From: Phorcus lineatus
Lineage: Eukaryota > Mollusca > Gastropoda > Trochida > Trochidae
Direction: 5' to 3'
DNA length: 64,000 nt
Assembly: GCA_921293015.1 (NCBI GenBank)
Contig: OV121081.1
Location: forward strand, 72,805,022 to 72,869,021
The translations under genes and the position numbers were made by a program. The notes below the pieces were generated by a model that was given only the letters and a program-made list of their open reading frames with translations, searched no databases and was not told the DNA's origin. Below are positions 1 through 64,000 of the stretch, one piece after another. Numbering within the stretch: position 1 is the first letter of the stretch; the number at the start of each line of letters is the position of its first letter.

Positions 1-580
1 TTCTGACCATTTTCCCTGCCTCATCATATAAATGCACAATCTAAACCTGTAACACCTACATCCAAAATTTGTATTCCAAAATGACGCAAAGCTGACTCCA
101 TTGAACTAAGTGCTTACACTGAAGAGACTCGGACTTATCTCTGACATCTGTGTTCCATGTGATGATGTTCAACCTGCAGATATAGAACACTATAATGAGC
201 AGGTAACTAATTCTGTTATTACCGCCAGTTCCAAATGTCTTCCTTCTGGAACATTTAGACCCTATTTAAAACCTTATTGGAAGTGAAACGGCCTAAATAA
301 TGTGCATTAGCAAATGCGAAGTTCGCGACGAATCTGGTTAGCAGACGGCAAACCAAGAGGAGATAGCTCAGTCTCATATCGACACTATAAACGTGATAAG
401 CGCGACTTCCGTCGAATACATCGACGGAATTGAGAACTCTCAAGTGAACTTGAAATTACCTCAGAAACTGATATAGATACTTTCTTTAAATCAGTACGTA
501 AGCTAAGACGCCCGCGTTCAACAGTTGATCAACTTGTATTCATCAATACCCATGCGGATTCGTCAGAGGCTATATGTAAT

Positions 581-1126
581 TTGTGGGGTGAATATTATGC
601 CCATTTTGCTAAACCTCACCATTCTGAAAGTTTTGATGATGAATTTAAAGCTTTCGTGGAGACCAAGCTGACAGATATTATATCACAACCCGATGATTGT
701 GTTGCTGCAGACGCTGCACTATATGTCGATGTTCATCCATCAGAGTTAAAACAACATATTCTAAAACTAAATCTTAACAAATCACCTGGGCCAGATCACA
801 TAACAAATGAACATCTTATCTTCGGAGGTGACGCGCTAATCAAAAAGCTTTGTAGTCTATACAACGCGATAATGAAAGCTATGTACTTTCTCAATATCTT
901 TAGATTGGGTATGATTGTTCCACTGTATAAAGGTAAAGGTCCAAAGTTTGATGCCAAACATTATCGAGGTATCACTCTTACATCCTGCTTAGGGAAACGT
1001 TTTGAAAAACTTTTACTCTCACGCATAGAATGCTATATAAGCAATATTAATCCTGACTTTCCAGACCCCCTACAACATGATGCAGTAATGGCTGCGTTTA
1101 TGCTTAATGATAGTGTAACATGTTGA
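581..1126 (+). pseudogene. LINE copy 1: RT fingers/palm N-terminal part
   Basis: A 181-residue frame carries the start of a non-LTR reverse transcriptase. Residues ~67-75 read N-K-S-P-G-P-D-H-I, the usual RT entry motif. Residues ~110-145 contain G-M-I-V-P-L-Y-K-G-K-G and H-Y-R-G-I-T-L-T-S, typical of LINE RT. The frame ends in a stop at 1126, but the same frame resumes at 1169-1210 with the first catalytic aspartate block (K-A-F-D-R-I-W, Asp codon at 1187). Just before it an 11-bp tandem duplication (1153-1163 and 1164-1174) breaks the frame. The first ATG is not a biological start, because coding similarity continues upstream into the linker. Confidence 0.88.
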
Positions 1127-1248
1127 GCGTGGCTCACAAGTCTATACGGCTTTTCTTGATAACTTCTTGATAACGGGAAAGCTTTCGACCGTATTTGGCA
1201 GGATGGGTTATTTTTTAAACTCCACAATCTAGGCGTAACGGGCAAAAT

Positions 1249-1749
1249 GTGGAATCTACTTTACCACAGCTACACTTGCAGTTCATCCTTAGTTCATCCT
1301 TTGTCATGTATGACGGGAATTGTTCTGATACGTTTGAAGTAAAACAGGGTGAAGGACAGGGTAGAGTCCTTTGTTCTTGGTTCTTCCTTGTTTTTATAAA
1401 CGATTTATTACATGGATTAAGATATGGTAGCAGTGGTATATGTGTATACGGTATTGATGTACCATCAGTTTTGCTAGCAGATGACACCACGCTTTTGAGT
1501 ACCACCCCGTCCGGACTGCAGGATTCACTCAACATTGTTTCACTATATGCTTCAAAATGGCGTTTAACATACAATGCATCCAAAAGTAATGTTCTAGTAT
1601 TTCGGAAAGGGAAACAATCATGTCCTGAGCTTTCATTCTCCCTTTGTAATGTTTTGATAAATATTAGTTCATCAGTAAAATATAGTGGCATCCTTCTCAA
1701 AACAAAAGGCAAAACAAACTATAAATTCCCTACGCTCACTGGGTCTTAA
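1249..1749 (+). pseudogene. LINE copy 1: RT palm with A-D-D box
   Basis: A 166-residue frame continues the same RT in another frame. Around residues 33-55 it keeps the loop equivalent to R-Q-G-x-x-L-S-P-x-L-F, degraded to Q-G-E-G-Q-G-R-V-L-C-S-W-F-F, followed by F-I-N-D-L-L. The catalytic pair is present as L-L-A-D-D-T-T-L-L (A-D-D codons at 1477-1485). Downstream K-S-N-V-L-V-F-R-K-G is the usual LINE strand after the active site. The frame change relative to the previous segment, and a further one after 1749, show it is not functional. Confidence 0.88.
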
Positions 1750-1793
1750 CAATACTGATTTACATCCGATAACGTGTAAATATATGGAAAAGA

Positions 1794-2426
1794 ATGGTCC
1801 TACCTACAAGCTTTTATGTATGTGAAATATTGCCTACCCTTTATGGTAAAGACATTTATTTAGTAGAGAATACCCAGCGATATTTTGCTTGCTGTATTCA
1901 AGGTTTTAGCAGACGTATGTCCACAGAATCTGCATGTGCTAATCTCGGTCTGTGGACAATGGTCGGATATATTGATAAGTGTAGATTATTATTCCTTGGA
2001 AGACTATGTAACAATGGTTGTAACTCATCAACGATAACGTTTTTTTGTGCATTCGTATCCCTCAATGTTCCTTGTTGCACAAGCTCACACAGTATTTGCA
2101 ATACCCTTTTATGTACAGCACAAAAGTATGATCTGCTCAAATATGTAGAAAATGATGTAAAAACCGGTATCTTTCCCTTAAAGACAGTGTGGCTGAAAAT
2201 AGTTATTAAGTCTATCTTCCTCTTTGAAGAAACTCATTGGAAACTGAGACTCTCCATAACAGAAGATATGTCAAGATACGCTTTAATTCATCAAAGACTA
2301 AGTATGCGTAGACTCTACCATCTAACAGATCAATACCCAGAATATAAAGCCCATATCCAACTTTCTGTAAAAATTGGCTCTAAAGCCAAATTCCCAAAAG
2401 AATGTGAACATTGTAATAAGCACTGA
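1794..2426 (+). pseudogene. LINE copy 1: thumb and C-terminal region
   Basis: A 210-residue frame is the C-terminal third of the same LINE protein. It starts with the thumb equivalent (Y-V-C-E-I-L-P-T-L-Y-G, where LINEs have a Y-G-S-E-x-W type motif) and then F-S-R-R-M-S-T-E-S-A. It ends with P-K-E-C-E-H-C-N-K-H and a stop (2424-2426), which looks like a remnant of the C-terminal CCHC-type cysteine cluster. It is in a third frame, so at least two frameshifts separate the three pieces. Membership of this LINE is clear from order, spacing and orientation. Confidence 0.8.
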
Positions 2427-2584
2427 AAACATGAAAAACTATCTGAACAAATATTTCTGAACTGTCCTTGCTGTAAATACTGTATTGTGCACTGTATTGA
2501 ATTTAATGCCTTGTAAATATTCTCTGTACATGTATGTGACTAATTGATGCATTATATTTGTAATCTTCAACTGCCATTGGAGGA

Positions 2585-2634
2585 AATAAAGAAATCCATT
2601 CATTACTTCATTCATTCATTCATTCATTCATTCA
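2585..2634 (+). terminator. LINE copy 1 polyadenylation signal and (ATTC)n tail
   Basis: AATAAA at 2585-2590 is followed by an imperfect (ATTC)n run to 2634. A short-period tail right after AATAAA is the usual 3' end of many LINEs that lack poly(A). It fixes the 3' boundary of the element. Confidence 0.8.
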
Positions 2635-2636
2635 CT

Positions 2637-3898
2637 GAGAGCATTGATTATCTAGTCTAATTCTATAGTACCTAGTTTTGTGTATGATAAAACTATGTTC
2701 TCAAAATCCTCGAATGATGAATACCTTTAAAGAATCCAGAACGAAAACTTGTGTCCGAATGGCATTTTGATGAATTTCCAATCCTCTTTGATTGTTTTAG
2801 TGGGGAACTATTGCAAGCTTCTTCTCCTATCAAATTCAAACCGAAAAACAGCGATAAAAACTATTTATTTGAACTTTTTGTGAGGTTATGATTCGCTTGT
2901 ATATTAACAAGATTTTATTTACTGATTTTTAAATTGAATAATCATTAGCAAAACCGTGAATCCAGGGTTGATTTTGAGATCATGAGATTTGTTTTTCTTT
3001 GTTCCCACGATTAACTTCACTCCTTCTCCATGCTAGTATGTCTTATGGATTCACGAATGTCTTAATTTGCGTGAAATTATTTATCTCGCTTATGTACGCA
3101 AGCATATTATTTGAACACCTTCTGATAAAAAAAATACTGTAAAGCAGACTTTCAGTGTAATAGATGAACTGTCCTAAATAAAAGGAGATGGGAGCCACTT
3201 TTGAATTATTGTAATTCTCAGAAATTCGACATTTAAATTGGACATATTTTGCATAAATGATTACTGTTACAATCTTCAAAGAGATTTCATTCATCATTTG
3301 AAGTGATTCAAATAATTTGCAACTACATGCACTTTTTTCTGTCATTTGGCTTTGGCAAGGCAACTTATATCCTGATCATGCGCACAATCTTTTAACTCAT
3401 AAAACGACATTTTTATCTTAATAGTTGTGTTTTAAACATGCTATGGACTTAACTGATAATAGATGCTGCACAGTAAACAAACATATATACAGTAGATTTG
3501 ACACATACATTTAATATGTCTGCGAGTAAGATATATGGGCATATGCCATGTTCCTATCATCCAATGATAATTATATCAGCAAATTGGATTTGGGGCAGGA
3601 TGACCTATCACAGTCTGTTCAGACAAGGGTTACCTTGAACCACTCAGATTACCTTAAATGCCAACATGGATGGGTATCAAGCTATGTAGATACGACATGA
3701 CAGCCTGTGAAACTATTTTGGAAGACATGTTATTTTGAGCAAAAGATATTTCTCCTCATGTCAAGATGAGATTACAAGAACCTGAACAGGGTCGATGAGC
3801 ATGTCAGAAACGATTAGTTTTAGACTATATCATACTGTTAATAAATTTGCAAAGTCGACGTTGAAGATCGTGATTTTAGTATAAATTTCACTACCCAA
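2637..3898. other. No gene seen
   Basis: AT-rich unique-looking sequence. A 106-codon frame on the - strand (3043-3363) has no recognisable motif and ordinary AT-rich composition, so I do not call it. Confidence 0.5.
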
Positions 3899-4965
3899 TT
3901 TTAGCTCAGTTGATTAAGTGGCCCGATGGGCTTAAAGCATATCAAAGCGTCGGACGTCCGTCTGTCCGTAACATTTTCACTATTTTAAACATAGACTCCT
4001 TGACTAATAAGGTTTTAAAATAATTTATTTGGTGACCCTGCAACCCATAGTGACGGCCACAGGGAATACGTTCAAAATAACTATTTTCATCTTTTTCTCC
4101 AGAAACCTAGGAAGTTGAACCTAGTGTACAGACTCTGTAGTTGATGTGAATTCTATTAATAAATTTGATGACATTGTAGCCCCTATTAAGAGCTACATAG
4201 ACCACGCCCTAAACACGTATTTTCATCTTCTTCTCCAGAAGCAAAACGCCTAGAGAGCTGATACCGTGTGCACAGACACCTTCGTTAATCATGATTCTTA
4301 TCTATAGTTTAGGTGACTCCTAATAAGGGCCAAAATTGACACGCCCTATTAAGCTGTTTTCATCTTATAACTAGACAGCTGAAACCTTGTGATCCGTAGC
4401 TGATTTGGAGTCTCTGTTATAAATGCGGTGACCCTGTGACCCCCAATAAGGGCCTATTTTCATCTTCTCCATATGTTAAAGGCTTAGATAGCTGAAACCC
4501 TACAGAATATTTAGATGGTGGGGATTCTAACTGATAGATATGGTGACTCATTTTATAGAAAACCTATTTCCATCTTCTTCTGTAGAAGCAAAACGCCCAG
4601 AAAGCCGAAATCTTGTGTACAGACTCCTAGTGAGTAGCTCACCGGATGGTATTTTTTAATATGATGACCTTATTACTCATAATAGAGGGGCCCCAGGGAT
4701 CACGTCCTAAAACCTATTTTCATCTTTCTCTTCAAATTCAAAATGTGTAGAAATATAAAATGTGTGTACAGACTACTTAGCTGGTTTCAAGTTTGGTGAC
4801 CTTATGACGCTTATTAACTATATAGCCACAGAGATCACAAACCCACAACCGTTGTACGTCTCCTTTTCTTAAAGTAAAAGCTGATAAGAATTATAATGAG
4901 TTGGTGGATGATATAATGATGGGGATTTGGTGATCTTAGAAGCTCAAAGGTAAACCAGAGACCAT
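3899..4965 (+). repeat. Tandem-repeat-cored element, copy 1 (diverged)
   Basis: It begins with a head 'TTTTAGCTCAG...GATGGGCTT...GGCGTCCGTC'-like segment (about 3900-3975, here with 'GGACGTCCGTCTGTCCG'). About seven diverged units of ~115-145 bp follow, each carrying 'TTTTCATCTTCTTCTCCAGAA', 'TGTGTACAGACTCCT' and 'GGTGACCC..TGACCC' sub-motifs (unit markers near 4089, 4205, 4350, 4450, 4570, 4720, 4860). The same head and core recur at 9.4 and 11.7 kb in the same orientation. Head plus variable tandem core resembles the layout of DINE-1/HINE and bivalve 'pearl' elements, but family identity is not established. Confidence 0.75.
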
Positions 4966-5690
4966 AAATTATAGATAACCTGAGAAGTTACAGATGCAAT
5001 ATTTGAATCATTTTGAATAATAATTCTTACAAATGAATGAATCAGTTTCGACGCATTCGGATCCCTAGATTACAATGTAAAGCTGGTACAAGTATAATCT
5101 GTCTGTTTAATCGAGAAATGTAATTTACGATATCCTCCATCTGGACAGTGCATATAATTCCAAAACTTAAATTAAGAACAATTTATATCAAAATTCAAAT
5201 GAAACGTAAAGCGCTGAAGTTGCTCAGTGGTAGTCTGAGATATTACCAATGTCTGCAGTAAATTCAAGCCCTGTAATCATACACTTAACTTTATTTAAGT
5301 TCTCATCGACTCTTTAAACTTAGATGCAAGAGGATAATCATCGCTCAAAGGCAGTTGTAGGATATAGTGTTGTTGACTTCAGTTTGTATTCATAGGGATA
5401 ATTGTAACCCTTTTCAACACTATATAATTGTTACTTTGTATAATCATTTTCAAGACTTAAAAAAGATCGTTTTCATCGACGTGCGACTAACGGTTACTGT
5501 GTACTCAAAAGCAGGTATTTATGTAACCTTACCGCAAACTATGAAAACGTTCTCTGAAACTTGTACACAGTTCTGTGATTGTATCGATATAGCTTCTACT
5601 GGCATTTAATTGTAACACGCTCATTTTCATCCAAATCGTCAGAATGCAAATGACCTTTGTTTATAATTCAAGAGTATCTCTTATGTCACA
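4966..5690. other. No gene seen
   Basis: AT-rich. An 80-codon frame (5367-5609, +) shows no motif and is not called. Confidence 0.5.
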
Positions 5691-5930
5691 GCTGCTAGTG
5701 TTATTGCAGAGACAAAGTTCATCAAACTATTGTGGCTATGCATTACGGTAAAACCTGCGAGCGTCGGTTGAACTAGGGAACCATTGTTGGTACAGCACTA
5801 CCATTCAGTGTAGGATTGAATCCAAACGTTAACATACAACAGTTCTCTTCTATTGACTGACTGAGTTGCCGGGCCCATGGTGGGATTCAAATCCCGGACC
5901 TCTCGAATCGAAGCCGGCAAGTCAACGAAT
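5691..5930 (-). mobile_element. Degenerate tRNA-derived SINE
   Basis: Read on the - strand it has a tRNA-like head with a B-box-like GGGATTTGAATCC (top-strand 5881-5893), then the body that ends in 'GCTCGCAGGTTT' and 'TGCAATAACACTAGCAGC'. The same body is seen in the better copies at 6.98, 21.67 and 52.38 kb. The A-box side is eroded. Confidence 0.7.
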
Positions 5931-6980
5931 CAACTTCTTTTTTCAATGAAATGTGTAAACTTTTTGTTTAATCCATACTATGTAGCAAAAGGCTTTACGT
6001 TTTTGTAAGCATGACTGTAAATAATGTTTAAGAACAAAGTTTGCCAGTATATCAACTTCCATCAACTCACATTGAATAATGGATGAGAATACGATTGACA
6101 ATCAATTTTACTTCGCCCTTTCAAGATTAGGTAACTGTTTACAATTAGGATGGTACAGGGAGCCTAAAAAAAAATTATCTTCGAGATACGAAACCACAGA
6201 CTACATATAACACATGAGGTTTCCTCCCCGTTACCCTTAAGAATGCGAATGTTAAGGACAAAAGTAGACGGGTTTTTTTTGGACTTGTATAAGAGATTAA
6301 CAAATTGCTTAAGTAACCTTTGTGTGGAAGTCATTTACGAAATTTTACGAACGATAGAGTGAAAAAACATGTGCTCAATCATAAGTTGCTAAATGAAATT
6401 CAGAACTTTGAGGCCATTTCATTTGCATGTGTGTCAGAAATTTTTAGATCTTTCTGTCAGTTTGTTGAAATCATTTGATTGAACAAAATCCGACAGTTTA
6501 TGTGGATGAAATACAAAATTATTGAAGGCGTAAATTCATTCAGGACCAAGGATCTTATGATCAAGCTTTTTTGTCAATTCAAACAAATGACAAATACAAA
6601 CTCAATTTCTCTGGAAGGAAAAAATTCATCAAGGCAGTTTCATATCGTCTCCTTATCAGGTTTCTGTGCACTGCGGTATATCATCATGCACAAACGTCCA
6701 ATGGCATATCATAAGACTTATTAAGCACAAATTCAAACTGATGATTTGTCTGAATAATATTTCGTCTTACAATTAACGTTAGCGTTCTTCAAAATCATCA
6801 AGAGTTTATATTTAAAGTAATATACTTTCGAATCTTTCATGTTTATTAATTAAAGACAGACAAAAATGTAAAAATAAATAGGAGATGAAAATATATTTTT
6901 TAATTTTTGATTGTGTGAATGTAGTCGACAAAAATGGTTAACTTGGTTATCTAAAAACCGATAAAGCATTCCTCATTACT
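5931..6980. other. No gene seen
   Basis: AT-rich sequence with no recognisable gene. An 81-codon frame (6479-6724, +) has no supporting motif. Confidence 0.5.
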
Positions 6981-7250
6981 CGTAGCACGTTCGGCTTCGG
7001 ATCACGAGGCTCGGCAACTTTGTCTGCAGTAGAGAATGTTCTACACGCAATCAGGTTTGGGTGCAATGCTACACTGAAATTCAGCGCAGTACCACCCATG
7101 GTTCGCTAGTTCCAGCCGATGCTCGCAGGTTTCACCGCCATGCATAGACACGATGGTGCTTCGGGCTTTCTCCCTGCAATAATACTAGCAGCCGCGATAT
7201 AAGTGAAATAATCTTGAAAGCGGCGTTAAACACCAACTCACCTCACCTCA
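6981..7250 (+). mobile_element. tRNA-derived SINE, head partly deleted
   Basis: This copy keeps 'GCACGTTCGGCTTCGGATCACGAGG' from the tRNA-like head but lacks the B-box stretch seen at 21.72 kb. The body ('CAGTAGAGAATGTTCTACACGC', 'GGTTCGCTAGTTCCAGCCGATGCTCGCAGG') and the tail 'CTTGAAAGCGGCGTTAAACACC' are well kept. The ending in 'GCGTTAAAC(C)C' plus a short A/C-rich run is typical, from general recall, of molluscan SINEs (the RUDI/V-SINE type is a candidate). No B box remains, so it is unlikely to be transcribed. Confidence 0.82.
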
Positions 7251-7937
7251 TATTAAACGCTTGAATGTACCCGGTACCTCCAGATATTCAGGTCCATATC
7301 AAACTAAGACATTACATACGTTATATCAATATCTGTCACTCAGCATACATATGTATGAAGAACAATTAATGCTGTCATTTCTGAAGAAAACTGAAAAAAT
7401 AAATACTGTTGAGAAATAACATACCTGATGAATTCTAATTAGATATAACGACAGGTTATTTAAAAAAAGTATGATTGTAATCACTTGCCGGTTTTAAGTT
7501 GTCAGAGCCCATCGTCAACATTACAAACACATTTACAATCAAAGTACGAGTATTGTGTTATGTCTAATTGTGATGTGCGAGCTGAAAACTCGCACAAGAT
7601 TTGGGTTTGTTTTATTAAAAACCCGAATCTATCTTTGGAATCATTTTCCCTTGATTGAATGCTTTTCAGTCTATTTATATATCATGCTTCCAATGATTTT
7701 GTTTGTGTAAATAGTGCTTTCATATATAATGCAACATTATGTTATCAGCATCAAAAGAACATTGTAAGAAATATTATTTAGAGTGTTTTAAGGCTCTTAT
7801 GTTAAATCAAATGTTGTCAACCTCTATCTATATTAAAGATAAATAATTACAATTAAAAGTTTAGATTAAGGAAATAAACTGTTATTTTATTCACCTATAG
7901 TGTAACTATCCTCTCGTCTTGATTTGATAACGTTTCT
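7251..7937. other. No gene seen
   Basis: AT-rich sequence without recognisable coding or RNA genes. Confidence 0.5.
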
Positions 7938-8400
7938 GTGATAAGTTGTTGGAGTCAAATGTATCAAACTTTTTAAATGTCATTTTTTTCGAGAAGTATT
8001 GGTTGTTTTTTAAAATCACAACCTTATTCCTTATTTATTCAGGAGACAATAAACAGGTTTAATTTGCAATTTATGATCGAAAACCGGACAGTGGCGCACG
8101 CAAATGACTCAAACGTACATTGTAATTCTGAAAACTTACAGCAAATACAAGGAAAATATTTGTTGATAGTGTGTAGTAAGTCAATTAACTAATATTCATG
8201 TAAATTAGATGCAAAACTTTGATTTATTAACACCTACATGTATATGGCGTTATTTCTATTATCATTGAAAAGGAGAAATATCATTTGTTTTAGAGATAAT
8301 GATGCAAGTTTAGGGAAGATAATTGAATTAAATTCAAATCTCATTTCAGCCAAATAGAATTTATGAAACATACTATCTGTCACTTTAAGTGCACCACTCC
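7938..8400 (+). mobile_element. MITE family M, degraded copy
   Basis: It starts with 'GTGATAAGTTGTTGGAGTCAAATG' and carries 'TATGATCGAAAACCGGACAGTGGCGC' at about 8072-8097. Both are shared in the same relative order with the reverse complement of the M element at 8721-9154 and with the diverged copy at 10.04 kb. Terminal inverted repeats are eroded here. A 71-codon frame inside (7977-8192) is incidental. Confidence 0.65.
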
Positions 8401-8720
8401 CTTCTACTAGTCTAAAATTTTACTTAAAACGTCATGAATATAATAATGAATTCAATAATTTTAAACATGACATATACAACCTAGATAGAATATACAACCT
8501 AGATTGAATGTTGTTAAGAAACAATAACAATTGCCCTGACTGACCGACGATGTTTTTCTACGGATAGAAAGTGATTTAACGAAAAAGAAATCTTCTAACT
8601 CTTACACACACGAGTGAATTTCAGTTGCCCTAATCCATTTTCTTACCTCAATTGACATCAAAATGTTAACACAAAATCATGTTATCACCTGGTCAGTGAA
8701 AACTTATTCTTCGAAGTCTT

Positions 8721-9154
8721 TTAAAGAGCCACTCCGTGATTTTCATAACATATTATTTACCTTTGATACAAACCTAAATGTCATATGTGGTGATATATAA
8801 TCAAAACATCTTAACTTTTCATGTCCAAAAGACATCCATATGACAAATACTGGTTTTCCATGAAAATCTAAAAACAGCCTTATAAATGTACAGAGGTGTA
8901 GATATCACGTCCCTCCTGCCCTCCTGGCTTTTTTTTTTAGATAAGTCGCCATAATTACGTTTGACTATTTGACGCGCGCCACTGTCCGGTTTTCGATCAT
9001 AATTGCGACGTTCTAACTTCATATTGTCACTGTAAAAAAACAAATAAGCTTTAAAATGTGTCTTTTTGGTAACAGTCGATACTTCGCGATCAAATGACTA
9101 CATTGATTAAGTTTGGCATATATGACTCCAACAACTCACGGAGTGGCTCTTTAA
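8721..9154 (-). mobile_element. MITE family M, copy with perfect 19-bp ends
   Basis: The ends are exact inverted repeats: TTAAAGAGCCACTCCGTGA at 8721-8739 and its complement at 9136-9154. Because TTAA is a palindrome, the ends can be read either as a 19-bp TIR or as a TTAA target duplication around a 15-bp TIR (AGAGCCACTCCGTGA). The latter would suggest a piggyBac-like TTAA-target element. It has no transposase, so it is non-autonomous. Orientation is set relative to the copies at 7.94 and 10.04 kb, which match its reverse complement. The short - strand frame 8819-9043 inside it is not a gene. Confidence 0.75.
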
Positions 9155-9418
9155 GTAAATTGTATTGCATACATAAACATATCATGGTGGTAATTTGAAT
9201 AAATACAATAGCGAAAATCACCACCGACCTCGGACTCGTAGATTTTCCTGGCATTTTATAGGCCTTTATCGAATTACCATTTAAGCTATTGCATACTGAT
9301 AACATGTTCATCATTAAATCGCAAAATGTGGCAATTATGGAAGCCAAAGGGAGAGGCAAAATATATTTGAGTTTCCAAAATTACACTGTCCAGCTTTCCT
9401 TCAAACATCGCCAATTTG

Positions 9419-10020
9419 AGCTCATCTGGATTGAAAGGGCCAATGGGCTTATAGCATGACATGTCGTCCAGCATCCGTCAGTAAACTTTTCACGAACTCA
9501 TCTTCTTCTCCAGAACCATTGACTTAAGGAAAGCTGAAATCTGGTGTACAGACACCTCGACTCGAGAGATTTTTAATTTATAGATTTGTTGACCTTTTGA
9601 CCCCTCATAAGGGTCACATGAACCATGCCCTCATAACCTATTTTCATCTTCTTCTCCGAAAGCTAAAGCCTGGAAAGCTGAAACCTTGTGTAAAAACTCC
9701 TTAGCAGTTGGGAATTTTTAGTTATAGATTTGGTGATCCTGTCACCCTTGATAAGGGGACATCCCCTGTAAAGTTATTTTCATTTTCTTCTTCAGAAGCA
9801 AAAGCCTGAAAAAGTTGAAACTTTGTGTAGAGACTCCTTGGCTAATGGGTTTTGTAATTTATAGATTTATTAATAGGCAACAGGGACAACGCCCTTAAAA
9901 CCTTTTATCATTTTCTAGCTAGAACCTTATGTACAGACTTCTTAGCCCTTGGGGATTCTAACTTGTAGATTATTTTACTCTGTGGGTCTCAATTGGTGAC
10001 CCTGTGACTTGTGTAAATAT
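9419..10020 (+). repeat. Tandem-repeat-cored element, copy 2 (short core)
   Basis: The head is 'AGCTCATCTGGATTGAAAGGGCCAATGGGCTTATAGCAT' followed by 'CATCCGTCAGTAAACTTTTCAC', parallel to the heads at 3.9 and 11.73 kb. About four core units follow (markers near 9500, 9645, 9782, 9908), each with 'CATCTTCTTCTCC', 'GTGTACAGACTCC' and 'GGTGACC..GACCC'. The core is shorter than in copies 1 and 3, so unit number varies within the family. Confidence 0.75.
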
Positions 10021-10039
10021 ACTGAACCGCAAAGGAAAA

Positions 10040-10580
10040 CGGTACCTTTCCAAATGTTGTTGGGGTCAAACATGTCAAACTTCATAATGGTGTTACTTGA
10101 TGGAAAAGTAGTGATTGTTTCTGAACATAACTCATTCAATCCTTATTAGTGCCAATAAATAAGTTAGAGTGAATATTTGGGTTGTTTTTTTTATAAAAAA
10201 ACGGACATTGGCGATAAAAACAGACATAACGATACATATAGGTTGGTAGTGTAAGGTAGGTCATTTAACTCATGTACATGCATATGGGACGCAGAATGTC
10301 AACGTTGTATATTCCTATAGCCGTATTTCATTTACATTTGAAAACAAGATAATATAATTTTGTATTTCAGAGATATGGATGGAACTTTAGAACGGCGATT
10401 TCAATTAAATTCAGAATATCATATGACATTTTGCCTCCTATTTAAGTAACACACATAATTTATGAGACATACTATGTGTAACTTTAAGATGATGTCAAAC
10501 CTGCAGACGCCATTCAGTCTCAAATGTGAAGCAAACAATCGTTGCAATAATTTAAGCAAACCAATTTATGGTGGAATGGC
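10040..10580 (+). mobile_element. MITE family M, diverged copy
   Basis: It starts 'AATGTTGTTGGGGTCAAACATGTCAAACTTCA' and includes 'AAAAACGGACATTGGCGATAAA', matching the internal landmarks of the M elements at 7.94 and 8.72 kb. The right end 'GGAATGGCCCTTTAA' resembles the 'GAGTGGCTCTTTAA' terminus. The left terminal repeat is not recognisable. Confidence 0.6.
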
Positions 10581-10619
10581 CCTTTAACTGAAACTTAGCC
10601 TTATGATACCTAAAGATAA

Positions 10620-10728
10620 TGCATAAGCACACTAGTGTCAGGTTTTCTCCCTACATTAATACTAGTAGCCTATATTTAAGCGAAATACTCTTGAAAGCGG
10701 CATTAAACCCAAAATCATTTTACCTTCA
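10620..10728 (+). mobile_element. SINE 3' fragment
   Basis: Only the 3' third is present: 'GTGTCAGGTTTTCTCCCTACATTAATACTAGTAGCC' and 'CTTGAAAGCGGCATTAAACCC', matching the tail of the SINE at 6981-7250. The tRNA-like head is absent. Confidence 0.7.
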
Positions 10729-11729
10729 GTGAGTTAAGTTATACAACTAAATCGTTTTTGCTCTGAAAGAAAGTTAAATTTCATCGATAGTATTAGAATA
10801 GCTGCCACTCTACATTCGTATATATCAAAGGTGCAATAGCATGTCCTTTTCGGGAAATTAATAGATCTTACGAAATCAAAAATAAAATGTAATCGATTTC
10901 ATTTAATAAGTCAAACCTATTCAATCAATAGAAGTAGTTCTCAAATTAACATAACACGTTTAGTTAAGCTACGCTTAAAATGTGTCCACACTAAAAGAGA
11001 GTTAAGGTAGCCTTGAACGACCACTACGGGAGACCGAAAGTTGACATTCGCACCATTCTTATTCTTATACCTGCAACCACCACCAAACAAACCATTAGAT
11101 CATTATTACATGCAAAATACTAACGCCGATGTCAGTATGAGCAGTAACGATAAGCAGATGAAAATTAAAATGATTAAAAAAGAAAACCACATTGCAGCAT
11201 TTTCAATTACCCAGGTTTCCCTTTTTTCAAAGTGTAGTGAAAAGCCATTACACTGGAGTTGTTCTACATGGCGAATGGTGGAGATTGGTGCCTTTTATGT
11301 TGAGGGAATGCTACAACTCGTAATTACAGCCTCAATTTGGGTTTTAACAATTAAGCTCATTACTGAAAAAAAAGTAACCCCATAAGAAGAAACAGAACAT
11401 AGAACAAGAGAAAAGCGAAATATTGTATTGAGTTGTATTATTAAATTGATATTACATGAATAAACTATGGTCTTCCTCAAGATGTTGAGTATAGATGAAG
11501 TGGAAAACTTCATGTATGACGATATTTAAATGTAACCGATTTCAATGTGAAAAATACGTAAAATAACAAACAGATCTGACAATATATCTGTATGGCACTG
11601 ACATAAATACAAAGTATTTAATTATAATTGCTTCAAGTAGAATTCATCACTGATAATTAGCAATGCGGCCTTTTTGGTATTTCAGACAATATGATAATAT
11701 GAAGAACAATCGAGATCAATTAACTTTTT
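10729..11729. other. No convincing gene
   Basis: AT-rich. A 114-codon frame (11041-11385, +) has a hydrophobic C-terminal stretch (V-I-T-A-S-I-W-V-L-T-I) but no recognisable domain, no good context and no paralogue. I leave it uncalled. Confidence 0.4.
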
Positions 11730-13400
11730 AGCTCATCAGGTCTGAAAGACCAGATGGGCTTATGGCATCGCATGGCGTCCGGCGTCCGTCCATCCGTCCA
11801 TCCGTAAACTTTTCACTTTTTCGACTTCTTCTCCAGAACCAATGACTCTAGAGAGGTGAAATTTTATGTGCATACTCCTTGGCAAATGGGGATTCTAAAT
11901 TGTAGATTTCGTGACCCCATGACCCCAAATGGGGTCACAAGGGTCAAAACCTTAAAAATCTATTTTAATCTTCTTCTCCAGTTCCAAAAGGTCCAGCGAG
12001 CTGAAAAGTTGTGTGTAGACTTCTTGGCCAATGGGGATTTTAAATTGTAGATTTTGTGACCCCATGACCCCAAATGGGGTTTAGAGGGGTCAAAACATGA
12101 AAAACCTATTTTCATCTTCTTCTCCAGTTCCAAAAAGGTCCAGAGAGCTGAATAGTTGTGTGTAGACTCCTTGGGCACTGGAGATTCTAAATTGTAGGTT
12201 TGGTGACCCCATGACCCCAAATGGGGTCACAGGGGTCAAAACCTGAAAAACCTATTTTCATCTTCTTCTCCATTTCCAAAAGGAAAAGGTGAAAAGGTGT
12301 GTGTAGACTCCTTGGCCAACGGGGATTCTAAATTGTAGGTTTGGTGACCCCGTGACCTCAAATGGGGTCACAGGGGTCAAAACCTAAAAAACCTAATTTC
12401 ATCTTTTTCCCTAGTTCCAAAAGGTCTAGAGAGCTGAAAAATTGTGTGAAGACTCCTTGGACACTGGGGATTCTAAATTGTAGGTTTGGTGACCACTTGA
12501 CCCCAAATTGGGTCACAGGGGTCAAAACCTTAAAATCCTACTTTCATCTTTTTCCCTAGTTCCAAAAGGTCTAGAGAGCTGAAAAATTGTGTGAAGACTC
12601 CTTGGACACTGGGGATTCTAAATTGTAGGTTCGGTGACCCCTTGACCCCAAATGGGCAATGGGCCTTTTTTATTTGATTGTGAATAACTTTTAAGAAATA
12701 CATTGTTGTTTTCTATTTCATCTTTTTCCCTAGTTCCAAAAGGTCTAGAGAGCTGAAAAATTGTGTGAAGACTCCTTGGACACTGGGGATTCTAAATTGT
12801 AGGTTTGGTGACCACTTGACCCCAAATGGGGTCACAGGGGTCAAAACCTTAAAATCCTACTTTCATCTTCTTTTTGTTAGCCCTTCAAACACTGTCTAAA
12901 GTCGCACAATAATAGACCATCCCTCAAGCTTGGTGTGAGTGAGTTTGGGTTTAACGTGTCAGCAATCTTTCAGCTATTTCACTAGGTCGACCAAGACTTT
13001 GATTGACGTTTCAGTTGCCTGACTCAAGTAAACACGTTTGTCACTTGATTTGATTTACTTATATCTGAATTTTCTTATCCAAGAGAGCATAATTTGAAAA
13101 AAAATATTATAGTTTTGCTGTAATTGAATTGTTAATGAACAAAACCTGCTAAGTGCCCTTTAGTCCGTAATTTATGTGGCTATTTACTTTTGTTTATTTT
13201 TTCTCTGGGGGTTATAAGATATAAATGCATTTATGGTTAGACAAAATTGGCCCGACACAAGGACGGACTAAATAATTTTACAGCCCGTCCTCAACCAAAG
13301 TTACCCGTCTCGGACGTTGGGACAGACTATCTTTCCTACACTGCCCATGACCCCATGGTCTAAACCCAAACACCTATTTCTATCAAAAGTCTGATGAGCT
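11730..13400 (+). repeat. Tandem-repeat-cored element, copy 3 (long, homogeneous core)
   Basis: The left end AGCTCATC (11730-11737) opens an imperfect hairpin: 'AGCTCATCAGGTCT' pairs with 'AGACCAGATGGGCT' across a 3-base loop. The head continues with 'GGCGTCCGGCGTCCGTCCATCC'. Seven core units of about 145 bp follow at 11830-12870 (markers 'TTCTAAATTGTAG' near 11893, 12038, 12186, 12327, 12470, 12615, 12792). The last three are the most alike. The right end has GATGAGCT at 13393-13400, the complement of the left end, next to a second small palindrome (AGAGCCCATGGCTCT, 13403-13417). The stretch 12880-13330 between core and right end looks like an insertion or unique filler. Open frames inside the core are by-products of the repeat. 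Confidence 0.78.
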
Positions 13401-16400
13401 ACAGAGCCCATGGCTCTATTTTTAAATAATATTTTCTGAAATTTTTTAACAGGCCATTTTCATTGCATCACTCTTGTTAATGTATTTTTTAGTCTCACGT
13501 CATCTGCCTGGTAGTTTCAATCTCCGATTATTATTTATTTGATTGATTAATGTTCGACAGTTGCGAGATTAAAAACCCAATAATATCTTAAGTTATAAAG
13601 CTTGCTAATGATAGTCGAAATAGTGTTTAGCCACATTGATTGCCACAAAACTACAAAATGAATTTCGCTGGAAAGAAAAAAGAAATCAAAATGAGCATCC
13701 ATTGCGAAAGAATACTCTTGCTTTATTACATCTTTTAAATTCAGTCTTATTCACTGAGCATAACTGAAGGATTAGCAGATTAAATGTGAACAATCTAGGC
13801 AAGAATTATCAAATTATGAGTTTGGATAATATTTTGTGCAGTTACAAAAGAAGATTAATGGAATGATGACTGTTTTCTTGTGTGAGATGAAAGAAGAAAT
13901 AGTAATAACTAAGGGATTTTATGGTAGAAAAATTCATAAATGAAGTGGAAATAAAAGGATGACATTTGTTTAATTATACCTTTTATTCCTTTCTCAATTG
14001 CTAATCAATCTATTAACTGTGTGTAACACGTCAAAACTAAAGACACATTTATAGTGACTTGATGAAAAACAAACAAAAACATTCCAGAAAACGTGTAATT
14101 ATCGTAGGATGTTCATGTAATCTTTTCTGAGCACAATATCATCCAACTATATCCGACTAGTGAAGTATATTAAGTACTAATGTGCCATTCACCACATGAG
14201 CATGTAGACTACAAGTCTGCCAGGGGTAATATATATATTTCACCTAACCATTTATCTTCTTAGAGCTTTAGCTTACATGACAATTGCAAATTGTACACTA
14301 GTTATGTTATGCAATGTAACTTGAATGCTTGAGGGGTGATTAGAATCAGACTTTCATCTAGTCACAACACCTGTTGTTATCAGAAGTTGAAGTTGTAACA
14401 GCACTAGAACGATTATTACCAAATATAAAGCTGCTGAAAAAAAAAATTTGTTTTAAGTTGTAGTGCAAATTTCATAGGTGATTTAAGTTCAATTAATTAA
14501 ATCATCTTTCTATGGCATGGCGCTATAACACTGAGGTCCATAATGCACAAAACTAAAACTAAAAGTTTATAATTTTTCTCATACAATTTTCAGTTTTAAA
14601 GCATTGAAATAACGTAATTTACATCTAACATTAAACATAACTAACTTTTGTGTCGAAATATCTCATTGAAGAAATATGAAAATCCTTTTATTATTTTTTA
14701 CCACATGCATCTTTTTGTGTTTGAGATTTGGCTAAGCAAAACTGAACATGAATATGTGCTATAACATATAATAGGACAAAGAACATGTTCAAACGCATTC
14801 TCAGGGCCGAACGAGTCGCTGCCAAAGAGGGAATCTATTACCACAATCCTAAAATCGCTAACGCTTGTTGTTCCAGGTGGCATCAAGAAACCGGAAATAT
14901 TCCTCCAGAAAGCAGTAGAAGCGTATTGCCATTGTCTAATGCGCTTGTGTCATCTCAGATATCAGAATATAAGTCAATGTGCCATTAAAGGGGTATAATA
15001 AGTTGTTTTGAAAGATTTATTTCTTCAAATTTTACTCCTTAAAAATTAGTTTATGCCAAATGTATTTTCTTCACAGGGTCAAATATCATTACTCAACCCG
15101 TAGTAATTCGTAGTCGCAAATAATATGACAATAAGAGATAAAAAGAGAAAAATAATCAAGCATCGAGCAAAAACCACGCTGGCCGTTTTTATGTGAACAC
15201 CTTTTGATCATTTAAGATAGGGAAATGGATTCGCATAGCTTAACCGATTATGGTACGTTCGTATTAAAACATCTTCCCTGGATTAAAATACATTGTCTTT
15301 CAGAGGAAAAAAAACTGTTTTTCGTTTTCGTGATCTCACTTTATTTATCTAAAAGATATCATGCAATTGTCCCCTAAATGTTGTGCAATCGAAGGATATC
15401 CTACTTCCTTGAAATGTATCTTGACTAACGTTTTCTCATTCCTTTCCTCGTTTTGGAAAATTCTTATTCAATCAAATAGATTTGAATAAATTCTGCCGAA
15501 TTAAGTTTCTTGATAACTTGGCACATAACTTATTTAATTATAAATGATTGATTTGAAGAACCGTGCATTATTACAGTCCGTTTAAATATATCTAAACACT
15601 TTAAAACCTAATCATTTATAAGATGAAATCATTTAAGTTTTTTTTATTTTTTAAATTTGTTTTATATTTGATATCATTGCGGACTGATGCATAAAAACTT
15701 CATTAAATATTAATGCACATATGTTTACGTTTTGTTTTATTACAATCCCAAGAGGTCAGTATCACAATAGCTTATTCGGAAAGTATTCTGATGGTCTACG
15801 GTTAATGTCAATTCCCACATAATACCATGTCGTTATACCATATTAGTTAACAGTATCAGAGCAGTATATATTTTGTTGTTTATAAGTTTTTATTCGCATT
15901 TTAAAATATAAGTAACAATCATTTTGTTACAAATATATGCTTACATGCAGAGTACTTAGCTACTATCTATCAGAAAATTTCGGTCTGTGAGATGATTTTA
16001 ATAATGGAATAACATTTTGTAAAAGATATCTTGTTTCAACCAAATGTTATGTTATTGTTATGTGATAATCTAATAGTAAATTGACTGAAATGAATTACAA
16101 ATGGAACATTTATGTGCATCTTTAAACGCACTAGTGCACACCAATATTTCGTAAACACAACAAATGCACAGATACTGCATAACTCTCAATATTATTCAAG
16201 ATCCTCATTCAAGTAATCTACCTCGTAAGTTATTTAACAAATATTTACGTATTCAGGCAGTGAAGTTGATTTTTAAAGACCGGAAGTATTCAATGCAACG
16301 TAACTTCGCACGAACTACAATTTATCGGAAATATTAAGATTTTACTTACAACCAAAAAAGCGGAAACGGCAGCCGCTTTGGTCAATCTAATAGCAATGCT

Positions 16401-16667
16401 AATGCTGTGTTATTAAATCGGTTTATTTACAACATTGCTTTTATAAAACATAATTCATTCTTTGTTCTCAGTTCAGAGTTTTGGTAAATTCAACAGCTGC
16501 ACATAATACTAGTTCAGCCGCGTTTAACTGTCTATAATTTATCCGTTTAGTGCACAGCTAACCATAGATCTTTTATATGTCCAAGCCGACAGCGGCTATC
16601 TAAATGTTTTTATTGTTGATTACAAAGCATTGGTAGTGATGGATATATATGTAAATTTGGAAAAAAA
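13401..16667. other. No gene seen; holds block A copy 1
   Basis: AT-rich and without recognisable coding sequence. Part of it (14180-14965) belongs to the segmental repeat described separately. Frames at 14698-14988 on both strands lie in that block and are not conserved as reading frames in the other copies. Confidence 0.5.
14180..14965 (+). repeat. Segmental repeat block A, copy 1
   Basis: It contains 'GCATGTAGACTACAAGTCTGCC' near 14200 and, near 14840, 'CCACAATCCTAAAATCGCTAACGCTTGTTGTTCCAGGTGGCATCA'-type sequence. Both landmarks recur in the same order in blocks at 23.26 and 41.65 kb; the first also recurs at 52.24 kb. Confidence 0.65.
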
Positions 16668-16850
16668 ACCAGGGGCTGGGCATCATAGTCTGCTACTTGG
16701 AATTCCAGCTAGTGCCAGCCTATAGTAGCAGGTTTCACCGCATCGTATAGCCACAACAGTAATTCCCCTCAATAATACTAGAGTCGTGATATAAATGGAA
16801 TACTCCTGAAATAGGCGTTACATCCCAAATTACTTCACCTCCATGCATGA
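16668..16850 (+). mobile_element. SINE remnant, heavily decayed
   Basis: It retains 'CCAGGGGCTGGGC', 'GTAGCAGGTTTCACCGCAT', 'CAATAATACTAGAGTCGTGATATAA' and 'CTCCTGAAATAGGCGTTACATCCC' in the order of the SINE at 6981-7250. Head boxes are lost. Confidence 0.6.
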
Positions 16851-18193
16851 TCCGCAAGCACCTGCACTACCCCTTGAACTATATGCAAAAAAACATAATT
16901 CCTGGTGAGCGAGTTTGTAAGTGACGGTGTTTATTGATTCTGAGTGTGGCTTAGAATACCGCAAGGGACGTGACCTGGTAATATTTAAACATTTATACGG
17001 TTGCAGATAGTTTGATCACTAATATAACAAAGTTACATACATTCCCTATCTAAAATGGCAGGATTTCATACTTCAGTGGTTATCAATGGTCAGGGCATTT
17101 TACATATGACTACGTGCAAATGCATTATTCCCATACCTCTTCACTAAAACATCAAAATATGTTATTACTTTTGCAAGGGTAACATTCTAATTAAATCATT
17201 TCTTTGAGAATGTTTTACTCAGTTAATTATTAATCTTATAGTATCACTTACACGTAAGTTCTGAAAACCAAATGTTTAAAATAAAGTTATAGAACGTCGA
17301 TGTTTGAATTAAATGACATCATTTTTCATATATCTTGAAAAAGTTTTCCATATACTGTCTTGAATGATATACGATGTACCTCGTTTTACTGTTCTTCGTT
17401 ATAAACATTGCAAGGTATTAGAAAGATATCTTGGCACAATCAATTTGCATTCATATTTTCTTTAAAAAACACTGCATATACCAGTTCATTTCTCGTGTAA
17501 CTGACCTTAATTCAACATACTAAATAACCCAAAGAGATGATACCAATGTTTGTCATGATACGAAGAATTGCCTTTGTGTCAATGGTCAGAAGCATAATCT
17601 TGACATGAAGACAATATTCCATATATGTCCCGGCAGCTGCCCGCGAGTTACACAGTTCTGTTGGCATGAGTATCTAGCGCGAGCCCTCTGTTTGACATTT
17701 ACTTGCAGACTACAAGACTTCATGAAGAAGACCTCAGGAGCACTTACCGTTTACATCATTTTGCCGTCTGGGATAGAAGTATATTGTCAAAAGGTATTAG
17801 TAAAAACATTAATCAACTCTTTACTTTTCTGACTTTTTGCCAAGCTCTCTAGAGTTAAAAATGAGGATGACCTATCTATTCCCCGAACTATAACTTCTTG
17901 TTCTAGCTAGAAAGAACCCCAAAACAAGTAACTTTGTCCCTACGATATAGATTGAGTTGCCATCCACAAATTTTAAACTAACAAATTTCACACACAAACA
18001 CAAACTTCTGAATGCCTTGCAAGAAACACCTGATCTGTATTCATTCTCCTCACAATACGAAAAAAGAGAAAATTGGTGCGAATACATAACCCGAAACGAC
18101 AATGAAACTCGTTAAAAATTATTACACTCAAACCATCTTAATGATACCTTTTTGATATATTTTCATTACATAAAAACAAATATGGAAGTGCAT
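16851..18193. other. No gene seen; partial block C
   Basis: AT-rich. At about 17695-17735 'TTTGACATTTACTTGCAGACTACAAGACT' matches block C at 25.4, 26.8 and 55.0 kb. Short frames at 17605-17832 (+) and 17872-18102 (-) have no motif. Confidence 0.5.
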
Positions 18194-18202
18194 ACCAATA
18201 AT
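18194..18202 (+). other. Left target-site duplication ACCAATAAT
   Basis: Exact match to 18961-18969, abutting the outer base of the left inverted repeat. Confidence 0.85.
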
Positions 18203-18960
18203 CATTCTCTCCCAACAGAGGTAGCTCCGTCATAAATTCCTACTCATCCTCTGTCTCAATTCGAAGATTTCTTGGTCACGCAATGAAGAACGCTGATTGG
18301 ATGCAATCAAAGTTACTTGTGGAATCAGCGGCGCCGTTTCAAAAGTTATGTTTCAAATCGTTTAAGTTATTTCCGAAAGCTTTCAAAAAGCTTAACTTTA
18401 TTCGAATATGCAAATTGCGTTTTGAGTCGTCTTTACAGAACACAAACGCCTCATTAGCGACTGTTTCATTGCACAGGCCTGTGTGACAACAAATATGTTA
18501 TTCATGCATTCGTTGTTATCATTGGCTGAAATATGGCCAGGTAGTTTAAAATGCAATATTGTCACGCTAGGGGAAACTGCCGGAATCCTGAGAAACCTCA
18601 TCCTGCTAAATCAGCGTATATGAATCCACTCTGTCTCCTTCGTAATACCCTGATCTCTTTCAAGCCAAAACCCTCATATCGTTAGCTATCTAACTAGCCA
18701 ATGAGACGACTCTCATTCAGCGACATCGGCACAACCCGGATGGAAAATCCGTTGAGTGTAAGACAGTAACTTCACGCTCCTTCATAACGGCATTTCATTT
18801 GCTGAAATAATAACAGGTGAACTAAGCCACGAATATCACGCCGATCGAGCCATAGGAGACATTTTATATACGTTAAATTTAGCAGGATGGAGAAACCTAC
18901 GTATTAAGACAGAGGTTGAATAGAAATTTATGACGTAGCTACATCTGTCGGGAGAGAATG
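18203..18960. mobile_element. Non-autonomous Mutator-like inverted-repeat element, 758 bp
   Basis: The ends are inverted repeats of about 66 bp: the left arm from 18203 (CATTCTCTCCCAACAGAGG...) and the complement of the right arm from 18960 (CATTCTCTCCCGACAGATG...) differ at about ten positions. They are flanked by an exact 9-bp direct repeat, ACCAATAAT (18194-18202 and 18961-18969). A 9-bp duplication with long TIRs is the usual signature of Mutator-like elements. A second, inner inverted pair lies at about 18590-18622 and 18867-18897. No transposase is visible; the 67-codon frames inside are incidental. A related truncated copy lies at 60.71 kb. Confidence 0.85.
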
Positions 18961-18969
18961 ACCAATAAT
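18961..18969 (+). other. Right target-site duplication ACCAATAAT
   Basis: Exact match to 18194-18202, abutting the outer base of the right inverted repeat. Confidence 0.85.
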
Positions 18970-19398
18970 CTAAATATCTGTTTCAGTCTGAATTAAATAG
19001 AATAGAAAGAATAATGAATAGTAAATATACATAGAAGCACGAGAACATCTTTATCAAAATGCTCATTAATGTATTTTGTAAGAACAAGTCAAAAGTACAA
19101 TAAAATTTGTAATCTAAATGCTTGTTCTAATCGTGGCTATCCTCGACGGAGTATGGAATTGTTGAATATGTGTAGATTGTTTTTCAACATTTGTGTAAAG
19201 GTAAACAACAATGTGTCTAAAACGTTGCGTGGAACAAGCAAGCTGCGTCGACGGTAATTCCCATCCCTAAAAAAGGCCAGTTAAAGTGGTCAGGCTTTTC
19301 TTTTGAGGTGGTTTGCGTTCTTTAGCTGGAGCTAACATGCCCCTGGGGGCACTAAAGCTGGAACGGTGGAATGGTAGAAGCCGTCGTTTAGTAGTTCT

Positions 19399-19402
<4 letters not shown>
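18970..19402. other. No gene seen
   Basis: Short frames only. The 19260-19400 part is less AT-rich than its surroundings ('GGAGCTAACATGCCCCTGGG'), but I recognise nothing in it. Confidence 0.4.

Positions 19403-19490
<88 letters not shown>
19403..19490 (+). repeat. (CT)44 microsatellite
   Basis: An uninterrupted CT dinucleotide run of 88 bases. Frames through it on both strands (poly Ser-Leu or Arg-Glu) are artefacts. Unlike the run at 50.8 kb it is not preceded by AATAAA, so a LINE tail is not shown here. Confidence 0.98.
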
Positions 19491-19493
<3 letters not shown>

Positions 19494-21667
19494 ATTTTCA
19501 TCCACTTGTTTGATAACTGGAATATTGTATGAAGACACTTACTCATTCATGTTTTACTCTTTACAAATGTAATGGTATTTTTCAGCTTATCTGACAGTGT
19601 GACTAACGAGAAATGATTACTGCCTTTGGTGGATTTATGTTTAGATGTCATACTGGTAATAAACGAAATTAACAGAATTCTGAAAACGGTTTTGAATCTT
19701 TCATATGTTGTCTCGCATGATAGTTGATAGACGCGTAAAGCATTAAAACTAAGCTTTATATCGAAAGGACGCCGACGGACAGTTTATTTTCTTTAATACG
19801 CCAACAAGTAATTATTCTTGGTAAAAATATAGATATAAAATAAAAATTATGCCTTAAAATGTCAGTAAATGTAAATATAGAACTTTATAGCATAGATCTC
19901 TCTCAATTTAATCTGGCAGTTATAACAAAATTTTGATAATGAAATAAGTGAATAAGTATAAAAGAAGAAAAATAATTCATTTTGTTGTCAACTACTCTGG
20001 CACGTAAGTGCACTGACATCAATTCTGTAGCAGTGATGTGTTTATTAAAACTGAACACTTCACAATGTTTTTGCTCAAGAGTGTTTGGTTTCAATGCTTG
20101 CTGATAGGCTGAGGGAGAGATTAAATTTCACTCCTGATGTTACAGCTGACTTTGATGGAAAAGCAGCACGGGCTTTATATCAATAGAAATGGATAGCTTT
20201 GGCAAGCAAGTATCTGCAATGAAATAGCGCCCTATTTTCTTGATGTTTGTATTAGTTTAGATATTTCCAACACTTTAATACAGAAATAGCCATTCAATCA
20301 ACTGAAGAGCATAGTTTCAGTTGTTAACGTAAGTGAAACAACTTTCTCACTGGCCGGTGCGAAACGTGCATACTTTGTTGTGGTGCTGAGGATACATTTC
20401 TCCAGCAATATTATAAGCATCATGCATCAGTAGGTAGGCGGTAGGCAGCACTATATTCATCGTATCAAGGTTGTTTTATGGAACTGTTTTGTTATGAATG
20501 CTAGCGATGCCTTTTTTCTCAGCACAGTGAGCAAGCCCTTGCTCTCCGGACGAAATATAGGCAGCAGTTTTCTTGATTGTTGACATAATTTAAACCTTGA
20601 GGGATATCATCAGCTTATAATCAATATAATAATATCGATCAGAAGGTTAAGCTCTCTTCAGGAACATTTGACCATGGAAACTGATTATATATTACTGTGT
20701 CTACACGTAACAGCATACTTTCAGAAACCCCTTTTCTGTTTAAATGAGCACTGTTAAATTAGCTTCTGTGACGTTAAATATGCTGTTATCGTTATTATTG
20801 ACGGGTATTTCGCGATAATGCTTCAACTAGCAAAAGGGATATATTACAAAAGTAGCTACGAAATTCCCCATACTCATTCAGCTACTGATGAGATATGACC
20901 TCACGTATGATGTTTTAGAACCCCTAAGGCAAACATCGACAGTTGAAATAAAACATGTATCATTTTCAGGTTATTCCTGTCTGACAATTACTATCATTTA
21001 CTTTTGCTCTTGAATATGTTATTAAATACAATATACCCTTGTTTATTGCAAGAAAATATCCGATCTTAAAAGAGGTAAATTTAAACGCAGCTGACGAGAC
21101 GTCACTTCTTTTCGAGCCCCTCAGATTTTGTGACGTAGTCAACACAAAGTTCTTTTTGGGCCGATTAAAACAATTCAAAGTATTTTATCAATTTCGTAGC
21201 ATGAAAGATAACATAAACCCAGTAAAAAGTGTCATATTTTTCTATTATATGTTTAGTTATTGATATGACCAAGGAAAATCGGCTTTTCTTAGTGAGTTAT
21301 TACCGCAATATTACTTGATTGACACCCTTTTCAGCATCATTTTTTGTTGTTGTATTGGCAGTTTATATGTTTATACTTTCACTGATTTGAAGTTTTATTC
21401 CAAAAATTATCCTATGTTCATTTTAATGCGCACATGCTTAATAATTCCATCTATTGTGCACTTGACTCGGTATAATGATAAATCTGTTGGTAACATTTGT
21501 AATTAATTACACCTTTTGATAAACTTCAAGGTATAAACGACGTAAAACTTTAAGAATTAAATATATTTTACAATCCAATAGTCCTATATCCGTTGCTGTT
21601 GCACTTGTCTTGTTGCCCCTGATGTAGATGTACATTTGAAAATGAATCGTAGTTCAAATAAATATTA
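19491..21667. other. No gene seen; segmental repeat sequence
   Basis: AT-rich. 'GACATCAATTCTGTAGCAGTGATGTGTTTATTA' near 20016 recurs near 41510. 'GTCTACACGTAACAGCATACTTTCAGA' near 20700 recurs near 51556. These belong to the tandem segmental duplication. No recognisable genes. Confidence 0.5.
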
Positions 21668-21960
21668 ACGGGGCGAGATAGCGCAGTGGTTAGCGCGTTC
21701 GGCTTCGGATCAAGAGGTCCGCGGTTGGAATCCCGCCAGGGGCTCGGACACTTATTATTGCAGTAGAGAACTGTTCTACACGCAGTCAGGTTTTGGTGCA
21801 ATGCAACACTGAATTTCAGTGCAGTACACCATGGTTCGCTTGTTCCAGCCGATGCTCGCAGGTTTCAGCTGAATGCATACAGACACTATGGTGTTGCGGG
21901 TTTTCTCCCTGCAATGATACTAGCAGCCGCATTATACCCCGTACTACCTCATCTCAACTA
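21668..21960 (+). mobile_element. tRNA-derived SINE, best-preserved head
   Basis: The head is tRNA-like: an A-box-like TAGCGCAGTGG at 21679-21689 and a B-box-like GGTTGGAATCC at 21723-21733, about 44 bp apart, as in a pol III internal promoter. The body follows ('GAACTGTTCTACACGCAGTCAGG', 'GGTTCGCTTGTTCCAGCCGATGCTCGCAGG', 'CTCCCTGCAATGATACTAGCAGCCGC'). The copy stops soon after, without the 'GGCGTTAAACC' tail seen at 7230. The B box has one change from the usual GGTTCGAATCC. It is not a functional tRNA gene. Confidence 0.88.
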
Positions 21961-24960
21961 AAATGAATCTTATAGTTTTCATCTTGATGGTTACAAGGGT
22001 ATTTTGATTTAAACTGGTGGTGACAGCTGAAGCTGCAAGAGTGTTTCGACTCGCAATTGTGACAGTTTATGGGTTATTCTACAACCCGAAGTTGTTCAGC
22101 GGCTTTCCAAACGGGTTAAAATAGACCGATCGCTAATGAGACGGCCCTAATTGAACATTGGACGGGGAGTTAAATAACATGTCACATGATGCTAGTCATT
22201 TGATTTTGATAGGAGGTTAATTTACTTCAAACAAAATAAGTTAAAACTTTTCACAAATGTCTGGTTTGGAACTTTGGTAGCTTCACTTTAAACATTATTA
22301 GCTGAATTCAATGTTTGTTTTAACGGATTTGTGTTTTTTTTGCTTTAACGTCCGAATTCAAGCTCGAAAAGTAGTGACGCCGGTAACGTCGGGATACTTA
22401 TTTCTCTATATCGCACTGACATAAATAAAAAGTACAGTCAACAGACCTAAGACTGTTAAGTATCAGTATCAATTGTCAAAGAAATAAGCCATAGATTTTT
22501 GTTATTTTAGACGATATGATGAGATGCAAATGCAATTTGAGTTCAATTAAATTCTTGTTTACTGAAAACATGACAAACAGGCCATTTCACTTGTATTTGT
22601 TAAAATCCTATAACTTGAAATATTGAGTCCTATTTCTGGTCGTCAAAATCTTATCTGATCGTAATTTGATTAAAATGGATCCAGCAGTTGTCGGGATCGA
22701 AACACAAGACACATAGAAAGGCGTGAAGTTATTAAGCTAGTTGTTTTTTTGAAAAATAGTGTTTTGCAAATCTTGGTTGTAAGGACAAATCAATTTTAAT
22801 TCCTTATGCTAAAAGTAGATGTGTTAATTTGAACATCCACAAGGACAGAACCATATCGATCAATCATTTTATTTGATGTGTAATTATATCTTAATCAACT
22901 GCTTAATATGTGTCAGACATGTTTGGCTCTATGTCATATGTAACAAATTATAAAGAAAATGATTCGAACTGTTATTTAATTTTATTCTTATTTTTTTTAT
23001 GTTCTATTATGAATTGGAGGACGATGGTTAACAACTAAAAAAGAATGAATTCCTTGATATAACATGTCTTATAAAAAAAAACTACCTTAAGAAGAAAATA
23101 TAAAACAATCATTGAATAAGCATATTTTCCCGTCGCAAAATATTTGCCATTTGAAATATTTCAAAATTCAAGCTAAGTTGCCAACGACAATGGAGACAAA
23201 GCATTTTCTCTACTTGTATCTACATGTCTATCACGGGATGCGACTATACATGAGCTCTCTCGGGGGAATATCTGAGACACTTAATCATTAACATTCTTAG
23301 AGGGTTAAAGGATAATGTCAAACCATACTTTGCTTATTTGACATACTGCTAATAGTTCTTTTATGTTCAGCACAATGCATATTGAACGTGAAGATGTTGC
23401 TTTTCTTATTCTTATGTATATCATAAATCTTATGAGATCATATAAATTATCATAGAATACCTGTTCAAACTGTAGAGGTAGACGAATTTAAGTATAAATC
23501 AAGTTTAAGTATCATCTAGAGGTCATAACAATACAGACTAATATCATAAATATCCTACGATTTTTTCTTATACAGCTTAGTTTGGATTTACCTGGATTAA
23601 GTTCCCTTAAACTTTCGTTGCTACATGCATGATGTACTATGTTTGTCTATAATTGAAGTAATATTACCTTGGAAAACATTGTTTTTCAGACGAAGAACAA
23701 CATAATTCGACTTTGCTACTAATCATCGAACTCAAAGTGGTTTGGTATTAAACAGATGATAAAGGACCCAGTGAAAATGCATTCAAATGTTTACAAAAGA
23801 CGAAGAAGTACATCTGTAACAACAATCCTGAACGCGTTTATCGCTTGTTGTTTCAGGTAGCATCATTAAAAAATAATCTCAAGTGTTTACAACAATTTAT
23901 TGCCTTTGTCTAGTATATAGGTTCAGCCAAATGTGCAAGCAAAGAATCTCTTTCTCTTTAATAACTTGGCTCAGTAACTATATAGATCGCGATCGAGAAT
24001 TTGTTCACAAACAACAAACTTCAATATTATCATCAATATTAGTTTTAAAATTTTTCCACATAATCCATTAATTTACTTTCAAATAAAATGTCTGTATTTG
24101 TATTGAAGTATTATTGCCATTATTGTAACTTTTTGACTCATACACAAAAGCTTGAGACGTTCATTTTTAATGCACGATCAATGCGCATTTTCTGTCAGTT
24201 TTAATATATATACCTTGTAATTCAGAGGCAAGAACAGGTGACGAGTTCTTTTAAAAATTTACATATTTTTGTAACAATGTTTTGAGCTGTATACCAATTA
24301 CAATATTATGTTGATGTTTCAATGAAGTTGTCAGAAGGCAATTACCCTTCTGAACGCTTCTCAACATTAAAAAACTAATTCCAGAAACAATGTCTAATGC
24401 GCTTTTCCTATACCTGAGGTAATGAACATAATCTTAATAAGTTTCGGTTTTGATAAATCATTTTACATTTTGGAACTTAAGTTACTTAAGTTGGATTGCT
24501 GATAAAAATAATTCGTTTGTTTTATGTCTATAACATAATAAATATTCATCATAAAGTCACGTCCACGTTAATGAAATATAAAATGAATTTAAAATTATCC
24601 GTATCAAACATTACAGCAAGGCTGCTTGTTACTAACAACTGAAGACCTACTTTTTAAAATAAGCGGTTAAGTGAATTTCAAGGAAGTGTTTTCAACTAAT
24701 ATCCTTGATAAGATAAGCTTGTCTTCCTCTATAACCGTTACCTCTATTACCTTAATGGATGTAGATGACTCTTTTTCAATATGAAACGTTCAGATTTAAT
24801 TTAAATGCCAAATTTAATAACCGACTTCTTTTTATTACCGTTGCGAGGGTTATATCTTCGTTTCAATGGTTCATGGTGGAAGTAGTTAATCTATCGATTT
24901 GAGAAATTTTTACTAGGAGAAATACCTATTTTATTTTAAACTTACATGTAAACAGTGATA
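21961..24960. other. No gene seen; segmental repeat sequence
   Basis: AT-rich. Landmarks shared with the right-hand copy include 'GATCGAAACACAAGACACATAGAAAGGC...TTATTAAGCTAGTTG' (22695 with 51650) and 'GCAAAATATTTGCCATTTGAAATATTTCA' (23137 with 52032). Block A copy 2 lies at 23255-23880. No coding signal. Confidence 0.5.
23255..23880 (+). repeat. Segmental repeat block A, copy 2
   Basis: It includes 'CATTAACATTCTTAGAGGGTTAAAGGATAATGTCAAACC' near 23288, 'GAAGAACAACAT' near 23693 and 'GCTTGTTGTTTCAGGTAGCAT' near 23843, the same order as at 41.65 kb. Confidence 0.7.
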
Positions 24961-25285
24961 CATCATCATCTTTATTTGCAGTAATTCAGGCCACATGGCC
25001 CATGGTACAGTTGTAAAATAAAAAGTATAATGGTAGTCACATGACCGGTATTACAATGCTCTCAGTTTGAATAGTTTACACAGGTATATGGAGGTTAATC
25101 GTATTAAATTCACATTCTCTGTGTTAAATATGTTGTACAATGTCAATCTGCCTTTAAAATTGTGTTTAATGGACAGCAGATATTCAATACGGAGTGAAGC
25201 ATATCTACTACACTCAAAGAAAACATTAAATTCATTTTCAACAACATTTTGGTCACAATGTTGAGGTTGGTGACCTTATGTCTCG
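24961..25285 (-). mobile_element. LINE 3' end, 5'-truncated (- strand)
   Basis: On the - strand about 68 codons are open from about 25258 down to a TAA at 25051-25053. They include E-N-E-F-N-V-F-F-E-C-S-R-Y and L-R-I-E-Y-L-L, equivalent to the C-terminal 'E-x-E-F-H-F-x-x-x-C-P-x-Y' region of LINE proteins. The frame ends in F-K-L-R-A-L. A short 3' UTR follows with AATAAA (complement of 24971-24976) and a GATGATGATG tail (24961-24969). Everything upstream of this C-terminus is missing, as expected from 5' truncation. The + strand frame at 25067-25264 is its shadow. Flanks on both sides match block C surroundings at 26.4-26.6 kb, so the piece is an insertion in the segmental repeat. Confidence 0.82.
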
Positions 25286-25410
25286 TTGAATTCTAAAAAC
25301 ATGTATAGTACCATTTGCTTCTGTAAATTATATGGATCGTTTTACTGTTTATTATCATTCTGTAGTAGAGTTTGCTTTTCTAAAATGAATATCCAGCGGA
25401 GAACATTAGA

Positions 25411-25570
25411 CTGAAGTACGAAGCATTAATTCAATGGTTAGTCAGGTAATCTACACTTGAAGATAAATTTTTATTTGTATCCCTGCAACTGTTCTTGAGT
25501 TGCTCAATTTCGTTAATTTGAGTACCAAATTTGGACGTCTGATAGACATTTACTTGCAGACTTCAAGACT
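25411..25570 (+). repeat. Segmental repeat block C, copy a
   Basis: 'CAACTGTTCTTGAGTTGCTCAATTTCGTTAATTTGAGTA' and 'ACATTTACTTGCAGACTTCAAGACTACA' are shared with 26788-26944 and 54990-55141. Confidence 0.7.
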
Positions 25571-25999
25571 ACATAAACAAGAAAAGTTTTTATGAACACA
25601 AAGTCGGATGTATCCTTATTAAACTAGGAATCATTGGGAATAGTGTGGTGTAAAAGTTTTTTTCACCTTAATTGCGGCAAATGCGTACATAATGATATAA
25701 ACACTCAAGATCATTAAAGATGAAACCGTGCTGTCCATACAATTATTTGTACAGTTTATGAAATAAGATAATAATTACGTTGTTGCAAACTTAAAGATAT
25801 CAAAATGAAAGTGCACCTGTATTAATTAGCTATTGATAAGTATACACTTATAAAACATCCATATGATTTATCTTGTTATCTAATAACATATATCATATTT
25901 CATGTGTGCCAAATTTGTTTTCAAAACTTATTTAACAAATAATGTAAGGTTTCTGATTATTCTTGAGTAAACCCGTTATGTTACATCTATACATCAGTT

Positions 26000-26260
26000 A
26001 GAAGTCAAATAGAGAACTAAGAAGATCCTACGGACTGCTGGTCATTTTAAACATTTATGAAACATCTTCAAAAGGAATCACTTTATGGATTAACTGCATT
26101 CATTCTTTTCGATAAGGTGTAGAATAAAAGGTGGCGCTTCAAGTTGCACATATGCTGGAGATAACTATATCTACATATTGACTCTCTATCAAATTAAGGA
26201 GTTATCGTCATGTATAAAGTGTTTTGTGAAATAACTTCTTGTTGTTCAGGATAGCTAGGT
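26000..26260 (+). repeat. Segmental repeat block B, copy a
   Basis: 'ATGAAACATCTTCAAAAGGAATCA' to 'TAAGGAGTTATCGTCATGTATAAAGTGTTTTGTGAAATAAC' matches 28445-28705 with scattered changes. Confidence 0.65.
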
Positions 26261-26787
26261 TGACTGATGATGAATAATATCTTTTGATGGTGTTTTGCTT
26301 ATTAAATATAAAATTAGAATATAAGAAATACAGTCACGCCCATTATAATAAGATAAAAAGAGATCTTAAATTGTATTATTGCTTCAATGGTTTATGAGCG
26401 AAATGGTTAGAGTATCATTTTTAGAAATATAAATTTTATATTAAACTAAGATTAACATTTAAACTATGGTAATGAAACGTGCATTAAACCTACAGTATTT
26501 ATGTTAAGGTTTGTGAACGTATGTCATACGAGTTCAATGATAACCATTAAATTCTAAATATAGGACCATTTGCTGCTGTGAATTATTTGGATCGTTTTGC
26601 TGGTTTTATATCATCACTGTAAGAGACCATAAAATATTAAGGGCCAAATTTATGTTTAACCATAGGAAATCCAAGTTCAAAGCTTTTGTAAATGAGAACA
26701 TTAATGATAAGAAGGGTGATAATTGCACCGAAGCAGATAAGTAGAGTTTGTTTACATTTAAAAGGTATCAAGAAAAGAACTTTTTCC

Positions 26788-26944
26788 TGAGGTATTAAGT
26801 ATCAATTCAAAGGTCAGACATCTAATCTTGATAAGAAGATCCTATATAAGTCCCTCCAGCTGTTCTTGAGTTATACAATTTCGTTAATTTGAGTATCGAC
26901 TTTAGACCTGTGCTTGACATTTACTTGCAGACTACAAGACTACA
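26788..26944 (+). repeat. Segmental repeat block C, copy b
   Basis: Contains 'CAGCTGTTCTTGAGTTATACAATTTCGTTAATTTGAGTATCGACTTTAGAC'-type sequence and 'TTGACATTTACTTGCAGACTACAAGACTACA', matching the other C copies. Confidence 0.7.
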
Positions 26945-27675
26945 TTGACAAAACTTTTGTAAAGGTAAAGATGGAGGCATCTTTATTAGGAAACATTGTA
27001 AAAATAGGAGTTCATGAGTCTGGCACCTTAATTGTTGGCAAATAAGAACAAAACAAGAGATAAAAAAAGCTAGGCGTAAAAAAAAAGATAATTACAATCG
27101 ATAATTTCTTAGAGACCCTATTTTAACATAAATCAAATAATTCTTTTTTTTATCAAAAACGTTATTGCTTCCGTTTAAATGACAAGTTGAAAGTGTACCT
27201 ACATATAAACCTATTGTTTACTATACACTTGAAACCGAGTCGAGTTTGTAGTCACAAAACAAAGACGAAGGTTGTTATTCGCTGTATGGCCAGCAATAGT
27301 TTATCACAAACTATGAATCTAATAAATAAACTCGGCTGTGCGCCAATACATGTATAATATATAATGTATAATAGATATGTACTTATTTTTTACATTTGAG
27401 AAATGCAATAATAGCACACATAAATAATACACGTGTCGTAATTTTCATATTAATAGCATAGCGTTAAATTATTACACATGAAAGGAATAAATCTATTCCA
27501 CATGAATAGATTACATATATATCCAATAAAAGATAATATGAGTGATCTGCATTAATAAAATACTTATTTACAATGCTGGGCGAAAATAGATAATGCAGAT
27601 TATTAAAAGACTTATAAAACAAAACATTATCAAAAACCTTGTTTCATTCATTCATCAATGCAATCATACATGATA

Positions 27676-27825
27676 ACACACATTGCATTTGAAATATACA
27701 TACATTCAACCGAATACACATTGCGTTTAAAATACACATACATTCAACCGAACACACATTGCATTTAAAATACACATACATTCAACCGAACACACATTGC
27801 GTTAAAATACACATACATTCAACAA
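27676..27825 (+). repeat. 38-bp tandem repeat, about four units
   Basis: The unit is approximately 'CACACATTGCATTTAAAATA' followed by 'CACATACATTCAACCGAA'. Four successive units differ by single bases and the last is truncated. No coding potential. Confidence 0.85.
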
Positions 27826-28444
27826 ACAACACATGACATTAAGTTTCACATTCTTACCTTCCATACAACACACATGTTTAACCTAACTTAGAGAGAGAGT
27901 TTAGTTTAAGTTTAATATTGTTTAAGTTAGAGATAATTGTGATAACACATAATGCTATGTGTTTGCAAAGAACATACATATAAAAACCAATAGTAGCCAA
28001 ACATACATGATATGAAATGCCAAACAACTGATCCAATATGAGAAATACAAATGCAACAGACTATATCTAAACCTAATATCTAGAAGACAGAAGCTGAAAA
28101 TCATGAAACAAGAGAAATAGAAGGGTCGCGCTTGGGGCAGGCTATAGTTTGATAGTGCACTGGTGATTAAGTGAGTGTGAAATGCTCATGCAAAAGCTGA
28201 AGTGAGATTGTTAGGTAAGCTAAGTGTGAAGTACTAGGTTAAAATATTTGCCTGACTGAATATTGTCTTCATTCATTCACATTTAAATTAAAACAACAAT
28301 AAAAAATACACAATATCTGATGCTGTTACACACTTATGACAAAATTCATATGTTTTATTATTTCATTAATATAGATGATAAGGTCAAAGTGTATGTTAGA
28401 TAAAGACAGCAATATTAGTTCCCATTTTTCCTGATGCATTGGTA

Positions 28445-28705
28445 ATCTGAATATAAACCATTTACATCCGTATCTAATTAGAGTTGCCTAAAGACTTAAA
28501 TTCATTTAAATATTAATGAAACAACTTCAAAAGGAATATATTTCAACACTTTATGTTGTCAACCATTTTATGTATGAAAGGTTGAGGTTTAAATAGCACA
28601 AATGGTGATGATAACCATATCTACATATCAATGCTATGTCATGTTAAGGAGTTATGGACGTGTTAACTTGTTCTGTGAAATAACCGTTAATGATTCAGGA
28701 TATTT
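28445..28705 (+). repeat. Segmental repeat block B, copy b
   Basis: Matches 26000-26260: 'AATGAAACAACTTCAAAAGGAAT' and 'TAAGGAGTTATGGACGTGTTAACTTGTTCTGTGAAATAACC'. Confidence 0.65.
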
Positions 28706-29060
28706 TTGTCTTTTTCTCAACTTCAAAATCTAAATCTAACAACAAACAAGGTCAAACATAAGATATCGAGTTGGAATCAAATCTAATTTAGGATGACGGC
28801 TGTGATTGTAAATGATAAGAAAACAACATGACATAAGATCATCCCCTTAAGCTTCTTAGTCATACGACGTCTAACTCAAAATACTGATCTTTTAACAGGA
28901 CATATATTTTGACAATTGAGATTAAAATGTTTTTATTCATATTTGCATCGTTGTTAATACTATTAGGCAGTTGTATGAAAATGTAAACCTTTTCCTCGTC
29001 AATGCGTTAGGGTTGTATTCTTTAGACGTGAGAGTACACATAGCATTTATTTTTTCAGTT

Positions 29061-29185
29061 CTTGTATGTCGTAAGTCACAAAGTTAAATATCCAGTAACA
29101 GGCAAACTGACAGGTAAAGCAGATGCTGCATGAGAAATAGGCTATTTTTACCATTGGAACCATTCAGTTATCAACAAGCGGTAGA
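29061..29185 (+). repeat. Segmental repeat block D, copy 1
   Basis: 'GTAAGTCACAAAGTTAAATATCCAGTAAC..ACTGACAGGTAAA' and 'TATTTTTACCATTGGAAC...CAGTTATCAACA' recur at 43991 and 57158. Confidence 0.75.
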
Positions 29186-30045
29186 TAGCCTTGAGACTAT
29201 ATAATTCAGATGTTGGTCTTAATATCTGCCTATACAATTGGACTTGGATTTGGGTCATTATCTAAATATTCTGGACATAAAAATATGACTCAATTGAAAA
29301 TAGAAAAAAAACGTTATTTACATATTACCAGGAAATATTTTCTTCCAACAATCAGAGATGAGCCCCTTCAGTATAATCCGAGGAAATCTACCGAAAAAAC
29401 CCTGTATATTCTCAAAGTCATCTACATTTTTACAAGTGATAAAATAACAAAAAAATAAAGAACATGTTTTAATGTTTTAAGTTGATTTTTTTGGAAAGAT
29501 GTTGTTCCTCTGCTACTGTTTACCGAGAGAATGACTTTGAATTGAATTCCCTCTATTAATTTGTCAATAAATCAAATTTAAATGAATCAAAAGAATAAAG
29601 ATAAACGATTATGAGAAACAAAAATAGGGAAAAGATTCTAGATTGAAATCAACATCACTAAAGAAATACAAATTAAAAAAGCATGTAACTTCAAGATTCA
29701 AACAATCAAAAAAGTATAAACAAACGCCGATGTAGTTCTCTTAAAATGTGTATGAAGGAGCAACTTTATGATGAATTATGTCTTTATGCATTTTGATATA
29801 ATGGTATATTTCACTGCCATTCATAACGTCAATGTTTCACGTGTTTACTTCCTCAAAATCATTCCTGCAGGGATACAAACTCATTTGCAAAGAAACGTCC
29901 CCAAGATATTTTGTTTGTCATTTTCTTTTTAATGACCGCGAACATAACTCAGTGTAACGGAACAGGTCGCCTGAACATTTAATTTGATAACATGACAACA
30001 TTTACATGATATGCACGTGCTTTGTGAAAAAAATGATTTATATTA

Positions 30046-30329
30046 ATGAAATTGATTAAATTTAGCAGCAAGGCGAAGGTGACCACACCCAAAGAAGACA
30101 GACATTTACGAATGCTTCAAATGACGAACGTCACCGTGACGACATCTTCTGCACACAGTCTGAACCATACAATCAGTGACAATGAAAGTGACCAGACGAC
30201 TTCATCAACTCGGCCCTCGACCATACGCAACAAATTTGATGTCGAAGACTGGCTTGGTCGAAAACCGTTCGTCAATGGCACTGATGAGAGCAGGTTCCAG
30301 CTCAAGAAGCCCGACGGCCGGATACGTGT
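30046..30329 (+). pseudogene. Tc1-like transposase remnant, N-terminal part
   Basis: This frame is less AT-rich than its flanks and resembles Tc1/mariner DNA transposase. Residues ~13-24 (V-T-T-P-K-E-D-R-H-L-R-M) match the linker that joins the two helix-turn-helix DNA-binding domains. S-T-I-R-N-K-F and L-G-R-K-P-F (residues ~59-76) match the end of the second HTH. T-D-E-S-R-F-Q-L and P-D-G-R-I-R-V (residues ~79-95) match the block around the second catalytic Asp. The stretch between R-K-P-F and T-D-E-S-R-F, which holds the first catalytic Asp, is missing, so there is an internal deletion. Protein similarity stops at 30329, where the foldback-like element starts, and resumes at 36594. The - strand frame at 30117-30359 is its shadow. 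Confidence 0.8.
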
Positions 30330-30410
30330 CGATGTTCCGTGCAATCTGGGAATGATCACAATCTGCAGATTGTTCGCTCACAATCTGCAGATTGTTCGAA
30401 CAATCTAGGA
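30330..30410 (+). repeat. Left terminal module with stacked palindromes
   Basis: It contains CAATCTGGGAATGATCACAATCTG (30342-30365, whose exact complement is at 36484-36507) and the 14-bp palindrome CAATCTGCAGATTG twice (30359-30372, 30381-30394). It also has an 18-bp palindrome, AGATTGTTCGAACAATCT, at 30389-30406. The shared heptamer AGATTGT is the same one that marks every 63-bp array unit. Confidence 0.85.
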
Positions 30411-30424
30411 ATTTTTTTCATTCC

Positions 30425-31310
30425 AAACTGAGGGAGTATAGGGGACGATTCCTAGATTGTGAAGGGCTCACAGCTCGCCTATATGTCAAACAGAGGGAGT
30501 ATAGGAATCGATTCTCAGATTGTGAAGGCTCTTAGCTCATCTTTATTTAAACTGAGAGGGTATAGGAGTCAATTCTCAGATTGTGAAGGGCTCAGATATC
30601 GTCATTTTGTGAAAGTGAGGGAGTATGGGGGCCGATTCATAGATTGTGAAGGGCTCACATCGCGTCTATATGTTAAACTGAAGGAGTATAGGGGTCTATT
30701 CTCAGATTGTGAAGGGCTCACAGCTCGGTTTTATGTCAAACAGAGGAAGTAAAGTGGCCGATTCCTAGATTGTGAAGGGCTCACAGCTCGCCTATATGTC
30801 AAACAGAGGGAGTATAGGAATCGATTCTCAGATTGTGAAGGCTCTTAGCTCATCTTTATTTAAACTGAGAGGGTATTGGAGTCAATTCTCAGATTGTGAA
30901 GGGCTCATATCTCGCCTATATGTCAAACTGAGGGAGTATAGAGGTCGATTCCTAGATTGTGAAGGGCTCACAGCTTGCCTATATGTCAAACAGAGGGAGT
31001 ATAGGAATCGATTCTCAGATTGTGAAGGCTCTTAGCTCATCTTTATTTAAACTGAGAGGGTATAGCAGTCGATTCTCAGATTGTGAAGGGCTCAGATATC
31101 GTCATTTTGTGAAAGTGAGGGAGTATGGGGGCCGATTCATAGATTGTGAAGGGCTCACATCGCGTCTCTATGTTAAACTGAAGGAGTATAGGGGTCTATT
31201 CTCAGATTGTGAAGGGCTCACAGCTCGGTTTTATGTCAAACAGAGGGAGTAAAGTGGCCGATTCCTTGATTGTGAAGGGCTCACAGCTCGCCTATATGTC
31301 AAATTTTGTT
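30425..31310 (+). repeat. Left-arm 63-bp tandem array, about 14 units
   Basis: The unit is roughly 'CTGAGGGAGTATAGGGGTCG', 'ATTCTCAGATTGTGAAGGGC', 'TCACAGCTCGCCTATATGTC' plus 'AAA'. AGATTGTGAAG recurs every 62-63 bases from about 30455 to 31269. There is a higher-order pattern: a run of five distinct units starting near 30470 is repeated near 30970, with a shorter copy near 30780. Because 63 = 3 x 21, long frames run through the array with a 21-residue period (D-C-E-G-L-T-A-R-L-Y-V-K-x-R-E-Y-R). They are cut where a unit is 62 bases long, so I do not treat them as genes. Confidence 0.92.
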
Positions 31311-31630
31311 AAACTTATCAAATAAAAAAGAAAAAAACTGTTACCTTTTTTCCTAGCAAAATCTGTTACTTTTTTTCCGTTACTTTTTTTCCTGTTACTT
31401 TTATGCCGATCACAGTCAAATTGACTGAGTAAATGGGGTCGATTGTCAGATTGTGAAGGGCTCATAGCTCGCGTTTATGTCAAACTGTCAGAGTATATGG
31501 GTAGTTTGCCTATAAGTCAAATTGACGGAGTATGGGGATCGATTCCCAGATTGTGAAGGGCTCATAGCTCGCCTTTATGTCAAACTGAGGGCGTATAGGG
31601 GTCGATTCTAGATTGTGAAGGGCATTGTGC
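31311..31630 (+). repeat. Left-arm spacer and degenerate array units
   Basis: The segment 31311-31420 breaks the array and carries four loose copies of 'CTGTTACTTTTTTTCC'. Three degenerate 63-bp-type units follow (AGATTGTGAAG near 31452, 31552 and 31614) with gaps between them. Confidence 0.75.
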
Positions 31631-32993
31631 TTGTCTTTGTGTGTTTTTTAGCTAGTAGAGAGTTCAATTCACATATTGTGAATATGTGGAGGTAGAAAAC
31701 TAAATGTGTATATCAATTCTGCGATTTTAGATTTTCATTAATCATAGTTTGCGGTAACCCGTATAACACTGTTTGGAGGGTGTTACTATTTATGTAGAAG
31801 CAAGAATTATTTGTTATATGTGTAAAAGGTTTGCATATGGAAATCAAAAAATAACAATTCACTATGAAAAGTAAACTTATTATCTGAAAAGTTAATTACA
31901 CTGAAATTTAATTCTTCATTCTCGCTTATTTGACTGAATTTAGGTTAATTGAGCATAATTACTATCTGTATCAACACAAAACACTAATTTCCTTTGGTAT
32001 GAATTACTTGCATAGACACTTAAACTTACAGAGTACAATGAAGGAAATAGTCTCGTGATGCTAAAAAAGTTTCAAACATCAAAGACAACAAACTCTGATT
32101 CTTATATTTATTGTTCATTATGGAAACTTGATAACTGTTATCTTTTTCCCTCATTTTCTTCCTGGATCGTGAGATTTTATACAAAAAAATGCATAAATCG
32201 GAAAGTTACTTAATCTTTTGAGTTTGTATGTGAACAGTTTTTAAATATATGAATTTATAAAATGTATAATACTCGAACAGTAAGCATTTTGTGTCGTGAA
32301 TAATTATGATGATAATTAGATGTCTAGCTGAGTCTGCTTATCAAAGCAACGTGTCACTGTGTCGCGTCTCTACTTAGACTTGCGCGTAAATTCGCGTACA
32401 ATCACATCAACTTCCTCTCTGTAATTTGATGTTTATCTATCGTACGATATCATGGGGCAAATATTTATGCAATAATGAATTGACTGGAGTAAAATGTTTA
32501 ATTGCTCTTCGGTCACACTATGGTCAACAATTTGACACATGTTTTTCTGTAACGTTTTTAATAGTTTCCGTTATATCGGTTTGTGAATTTTACAAAGAAA
32601 TGTTTTATTTGATTTATCTATTATCTGTTCGTGATTCAATATTTTATTTGGAGTGGAATATTTACTACGCTGCAAGAAGAGTCATATAATGGCATCGTCT
32701 CTACCCCGTGCTGCGACCATAGAGACGGGAGTGGCAAACAACTAATTTCTTCTGTGTGATTTAAACAGTATTTAATTTCCATGAAACATGTAATACACAA
32801 CATTCAGAATATATATATTCAAAAAGCAAACAGGCAGCAAATGCCTTTATAAATGCTTCTCCTGAAACAAACATGTAACGATTAAGATATCAAGTACATT
32901 GGTGAAAATATATATTTGCAATTATTCTTACTAAAATCAAATTCATATTAATCATTCTCTACCTTTGCATTTGGTACAGATTTAATTAAAGAG
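31631..32993. other. Centre of foldback-like element, no recognised gene
   Basis: AT-rich. An 87-codon frame (32426-32689, +) has hydrophobic stretches but no motif. If the element ever carried a transposase here, it is not recognisable by eye. The sequence just left of 32994 may include the 3' UTR of the LINE C-terminal fragment described next. Confidence 0.4.
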
Positions 32994-33284
32994 CTATAAG
33001 AATCGGTTGGTATCATTTATGAAATGATACACATATATTATTAAGGATTCGTTAGCAATTTGTGACAAGGCTTTGTCGCCGCTCAAGGTAGATTTTAATG
33101 TTATATCGTTTTTCAAAAAGTATTGATTTGATCGGAATCTATCATATAGTGGGCATTTAAAGAAGTAATGAAAAGGATCCTCCCGAATGTTTCCACAAGA
33201 ACAGGCGGGATTTACTAACAACAATAAGTGGACTTGCTTTGCGTGGTATATTTTCCATATAATGCTGCCATTTTCCATCTTCAT
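32994..33284 (-). pseudogene. LINE C-terminal fragment (- strand)
   Basis: A 96-residue frame carries the cysteine-rich C-terminal signature of LINE proteins: C-S-C-G-N-I-R-E-D-P-F-H-Y-F-F-K-C-P-L-Y (residues ~29-48), then R-F-R-S-N-Q-Y-F-L and a natural end at H-F-I-N-D-T-N-R-F-L. It lacks endonuclease, RT and thumb. It lies immediately left of the right-arm array and runs opposite to the LINE piece at 34084-35821, which lacks exactly this C-terminal part. The two could be separated halves of one element, but about a hundred residues between them are not found. Confidence 0.85.
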
Positions 33285-33339
33285 TTTCCATTTTCATCTG
33301 TGTAAACATGCTTCTATACCCCCCGTATATATGACGTAA

Positions 33340-34083
33340 AGACGACGTATGAGCCCTTCACAATCTGAGACTCTTATACCCTCTCAGTTTGATAAATAGC
33401 AAGCTATGAGTCCTTCCCAATCTGAGAATCGAGTCCTCTACCCTCTCAGTTTCATATATAGGCGAGCTATGAGCCATTCACAATCTCAGAATTGACTCCT
33501 ATACCCTCTCAGTTTAAATATAGATTAACTGTGAGCCCTTCACAATCTGGGAATCAACCCCTATACCCCCTCAGTTTGACATATAGGCGAGTTTTGAGCT
33601 CTTCACAATCTAACAATCGACCTCTATACTCCCTCAGTTTGACATAAAGACGGGCTATGAGCCCTTCACAATCTGAGAATCGATCCCTATACTCCGCCAG
33701 TTTGACATATAGGCGAGATGTGAGCCCTTCACAATCTGAGAATCGACTCATAGATACCCTCTCAGTTTCATATATAGGTGAGCTGTAAGCCCTTCACAAT
33801 CTGAGAATTGACCCCTATGCTGCCTCAGTTTGACATAAAGACGATTTATGAGCCCTTCACAATCTAAGGATCGACTCCTATATACCCTCTCAGTATATAT
33901 ATAGGTGAGCTGTAAGCCCTTCATAATCTGAGAATCTACCCCTATACTCCCTCAGTGTGACATATAGGCGGGCTATGAGCCCTTCACAATCTAGGAATCG
34001 GCCCTATACTCCCTCAGTTTGACATATAGGCGAGATGTGAGCTTTTCACAATCTGAGAATTGACCCCTATATTCTGTCAGTTT
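33340..34083 (-). repeat. Right-arm 63-bp array, inner part, about 12 units
   Basis: The same unit as the left arm, in reverse orientation ('GAGCCCTTCACAATCTGAGA', 'ATCGACCCCTATACTCCCTC', 'AGTTTGACATATAGGCGAGC'). Units drift by single-base changes and small indels. The - strand 65-codon frame (33554-33751) shows the same 21-residue period as the left-arm frames. Confidence 0.92.
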
Positions 34084-34139
34084 CTTTCCTTATTGACCTT
34101 ATATTTGTAAATGCTCGTGATATTGTTGATGAATCGGGT

Positions 34140-34724
34140 GTGTTAGATCCAATATGCAGTGATCATTGTCCAATATTCGTTCATTTAAACACTAAGCTAG
34201 AGAAACAAACCCATTTCAAGCGAACCGCATACAATTATAATAAAATAGACAAAGAAGTTATTCTTAATGAGTTATCTTCCGTGAATTGGGAATCAGTATT
34301 CCATTCAAAAACACAGGATGATATGGTTGATATTTTAACATTTACATTAAAATCTGTTTGTGATAAACATATTCCAAACAGATTGATAACAGTTAGACCA
34401 GATGATCCACCATGGCTTAATAACGATATGTGCCATCTTATTAGAAAACGAAATCGGCTACATAAGAAAGCCAAACGCAGAAATTTGTTTTCTGACTGGT
34501 CAAACTTTAAAACAATGAGAAACTCATCAGTTGGTAATAAAACTTGGTGGCGATTAATGAAGAACTACCTAGAGAAAGCGAAAAGTAAAAACACTATCTC
34601 ATCGATACTATATAAAAATATATTGTATAATGATAGCAGCGAAGTTGCGAATATATTTAATAATTATTTCATATCTCAAGCACAAGTTAGGGACCCATCC
34701 TGCCCCCACCATCTATTAGCTTAA
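34140..34724 (+). pseudogene. LINE: endonuclease end and linker
   Basis: About 190 codons cover the end of the endonuclease (D-P-I-C-S-D-H-C-P) and the linker, with P-P-W-L-N-N-D and L-I-R-K-R-N-R-L-H-K-K-A-K-R, typical of the endonuclease-RT connector in Jockey/CR1-like LINEs. The true frame extends upstream of the first possible start to about 34090, so the start is not biological. It shifts frame near 34685. The - strand frames at 34235-34474 and 34687-34941 are shadows. Confidence 0.85.
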
Positions 34725-35046
34725 AGACGCAACAATCGCTTTCATCACTTACCATCTCGCCTAAAGAAGTTTTAGACCTATTACTATCAGTTGATGCTAA
34801 TAAAGCAACCGGTCCTGACGGGATTGGTAATAGAATTATTAAAATATGTGCATATTGCTTAAATAAACCGCTTGCTTTTATTTTTAATACATCCCTCAGG
34901 GAGAAATCATTTCCACACCAGTGGAAATAATCCTCTATCATTCCTGTTCATAAAAAAGGTAGCACCAATGATTGTACCAACTATAGATCGATAGCACTTA
35001 CTAGTAATATAGCTAAAATATTTGAATATTTAGAGACAATAATCTC

Positions 35047-35463
35047 TTGTCGAACCTACAGTCTGGATTCATACCAGGTGATTCAACAGTAAATCAGCTT
35101 ACATATATATATAACTTTATATCTAAGAAAATTGATAAAGGTAAAGAAGTAAGAGCAGTCTTTTGCGATATTAGTAAAGCCTTTGACAAAGTATGGCACG
35201 AAGGACTGATTTCTAAGTTAAAATCTTACGGAATTCAGGATGATTTATTTTTATGGATCCAGAGTTATTTAAGAAATAGAAAAGAAAGTGTGGTAATGGA
35301 AGGTAAAAGCTCTCAAAAGAAAACAGTATTGGCCGGAGTACCCCAGGGATCAGTTCTTGGGCCGCTATTTTTCTTAATATATATAAATGACCTAGTTGAT
35401 GATATGGACTGTAATATCAGACACTTAGCAAGTATATTCACCACAAAACAGTGTCCAGTATAG
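35047..35463 (+). pseudogene. LINE: RT palm lacking the A-D-D box
   Basis: A 138-residue frame carries Q-S-G-F-I-P-G-D-S-T, the first catalytic Asp block (F-C-D-I-S-K-A-F-D-K-V-W) and G-V-P-Q-G-S-V-L-G-P-L-F-F-L-I-Y-I-N-D-L. The upstream RT entry motif (N-K-A-T-G-P-D-G) is seen in another frame near 34801. After N-I-R-H-L-A the sequence jumps to unrelated residues and the F/Y-A-D-D motif is deleted, so no activity is possible. Confidence 0.88.
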
Positions 35464-35821
35464 TCCCAATATACAGTCTCCAAAAATTTTTCCTCAGAGC
35501 AGATTTGTAATTTTTTTTGGAAAGAAAATAAGTTTATAACCTTTCCAGTGGTTTGTAAGATTTTCGACAGAAAAATCGCACCAATCCTTCTTTATGGATC
35601 TGAGATTTGGGGTGTAAAATATAATGAGTCTATAGAAAAACCCATACCGCATATTTCAAACGTTTCTTAGGCATTGGTAAATATGTTTCTAATAAGGCTG
35701 TTTTAGGAGAAACAGGCCGCACAAATTTATTTGTTTCATCTCAACTTAGAGCTGTAAAGTACTGGATAAAGATTATTCGCATGAATTCTACGAGACTACC
35801 TTTACATTGTTATAATATGTT

Positions 35822-36400
35822 GAGTTGTGAGCCCTTCACAATCTAGGAATCGGCCCCTATACTCCCTCAGTTTGACATAAAGACGGGCTATGAGCCCTTC
35901 ACAATCTGAGGATCGATCCCTATACTCCGCCAGTTTGACATATAGGCGAGATGTGAGCCCTTCACAATCTGAGAATTGACCCCCATGCTGCCTCAGTTTA
36001 ACATAAAGCCGACCTGTGAGCCCTTCACAATCTGAGAATCGACTGCTATACCCTCTCAGTTTAAATAAAGCCGATCTGTGAGCCCTTCACAATTTGGGAA
36101 TCGGCCCCTATACCCCCTCAGTTTGACATAAAGACGAGCTATGAGCCCTTCACAATCTGAGAATCGATCCTAATACTCCGTCAGTTTGACATATAGGCGG
36201 AATGTGAGCCCTTCACAATCTGAGATTTGACTCCTATATACCCTCTCAGTTTAAATAAAGGTGAGCTATGAGCCCTTCACAATCTAGGAGTCAACCCTTA
36301 CATCCCCTGAGTTTGACATAAAGACGAGCTGAAAGTCCTTCACCCCCTCATTTTGAGAAAAAGACAAGCTGATTGCTCATCACAATCTAGGAATCGATCC
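35822..36400 (-). repeat. Right-arm 63-bp array, outer part, about 9 units
   Basis: Continuation of the reverse-oriented 63-bp array after the LINE fragment, ending near 36400 in degraded units ('CACAATCTAGGAATCGATCC'). Confidence 0.92.
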
Positions 36401-36481
36401 TTATACTTGCTAAATAGAAAAACCTTAATAAGCTAGATAATTCCCATTTTATAATGATGAAAATACTACTAAAAACAAATT

Positions 36482-36593
36482 CCCAGATTGTGATCATTCC
36501 CAGATTGTTAAGGTCGCACAATCTGCAGATTGTTTAAACAATCTAGGAATTCCTGCAGATTGTGATATACCCCAGATTGTTCGTAACATCTAC
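36482..36593 (-). repeat. Right terminal module with stacked palindromes
   Basis: It contains CAGATTGTGATCATTCCCAGATTG at 36484-36507 (exact complement of 30342-30365) and CAATCTGCAGATTG near 36519-36532. It also has the 18-bp palindrome AGATTGTTTAAACAATCT (36527-36544; the left counterpart has TTCGAA in the centre) and AGGAATTCCT (36545-36554). The outermost 'CTGCAGATTGTGATATACCCCAGATTG' (36553-36579) mirrors 30342-30368 with four changes, so it is the better partner for the left end; the exact match at 36484 is an inner copy. Confidence 0.85.
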
Positions 36594-36850
36594 ACGTTGT
36601 TTTATCGCAGAGGTTGAGTCTGATGAAGGCGGAGGTCTTATGGCCTAGGGAGAGATTTGTGGGGACAGGAAGACGGATCTGGTTCCCTTTAGGTTCAGCA
36701 ATCGGTCGGTGTTCCATCCCCCCATTGGAACACAAGAACGATGTTCCAACATGACAAAGCCACGCCCCACACTGGTGTCATTACAAGGAACTTTCTCAAC
36801 ACGAACAGCGTGCATGTTTTGAGCAGTTCCATTTGCCATTAATTGGATAT
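36594..36850 (+). pseudogene. Tc1-like transposase remnant, C-terminal part
   Basis: The transposase interrupted at 30329 resumes here. The codons T-L-F-Y-R-R-G follow on from D-G-R-I-R-V. Then, after a frameshift, E-V-E-S-D-E-G-G-G-L-M-A and R-K-T-D-L-V match the G-G-G-S-V-M-V-W-G block. Near 36746 F-Q-H-D-K-A-T-P-H-T with R-N-F-L-N-T matches the block of the third catalytic residue region (Q-x-D-N-A-x-P-H). Stops (for example TAG near 36642), a short deletion and decay after V-H-V-L show it is dead. The - strand frames 36508-36735 and 36645-36905 are shadows. Confidence 0.8.
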
Positions 36851-37984
36851 ATAACTTACCTCTTATATGCAATAATCTGGTATCTTTGTCATATAACATT
36901 TTCATGAGTGATTATCATGCGGCATGCAATTTACAGTTATATTTTTTTAAACAACTTCTTAAAAAACGTTAGGGTTAAGTCTTATTTGTTTAATAGGCAA
37001 CATTTCCATGTTTGTTTGAAATAAACGATGTTGTAAAAACAAATATGTTGAGTGAACTGTAAAAACAGCACGTTAAAGATATGAACGATGCAGGTTCCAT
37101 GAATTACAAGGCCACATTGAGCACACGACAACCATTTAGTCCCCTGCAAAACGTTTCCACTTAATAAGAAGTAAATTAAAGTATTAAATAAATACATGTA
37201 TCTTTTGATCTTGGTCTACGATGATATTGACATTAAATCGCTTACAAATTATAACATCATATAATTTTGTTTGAATTTTTAAATGCTATGTTAAGTTTTC
37301 AGATGATAACCAGATTTAAGAAAAAAGTTTAACTAAAGAACAGCTGCATATGTATGGAGATTGTTTCATTTCAGTATCAATGATTTCTTCCACTGAAACC
37401 ATGCTTGAGAATGCATTGACAGAAAACCTAGAATCATCCCATGACGTGTGAGTAGTAAGTTCTTAAGACAGTTATAATATCAGTGTATGCATTAATATCT
37501 AGAGTTTCTGTCAATATGATTGTAAATGGTGCGGTAGTTATCCATTATTTATTGTAATCTAAACATATGAAAGCCAAAATCAAACGGATGTGCAAACTGA
37601 AAATGTCTCTCCATGTAGAGCTGCAATTATTTTTCGATAATTCGTTTTTTTTTGTTTTAAATATGCACATTTCAAAGAGTTAGCCACGTTTTTCTTTACA
37701 CAACTGACAACTAGTTGATAAAATGATGAAAACAAAACACGGTAATTTGGTATAAGCTCAGCAAATAGCCGTTTTCATAACTAATTAACAATATATAGGT
37801 AATGATCTTAAAGGTCGAATGGCGTTTCATTAGTATCCTTAGATTGTTAGTTGTTTAGTAGTAAAAAACAGTTTCTAAATATAAACCATGTTTCGTTATA
37901 TCATACAGTACGTAGTTGTTTACAATAAGATTTTGAACAAACACCGATTTTGTCATTGAGGAAAAAAGACATTTTCTTGTATTG
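36851..37984. other. No gene seen; segmental repeat sequence
   Basis: 'CTGGTATCTTTGTCATATAACATTTTCATGAGTGATTATCATGCGGCATGC'-type sequence (36868-36925) matches 57950-58002 in the right-hand copy, so the segmental repeat resumes just right of the Tc1 remnant. No coding signal; the - strand 71-codon frame (36982-37197) is unsupported. Confidence 0.5.
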
Positions 37985-38153
37985 GTATAGAAGACAAGGA
38001 ATTTTATGGATTATCAACTTCTTTATTGTACTGAAAACGACGTTTCGGTAAAGCTTCTTATACCGTGTTCCAGCTTTAAGTAGCTATACCGAAACGTCGC
38101 TATCAGTACATTTAAGAGTTGATAATTCATAAAAATTCCTTGTCTTTCTTATA
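37985..38153. mobile_element. Hairpin MITE, ~160 bp, near-complete palindrome
   Basis: The left arm 'AAGACAAGGAATTTTATGGATTATCAACTTCTTTATTGTACTGAAAACGACGTTTCGGT' (37991 on) is the imperfect complement of the right arm ending at 38146 (...CGAAACGTCGCTATCAGTACATTTAAGAGTTGATAATTCATAAAAATTCCTTGTCTT). The arms meet within about 20 bases at the centre. Outer bases read TATAGAAGAC.../...GTCTTTCTTATA, compatible with a TA target as in Tc1/mariner-derived MITEs. A weaker half-copy may lie near 55390-55440. Confidence 0.8.
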
Positions 38154-38417
38154 CTGACAACTTCTAGAATGCCACTCAAACAGTTTAATTAATATATTGA
38201 AAATTACACATACATGTATGTAAATATTTGGTAGGCTATGTTGTTTATTTGTTTTAGTTGACAAACTTGAGCAATTAGAACCACACATAAGCAATTATCC
38301 GGACATGATAATATCGACAATCGTTTATGGCAATTAAAAAAGTGTAACAATTTCTTTTAGAAAAAGGTGTGGTTCATGCCAATGAAAGGTTTGCATCGCT
38401 AACTTACAAGGTGGTTC

Positions 38418-38718
38418 ACTAAATAAAGGCAGGTTTTCTTTCTCTTTAAACACATGTCATTACCTGGAAAATATTGTGACAGACTGCACTATAGGCTCAG
38501 TAAAATGTTCGAAAACAAAGACAAATCAATGTTTATCAAGCACAGATGTCAGCCCTCCCTGTTGATACCTGAAATAGTTTACTCGGCACGCCGTGAGAGT
38601 TTGCATTTGGAGAACGAGGAATATGATACGTGTTTTATCTTGTCCCAGGAAGGATAACGGAAAATGATCACGTTTAATGAATCATAAAGTTTGCAAGTAT
38701 GCCTTAAGCCGATTTTGA
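38418..38718 (+). repeat. Segmental repeat block E, copy 1
   Basis: It runs from 'CTAAATAAAGGCAGGTTTTC' to 'GCCTTAAGCCGA'. It matches 62112-62375 and, from its middle on, 44675-44905. A 67-codon frame here (38454-38657) aligns with the 62-kb copy with several conservative changes (K/R, Y/F) and a 21-base indel. The 62-kb copy has a TGA in it and the 44.7-kb copy a TAA, so it is not an intact gene in all copies. Confidence 0.7.
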
Positions 38719-39984
38719 AGTAAATGGAAGGTATTCACCAAGAATAGGTCATATGATATAGTATACAATTTTATAGAACACTTCAGTGTGCATGAGTTCA
38801 GTATAGGTACAGTGCTGAAGAGTCTTAAACGATTTTTGCAAACTTAGGAACGCGACGATAACTTATATTCTAAAGTTTTGTTGTTCAACACAAAATTTAT
38901 AGGTACTAAATATGGCATAAACACTGAAGACTATTCATTTTTGTCAGTCATGTACAAGTAGTGAAAAACTGAAAATATAACTCAGCTTTACTCTGCTATC
39001 GAACTGAATCCATCATACTTAGTACTTTACAAATATATTCACTTTATCTATCACGATTATCGGTTTTTAAATTTCATTTTACATCTTTGTGAAGTTGGTT
39101 CTGATAAATAAAAAACCCCCGATAAGGTCTTTCTGTGATTCATATGAACTTCATTATAATCAATTAACACACATTAGACAATTAAATTCTTTTTTTGGAA
39201 AAACGCTGCTTGTGGTCCAGATATTGCCCTAGAGGAGGGATATAATAACCCTTTCTAAAAAAAACGAAGATGTTTTTGTGCCATATTGTAAAACCCACAA
39301 CAGGGACACTGAAAGATTATATGATTGCAAATATGATTCGAACATTTTGAAGATAGTATCAGATGTTTGATATGACAGTGTTCTTGACACTGTATAGCCC
39401 TTAGAAACTCTTTTTCATTTTAGACCTTTCCATTCAGACATTATTTATTTCCCAAGTATTAAATCTTGAATTACTTGTATTTCGCTTATAATCAAATTAT
39501 TGATAATATACAAAGCATTGAATAAAATTGCATCTGTGATATTTGCATTTGCCTTCAACAGCTGTATAAAGCACCAAAAGAGAAATATAAAATATTTAAA
39601 AATCATAAAAATATTGATATCATTTAGAGCCATCGCATTCTTTGACTGAAAAACAATTAATAAGAAAGTTTTTCTTTTGGATTAACACTTTGTATTGTGT
39701 TTTATTGTATAATTTTATGGATTTCCTTTTGTTTCATTTAAAATAGGTATTTTATTTTGTATGTTTTCGAAAACAAATGATCAAAAGTATTCTTCTTTCA
39801 TATGTCTTTATCAATTGACTGACCTTTTCAAAACGGTTAAAATTTTGTTTTGATCTCGATTTTTACACTTTCAAAGACTCATTAGGTAAAATTCAGGAGT
39901 ATACTTAGTAAAATATTCAACATTGTTCGCAATTTTCCCCAATGCATCACGTGTATGCAGAACTTATTAAAAAAATAATACCTT

Positions 39985-40235
39985 CCATAAATATTCATAA
40001 TTCATGAAACTACATATTTCTGTACGATCAATCTATCGCTTGCCTCGAATTTCTACCACTTCGTGCTTACAGAAGGGAAAGAAAGTATAAATTTTTCTTA
40101 CATTATAACTCAAGAAAACCAATAGTTTATAAAGGTTGTTATCAGTCCTTTACCAAAAAGTTATCCTCACTTACAAAAAAGTAGATCTTGGTTTAAACTA
40201 AAAGTGTATACCATAGCAATATTTGTAAATGCAGT
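39985..40235 (+). repeat. Segmental repeat block F, copy 1
   Basis: 'ATTCATAATTCATGAAACTACATATTTCTGTACGATCAATC' and 'TCTTGGTTTAAACTAAAAGTGTATACCATAGCAATATTTG' recur in order at 45659-45700 and 46403-46440. Confidence 0.65.
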
Positions 40236-41649
40236 TGGGTTTGATCAAATGCTTTGTACTCAGATTATTAGAATATAAAAAATCGACAAATCTTATATCA
40301 ACTTGTACTACGATCCGTAATTACTATCATGCAAAATTGATGTATGAAAAAATAACACATAATTTTTTTAGCTTATTTGGTCTCATTATAAAAATTGCAC
40401 AAGTTTCAGATGATTATCACTTGAATGCGGAGGTTTGTGAATACTCAAAATGTAAATGTCCGTTTTAAATACAACTGAGATTAAATTACTTCTAAAATAT
40501 AATGTTTATATCGTAAGTTTATAAATTACACTAGAAACTCATTTACACTACAAATGTGCGCAGATATAAAATGAAAATCATAATTCCTTGGACATTGTCT
40601 ACATGTTGTCTGCAAGTCTGAAGATAAATGTCAAATCTAGTTCTGAGTAAATAATCAAACAAGACAAGCAAGTAACTCATGAAAAGTTCTGCAATACATG
40701 AGTTTGTTTTCAGTTCAGAATGTCTGATGGTAAAAATTATGGGACACTGTTTCTTTCTTCTTTGGGTTTATTTAATAAAACAGTATTTCAATATCATTAG
40801 AATTATTTCCCCCCAAAAGGTTACCTTAATTTGTACGGTGGAAGTTCTCGTTATTATAAAATACCTTTAAAAAATAATGCCAATTATTATCTTTGTTCTT
40901 TGCCAATTTAAGGTTCATGGATTACCTTTTTCACTTACCCAGTGCTTCTTTATCGAAGAACATGTGCGTAGATCTAGAGTTGAATGTTCGTTTTTAACTG
41001 CTGTTTATTTGGAGAATACAGGACCATGTTTACCTTAAGAAAGTTTGATTTCAGGTGCAATTTGTTTTCATGTAACCTGATTCCTTTCACACAAATTTCT
41101 TAAATAATAGTTTATGTACTATCATTATTTGTATTTTCTATTTAAAAAATGTGGATGATGTTTTTATTTTCCGGAACAAATAAGTTTGTTATTTGTAGCA
41201 TATCTGAAGTGCCCTTCTGATGGTGTAAAATGTAATAAGTATAAGTGCACGTCCTTTAAGAACACTATCTTAACAACCAATTCACTATAACTTTTGAAAA
41301 ATACTTTTAATGATACGAAATGAAGAAAAACAATCTTAATCAAACAAATAAGGAAAAGTTTAATATGAAGTTGAATTTAATTTCACTTAATGATGATCCA
41401 TTTACATAAATGACACTTTATTTTCTGCAATACAACTGGCATTCAATGAATAAAAAATTATGCAAATTGATTCATTTGGTTGTTAACTATTCTGGCACAT
41501 GAGTGAAATGACATCAATTCTGTAGCAGTGATGTGTTTATTATCAATTGAAAACTTCACAATGTTTTTGCTCAAATGTTTAGATGTTTTAAATATAGATA
41601 CAAAACAATGATAAAGACTTCTTGTCCATACTTGTGTTTCAATATGTCA

Positions 41650-42330
41650 CTCAGCAATTGCATGTAGACTACGAGTCTGCCCGGGGAAATCTTTATGCCA
41701 CTTAACCATTAACATTCTTAGAGGGATAAAAGATAATGTCAATCCGTATTTTGCAAATCATTAGCTTACTTGACATACTGTTATAGTTCTTTAATGTTCA
41801 GCACACTGCAGATTGAACGTGAATATGTTGCATTATATTAGATTCTTATGTATATAAATCATTATAGAATATCTGTTGAAAGAGTATAGGTAAACGAATT
41901 TATGTATAACTCGAGTATCTAGAGACCCCGTCATAATAATGTAGACTAATTGATCATAAATATCCTTTGATGCTTTCTTACACAGCTTATTTTGGACTAT
42001 TCGTGATTGAGTCTTTTGTTACTACATGCGTAATGCATTATGTATGACATACTATGTATGTAACTAATTGAAGTTACAATTTGTTTGTAATATTAGCTCG
42101 GAAAACATGGTAATTTAGATGAAGAACAACATGCATACACTATTGCTAATTAACATTGAACTCGAGGTAGTTGGTATGAAAGGTAAAGACCAAGATCAAA
42201 TGCATCCCAATGTCTCAAGGAAAGTACATATACATGTAGATCTGTCACCATAATCCTAAACGCACTTGACGTTTGTTGTTTGAGGTGGCATTACGAAAGG
42301 ACAAATAATTTCAAGGGTTTATAACAAAGT
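41650..42330 (+). repeat. Segmental repeat block A, copy 3
   Basis: It includes 'GCATGTAGACTACGAGTCTGCCCGGGG', 'CATTAACATTCTTAGAGGGATAAAAGATAATGTCAA' and 'GTTTGTTGTTTGAGGTGGCATTA', in the order of copies 1 and 2. Confidence 0.7.
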
Positions 42331-43249
42331 ATTGCCCTAGTCTAGTATGATGGATTCTAGTATGTGGCATTATATACCATAACACGGTGGGTCTGAAAGC
42401 AAAGCATTTCTTGGAAACATCTTCCATATAGCAATGCAATGTCTTAACACGCTGCTCTCTTTAAAACCTTTTACAAATCATGTATTCAGTGAAGTCCTAT
42501 AGAAATCAATGACAACGATTTAACATTCACTTTTGTTATTGATTAAAGTCAAATAAACAAATGTCTTTTCAACTTGTTCTATTATTTGTAACATCAAATG
42601 GTTCAAACACATTACACTGTATTTTGAATACAAACAGACGATGTGTCTTAAAAATCTTGATATTTCATTGCTTGTGTAAAATAAACATGACCTTAATCCT
42701 GGATTCCATAAAAGACCTCGGTCTCAATAAAGTCCAAATTATGATTATTTTTCTTCTTTTGAAAGGGTTATGTTTTACAAATTGGAAGTGGAAAAACAGT
42801 ACTTTCAATATCGCCACCAACTAAATCACTTCACGCCTTCCTCAGTTATTGCATTTTAATCTCATATTTGTTGGATTATTATAAAGAAAATGAATACAGA
42901 TGTCATATTATGAGAGACTAAAAGAGGATAAGATTTAAGATTTTGGAAATCAAACTCTCTTACACAAATACAAATTAAGAATCATTTACTAAACTCCTGA
43001 TTTAAAATTTTGGATTCATGTGCCGTTGCAATTATCTTAAAAGTTATGAAAAATAGCAAAACAATTATGCATATCTATACAAGAATAGAAAATGTTCAGT
43101 GTATATTCCATACTCCTGTATTAATAAACATAATAATTTTGGATCTTGGATGCTTACCAAATAAAGATAATGTGTTCAGTTGGTAATTGATACTGCGTTC
43201 ATCTGTTACGACTATCTAAATGATAGCACACCCTTTCTCTAATTAGGGA

Positions 43250-43272
43250 GGGGGGGGGGGGGGGGGGGGGGG
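43250..43272 (+). repeat. Poly-G run, 23 bases
   Basis: An uninterrupted run of 23 G, preceded by 'AGGGA'. Such a run can form G-quadruplex on the + strand and is prone to length error in assembly. Confidence 0.95.
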
Positions 43273-43990
43273 AGAAGTATTTGATATATCATGTGTACAC
43301 TGTTGAAACGTTAAAAGAATCGAATCTAACTTTGGATTGTTTTATTATTATGTTTTTCTCAGATGTATGACAATGTATCACAGTGTACTTACCTGCATTT
43401 TTTTTTCAAGATACGAATATATTGCCAATTGAAATTACAGACCTGATCTTTTGTACATCGCTTCCACATTGAGTAAATGCCAAGTCAGATTTTGATAATT
43501 CTAAATTCTAAATCCTTCAACACGCATTAGTATGAACCTCTTGATACACTTCCACGATTCTTAATCACATCTTTTTAACAAACAGAGAAACCTGAAAAAA
43601 AGGTAAAAAATTGGTGATTTGCCAAATTATTTTGAGTCGTCTGTCTGACCCATCAGCCACGCCCCAGTATCTGCCTTAAGTTCAACATCATCACCAAATC
43701 TTGTACCACACAAGTGTGATTTCAAATTGCAAAACAGAGGTCGCTTTGGGCCAGATCTGGATTATACTAAGGATTGATTAAGTTGTTCAAATCCACATTG
43801 TAATGATAGTATAGAGTTTGGGAAACAGTATCATGTAATACAGAGATCATTGAAAAAGCTAGGCCGTTTCTTTAATGTAATGCAGGCTAATAATATCCAG
43901 AATATCGTTTTAGCGTTCTTCCCCTTCCTTTTTACAGCATTTTAGATAAGATTATGCAAACAAATAACACATAGTTTTTAGTTTTTTTAT

Positions 43991-44120
43991 CTTGTAAGTC
44001 ACACAGTTAGATATCCAGTACCATCCTAACTGACAGGTAAAACAAATGCCGTCCGATAAACAGATTATTTTTACCATCTGCATAGTTATCAACAGGATGC
44101 TGAAATCCTTGAATCCTAAT
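43991..44120 (+). repeat. Segmental repeat block D, copy 2
   Basis: 'GTAAGTCACACAGTTAGATATCCAGTACCATCCTAACTGACAGGTAAAACAAATGCCGTC'-type sequence, shared with 29061 and 57158. Confidence 0.78.
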
Positions 44121-44674
44121 CATTTATGTACAGTTGTTGCCTTTTTGGGCTGAGATGTAAGTTGAAAGCATTTGTTATTTAAAAAAACCCCCAGATTCTT
44201 GGAAAACATCAGGAAAAATTGATTACACGTAAAAGCATATCTTTGTAATTTGTTTCAGATCTGACATGAGCTCGAGTATGCAAATAATGTAAACTTAATG
44301 AAAGTTACTGACAATAAGTTGGAATTTCGCAAGGGTGTCATTATTATCTGTGCCGAGAATTTTTTCAATGCACAGTTGAGTATAGTGGTACAGCAAATAA
44401 TAACCTCAATGTTTTGTCGTGTTTACTTCCTAAAATTATGCTTCTTGCAGAGATATTATTTTCAGCTTTTGCAGTTTTTTTATGCAGTTAGCTAGTGTTT
44501 TTCAATTTTAAATGGTTCAGTAATTATTCATTATCTTGTACGTCAATTTCTCAAATGGAAATGAAAAGATTGAATCATATAAACGTACATTATGTAAGCA
44601 AACAAATAGTCAGTCAGGTCCAATGTTTAGTTTCTTAATTACTCAGAACCTATTTGTTTGATTATATACTTTTA

Positions 44675-44905
44675 AAAAAGACAAAGACATATCAATGTTT
44701 ATTAGTCACAGATGTCAGCCGCCCCTATTAATATCGTAAATAGTAAATACTCGACAGGAATTGAGAGTAATTGACGGCCTGCATAGTAGTAAACTGTTGA
44801 AGAGGAAGTCATATGATACGTGCTTTATCTCGTCCCATAAAGGATAACTAAAAATCATCACTTTTAATGAATCATAAAGTTTGCAAAGCATGCCTTAAGC
44901 CGAGT
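44675..44905 (+). repeat. Segmental repeat block E, copy 2
   Basis: 'ATCAATGTTTATTAGTCACAGATGTCAGCC' and 'AATGAATCATAAAGTTTGCAAAGCATGCCTTAAGCCGAG' match 38528-38718; the first part of the block is missing. Confidence 0.7.
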
Positions 44906-45649
44906 TTAAAGTGGAAGCTATTTGACCAAGACATTACATTTGGAATAGATCATATCGTTCACAATGCTGCACAACACTTCAATGGGCTCTAAAGTAGCGC
45001 TTACCACCCTTTACCATCATGTACCTGTCCGACTGTCTGAACTGAGTACTCCATGTTCATATGTTCTTGTACAATGACCAGTATAAAAGGTTAAACAAAT
45101 TGGTTAAACAATATCCTTTTCAAGATAAATTGAGTGATATGAAGATAGTTATGAGTAGAAATGATGAAGACTATTAAACAAAAAGCTTAGAAACATGATT
45201 AAATTCAAAACAATATCCCCCACGTTTTTAACCTTAAGTTCTATGTGAATAATGCCTTTTCAATGTCATTGTCCAGTCATTTCACTTTCGATTCAAGTAT
45301 CAATAATAGTTTGGCAAATTAATTATTTTTTTACTAGACTTATATTGTCACAAATCCCAGGAATGAGCGAGGATCTGAAAATGTTATGGTAAGTTGGTGA
45401 AGGAACACGCAGGTGGGTAACTGATTATTGTATGCACATCCACACAATATGTTTATATTGTTGATTCTATTAAATGTAAAATAAAAATACTTATATTTCA
45501 CATATAAACAAATCATTGATAATGTACAAAGCAAATTCTGAAATAAAATGGACTTTTAATGTTTTCATCTGCATTTAACAATTCTAAACTTCCTGTATGA
45601 AGCACCAAAATAGAAATACAAAATACATCATTTAGAGACATCAAATGCA

Positions 45650-46470
45650 TTCCTGTGCATATTCATAATCCATGAAACTGCATATTGCTGGACGATCAAT
45701 CAAATACTTGCCTTGAATTGCTACCAATTCTTGCTTACTTTCAGCTAATAGAGATTTAACCAACCAAATCTTTGCTAACGAGAATTTAAGTGAATTCTGC
45801 TTACATCTTATCAAGTATTTGGTTCTTAGCTGATCTTGTTATTGGATATGCATAATGTAATTTTGACAAACTTATGTAACGTCCTGCGGAAGTTTCAACG
45901 AAATAGTGTTACAATAATCTATCTTAGGATCGTTGCTGTCTGGAAGGACAGTCTGTAATCTTGGACAGTCTTTTTTGAACATAGAATAGATCATTTCAAA
46001 ATTGCATAATGATGAAATTAGTGCAATTAAATATTTTATCACATTGTTTGCAGCTGTTACATTAGGATTGTATTACAACAATCAGGTCAGAACAAAACAT
46101 CCCAGTGCATTCAAGTTTTCTAAAGTGACATCCTCTAGTTAAAAGAAACAGTTGTGAGTGATAGACAGTATATCTTTATCCTTCGAATAACACATTAAGT
46201 TACAAGAGGCAGAGTATTACATACAGGTGGTTACATTATATCTGTCATCATATGAACAGCTGCTTTCAGTAGTTTTTTTCACTGTGAGCAATCTTTTGTT
46301 ATACAAGGGAAAAGTACGCAATTTTCATGACGAAAACCAATAGTTCAAAAAAAGTTGAAATCAATCCTTTACAAAACAATTATCCCGAAAAAAATGGTAT
46401 ATCTTGGTTTAAACTAAGAGTATATGGCACAAATATTTTCTCAATGCATTGGCGTTTGATCAAATGCTTT
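45650..46470 (+). repeat. Segmental repeat block F, copy 2
   Basis: Counterpart of 39985-40235, with about 500 extra bases between the two landmark segments. Confidence 0.6.
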
Positions 46471-47978
46471 ATACTCAATGCATTTGAATTTAATAATCGG
46501 CTTATCTTTTCATTACATCATTTAATCTTTTAACTTATAATAACCTCGATGTATGTTACTGCTATCTTGCAATATTGATATCTGAAGAAATACACATTAC
46601 AAACCCTTCACAAAACAGCATTTTCATCTTGAGCTTATTCGTTATTTGAAACACTAAGTGCAGAGGAAAACCATACCTGACAGAAAATCGAATTGATACA
46701 TTTTGAAAATGGAAACTTGATTCCGTGCTGTTTTGTAAATTCTAAACAACAAATTATCCGTTATATGGAACTGTTTCTAAACAACTAATGTCTTTTCCAT
46801 GTCAGAATGTTTTAACGTTTCCTTCCACATTGATCGAACTTGACGACTGTTAAGAGTTTGAATGGCACCCTAATATGATTTAAAATCAGGGTTAAACGGT
46901 CCCATCGGGAAGATAGAGGACTATATCAATCGCATGTGAAGGCAACTGGTAAAACTCTGATAGGTATTATGAAATAATCAAATAAGCTGTGTAGTATTTC
47001 GGTCACAAGAAGTGTAGGAGGGAAGACACTAGGATACTGAGTGAAAGAAAGAAATCCTCAAGCTTCTAGATTTTATTTGTTTAGATAACTATAGTTCTGA
47101 CATAGCAGAATGAGCAGTAGCCGTAAACAAATGTACATTCAAAAGCAAATGTATCTGGAATTACAGCTGTCAAACCTTTGTTATAGTTAGTTTCAGTAGA
47201 ACTTACTTCATCATAGTTATCTTGGAATAGGTTTTGTAACCTTTTCTGGTAAATTTCAATTCAAAATTCCAAGTGATTTACGATGATCTAACTTGTTCAC
47301 AGTTTGTATTTAAAAATATTACACTCTCTCTAAATTACCTAGCTATGTGAATTTTTAAAAATGTTTATCATTTAAATTATTGACATGAAGGATTTCCATT
47401 TTACTGACAATAAAAGAAAGTCTATAGACAACACATTCAACCCAGAGGAAACTCCAATAACATTCATAGAAATAAGAATCTTATATATTCATGTTTTAGG
47501 CCCCTAACATCAATTGCTACAACTTATTTCATACGTTATAATGGATGACACCAAGGCATACTTTTTATCGCTAATGAATGTAATCACAGTGACTGATGAT
47601 CACATATATTTTGATCGGATTTGTCAAATGTAAATTTCGATTCAGTCTGGGACCTTCATTCTTAATTGGATCCAAAATGACAATAATTCACATACTGTCC
47701 GAGCGTTATTTGAAGCTCATTAAGTTTCCCAGTTATTGAAAATCTGTCAGCATATCCTTAGTCTGTACATGTGTATTATTACGTCCTAGGATAGTTCAAC
47801 AAGAAGCACTATTGGTCACTGAAACACGATCAGAGGTAACCTGAACACGAATTGGTAATTCTGTAGTTTTGAAAAAATACATCTAACAATGCAGCTAGTT
47901 TTAACGAAATTGCCGAACAAAATTAAGTATGAAGTTTCTTGTAGATTCATACTAAGCTAATCAAGCTTCCATAAGCAA

Positions 47979-48264
47979 CTCAATATCATTATTTTAGCAG
48001 AAACACATCGTTCATGATCACTGATGAAAAGTAATATATAAAATATCAAATGGCCGGTATCAGGCAATACGATACTGCATCCATAAAATGGTTCTCTAAT
48101 TTTCTAGTAAAAAGTTATGTATGGTTAGAATCATAAACTTGTCAGATTAAAAAAACCCGTATTGTATCTAGTGGAAGAGTGTTGTTGCAATACCTAAAGA
48201 AGTAAATCATTGTTCACTTCGCTTTTTCGCATTAATAAAGATCACCCTTGTCAAAATTAATCTG
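47979..48264 (+). repeat. Left copy of a 286-bp direct repeat flanking a LINE
   Basis: Near-identical to 50869-51149. The differences I can see are two substitutions next to an A run near 48157 and one 5-base indel near 48225. The LINE starts at the next base. It behaves as an exceptionally long target-site duplication. Confidence 0.9.
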
Positions 48265-48709
48265 CTAAACTTCTAGTTCAGATCATACAAATATCTGGAG
48301 AACATTTTCGAAAAAATTGTAATCATTCAGACATCAATGAACAACCAAAGTGGTTTGACAAAGAATGTTCCCTGTTAAAAAAGTGAAATATGCAAAATTG
48401 TAAATTCTCAGATTAAATAATTGTAAGGAAAACCTTGACGCATTTCTCTCTAGCAAGGGAAGATTTAGAAAGATATGTAAAGACAAAAAAGCAGCTTATG
48501 AAACAGATGTAACTAACCATGTAAATCTGAATTTCAGTGATTGCAAATCTTTTTGGCAATCGGTAAAAACACTCCTAAGAGTAAAACATAAAGTTAATAA
48601 CATCACACCCGAAGTTTGGTATCAGTATTTCAAAGATCTGTTAAATCCTGAAACTGAATGTAGTGAATTTGATGACAATATAGCATATTTTATTAAAGAA
48701 CATGACCAT

Positions 48710-49387
48710 ATGAATTGTGAAGACTGTAACAATTCTAACATGCTATCTGAAGATATTACTGAAAATGAGATTGTTAATGCCATTGGTTCCCTAAAGCGAA
48801 ATAAGGCGCCTGGTATTGATGGAATCCCGTCAGAATTTTATAAAAACTCTCCACAGCTCATAACCTACATTCAATTACTTTTTAATTCAATATTAGAAAG
48901 TGGAGTTTTTCCTGATTCTTGGAATGTAGGGATGATTCTGCCTTTATTTAAGAAGGGAAATTTAGCTGATCCAAATAATTATAGGGGCATTTCACTTTTA
49001 AATGTCCTTGGTAAAGTGTTTACATGTATCATAGAACGTAGACTGAGAACCTGGATTGAATTAAATGATATTCTTTCAGAAGCACAAGCCGGTTTTCGGC
49101 AAGACTATTCTACAATGGATAATATTTTTGTACTGCAGTCATTGGTACAAAAGTATGTAAGAAAACCTAAGCATCGCTTTTATGCAGCATTTATTGATTT
49201 TCGCAAGGCATTTGATTCTGTTGATAGAAGTAAACTGCTTTATCAGTTATTACAACATGGAATTCATGGTAAACAAATCATATTTTGGAAAGTATGTACA
49301 AGAATGTTTGTGCTTGTGTTAAAATCGGTAACTGTGTCACCGATATATTCAATACATCAAGCGGAGTTAGACAAGGTTGTATGTTAA
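48710..49387 (+). pseudogene. Young LINE: RT fingers and first palm block
   Basis: The frame is open upstream to about 48455 and includes W-Q-S-V-K-T-L-L and W-Y-Q-Y-F-K-D-L-L, so the ATG at 48710 is not a true start. It holds R-N-K-A-P-G-I-D-G-I-P-S-E-F (residues ~30-43), G-M-I-L-P-L-F-K-K-G, N-Y-R-G-I-S-L-L-N and E-A-Q-A-G-F-R-Q-D-Y-S-T. The catalytic block F-I-D-F-R-K-A-F-D-S-V-D is at residues ~163-174. RT homology leaves this frame near 49284 in a T run (TTTT), where a one-base change moves it to the next frame; residues after ~192 are out of frame. Confidence 0.92.
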
Positions 49388-50676
49388 GTCCTCTTTTATT
49401 CATATTTTTCATCAACCAGTTGGCTGTTGATTTACAAAATGACGACTCTAGAGGCATTTTTGTAAATGATGCAATCGAAGTCATAAAACTGCTACTCTTT
49501 GCAGATGATATAGTATTAGTTGCAGATTCCGTTGCTGATTTACAAAGGAAGTTGATCGTTTTAGAAAAATTCTGCAATAAATGGGGATTGGTTGTAAATA
49601 TGGAAAAATCAAACATAATTGTTTTTCGTAATGGTGGAAAACTCAAGAAGGTAGAAAAGTGGTACTATAAAGGCATTGAACTGAAAACAGTTTCTTATTA
49701 CAAATATTTAGGAGTTATATTTTCATCATGACTATGTTGGTCTACAGCCTGTGAAACCCTTGCTAACCAAGCCTCTAAAGCATGTTTTCCTATTTACCGG
49801 TTGATGAAATGTTACCCAAATCTTTCAATGAATGTTATTTTGTCTATATTTGATACAAAGATTTCTCCAATTGCTTGTTATGGTAGCGAAATATGGGGGT
49901 TTAAGTTTCGAGAAAGTGTGGAAAAAGTCCAGAGTAATTTCTTCAAAACCTATCTGGGTATAAGTAAAAGATCTTCATCAAAAGCGGTTCTGGGTGAAAT
50001 GGGGCGCTACCATCTCTCTATACGTTATTTTTGTCGATGTATAAGATACTGGTGTAGGTTGATTCATATGGACTCGTCACGAAATACCCACGCCAGTTAT
50101 AACATGCTTAAAGCACAGGATGAAGCAGGCAGTGTAAACTGGGCTTCGCATGTTAGATTGTTACTATTTCAGACTGGTTATTCATATGCCTGGATGTTTC
50201 AGGAATGTGGAAATGTATCTCAATTCATGAATTTGTTCAAACAAACTTGCATAGATTTAGACATCCAATCTTGTTATGGGCAAATAGAATCATCAACATT
50301 TCTTAAAACATATTCATCCTTTAAAACTATATTTGGACAAGAAAAGTATCTAAGTTTTGATATTAATAAGGATTTGAAAAATGTACTTGTGAAGTTTCGA
50401 TGCATGTCACACAATTTGAGAATTCAGAAAATGCGTTTGAACAAATACACTTCTTATTCTGAATTATTATGTGAACGTTGTAACTTAAGAACTGTCGAAG
50501 ATGAATTTCATTTTGTTCTTGTTTGTCCTTTCTTTCGGGATAGTAGAACGAAACTCACACCAAATCGATTTTGTCAGTTTCCAACGCAGCAAAAGTTTGT
50601 TGAACTTTTGTCTTGCAAAAATGAAAATGTACTTAAAGGTTTTGCTATATACTTAAAAAGAAATTTGTATGTATGA
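49285..50676 (+). pseudogene. Young LINE: RT palm to C-terminus, one in-frame TGA
   Basis: A single frame runs from 49285 to 50676, interrupted only by TGA at 49729-49731. It begins with codons L-E-S-M-Y-K-N-V, then G-V-R-Q-G-C-M-L-S-P-L-L-F, the catalytic L-F-A-D-D-I-V-L-V (from 49498) and K-S-N-I-I-V-F-R-N-G-G. After the TGA come thumb motifs (C-Y-G-S-E-I-W-G, G-I-S-K-R-S-S-S). The C-terminal cluster is C-E-R-C-N-L-R-T-V-E-D-E-F-H-F-V-L-V-C-P-F-F. It ends L-K-R-N-L-Y-V-stop. Two lesions in this frame pair (frameshift and TGA) keep it from making a full RT. The - strand frame at 49278-49646 is a shadow. Confidence 0.92.
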
Positions 50677-50776
50677 AATTAAGCTCGTACACCAACATGT
50701 TCATGTACATTAACATAAGTATAAATTGTACATTATTGTTGTATTTGTACTCTGGGCCACGCGGCCTCCAATGCTG

Positions 50777-50779
50777 AAT

Positions 50780-50870
<91 letters not shown>
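50777..50870 (+). terminator. Young LINE polyadenylation signal and (CT)43 tail
   Basis: AATAAA at 50777-50782, then AT and a perfect CT run (50785-50870). A dinucleotide tail replaces poly(A). The flanking direct repeat begins with CT (50869-50870 are shared), so tail and target have two bases in common. Confidence 0.9.
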
Positions 50871-50874
<4 letters not shown>

Positions 50875-51149
50875 ATCATTATTTTAGCAGAAACACATCG
50901 TTCATGATCACTGATGAAAAGTAATATATAAAATATCAAATGGCCGGTATCAGGCAATACGATACTGCATCCATAAAATGGTTCTCTAATTTTCTAGTAA
51001 AAAGTTATGTATGGTTAGAATCATAAACTTGTCAGATTAAAAAAAACTGTATTGTATCTAGTGGAAGAGTGTTGTTGCAATACCTAAAGAAGTAAATCAT
51101 TGTTCACTTCGTCGCATTAATAAAGATCACCCTTGTCAAAATTAATCTG
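50869..51149 (+). repeat. Right copy of the direct repeat flanking the LINE
   Basis: 281 bp, near-identical to 47979-48264, starting at the exact end of the (CT)n tail. The - strand frame 50733-50957 over the CT run is an artefact. Confidence 0.9.
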
Positions 51150-52376
51150 TCAAAATTAATTTGGACATTTTTGACATTGTAATCATGACAACTTCTTTTC
51201 TCATTGCCAATTGTGAATTTTAATAGATAATTTTCTCGTTTTAAATCTCTGTCACAAAAGAAGGGTGATTTGGCAGTTGTAATTAGATTTGAAAATCAAG
51301 TGGAATTTGTGTTAACCTAAATTGCTAATTATTATTCATAAAGTCAGTATTATCTTGTCATTTGCTTTGAAAATTTGTTAAGTCGTCTGATGCTTTTCTG
51401 CACGTTCACTCTCTCAAATCATATATATCCGTCAATTGTCCACGTACCTTGGACTTTCGGCATGTATCTACCTTCGAATTAAAATGGTAATATGAAACAG
51501 ATGCACGATGTAGAAACATTTGATCAACAGAAATTGGTTTTATGTTACTTTGTTGTCTACACATTACAGCATACTTTCAGATTACGTTTAGCTCTCTTAA
51601 TATGTAGCAGACAATGTTAAGGTTACAAAAATAGATCCAACAGCTCACAAGATCGAAACACAAGAACAAATAGAAGACAAGATATTATTAAGCTAGTTGT
51701 TATTTGGGGAAATAGTCTTCTGGAAATCCTGGTTGTAACTACAAATAAATTTTAATTCCAATTGCAAAAATAACAGGAACAATATGATCATTCATTTGCA
51801 CAGAATAACTTGGTTAAATCATTTATGTTTTTTTGAAACAATTTATCCATAAACTACAAAAAATGAATTTGTTAGAAATGATAAAGGAAATTAGTGGAAT
51901 AACTATTGACATTTATTCTTGCATTTTCATAATACTGTCTAACGAAATGAAGGCATAGGTTTAACAATTGAATTGAAAAGTTACAATGAGAAGAAAATAA
52001 TAACATGGTTGAATAAGCATATTGTTCCTTGGCAAAATATTTTGCAATCTGTAATATTTCAGAATCAAAGTCATGTTAACAACACTAATGGAGATTCACT
52101 TTCTAGACTACTCGTCGTTAGCATGGGATATGAATGTGTATGAGCTCTGTACATTGCAGAATGTTACTCAAGTAAACGTATAAGTATAAAACATGTAGTG
52201 GCTACATGTGTTACAATATGTCACTCATCATATATGCAAGGTGACTACACGTCTGCCGAAGAAAATCACTTAGTCACTAAATGTTAACGTTCTTAGGATG
52301 ATAAAAGATAATGTCAAACCATGCTTTGAAAACTTTTAGCTTACTTTTCATACTGTTATAGTTCTTTTAGGCATGG
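51150..52376. other. No gene seen; segmental repeat and block A copy 4
   Basis: AT-rich. 51540-52100 follows the order of 20690-23160 ('CTACACATTACAGCATACTTTCAG', 'GATCGAAACACAAGAAC', 'TTATTAAGCTAGTTGTT', 'GGCAAAATATTTTGCAAT'), and block A starts at 52235. Confidence 0.5.
52235..52376 (+). repeat. Segmental repeat block A, copy 4 (interrupted)
   Basis: 'GACTACACGTCTGCCGAAG', 'GTTCTTAGGATGATAAAAGATAATGTCAAACCATGCTTTG' and 'CATACTGTTATAGTTCTTTT' match copies 2 and 3. The sequence is then broken by a SINE and resumes at about 52697. Confidence 0.7.
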
Positions 52377-52694
52377 TGAGGTGAGGTACTTGGGGTTTAA
52401 AACCGTTTCAGGAGTATTTGACTTAAATAGCTGCTGCTAGTATTATTGCATGGAGAAAGCCTGCAACAGCAATGTGGCTATGCAATGCGATGAAACCTGC
52501 GAGCATCGGCTTGAACTAGCGAGATATGCCTGGTACTCCGCTGAAAGTTAGTGTAACATTGCACCTAAATCTTACTGCGTGTGGAACAGTTCTTTGTTTC
52601 AGACAAAATTGTCGAGCGTCTGGCATAAGTCGAATCACGGACCTCTTGATCCGAAGCAGAACGCGCTAACCACTTGGCTACCCGGCCCCCTACT
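52377..52694 (-). mobile_element. tRNA-derived SINE, full length (- strand)
   Basis: On the - strand it has the tRNA-like head ('GGGCCGGGTAGCCAAGTGGTTAGCGCG', complement of 52660-52690, with an A-box-like TAGCCAAGTGG), a decayed B box, the standard body, and the tail (complement of 'GGGGTTTAAAACCGTTTCAGGAGTATTT'), ending in a short 'CTCACCTCACC' run. Comparison with block A copies 2 and 3 shows it as an insertion between 52376 and 52697. The - strand 62-codon frame (52565-52753) is incidental. Confidence 0.88.
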
Positions 52695-53149
52695 TCGTTT
52701 ATGTTGTTCCATATAATTAGATTCTTATGTATATTATATATCTTTGAGATCATTGACTTATCATTATATCTGAAGAAGAAGAAAAGTCTTAGTATGAATG
52801 GAAAGTAAGTATAAGAATGAAACTATTTGATCATGATTAAATAGTAATTGTAATATAAACATGGAAAACATTTTATCAGACAATTGATAGTGTTATCAGT
52901 ATATATTTTATATTTTCATATGCGGATACCGATGCAACTTACAGAGGCCAAGTAACGAAACTTTTTGTTAATTTTACTATCTCTATTACTATAACCTCTC
53001 TATACATCAATCTACTTTGCGCATTTGTCTTTTGTCTTTTTTGTCTATTCCATTGCGGTGATGTTTTCTAATTGACCCCTCAGTCACGCCTAACTAGCTG
53101 CCTTGGGTTCATCATTATCTCCACGCATTTGTGATTTAAGATTGTATGT
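52695..53149. other. No gene seen; segmental repeat sequence
   Basis: 'ATATAATTAGATTCTTATGTATAT' near 52711 resumes block A. 53077-53140 resembles 43640-43730 ('ACCCCTCAGTCACGCC...CTGCCTT'). Confidence 0.5.
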
Positions 53150-53840
53150 GGTTGATAGTCTAAAAGTATCACACCCCTTGAATGCAAGAAAATAGGTGTC
53201 ATGATTTTGCGAGCAAAAAGCTGAGTTCTGAATTACTTGGGTGCAAGAGAGTTCTTTTGCTTCCACTGCATTGATTCTTGCCTAGTGTCAGGATCCCAGC
53301 GATGAATCCACATTTCATCCCCTGTAACCAGAGGGGCATGAAAGTTGTCGGCATCAGCATTGTAGATGTCCAAGAGCTCACGACTGGATTTCACTTACTG
53401 GTGTCGATCTTGTGCATTTATGCTTTGTGTCACTCATCTTGTAGACATCTTGGACACGTGTAAGTGCTATCGAATTATGATGCAAACACTAACATTATAC
53501 ATGCAATATCTCGTCCACCTTTATTCTACGATTGGATATGATTAAACCATGGATCCGAGCAACCATATCATCTTTAATGCATTCAACAGGCCTTCCTGAC
53601 CGTGGGTCATCGTCAAAGGAGCTACGACTGCTTAAACTTAGCTGAGGTTTTGCAACAGTTGAACATGTAGGGGCTTCTTTGCATTACACATTGGCCATAT
53701 GTTTATGTATTTCGGGCGTTTTAATCCCTTCTTTCGCGAGAAACGTGATAATCGCAAGATGCTCATTTTTAGAAGTTTCCGTGGTTACAGAAGTTTACCT
53801 GCGTTTAACGCAAGTAAAATGATCAAAAAGAGTTTTTTTA
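53150..53840 (-). pseudogene. Mariner transposase remnant (- strand)
   Basis: Read on the - strand in shifting frames it gives a mariner-type DNA transposase. F-L-A-K-E-G-I-K-T-P-E-I-H (N-terminal HTH, complement of ~53715-53755) is followed by D-D-P-R-S-G-R-P (near 53600) and I-S-N-R-R-I-K-V-D-E-I. The block of the first catalytic Asp is L-V-T-G-D-E-M-W-I-H-R-W-D-P-D-T (complement of ~53285-53330), then S-M-Q-W-K and G-V-I-L-L-D-Y. The third catalytic residue region and the C-terminus are absent: sequence matching the segmental repeat resumes below ~53150. Several stops and frameshifts show it is dead. The frames called in this stretch on both strands (53199-53381, 53278-53463) are in the wrong frame. 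Confidence 0.85.
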
Positions 53841-54296
53841 TGTCTGTATACTGTCGTCAGATGACCTGTTTCTAAGAAACATCAACTATGATGTATTCAT
53901 GGGTGTATCGCTAATAGCTTCTATGAACTTATTGACTTCCCCTCGAAGTTTTCATGCTTTCCATTCATTGATTGTATCTGTAATAAATCATTATTGTCAT
54001 TCCAACTTTGTCCAGTCATGCACTTAATGCAGCTAATACCACTTTCAATACATTAATAATGCACATTTTTTTCAGTTTATGACATTATATTATGTACTTC
54101 GTATTTAAGAGGGAATACAAATTGCCTATTCCATTTTATGTTGTTGATATTTTTACTTAAATACTTCTGAACTGTAAATCACAATCATAGTCAAATCTTG
54201 CAAACTGAATGAAGTTGTCAGATTTAAAATTACAATTAAGGAATTACTTTCAGGCTGCCTGCAGTAAGTTGCCTGATGGGTAACTACTAAAGGCAA

Positions 54297-54540
54297 ATAT
54301 TTCTGTTTTGGGATTTTAATAAAGCATTTTATATTTCTGGACTACTGTTTCTACTGTTTTTATATTTTGATATGTAATAACACAGGAACATAAAAGTGCT
54401 TATTTATTTCTGTTTTGGGGTTTTGATAAAGCATTTTACATTTGAGGACTTGCATAACTTAAGTTGGACTGTTAATAAAAAAATTCTTCTGTTGTTATAT
54501 TTTGATATGTAATACCATAGGAACATTAAAATGCTTATCC
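54297..54540 (+). repeat. Local tandem duplication, ~110-130 bp
   Basis: 'TATTTCTGTTTTGGGATTTTAATAAAGCATTTTATATTT' ... 'TATTTTGATATGTAATAACACAGGAACATAAAAGTGCTTA' (from 54297) is repeated from about 54406 with small indels. Confidence 0.85.
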
Positions 54541-54989
54541 CAATCGTAATAATATCATGTCCACAAAAATGACGTAGAAAATGAATTTCAAAATAGCCGT
54601 AGCTTCTTACAACAATCTACTATTTTTAAATAACCATTGAAGTGAATAATAAAACACATTATTAAAACACATCCATGACGTCTGTCTTTTTAAACAAAAT
54701 GAATGTAGAGGAAATTTTTGTCCATTTGGCTGCGTTCAGATTTATTTTTAACACAAATATGAATAACAGGCCATTTTGTGTTAAACTAACATTAACATGT
54801 AAACTAGGATAATGAAACGAGCATTATATCTACTGCATTTCTGTTTTTGACTGACATATTTCTGTCAAACCACAACAAATATTTGTGCAAAGCTTTTGTT
54901 ACTGAGGACAGAAAAAAAATGGTGATATGAGCACAAGTACAGTTTATTATCTTGTAATGAGTATCCAGTAAAGATCAAAAGCCTTAAGC

Positions 54990-55141
54990 TTGAAGTATTA
55001 ATTCAATGACCAGACAGCTAATCTAAATTTGAAGACAAGCTTCCATAAAGGTCCCTGCAGCTGTTCTTGAGTTGCGCAATTTCGTTAATTTGAGTATCAA
55101 CTTTAGACGTCTGATTGACATTTACTTGCAAACTACAGTCT
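54990..55141 (+). repeat. Segmental repeat block C, copy c
   Basis: 'GTCCCTGCAGCTGTTCTTGAGTTGCGCAATTTCGTTAATTTGAGTATCAACTTTAGACGTCTGATTGACATTTACTTGCA'-type sequence, shared with 25411 and 26788. Confidence 0.75.
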
Positions 55142-56529
55142 CCGTATACAAGAAAACCTCTATTTGGAGCATCCTTGGGGTAGGAAACATTATGAAATAA
55201 TGAAAGTATAAGGGGTTTATAAGTTTATCACCTTAATTGCGGGCAAATCATTAAAATCATTCAAGGGGCGCTAGCACGTTTTTGAACATTTTATTTCTTT
55301 AAATTTTCACCAAAAGATTGTCTGTTGTTATCATGCACATGTGCAGACTAAAACATAGTTGATAGCGGTGTTAATTAGTATATACACCTAAACGTCGCAA
55401 TTGGTGCAATAAAGAAGTTGACTTCTTCTTCTTCATCAATCCAACTTCTATAATGCCCCTTAAAGAAGATGATAAGAAGTGCTTTCACTTTAACACGTTG
55501 TAATTGCAAAGGACATGTGTCAAGTACAAACAAATTAAATTGAAAAAATAATTCTTTAAAATTTACATGTTAAGGCTTCTACCCTTTAAAATATTTTTAC
55601 ATAGAATGTTAAAGGAAGTCAACGGATCAGCCAAAACCGAATCAAATAAACATGGTTTGTCATTCGCCGTTTAATTTATAACATCAAATGGTTAAGACAC
55701 ATTGCACTGTATTTTGAATAGCTTGTGGATATAAACACTTGTAAAAAAAACATTACCTGAATGCTAAATGACTTTGATCCCAAAAAGGTCCAATATTGAA
55801 TTTTAGAGAATTATGTTTTATTATTTGGAATAGGAAAAACATTATTTCAATATCACCATCAGTGATTCAATGTAATGAATACAGATGGACTATTAAGAGA
55901 ATCTAAATGAGGATTAATGACTTGAGATGGTGGAAATCAACATTTTGTTTACATAAATACAAATTAAAACCCATGTTACTTCAAAATTTAACCATAAGAT
56001 AATGATAAACACGTGCCGTTGTAATTCTCATTAAATTTGTATAAAAGAGCACATGTGCAATGATGAACGGCAATTTTCAGCAAATTTTCCCATCGTTTTC
56101 ATTTATCGAATTTTTGATAGCTGTAGGTTGTAAATGTTGTGGCAGACTAGACGATGCAAAAGCGCGTGAAAGCATCTCAAATGCAATTTGCAAAAAGGTG
56201 TGTTTTAAGTAAAATCAATTTGAAATATTTGTTTGTGTTCTAATAACGATAAATGCATAATCTTATTACTTAACACCGAATGTTTTGACGATACCATTAA
56301 CATGTCATTGCTCTAAATTATCTTGTCATAAAATAGAATAGGATTACAATTTTGATTGTTTTGTTAATACCTAAGTTATTTCCAGATATATGTAGGACAA
56401 AGACACTTTATCGTCGTATACTTATTTTGCATATTGTTTTCAAAATACGAAAATATTGCCAATAATAAAATGCATTTGTCATTTGTTGTACATTGTTTCT
56501 GCGTTGAGTAAACGCCCAATTTTGACTTT

Positions 56530-56850
56530 GAAAACAAAATGACAATTTTATTTCACCTAAAAACGGCAAAAATCAGTCATGGTCAAGGTCTTCATACACG
56601 TACCAAAAATTCAACACCGAAAATAAGTGAACTTTGAAGCCATTGACATCAATACTAAGGTCTCCTTATAGAAACTCCCAAACCCGAACTCTTAAGTTAA
56701 ACAAAAGTTGATAATTGGATTGAAAACAACATGACATTTTTATTTCACCTAAAAAGGCCCAAATCAGTCATGGTCAAGGTCTTCATACACGTACCAATTA
56801 TTTAACACGGAAAAATTTGAACTTTGAAGCCATTGACAACAATACTAAGT
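56530..56850 (+). repeat. Local direct repeat, ~130-bp copies 192 bp apart
   Basis: 56530-56660 and 56722-56850 share 'TTTATTTCACCTAAAAA', 'AATCAGTCATGGTCAAGGTCTTCATACACGTACCAA' and 'GAACTTTGAAGCCATTGACA' with few changes. Confidence 0.9.
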
Positions 56851-57157
56851 TGTTTCTTCGATTGCATATTCAGTTTCAGAAAAACCTTCCTATTATTTTC
56901 GCACTTTTCAGCAGTCAAAGTTGTAAATCATGCAAATATTTTATTCTGCCGTACAGAATTTCCGTTTTCAAATTTATTTCACCAAGAAAATGTTTCTTTC
57001 ATTTTATTCAATTCGTGAAGTGAAAAAGGGACATTTTCATTTATGATTACACAATCCTTACATGCTAATAATATCCTAAATGTTCAGTTTTAGCGATCTT
57101 CCCCTTCCCCTTCCCTGATTTTGCAAACAAATTACATTTATTTTTTAGTTTCTCATC

Positions 57158-57290
57158 TCGTAAGTCACAGAGTCAGATATCCAGTAACATCCTAACTGAC
57201 AGGTAAAACAGATGCCGTCTGATAAACAGGTTATTTTTACCAATGAAACAACACAGTTATCAACAGGATGTAGAAATCCGTGAATCCTAA
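57158..57290 (+). repeat. Segmental repeat block D, copy 3
   Basis: 'GTAAGTCACAGAGTCAGATATCCAGTAACATCCTAACTGACAGGTAAAACAGATGCCGTCTGATAAACAGG'-type sequence, closest to copy 2 at 43991. Confidence 0.8.
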
Positions 57291-58597
57291 TCACCTCTCT
57301 TTCTTTACAGTTGTTGAGTTCATAGGCCGAGATATTATTTGAAACCCCTGGCCCTTATTTGTTGTGTAAAAACAGATCTTGGAAAACATCATGGATAATT
57401 GATTACACATAAAAGCATATCTTTGTATGTTGTTTATCCTCTGAAATGAGTATTCATATAATGTAAACTTATGTTAAAAGAACTGATTGCTGGTTGGAAT
57501 TCCGCAAAGGATCGTCTTTATCTGAGCCGAGAATTATTTCAATAGGCAGGTTGGTATGGAAGTATCTTATCAACACACACCCATTCATAACTTCAATGTT
57601 TTGCCTTGTTTACTTCCTCGCAGAGATATATGTAAATAACTAATAATGACAGTGTTACATCGCCTTCATTCTCAGTCCCATGTTTTCAAAGATATATATT
57701 AATCACATCATATCACCGAAGCCTACAAAACATAATGAACATTACCGAATACATAATCATACATATTTTAAAACTAATGACAATTGTTAGCTTCAATGTT
57801 ATCAAAGCGTTAATATATTATTCCTTTTTTATCCTTTGCAACATTGCTCGTCTATAACAAAGATACATTATACTGAAGATTAATAACGTTGTTTTTGCTT
57901 TTTCAGCCGTTATTGAAATAAATAACTTATTTTTTTACATGCAATTACCTGGTATCTTTGTTTTTGTCCAAAAACCCTTACATGAGTGATGATCATGTCG
58001 CATGCCATTTACAGCGTTATATTTCATTTATCTTGTTTTTAAGTACTTCTTTGAAAATACTTTGAGGTTTTAGTCATTCATCGTACGTGTTCAACCACTC
58101 CAATTACATTGAAGAAATACTATATTAAGATGAAAGGTGAATATGTAAGATAATTATTCAATATGCAACCACGTGTTACTGTATGTGTACAATATACCAA
58201 TATTGATATGAACACATGTTATGTTGTCATGATTTGTAAAAACTAGCACGGTAAAGATATAATCAATTCACGAAATACAACATTTATGGTGATATTGACT
58301 CTTATAAGCTCGAAATGTGTTACCTCATATGACTTTATTTTTTATTTGTAAAGTTTTAAGGGTCTAATCAAATTTAAGAAATTGTGCATTTTTTGGAGAT
58401 GTTTTTCTTTTACAGTGAACCCATAAATATGCTAGATTGTGCATTGGTAGTTAACCAAGAATTATAATATTACGTGTGTGTCAGGTTACATAGATATATT
58501 TCATGTTACGGATAATTTAAACGCAGTAATAAGGGATTTGAAGACTAAAGTAAGTCTAGGCTCTCTGGCGAAGGGTAGCGTGACACGTGACCATCCG

Positions 58598-58605
58598 TAT
58601 ATAAG
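58598..58605 (+). promoter_or_regulatory. TATA-like box in probable LTR
   Basis: TATATAAG about 120 bases into the LTR, followed by a G/C-containing stretch; a plausible pol II core promoter. Confidence 0.5.
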
Positions 58606-59417
58606 CAGGATGCACGTGCAGGGAACGTTACAGTCAAAATTCACACCATGTGTGTATTGGGTGGTGTACCAGGAATTTTGGCGTGAGTATTGCTATGTTG
58701 GCAATGTTTAGTAACTTTAGTGTTTCATTATAGGAATGTTTAGTTTTGCAATATGTAGAATACTGATATAGTTTGTAAATAGAGATTTGATTTAATTGTG
58801 CGGATGTGATATATTGTGTTCATTTTGAATTACATGATATTGTGTTCACGTGACGTGGCATATCTTTATGGTTGGATGACAACGATATTGCTTGTAACAG
58901 TTCAGTTAGAACTACATGAAATTAGTAATCGTCCCCAGTAATCGTCTACAGTAAGGAGCAAGTGTTTATGAATGTCATTATTATGATAAAGTGATGTATG
59001 GAGTATTAAACCCCTATGTCTTTGCGAAGAAAGGCTCGCTAATGGCTAGGCGGTGAGTAGTGTGTGGTGTACTAAGCATATGTTGTTATGCAGGTGTTGT
59101 AATAGAGTGTATTAGTACATTCGATGTAAGTATATTTAGCATCGCTAATATACAGTAGTAAGGCAATGTGACTTTGCTTTGTAGTGTCCCGGTCAACTGC
59201 TGATCTGGTGATTTTGTGGAAGTCTAGATTCGGATGCTCCCCGAACCTAGCACAGGGTAGACGGCCTTGAGCAGTCTACGGAAGGGGAAAGGTTAGGCGT
59301 GGTCCGGGACGTCCAGCAGCCACCTGACTCCGACCATGTGTATCTACGACGGTACAGGTGTCCTCGTTACACTTGGCAAGTACAACGGCCGCTGAAGTTA
59401 TGTTTCATGGACACCTT

Positions 59418-59580
59418 CAACGCCATCGGTGAACCGTATGTTGTATGAACGCCTGTATTGTGAACTGTATATAACCATCAACGTCATCTGTGAACAGTGT
59501 TTTATGAACACGTGTATTGTGAACTGGCAACGCCATCTGTGAACCCTATGGGTTATGAACACGTGTATGGTGAACTCTAT
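59418..59580 (+). repeat. Three ~50-60-bp repeats inside the probable LTR
   Basis: 'CAACGCCATCGGTGAAC..TATGAACGCCTGTATTGTGAAC' and two relatives start at 59418, 59479 and 59528. This part of the LTR is richer in G and C than the rest of the window. Confidence 0.8.
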
Positions 59581-59847
59581 TAAGTTGTGTTAAGGCTGTG
59601 TGTATTGATGCCTATACAAATTGAGTTGTTTTGATCATTTCATGTGTTTGTGTATCTTGTATGTACTTTTCGGCGTTACTTGGGGAATGTGAGGTAATAG
59701 TAGAAATAAGTAGTAGTGGTAGGTTAGGTAAGTAATAAATAGGAAAACTTTTGGGTGGGTAGTTAATTTATTTTGTTTTGTTTTGTGTAAATAAATTTAT
59801 TAATACCACTCTCGGGTTTGTGTTATCCCTTGATACGTGACAGTGTG

Positions 59848-60713
59848 TTTGTCAGTTCGTTGAAAATTCAATATCTGTATACACGTGTATCTTTAGTTTT
59901 AATCATTATTGTTGAAATGCTGAAGTAATTATCAATGTTTTATTCGTTGTGTACGTGACTTTCCGATATGAAAATGCCATGAATGTACCTTCTAGACATA
60001 CATTATGCAAAGAAGTACATTGTCATTCAGATGCTATGTTGACATTTTTTGGCTTAGTCACTCAGAATACATTGATAACCTGTAATAAAGTCCTCTTAGA
60101 AAGTGTAATCAGTAAGAGTTGGAGACTCAGTTTAGAGTAGTGAGTCAGGGTCACCCCAGCGTAGGTAGTCGCCACAAACATCGACTTACATTTATCTTCA
60201 TAGTTTTAAAATGCTACCATGCTGTGACAACTAAATAAACTATCATCACAGTGGTATCATCATCATCATGACATTGTGTGCCTCTCTGCCCACTCGTTTC
60301 TGATCAGATGCTACCCTTTTTCACTTTTGAGGCTGGATCCCCTATAGCATATTTTGTTATTTATTTATCTTTTTATTAAATTCAACATCTAAGGTTATTC
60401 AATTAGGATAATATAGGAAGATGGACCATGACCATTACTCTAATACTGACAAGAGCTTAAGAAGTTATAACATGACATTAACATTGGCACAAGATGGTTC
60501 ATACTTCAAATCGACTTGTATCGGTGTTATCTGTTACAGTTTTCAGGCATTTGGTTGAAATCCATTGAACTTTTCTCAAGTGGTCTCATAAACAGAATCT
60601 TTGTCCTGTTGATATTCGAAGGAAAGTAAAGGGTATAGTCAAATTAAACAATGGCGCAGAATATACGGCCTTTACAAAATCATGTAAATATGTCAAAGTG
60701 TCATGGTGACCTT
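59848..60713. other. No gene seen
   Basis: AT-rich with short frames only (59949-60140 +, 60586-60822 -); neither shows a motif. Confidence 0.45.
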
Positions 60714-61060
60714 CATTCTGGTCCAACAGAGGTAGCTCCGCCATTAATCCTATACAACCTCTGCTATAAGAAGAGCTCTTCATGAGCTGCCGGCAGTTTC
60801 CCCTAGCGGCACAATATTGCAACGTAAACTAACTTGCAATATTTCAGCCAATGAAAACACCGAATGCATAAAATAAAATATAATATAAATAAAATATTTG
60901 TTGTCACACAGGCCTACGCAATGATGCAGTCGTTAAATGTGGCGTATGTGTTCTGTAAAGAAAACTCAAAGTGCAAGGTGCATATTCGAATAAAGTTAAG
61001 CTTTTGGAAAGCTCACGGAAATAACTTGAATGATAAAATTTGGAGCGGCACAACAAACTT
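60714..61060 (-). mobile_element. Truncated relative of the Mutator-like MITE
   Basis: The left end 'CATTCTGGTCCAACAGAGGTAGCTCCGCCATTAATCC' matches the terminal repeat of the element at 18203. The interior, read on the - strand, matches 18330-18600 ('AGCTTAACTTTATTCGAATATGCA', 'TTTCTTTACAGAACACA', 'GGCCTGTGTGACAACAAAT', 'GCTAGGGGAAACTGCCGG'). No opposite terminal repeat or target duplication is found beyond 61060. An AT-rich insertion lies at about 60868-60898. Confidence 0.78.
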
Positions 61061-63639
61061 TATTATTGACCTGACATAGATGTCGAACCAACAAGACACT
61101 AATAAGCATACATATTGTTAGTTTAAATTTAAAGTCATGGGGAGGAATATGACTAATCAGTCGACTATCATTGTGTAAATAACCATCTAAGGATCTCCAT
61201 GTTTTGCCATCTCATCTTCTTATCGTTTCGCTTTGTATGAATTTACATTTTGTATTATACAACGTTGTGTATTAGTCATGAAAACGGTTACTGCCTGAGC
61301 TCGATAAACGCTTCCTTTCTATCCTTTACGAGTGATTTCTAGAAGTCAGTTGTGTAAACAAAGCAGCTGTTAACTGATGGAAAACAATTTCATGTTAATA
61401 CTATTTGAAAGCGCTTGCAGCATAGAGAATAATTACAGCATGGCAGAGAGACATTTTTTATTTAGCACACCAGCTTGATTTTGACTTTCATATGTTTAGA
61501 TTTCTCTACAAAACGACAGAAATTTCAAGAACTAAAGATTATTTGTGGCTTTGTTCTCATTACCAAGACGACTAAGACACTTTGAAAACTTTGTTTAAGA
61601 ACTTTTTGATTTTTGAAAAGGAAATTAAAACTATTGTCCATGTAATGTAATTGTTAGAATTTTACAGTTTTGGTGGTCACACTGAAACTTGAAGGTTGAA
61701 GGTTAAAGATTTATGAACCACTTTCGTCAATAACAGTTTGATATTTTATGAATATTAACCGATTTCTTTCATGGAAGAAAGATGTCGTAAACTTTGCCTT
61801 TGGATTTATTAAAAAGCATAGATATGTAAATATTATGTTCTGTTGTTTATCTGTATTGTTTGACAACTTTAAGCAACTAGTTAATTGATACGTATATGTA
61901 ACATTAATCAGAAAGAAAAAGGCATTTCCGTTTTTAAAAAATCTTTATTGACTTCAATAAATAAAAATAAAGACTTTCGCGTTTCGACACGACAATGCCG
62001 ACATTTGTTTATCGCAAGTAAAAGATTGTAGCAATTTATTTTATCCGTATTTTATCAAAAATAAATGGCGCACACCAATCAAGGGTTTGATTCACTAACT
62101 TCCACATGTCCACTAAATAAAGGCAGGCATTGTTCTTTTCTTTAAACACATGTCATCCCTCAGAAAATATTGTGACAAACTGCACTTTAAGCTGTTAAAA
62201 ACAATGTTTATTTGACACAGATGTCAGCCCCCCATGTTGATTTCCGAAATAGTTTACTCGGCAGGCCGTGAGAGTAATGGCCCGTGTTTGTTTACTTTTG
62301 GAGAGGGAATCACATGATACCTGCTTTATCTGGTCCCAGGAAGGATAAGTGAAAATTATCGCAATTATCTAATGAATTGCAAAGCATTTGAAATGGTTTG
62401 TTTGAATTTGAAATAAATTGAAGCTATTTAAACAAGACTTTACAAGACTTTATATCATTTCTAATGTTATTACTCGCTCGTATAAGATACTAAAGTGTAA
62501 TATATATAAGATATTAAACTAGTGTAATAGCGCAGCACGTATGATGTCACAATGGTGCATAGTTGTGATGTCACAATTTTAGCATCGCCGTCTCAATGGC
62601 GTCCAAGGCGCGAAAATGTAAGTTTCAGAATAATGTCGGCGATTATGTTTGTTTTTAGTTCGCGAGTAGTCAACAAAATACTAAACTAACTACCATTTAA
62701 TACTATTTTCATTAAATTCGTGAATAATTCAGTATAAAACTCGCTTTCGCTCGTTTCATACAATTATTTAACTTGTGAGATAAGAATAGTTTTAAATGGT
62801 AGGTCGTTCAGTATCCTCGAGCTCTATTTATGGAACACTTTAATTAGCTCCAAAGAGTGTATGAGTTGGGTGTAGGCATGGTGCATAAAACGTCATAACC
62901 ATGCTTGCAAAGTTCGGAAACGCAAAGATAATCTTAATTTTGACATTCAACAAAAACATTAGTGTTGCTAAAACTGTCATATCATTGAAAGCAATTCACT
63001 CTTAGTCACATATAAGTTGTCATACAATTGTTGAATGTGTATTGCAGATATAACTTGTGAAAACCTAAAAAAATAAAACTCTTCTAAACTCTTACTTGCC
63101 TGCTGACGAAGTGAAGCTATCATATCTTCCTAACTATAGGTGATTGGTTTTGGAAACGTACTATACAAACGTATAAATTTCATATTTATGTTTTTGCAAA
63201 ACGTACATCCTTGTGAACTTAACATGGTTTGATAAATAGATAGAAAAGGATATGTCGGTAACCTCTATCTATGATTCATAAGAATGACTGTATGGCATCC
63301 ACATCTTTATCATTCATTTACATTCATTAGAAATTTAAATGCTCTTTTGAAAAAAAATGCTGCTTATGGTCTAGATATTGCTAAATAAGCTGTGTTTTGT
63401 GTCATGTGTTGGAGAAGCCACAACAGCGACACTATTAGATTACTCGATTACATACTAGTATATGATTTGAACTTTTTGAACAAATAAACTAAGAAATGAT
63501 ATTGGATTTAAGTGACAGTTCTCTTGAAAGAAGCCCTCAGTTTGCTTTTTCATTTTGTACCTATCCGTATTGCCTGAACTAAGTACTCAATCTTTGTATG
63601 TTCTTTTACAGGAATTAGTTAGGCAATATTATTAGACTA

Positions 63640-63640
<1 letters not shown>
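61061..63640. other. No gene seen; block E copy 3
   Basis: AT-rich segmental-repeat sequence. 61985-62110 follows 38297-38417, and block E lies at 62112-62375. 63545-63620 resembles 45005-45080. No coding signal. Confidence 0.5.
62112..62375 (+). repeat. Segmental repeat block E, copy 3
   Basis: 'CCACTAAATAAAGGCAGG', 'TTTAAACACATGTCAT', 'GAAAATATTGTGACA', 'GAAATAGTTTACTCGGCAGGCCGTGAGAGT' and 'GTCCCAGGAAGGATAA' in the order of copy 1 at 38418. Confidence 0.8.

Positions 63641-63664
<24 letters not shown>
63641..63664 (+). repeat. (TA)12 microsatellite
   Basis: Perfect TA dinucleotide run of 24 bases. Confidence 0.95.
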
Positions 63665-63675
<11 letters not shown>

Positions 63676-64000
63676 GTACTATAAAATGACCCTCTATGAG
63701 TTCCAAACACCACTTTATTCCTCCAAACAGGATATCGTTTTTTCAGTCGGTCAAGTTTTAAAATGTTTCAAATGTTTGAGAACAGAATATTGATGCAATG
63801 TTGATGTTAGGACATTTGAAAAGAATTGTTTGCCATTTACTTCCGAAAGTTAAACGTGAATAATGCCTTTTCCATGTCAGAATGATTAGATCGTTTCCAA
63901 CATATTGATTAGTCATTAAGTTCCCTCTTTGCGAATGAATTATTTTTGTCACTAGACATGTATTGTCACGAAGGCCAGGAATGAGCGACGATCTGAAGAT
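63665..64000. other. No gene seen; segmental repeat sequence
   Basis: 63820-64000 follows 45235-45410 ('GTGAATAATGCCTTTTCCATGTCA', 'CACTAGACATGTATTGTCACGAAGGCCAGGAATGAGCGACGATCTGAA'). The - strand 64-codon frame is unsupported. Confidence 0.5.

Follow-up and report, generated by a model that had tools for sequence, protein, structure and literature searches.

The closest described systems to the locus analyzed here are transposons with repeats in their ends. In Galileo, binding sites for the THAP domain of the transposase are found near the element end and in 2/4 repeats (PMC3688188), and the arms vary strongly in length and structure (PMC3573991). For Foldback and Phantom, a binding role of their tandem repeats had yet to be tested at that time, according to PMC3688188. 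The subrepeats of Tm1 are better conserved at the 5' ends (PMC3169594), and Rehavkus-1_TC carries a 164-bp repeat in its inverted termini (PMC10218199). The 6.26-kb element at positions 30330-36591 of our 64-kb window (the whole stretch of DNA that was analyzed) adds one more example to a known kind, the foldback with tandem-repeat arms. Among the matches listed for literature on foldback elements in molluscs and on foldback or Rehavkus elements generally (open-licence papers; Repbase is outside this scope), no title or abstract start describes it.

TRF resolved three arrays of a 63-bp unit, at 30424-31303 (14.1 copies), 33348-34071 (11.6 copies) and 35822-36343 (8.3 copies), and nhmmer placed the units of the left array on the minus strand and those of the middle and right arrays on the plus strand. 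The original prediction of 63-bp tandem arrays in opposite orientation at both ends agrees with these strands, with the amendment that the arrays are three, not two, and are accompanied by degenerate units. By both programs the left arm (30420-31303, minus strand) consists of 14 units of ~63 bp and one partial unit; five nhmmer rows of degenerate inner units follow at 31415-31682 on the same strand. The right arm, defined likewise, has an inner part of 12 units (33351-34083, plus strand) and an outer part of 8 full and 2 partial units (35829-36410, plus strand). The element thus presents the long inverted termini built of short tandem subrepeats that are typical of foldbacks, and its arms pair with one another: cofolding of 30330-31303 with 35829-36600 (DNA parameters) gave -558.5, with 558 of 700 pairs formed between the arms, against -179.6 to -192.1 for three mononucleotide shuffles. 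Together with the terminal match described below, these observations confirm the foldback anatomy that had been predicted.

The middle and right arrays share their orientation as well as variants of the unit (33659 with 35892 at 0.98; 33788 with 35955 at 0.95), and the array resumes near the same unit phase, within an ambiguous edge, past ~1.7 kb of LINE debris that separates the two. The debris probably interrupts what was a single right-arm array. The common variants would also suit two foldbacks, nested or recombined into a composite, the first comprising the left arm, center and middle array and the second the right array and its terminal module, as would the LINE-like pieces that flank the middle array on opposite strands. 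The co-orientation of the two arrays and the near continuity of phase argue against such a composite, which we consider quite improbable; one split array is the simpler account.

The debris itself (34084-35822, plus strand; right edge uncertain within 35795-35828) is made up of a reverse-transcriptase (RT) region, filler and a post-RT tail. The RT region, from 34084 to ~35430, matches Pfam RVT_1 (4.3e-20) and R2 and LINE-1 chains in the PDB, with no PDB match for 34041-34724; its start resembles, by motif only, the end of a LINE endonuclease. The tail (~35535-35822) is 51% identical to LINE B over 92 positions; for the RT region the identity is 33-34% in two longer stretches and 48% in one of 25 amino acids. 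The tail may belong to another LINE family than the RT region, and the debris perhaps derives from two families. We did not retain an ordinary LINE insertion as the source, as there is no recognisable LINE 3' end and two families are seemingly joined; a decayed or doubly hit LINE insertion may account for the debris. In the center of the element (31683-33350) no protein family was recognized, with no significant Pfam match in the ORFs searched. One ORF there (32997-33293, minus strand) resembles the C-terminal portion of LINE B in a short, weak match (E 0.008 by blastp, database of 5 sequences).

Outside the arrays lie two terminal modules, delimited by their alignment to each other. The left one (30330-30423, plus strand) contains a pair of ACAATCTGCAGATTGT palindromes as well as two CAATCTnnGAAT boxes; the right one, which also carries boxes and extends to the right element end, occupies 36411-36591 (minus strand). 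The inverted match between 30324-30435 and 36481-36597 scores 100, while 1000 mononucleotide shuffles had a mean of 24.5 and a maximum of 48, and so the longer imperfect terminal match of the original prediction is borne out. The exact 24-bp inverted match that it also named is present (30342-30365 with 36484-36507); by our placement of the ends it lies 12 bp from the left one and 84 bp from the right one, and the two ends of the element are asymmetric. This 24-bp match was ruled out as the element terminus, as it lies inside both modules at unequal distances from the ends. Helitron ends are not known to be mutual inverted repeats, whereas inverted terminal modules are present here in place of the ends without inverted termini expected of rolling-circle elements. 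A rolling-circle element of Helentron or pearl type with tandem repeats in its interior, of the sort reported in bivalves, is for this locus a very improbable explanation: tandem arrays are carried by such elements in an oyster genome (PMC7492417), but at this locus the arrays make up long inverted arms on either side, bounded by inverted modules.

The element is bordered by ATACGTGT (30322-30329, plus strand) and ACACGTTGT (36592-36600, plus strand), which differ by one substitution and one inserted T. They form an imperfect candidate for a target-site duplication of 8-9 bp, where 8-11 bp would be expected of Mutator, Rehavkus and Tm1 relatives and 7 bp of Galileo; 81 of 20,000 random pairs score equally well, and the candidate is weak since the boundaries were chosen after looking. 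Within the element, the ORFs searched in Pfam (45 amino acids or longer, with most arm ORFs set aside) contained no transposase family, and specifically neither a MULE-type transposase or PHD finger nor a P-type transposase with a THAP domain, an absence expected of a non-autonomous element, whose transposase would be supplied from elsewhere. With no transposase found and an imperfect target duplication, the superfamily is left open, as it rightly had been before.

The flanks are likely the two parts of a decayed Tc1-like transposase gene, an identification made mainly with an ad hoc Tc1-like composite query (itself Pfam DDE_3, 5.4e-16). The left flank (30280-30329, plus strand) encodes TDESRFQLKKPDGRIRV, in an open frame that starts at 30037 and of which nothing upstream of 30280 matched at the homologous place; the right flank (36603-36821, plus strand) encodes VESDEGGGLMA..CGDRKTDLV at 36613-36684 and MFQHDKATPHTGVITRNFLNTNSVHVL at 36741-36821, in different frames. 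The composite gave three collinear matches, one on the left (11/17 identical; tblastn E 0.019, phmmer E 0.24) and two on the right (tblastn E 5e-7 for both pieces together), E-values that may flatter the match, as the query was composed with the flank translations already seen. Sleeping Beauty, a PDB-checked and less biased query, gave a weak result: its best ORF match falls in the right flank (phmmer E 0.032, tblastn 0.20), and it met the left flank only at a non-homologous place. C. elegans Tc1 matched the right flank only (E 0.96), and the flank pieces retrieved no transposase from Pfam or the PDB. The similarity stops at 30330, against 30329 in the original prediction, and resumes at 36613 by alignment, or at 36603 when Y-R-R is counted by eye, rather than at 36594.

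The terminal modules and the array units are linked by the box CAATCTnnGAAT. All 32 of its matches in the window fall inside the element (0.35 expected by chance), and the terminal modules account for five (at 30342, 30401, 36479, 36496 and 36539). The least variable 16-column stretch of the 63-bp unit is the core GAGCCCTTCACAATCT. With the core centered in the alignment, the 39 rows spanning it show 20/624 mismatches and 3 gaps in the core, compared to 242/1612 and 10 gaps elsewhere in the unit, and the core is less mismatched in every array (1/224 vs 97/609, 2/48 vs 13/113, 9/192 vs 72/505 and 5/144 vs 56/373). The significance of this contrast is modest, as 431 of 20,000 column permutations equal it and the array units are not independent of one another. 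This recount replaces an earlier one (9/576 vs 232/1577; 37/43 rows; 0/20,000 permutations), withdrawn as biased because the core then lay at the border of the alignment, and a local alignment clips off mismatches and a one-base deletion there. One core base is missing from three units of the left arm, and core-to-core spacing is 63 bp in 18 of 26 neighboring pairs.

The modest significance of the core would favor a reading with no mobile element at all, that of a minisatellite that underwent inverted duplication and expanded through slippage and unequal exchange. Such a history is in keeping with a recent duplication inside the left arm, where 30424-30803 recurs at 30924-31303 (500-bp shift, 372/380 identical), and with the single copy seen: blastn of 29700-37200 against the 64-kb window found no second copy, and the 63-bp unit patterns had 0 matches in viral_contigs. 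We nevertheless regard a minisatellite as unlikely, as terminal modules at both outer ends carry the box of the array and the element edges fall within a Tc1-like reading frame. The best reading is still the one predicted originally, a mobile element, non-autonomous or decayed, nested in a Tc1-like gene, with mobility inferred from one copy and the nesting weakly backed by queries other than the composite. Overall, 30330-36591 is probably a non-autonomous, decayed DNA transposon of foldback type (class II, cut-and-paste) inserted in a Tc1-like transposase gene, its arms being tandem amplifications of the terminal-module box, for which binding of transposase at multiple sites would be the likeliest role.

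In this reading, the box would already have been present in the terminal modules of a foldback element that inserted into the Tc1-like transposase gene, and its tandem amplification would have produced the arms, with each 63-bp unit presenting one copy. By analogy with Galileo, where binding has been shown, transposase would be bound at many sites, which would mark both ends and bring them together; the putative transposase-protected stretch of the unit is GAGCCCTTCACAATCTnnGAAT. The LINE debris would have been captured in the right arm during break repair. A more specific model can be offered tentatively, in which the arms would be ~40 transposase-binding sites at near-constant 63-bp spacing, and selection during mobile life would have left a 16+4-bp footprint. 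As 63 bp corresponds to six helix turns, all sites would lie on one face. If true, the element would offer evidence from nature on the reason for foldback arms, with many in-register sites replacing one strong end. It would bear on the purpose of the very long repetitive ends seen in some transposons, and the sequence itself offers an exact candidate site repeated ~40 times.

Like Rehavkus (MULE-related), which has a minisatellite near its inverted end and 9-bp target duplications, it has repeats at inverted ends; Rehavkus differs in encoding a transposase with a PHD finger, none being found here, and in its arthropod and annelid hosts (PMC6446971). Tetris, a foldback of Drosophila virilis, is also apparently non-autonomous with tandem repeats within its ends, but its repeats are ~220 bp, its target duplications 8-10 bp, and three structurally complete copies are known (PMC4079207). 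Galileo (P superfamily, Drosophila) is alike in arm structure, its inverted arms being likewise long and containing tandem repeats; it is unlike in its 7-bp target duplications and in having copies with transposase sequence, compared with the imperfect 8-9-bp candidate and no transposase found here. Tm1 (Mutator/foldback, root-knot nematodes) resembles the element in its composite ends, with terminal motifs and tandem subrepeats of variable number that are unequal between ends, and differs in its ~14-bp subrepeats, 1-9 per TIR, and mostly 9-bp target duplications (PMC3169594); in the present element the unit is 63 bp long, and the left arm has 14 units and some degenerate ones, the two right arrays 20.

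By structure the element (30330-36591) is a foldback element. It is a genuine case of a known type, its arms being arrays of a 63-bp unit and each outer end carrying a terminal module. TRF places the unit at 30424-31303 (14.1 copies), 33348-34071 (11.6) and 35822-36343 (8.3), and also detects a longer period in each array (187, 125 and 188 bp, respectively). A profile search with the unit gave 43 rows: every left row, including degenerate units at 31415-31682, is on the minus strand and both right arrays are on the plus strand, which bears out the opposite orientation claimed in the original prediction. One further minus-strand row is the box, a motif common to array units and terminal modules, inside the right terminal module. 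The exact 24-bp inverted match that had been reported is present, and the longer imperfect terminal match holds as well, as the inverted-repeat alignment of the outer ends (30324-30435 versus 36481-36597) scores 100 against a mean of 24.5 and a maximum of 48 in 1000 shuffles. The left arm has expanded by duplication, with 372/380 positions identical at a 500-bp shift.

The arms contain a 16-bp core that varies little among units. A count with the core at the alignment edge (9/576 mismatches in the first 16 columns versus 232/1577 in the rest, 0/20000 permutations; 37 of 43 rows, six short rows left out) was dropped, since local alignment cuts away mismatches at its margins and so biased the result. 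The recount placed the core mid-alignment and used 42 rows, 39 of them spanning the core and one of these a terminal box. Here the core shows 20/624 mismatches and 3 gaps, compared with 242/1612 and 10 gaps elsewhere; it is the least variable 16-column stretch, equalled by 431 of 20000 column permutations (about 2%), although the units are related by duplication and their counts thus are not independent samples. By array, mismatches in the core and elsewhere are 1/224 versus 97/609 (left, where three units also lack one core base), 2/48 versus 13/113 (degenerate left units), 9/192 versus 72/505 (middle) and 5/144 versus 56/373 (right). Conservation is high again at GAAT, two variable columns beyond the core. 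The window holds 32 matches to the box, CAATCTnnGAAT, against 0.35 expected; all 32 lie within the element, five of them in terminal modules. Allowing up to three mismatches, the core 16-mer is present 35 times within the element (25 of them exact) and once outside (20053). Its spacing is 63 bp, or six helical turns at 10.5 bp per turn, in 18 of 26 neighbouring same-strand pairs less than 90 bp apart, and 57-65 bp in the others; this count leaves out the three left-arm units with a one-base core deletion.

The right arm is split by LINE debris from 34083 to 35829 (RVT_1, 4.3e-20), whose reverse transcriptase (RT) matched 11 PDB sequences, R2 and LINE-1 among them. The debris runs from an endonuclease-like end through the RT and filler to a post-RT tail; the first of these looks like an endonuclease end by its motif, for which Pfam and PDB searches gave no support. 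Over 92 positions the tail shares 51% identity with the tail of LINE B (48404-50676 in the window). For the RT region, identity to LINE B is 33-34% in stretches of 101 and 68 residues and 48% over 25. The RT is usually more conserved than other LINE parts, and since here it matches LINE B less than the tail does, two LINE families may be joined in the debris. In the profile search the final unit before the debris is broken at column 45, and after it the array restarts mid-unit at an ambiguous edge. The simplest reading is a single original right arm of about 1.5 kb (the left is 1.35 kb) that broke open and took up LINE DNA. At the element centre, a LINE C-terminal-like ORF (32997-33293, minus strand, weak match) lies beside the right arm, at its inner end, on the strand opposite to the debris.

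After the ORFs of LINE B itself (48404-50676) comes a (TC)44 run (50784-50871). Two direct copies of a sequence of about 290 bp (47979-48272 and 50869-51157; 284 identities and 5 mismatches in local alignment) bracket LINE B and resemble a target-site duplication of unusual length. That run and a CT/TC run at 19403-19490 are both perfect and of equal length, 88 bp. The window (G+C 29-40% in 2-kb steps) is taken to be eukaryotic from its LINE-type reverse transcriptases and one tRNA-like match (21672-21738; Rfam tRNA, 30.1 bits, cut-off 29). The latter sits inside a recurring repeat, perhaps a tRNA-derived SINE, with related stretches at 7009-7250 and 52377-52674. Other repeats are a 145-bp tandem unit (11867-12656, 5.5 copies), a separate stretch nearby (12713-12873) with a 98.7% match to part of that array, and a minisatellite of 38-bp units (27675-27842, about four copies).

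The flanks read TDESRFQLKKPDGRIRV on the left and, in differing frames on the right, VESDEGGGLMA..CGDRKTDLV and then MFQHDKATPHTGVITRNFLNTNSVHVL. A Tc1-like composite query, composed after these translations were known and itself Pfam DDE_3 (5.4e-16), matches 30280-30330 with its residues 3-19 (tblastn, E 0.019), and 36613-36684 and 36741-36821 with residues 33-58 and 90-116 (jointly E 5e-7); reversed queries gave zero tblastn matches at E 1 or better. The three matches are collinear across both flanks and speak for the predicted nesting in a Tc1-like gene. Searches of the flank pieces in Pfam and PDB turned up no transposase. Sleeping Beauty (verified against PDB chains) reaches only E 0.032 by phmmer against window ORFs, where the right flank ranks best, and 0.20 by tblastn. 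The left flank is its top tblastn match (0.13) but in a non-homologous place, and was not counted; C. elegans Tc1 gave E 0.96 on the right and no match on the left. On these comparisons nesting is likely, and the insertion point would then fall between R-V and Y-R-R. A candidate, imperfect target duplication is ATACGTGT (30322-30329) and ACACGTTGT (36592-36600), equalled by 81 of 20000 random pairs. Because the target is near-palindromic, its letters also extend the inverted match; either end of the element is placed only to within several bases.

Filing under Mutator, Rehavkus, P/Galileo or another superfamily was set aside, as a transposase and a clean multi-copy target duplication are absent or weak. 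With a single copy seen, mobility is putative. The element ORFs searched yielded no recognisable transposase, so transposition would have depended on a relative. That arms and ends have the box in common, and that the box and its neighbours vary least, would most likely reflect transposase binding, as in Galileo. In PMC3688188 Galileo has THAP-domain sites near its end and in two of its tandem repeats, and the repeats of Foldback and Phantom are named there as still untested. A host factor, sequence bias or shared descent could instead account for the less variable core. An internal box common to ends and arms makes the question of long repetitive ends testable.
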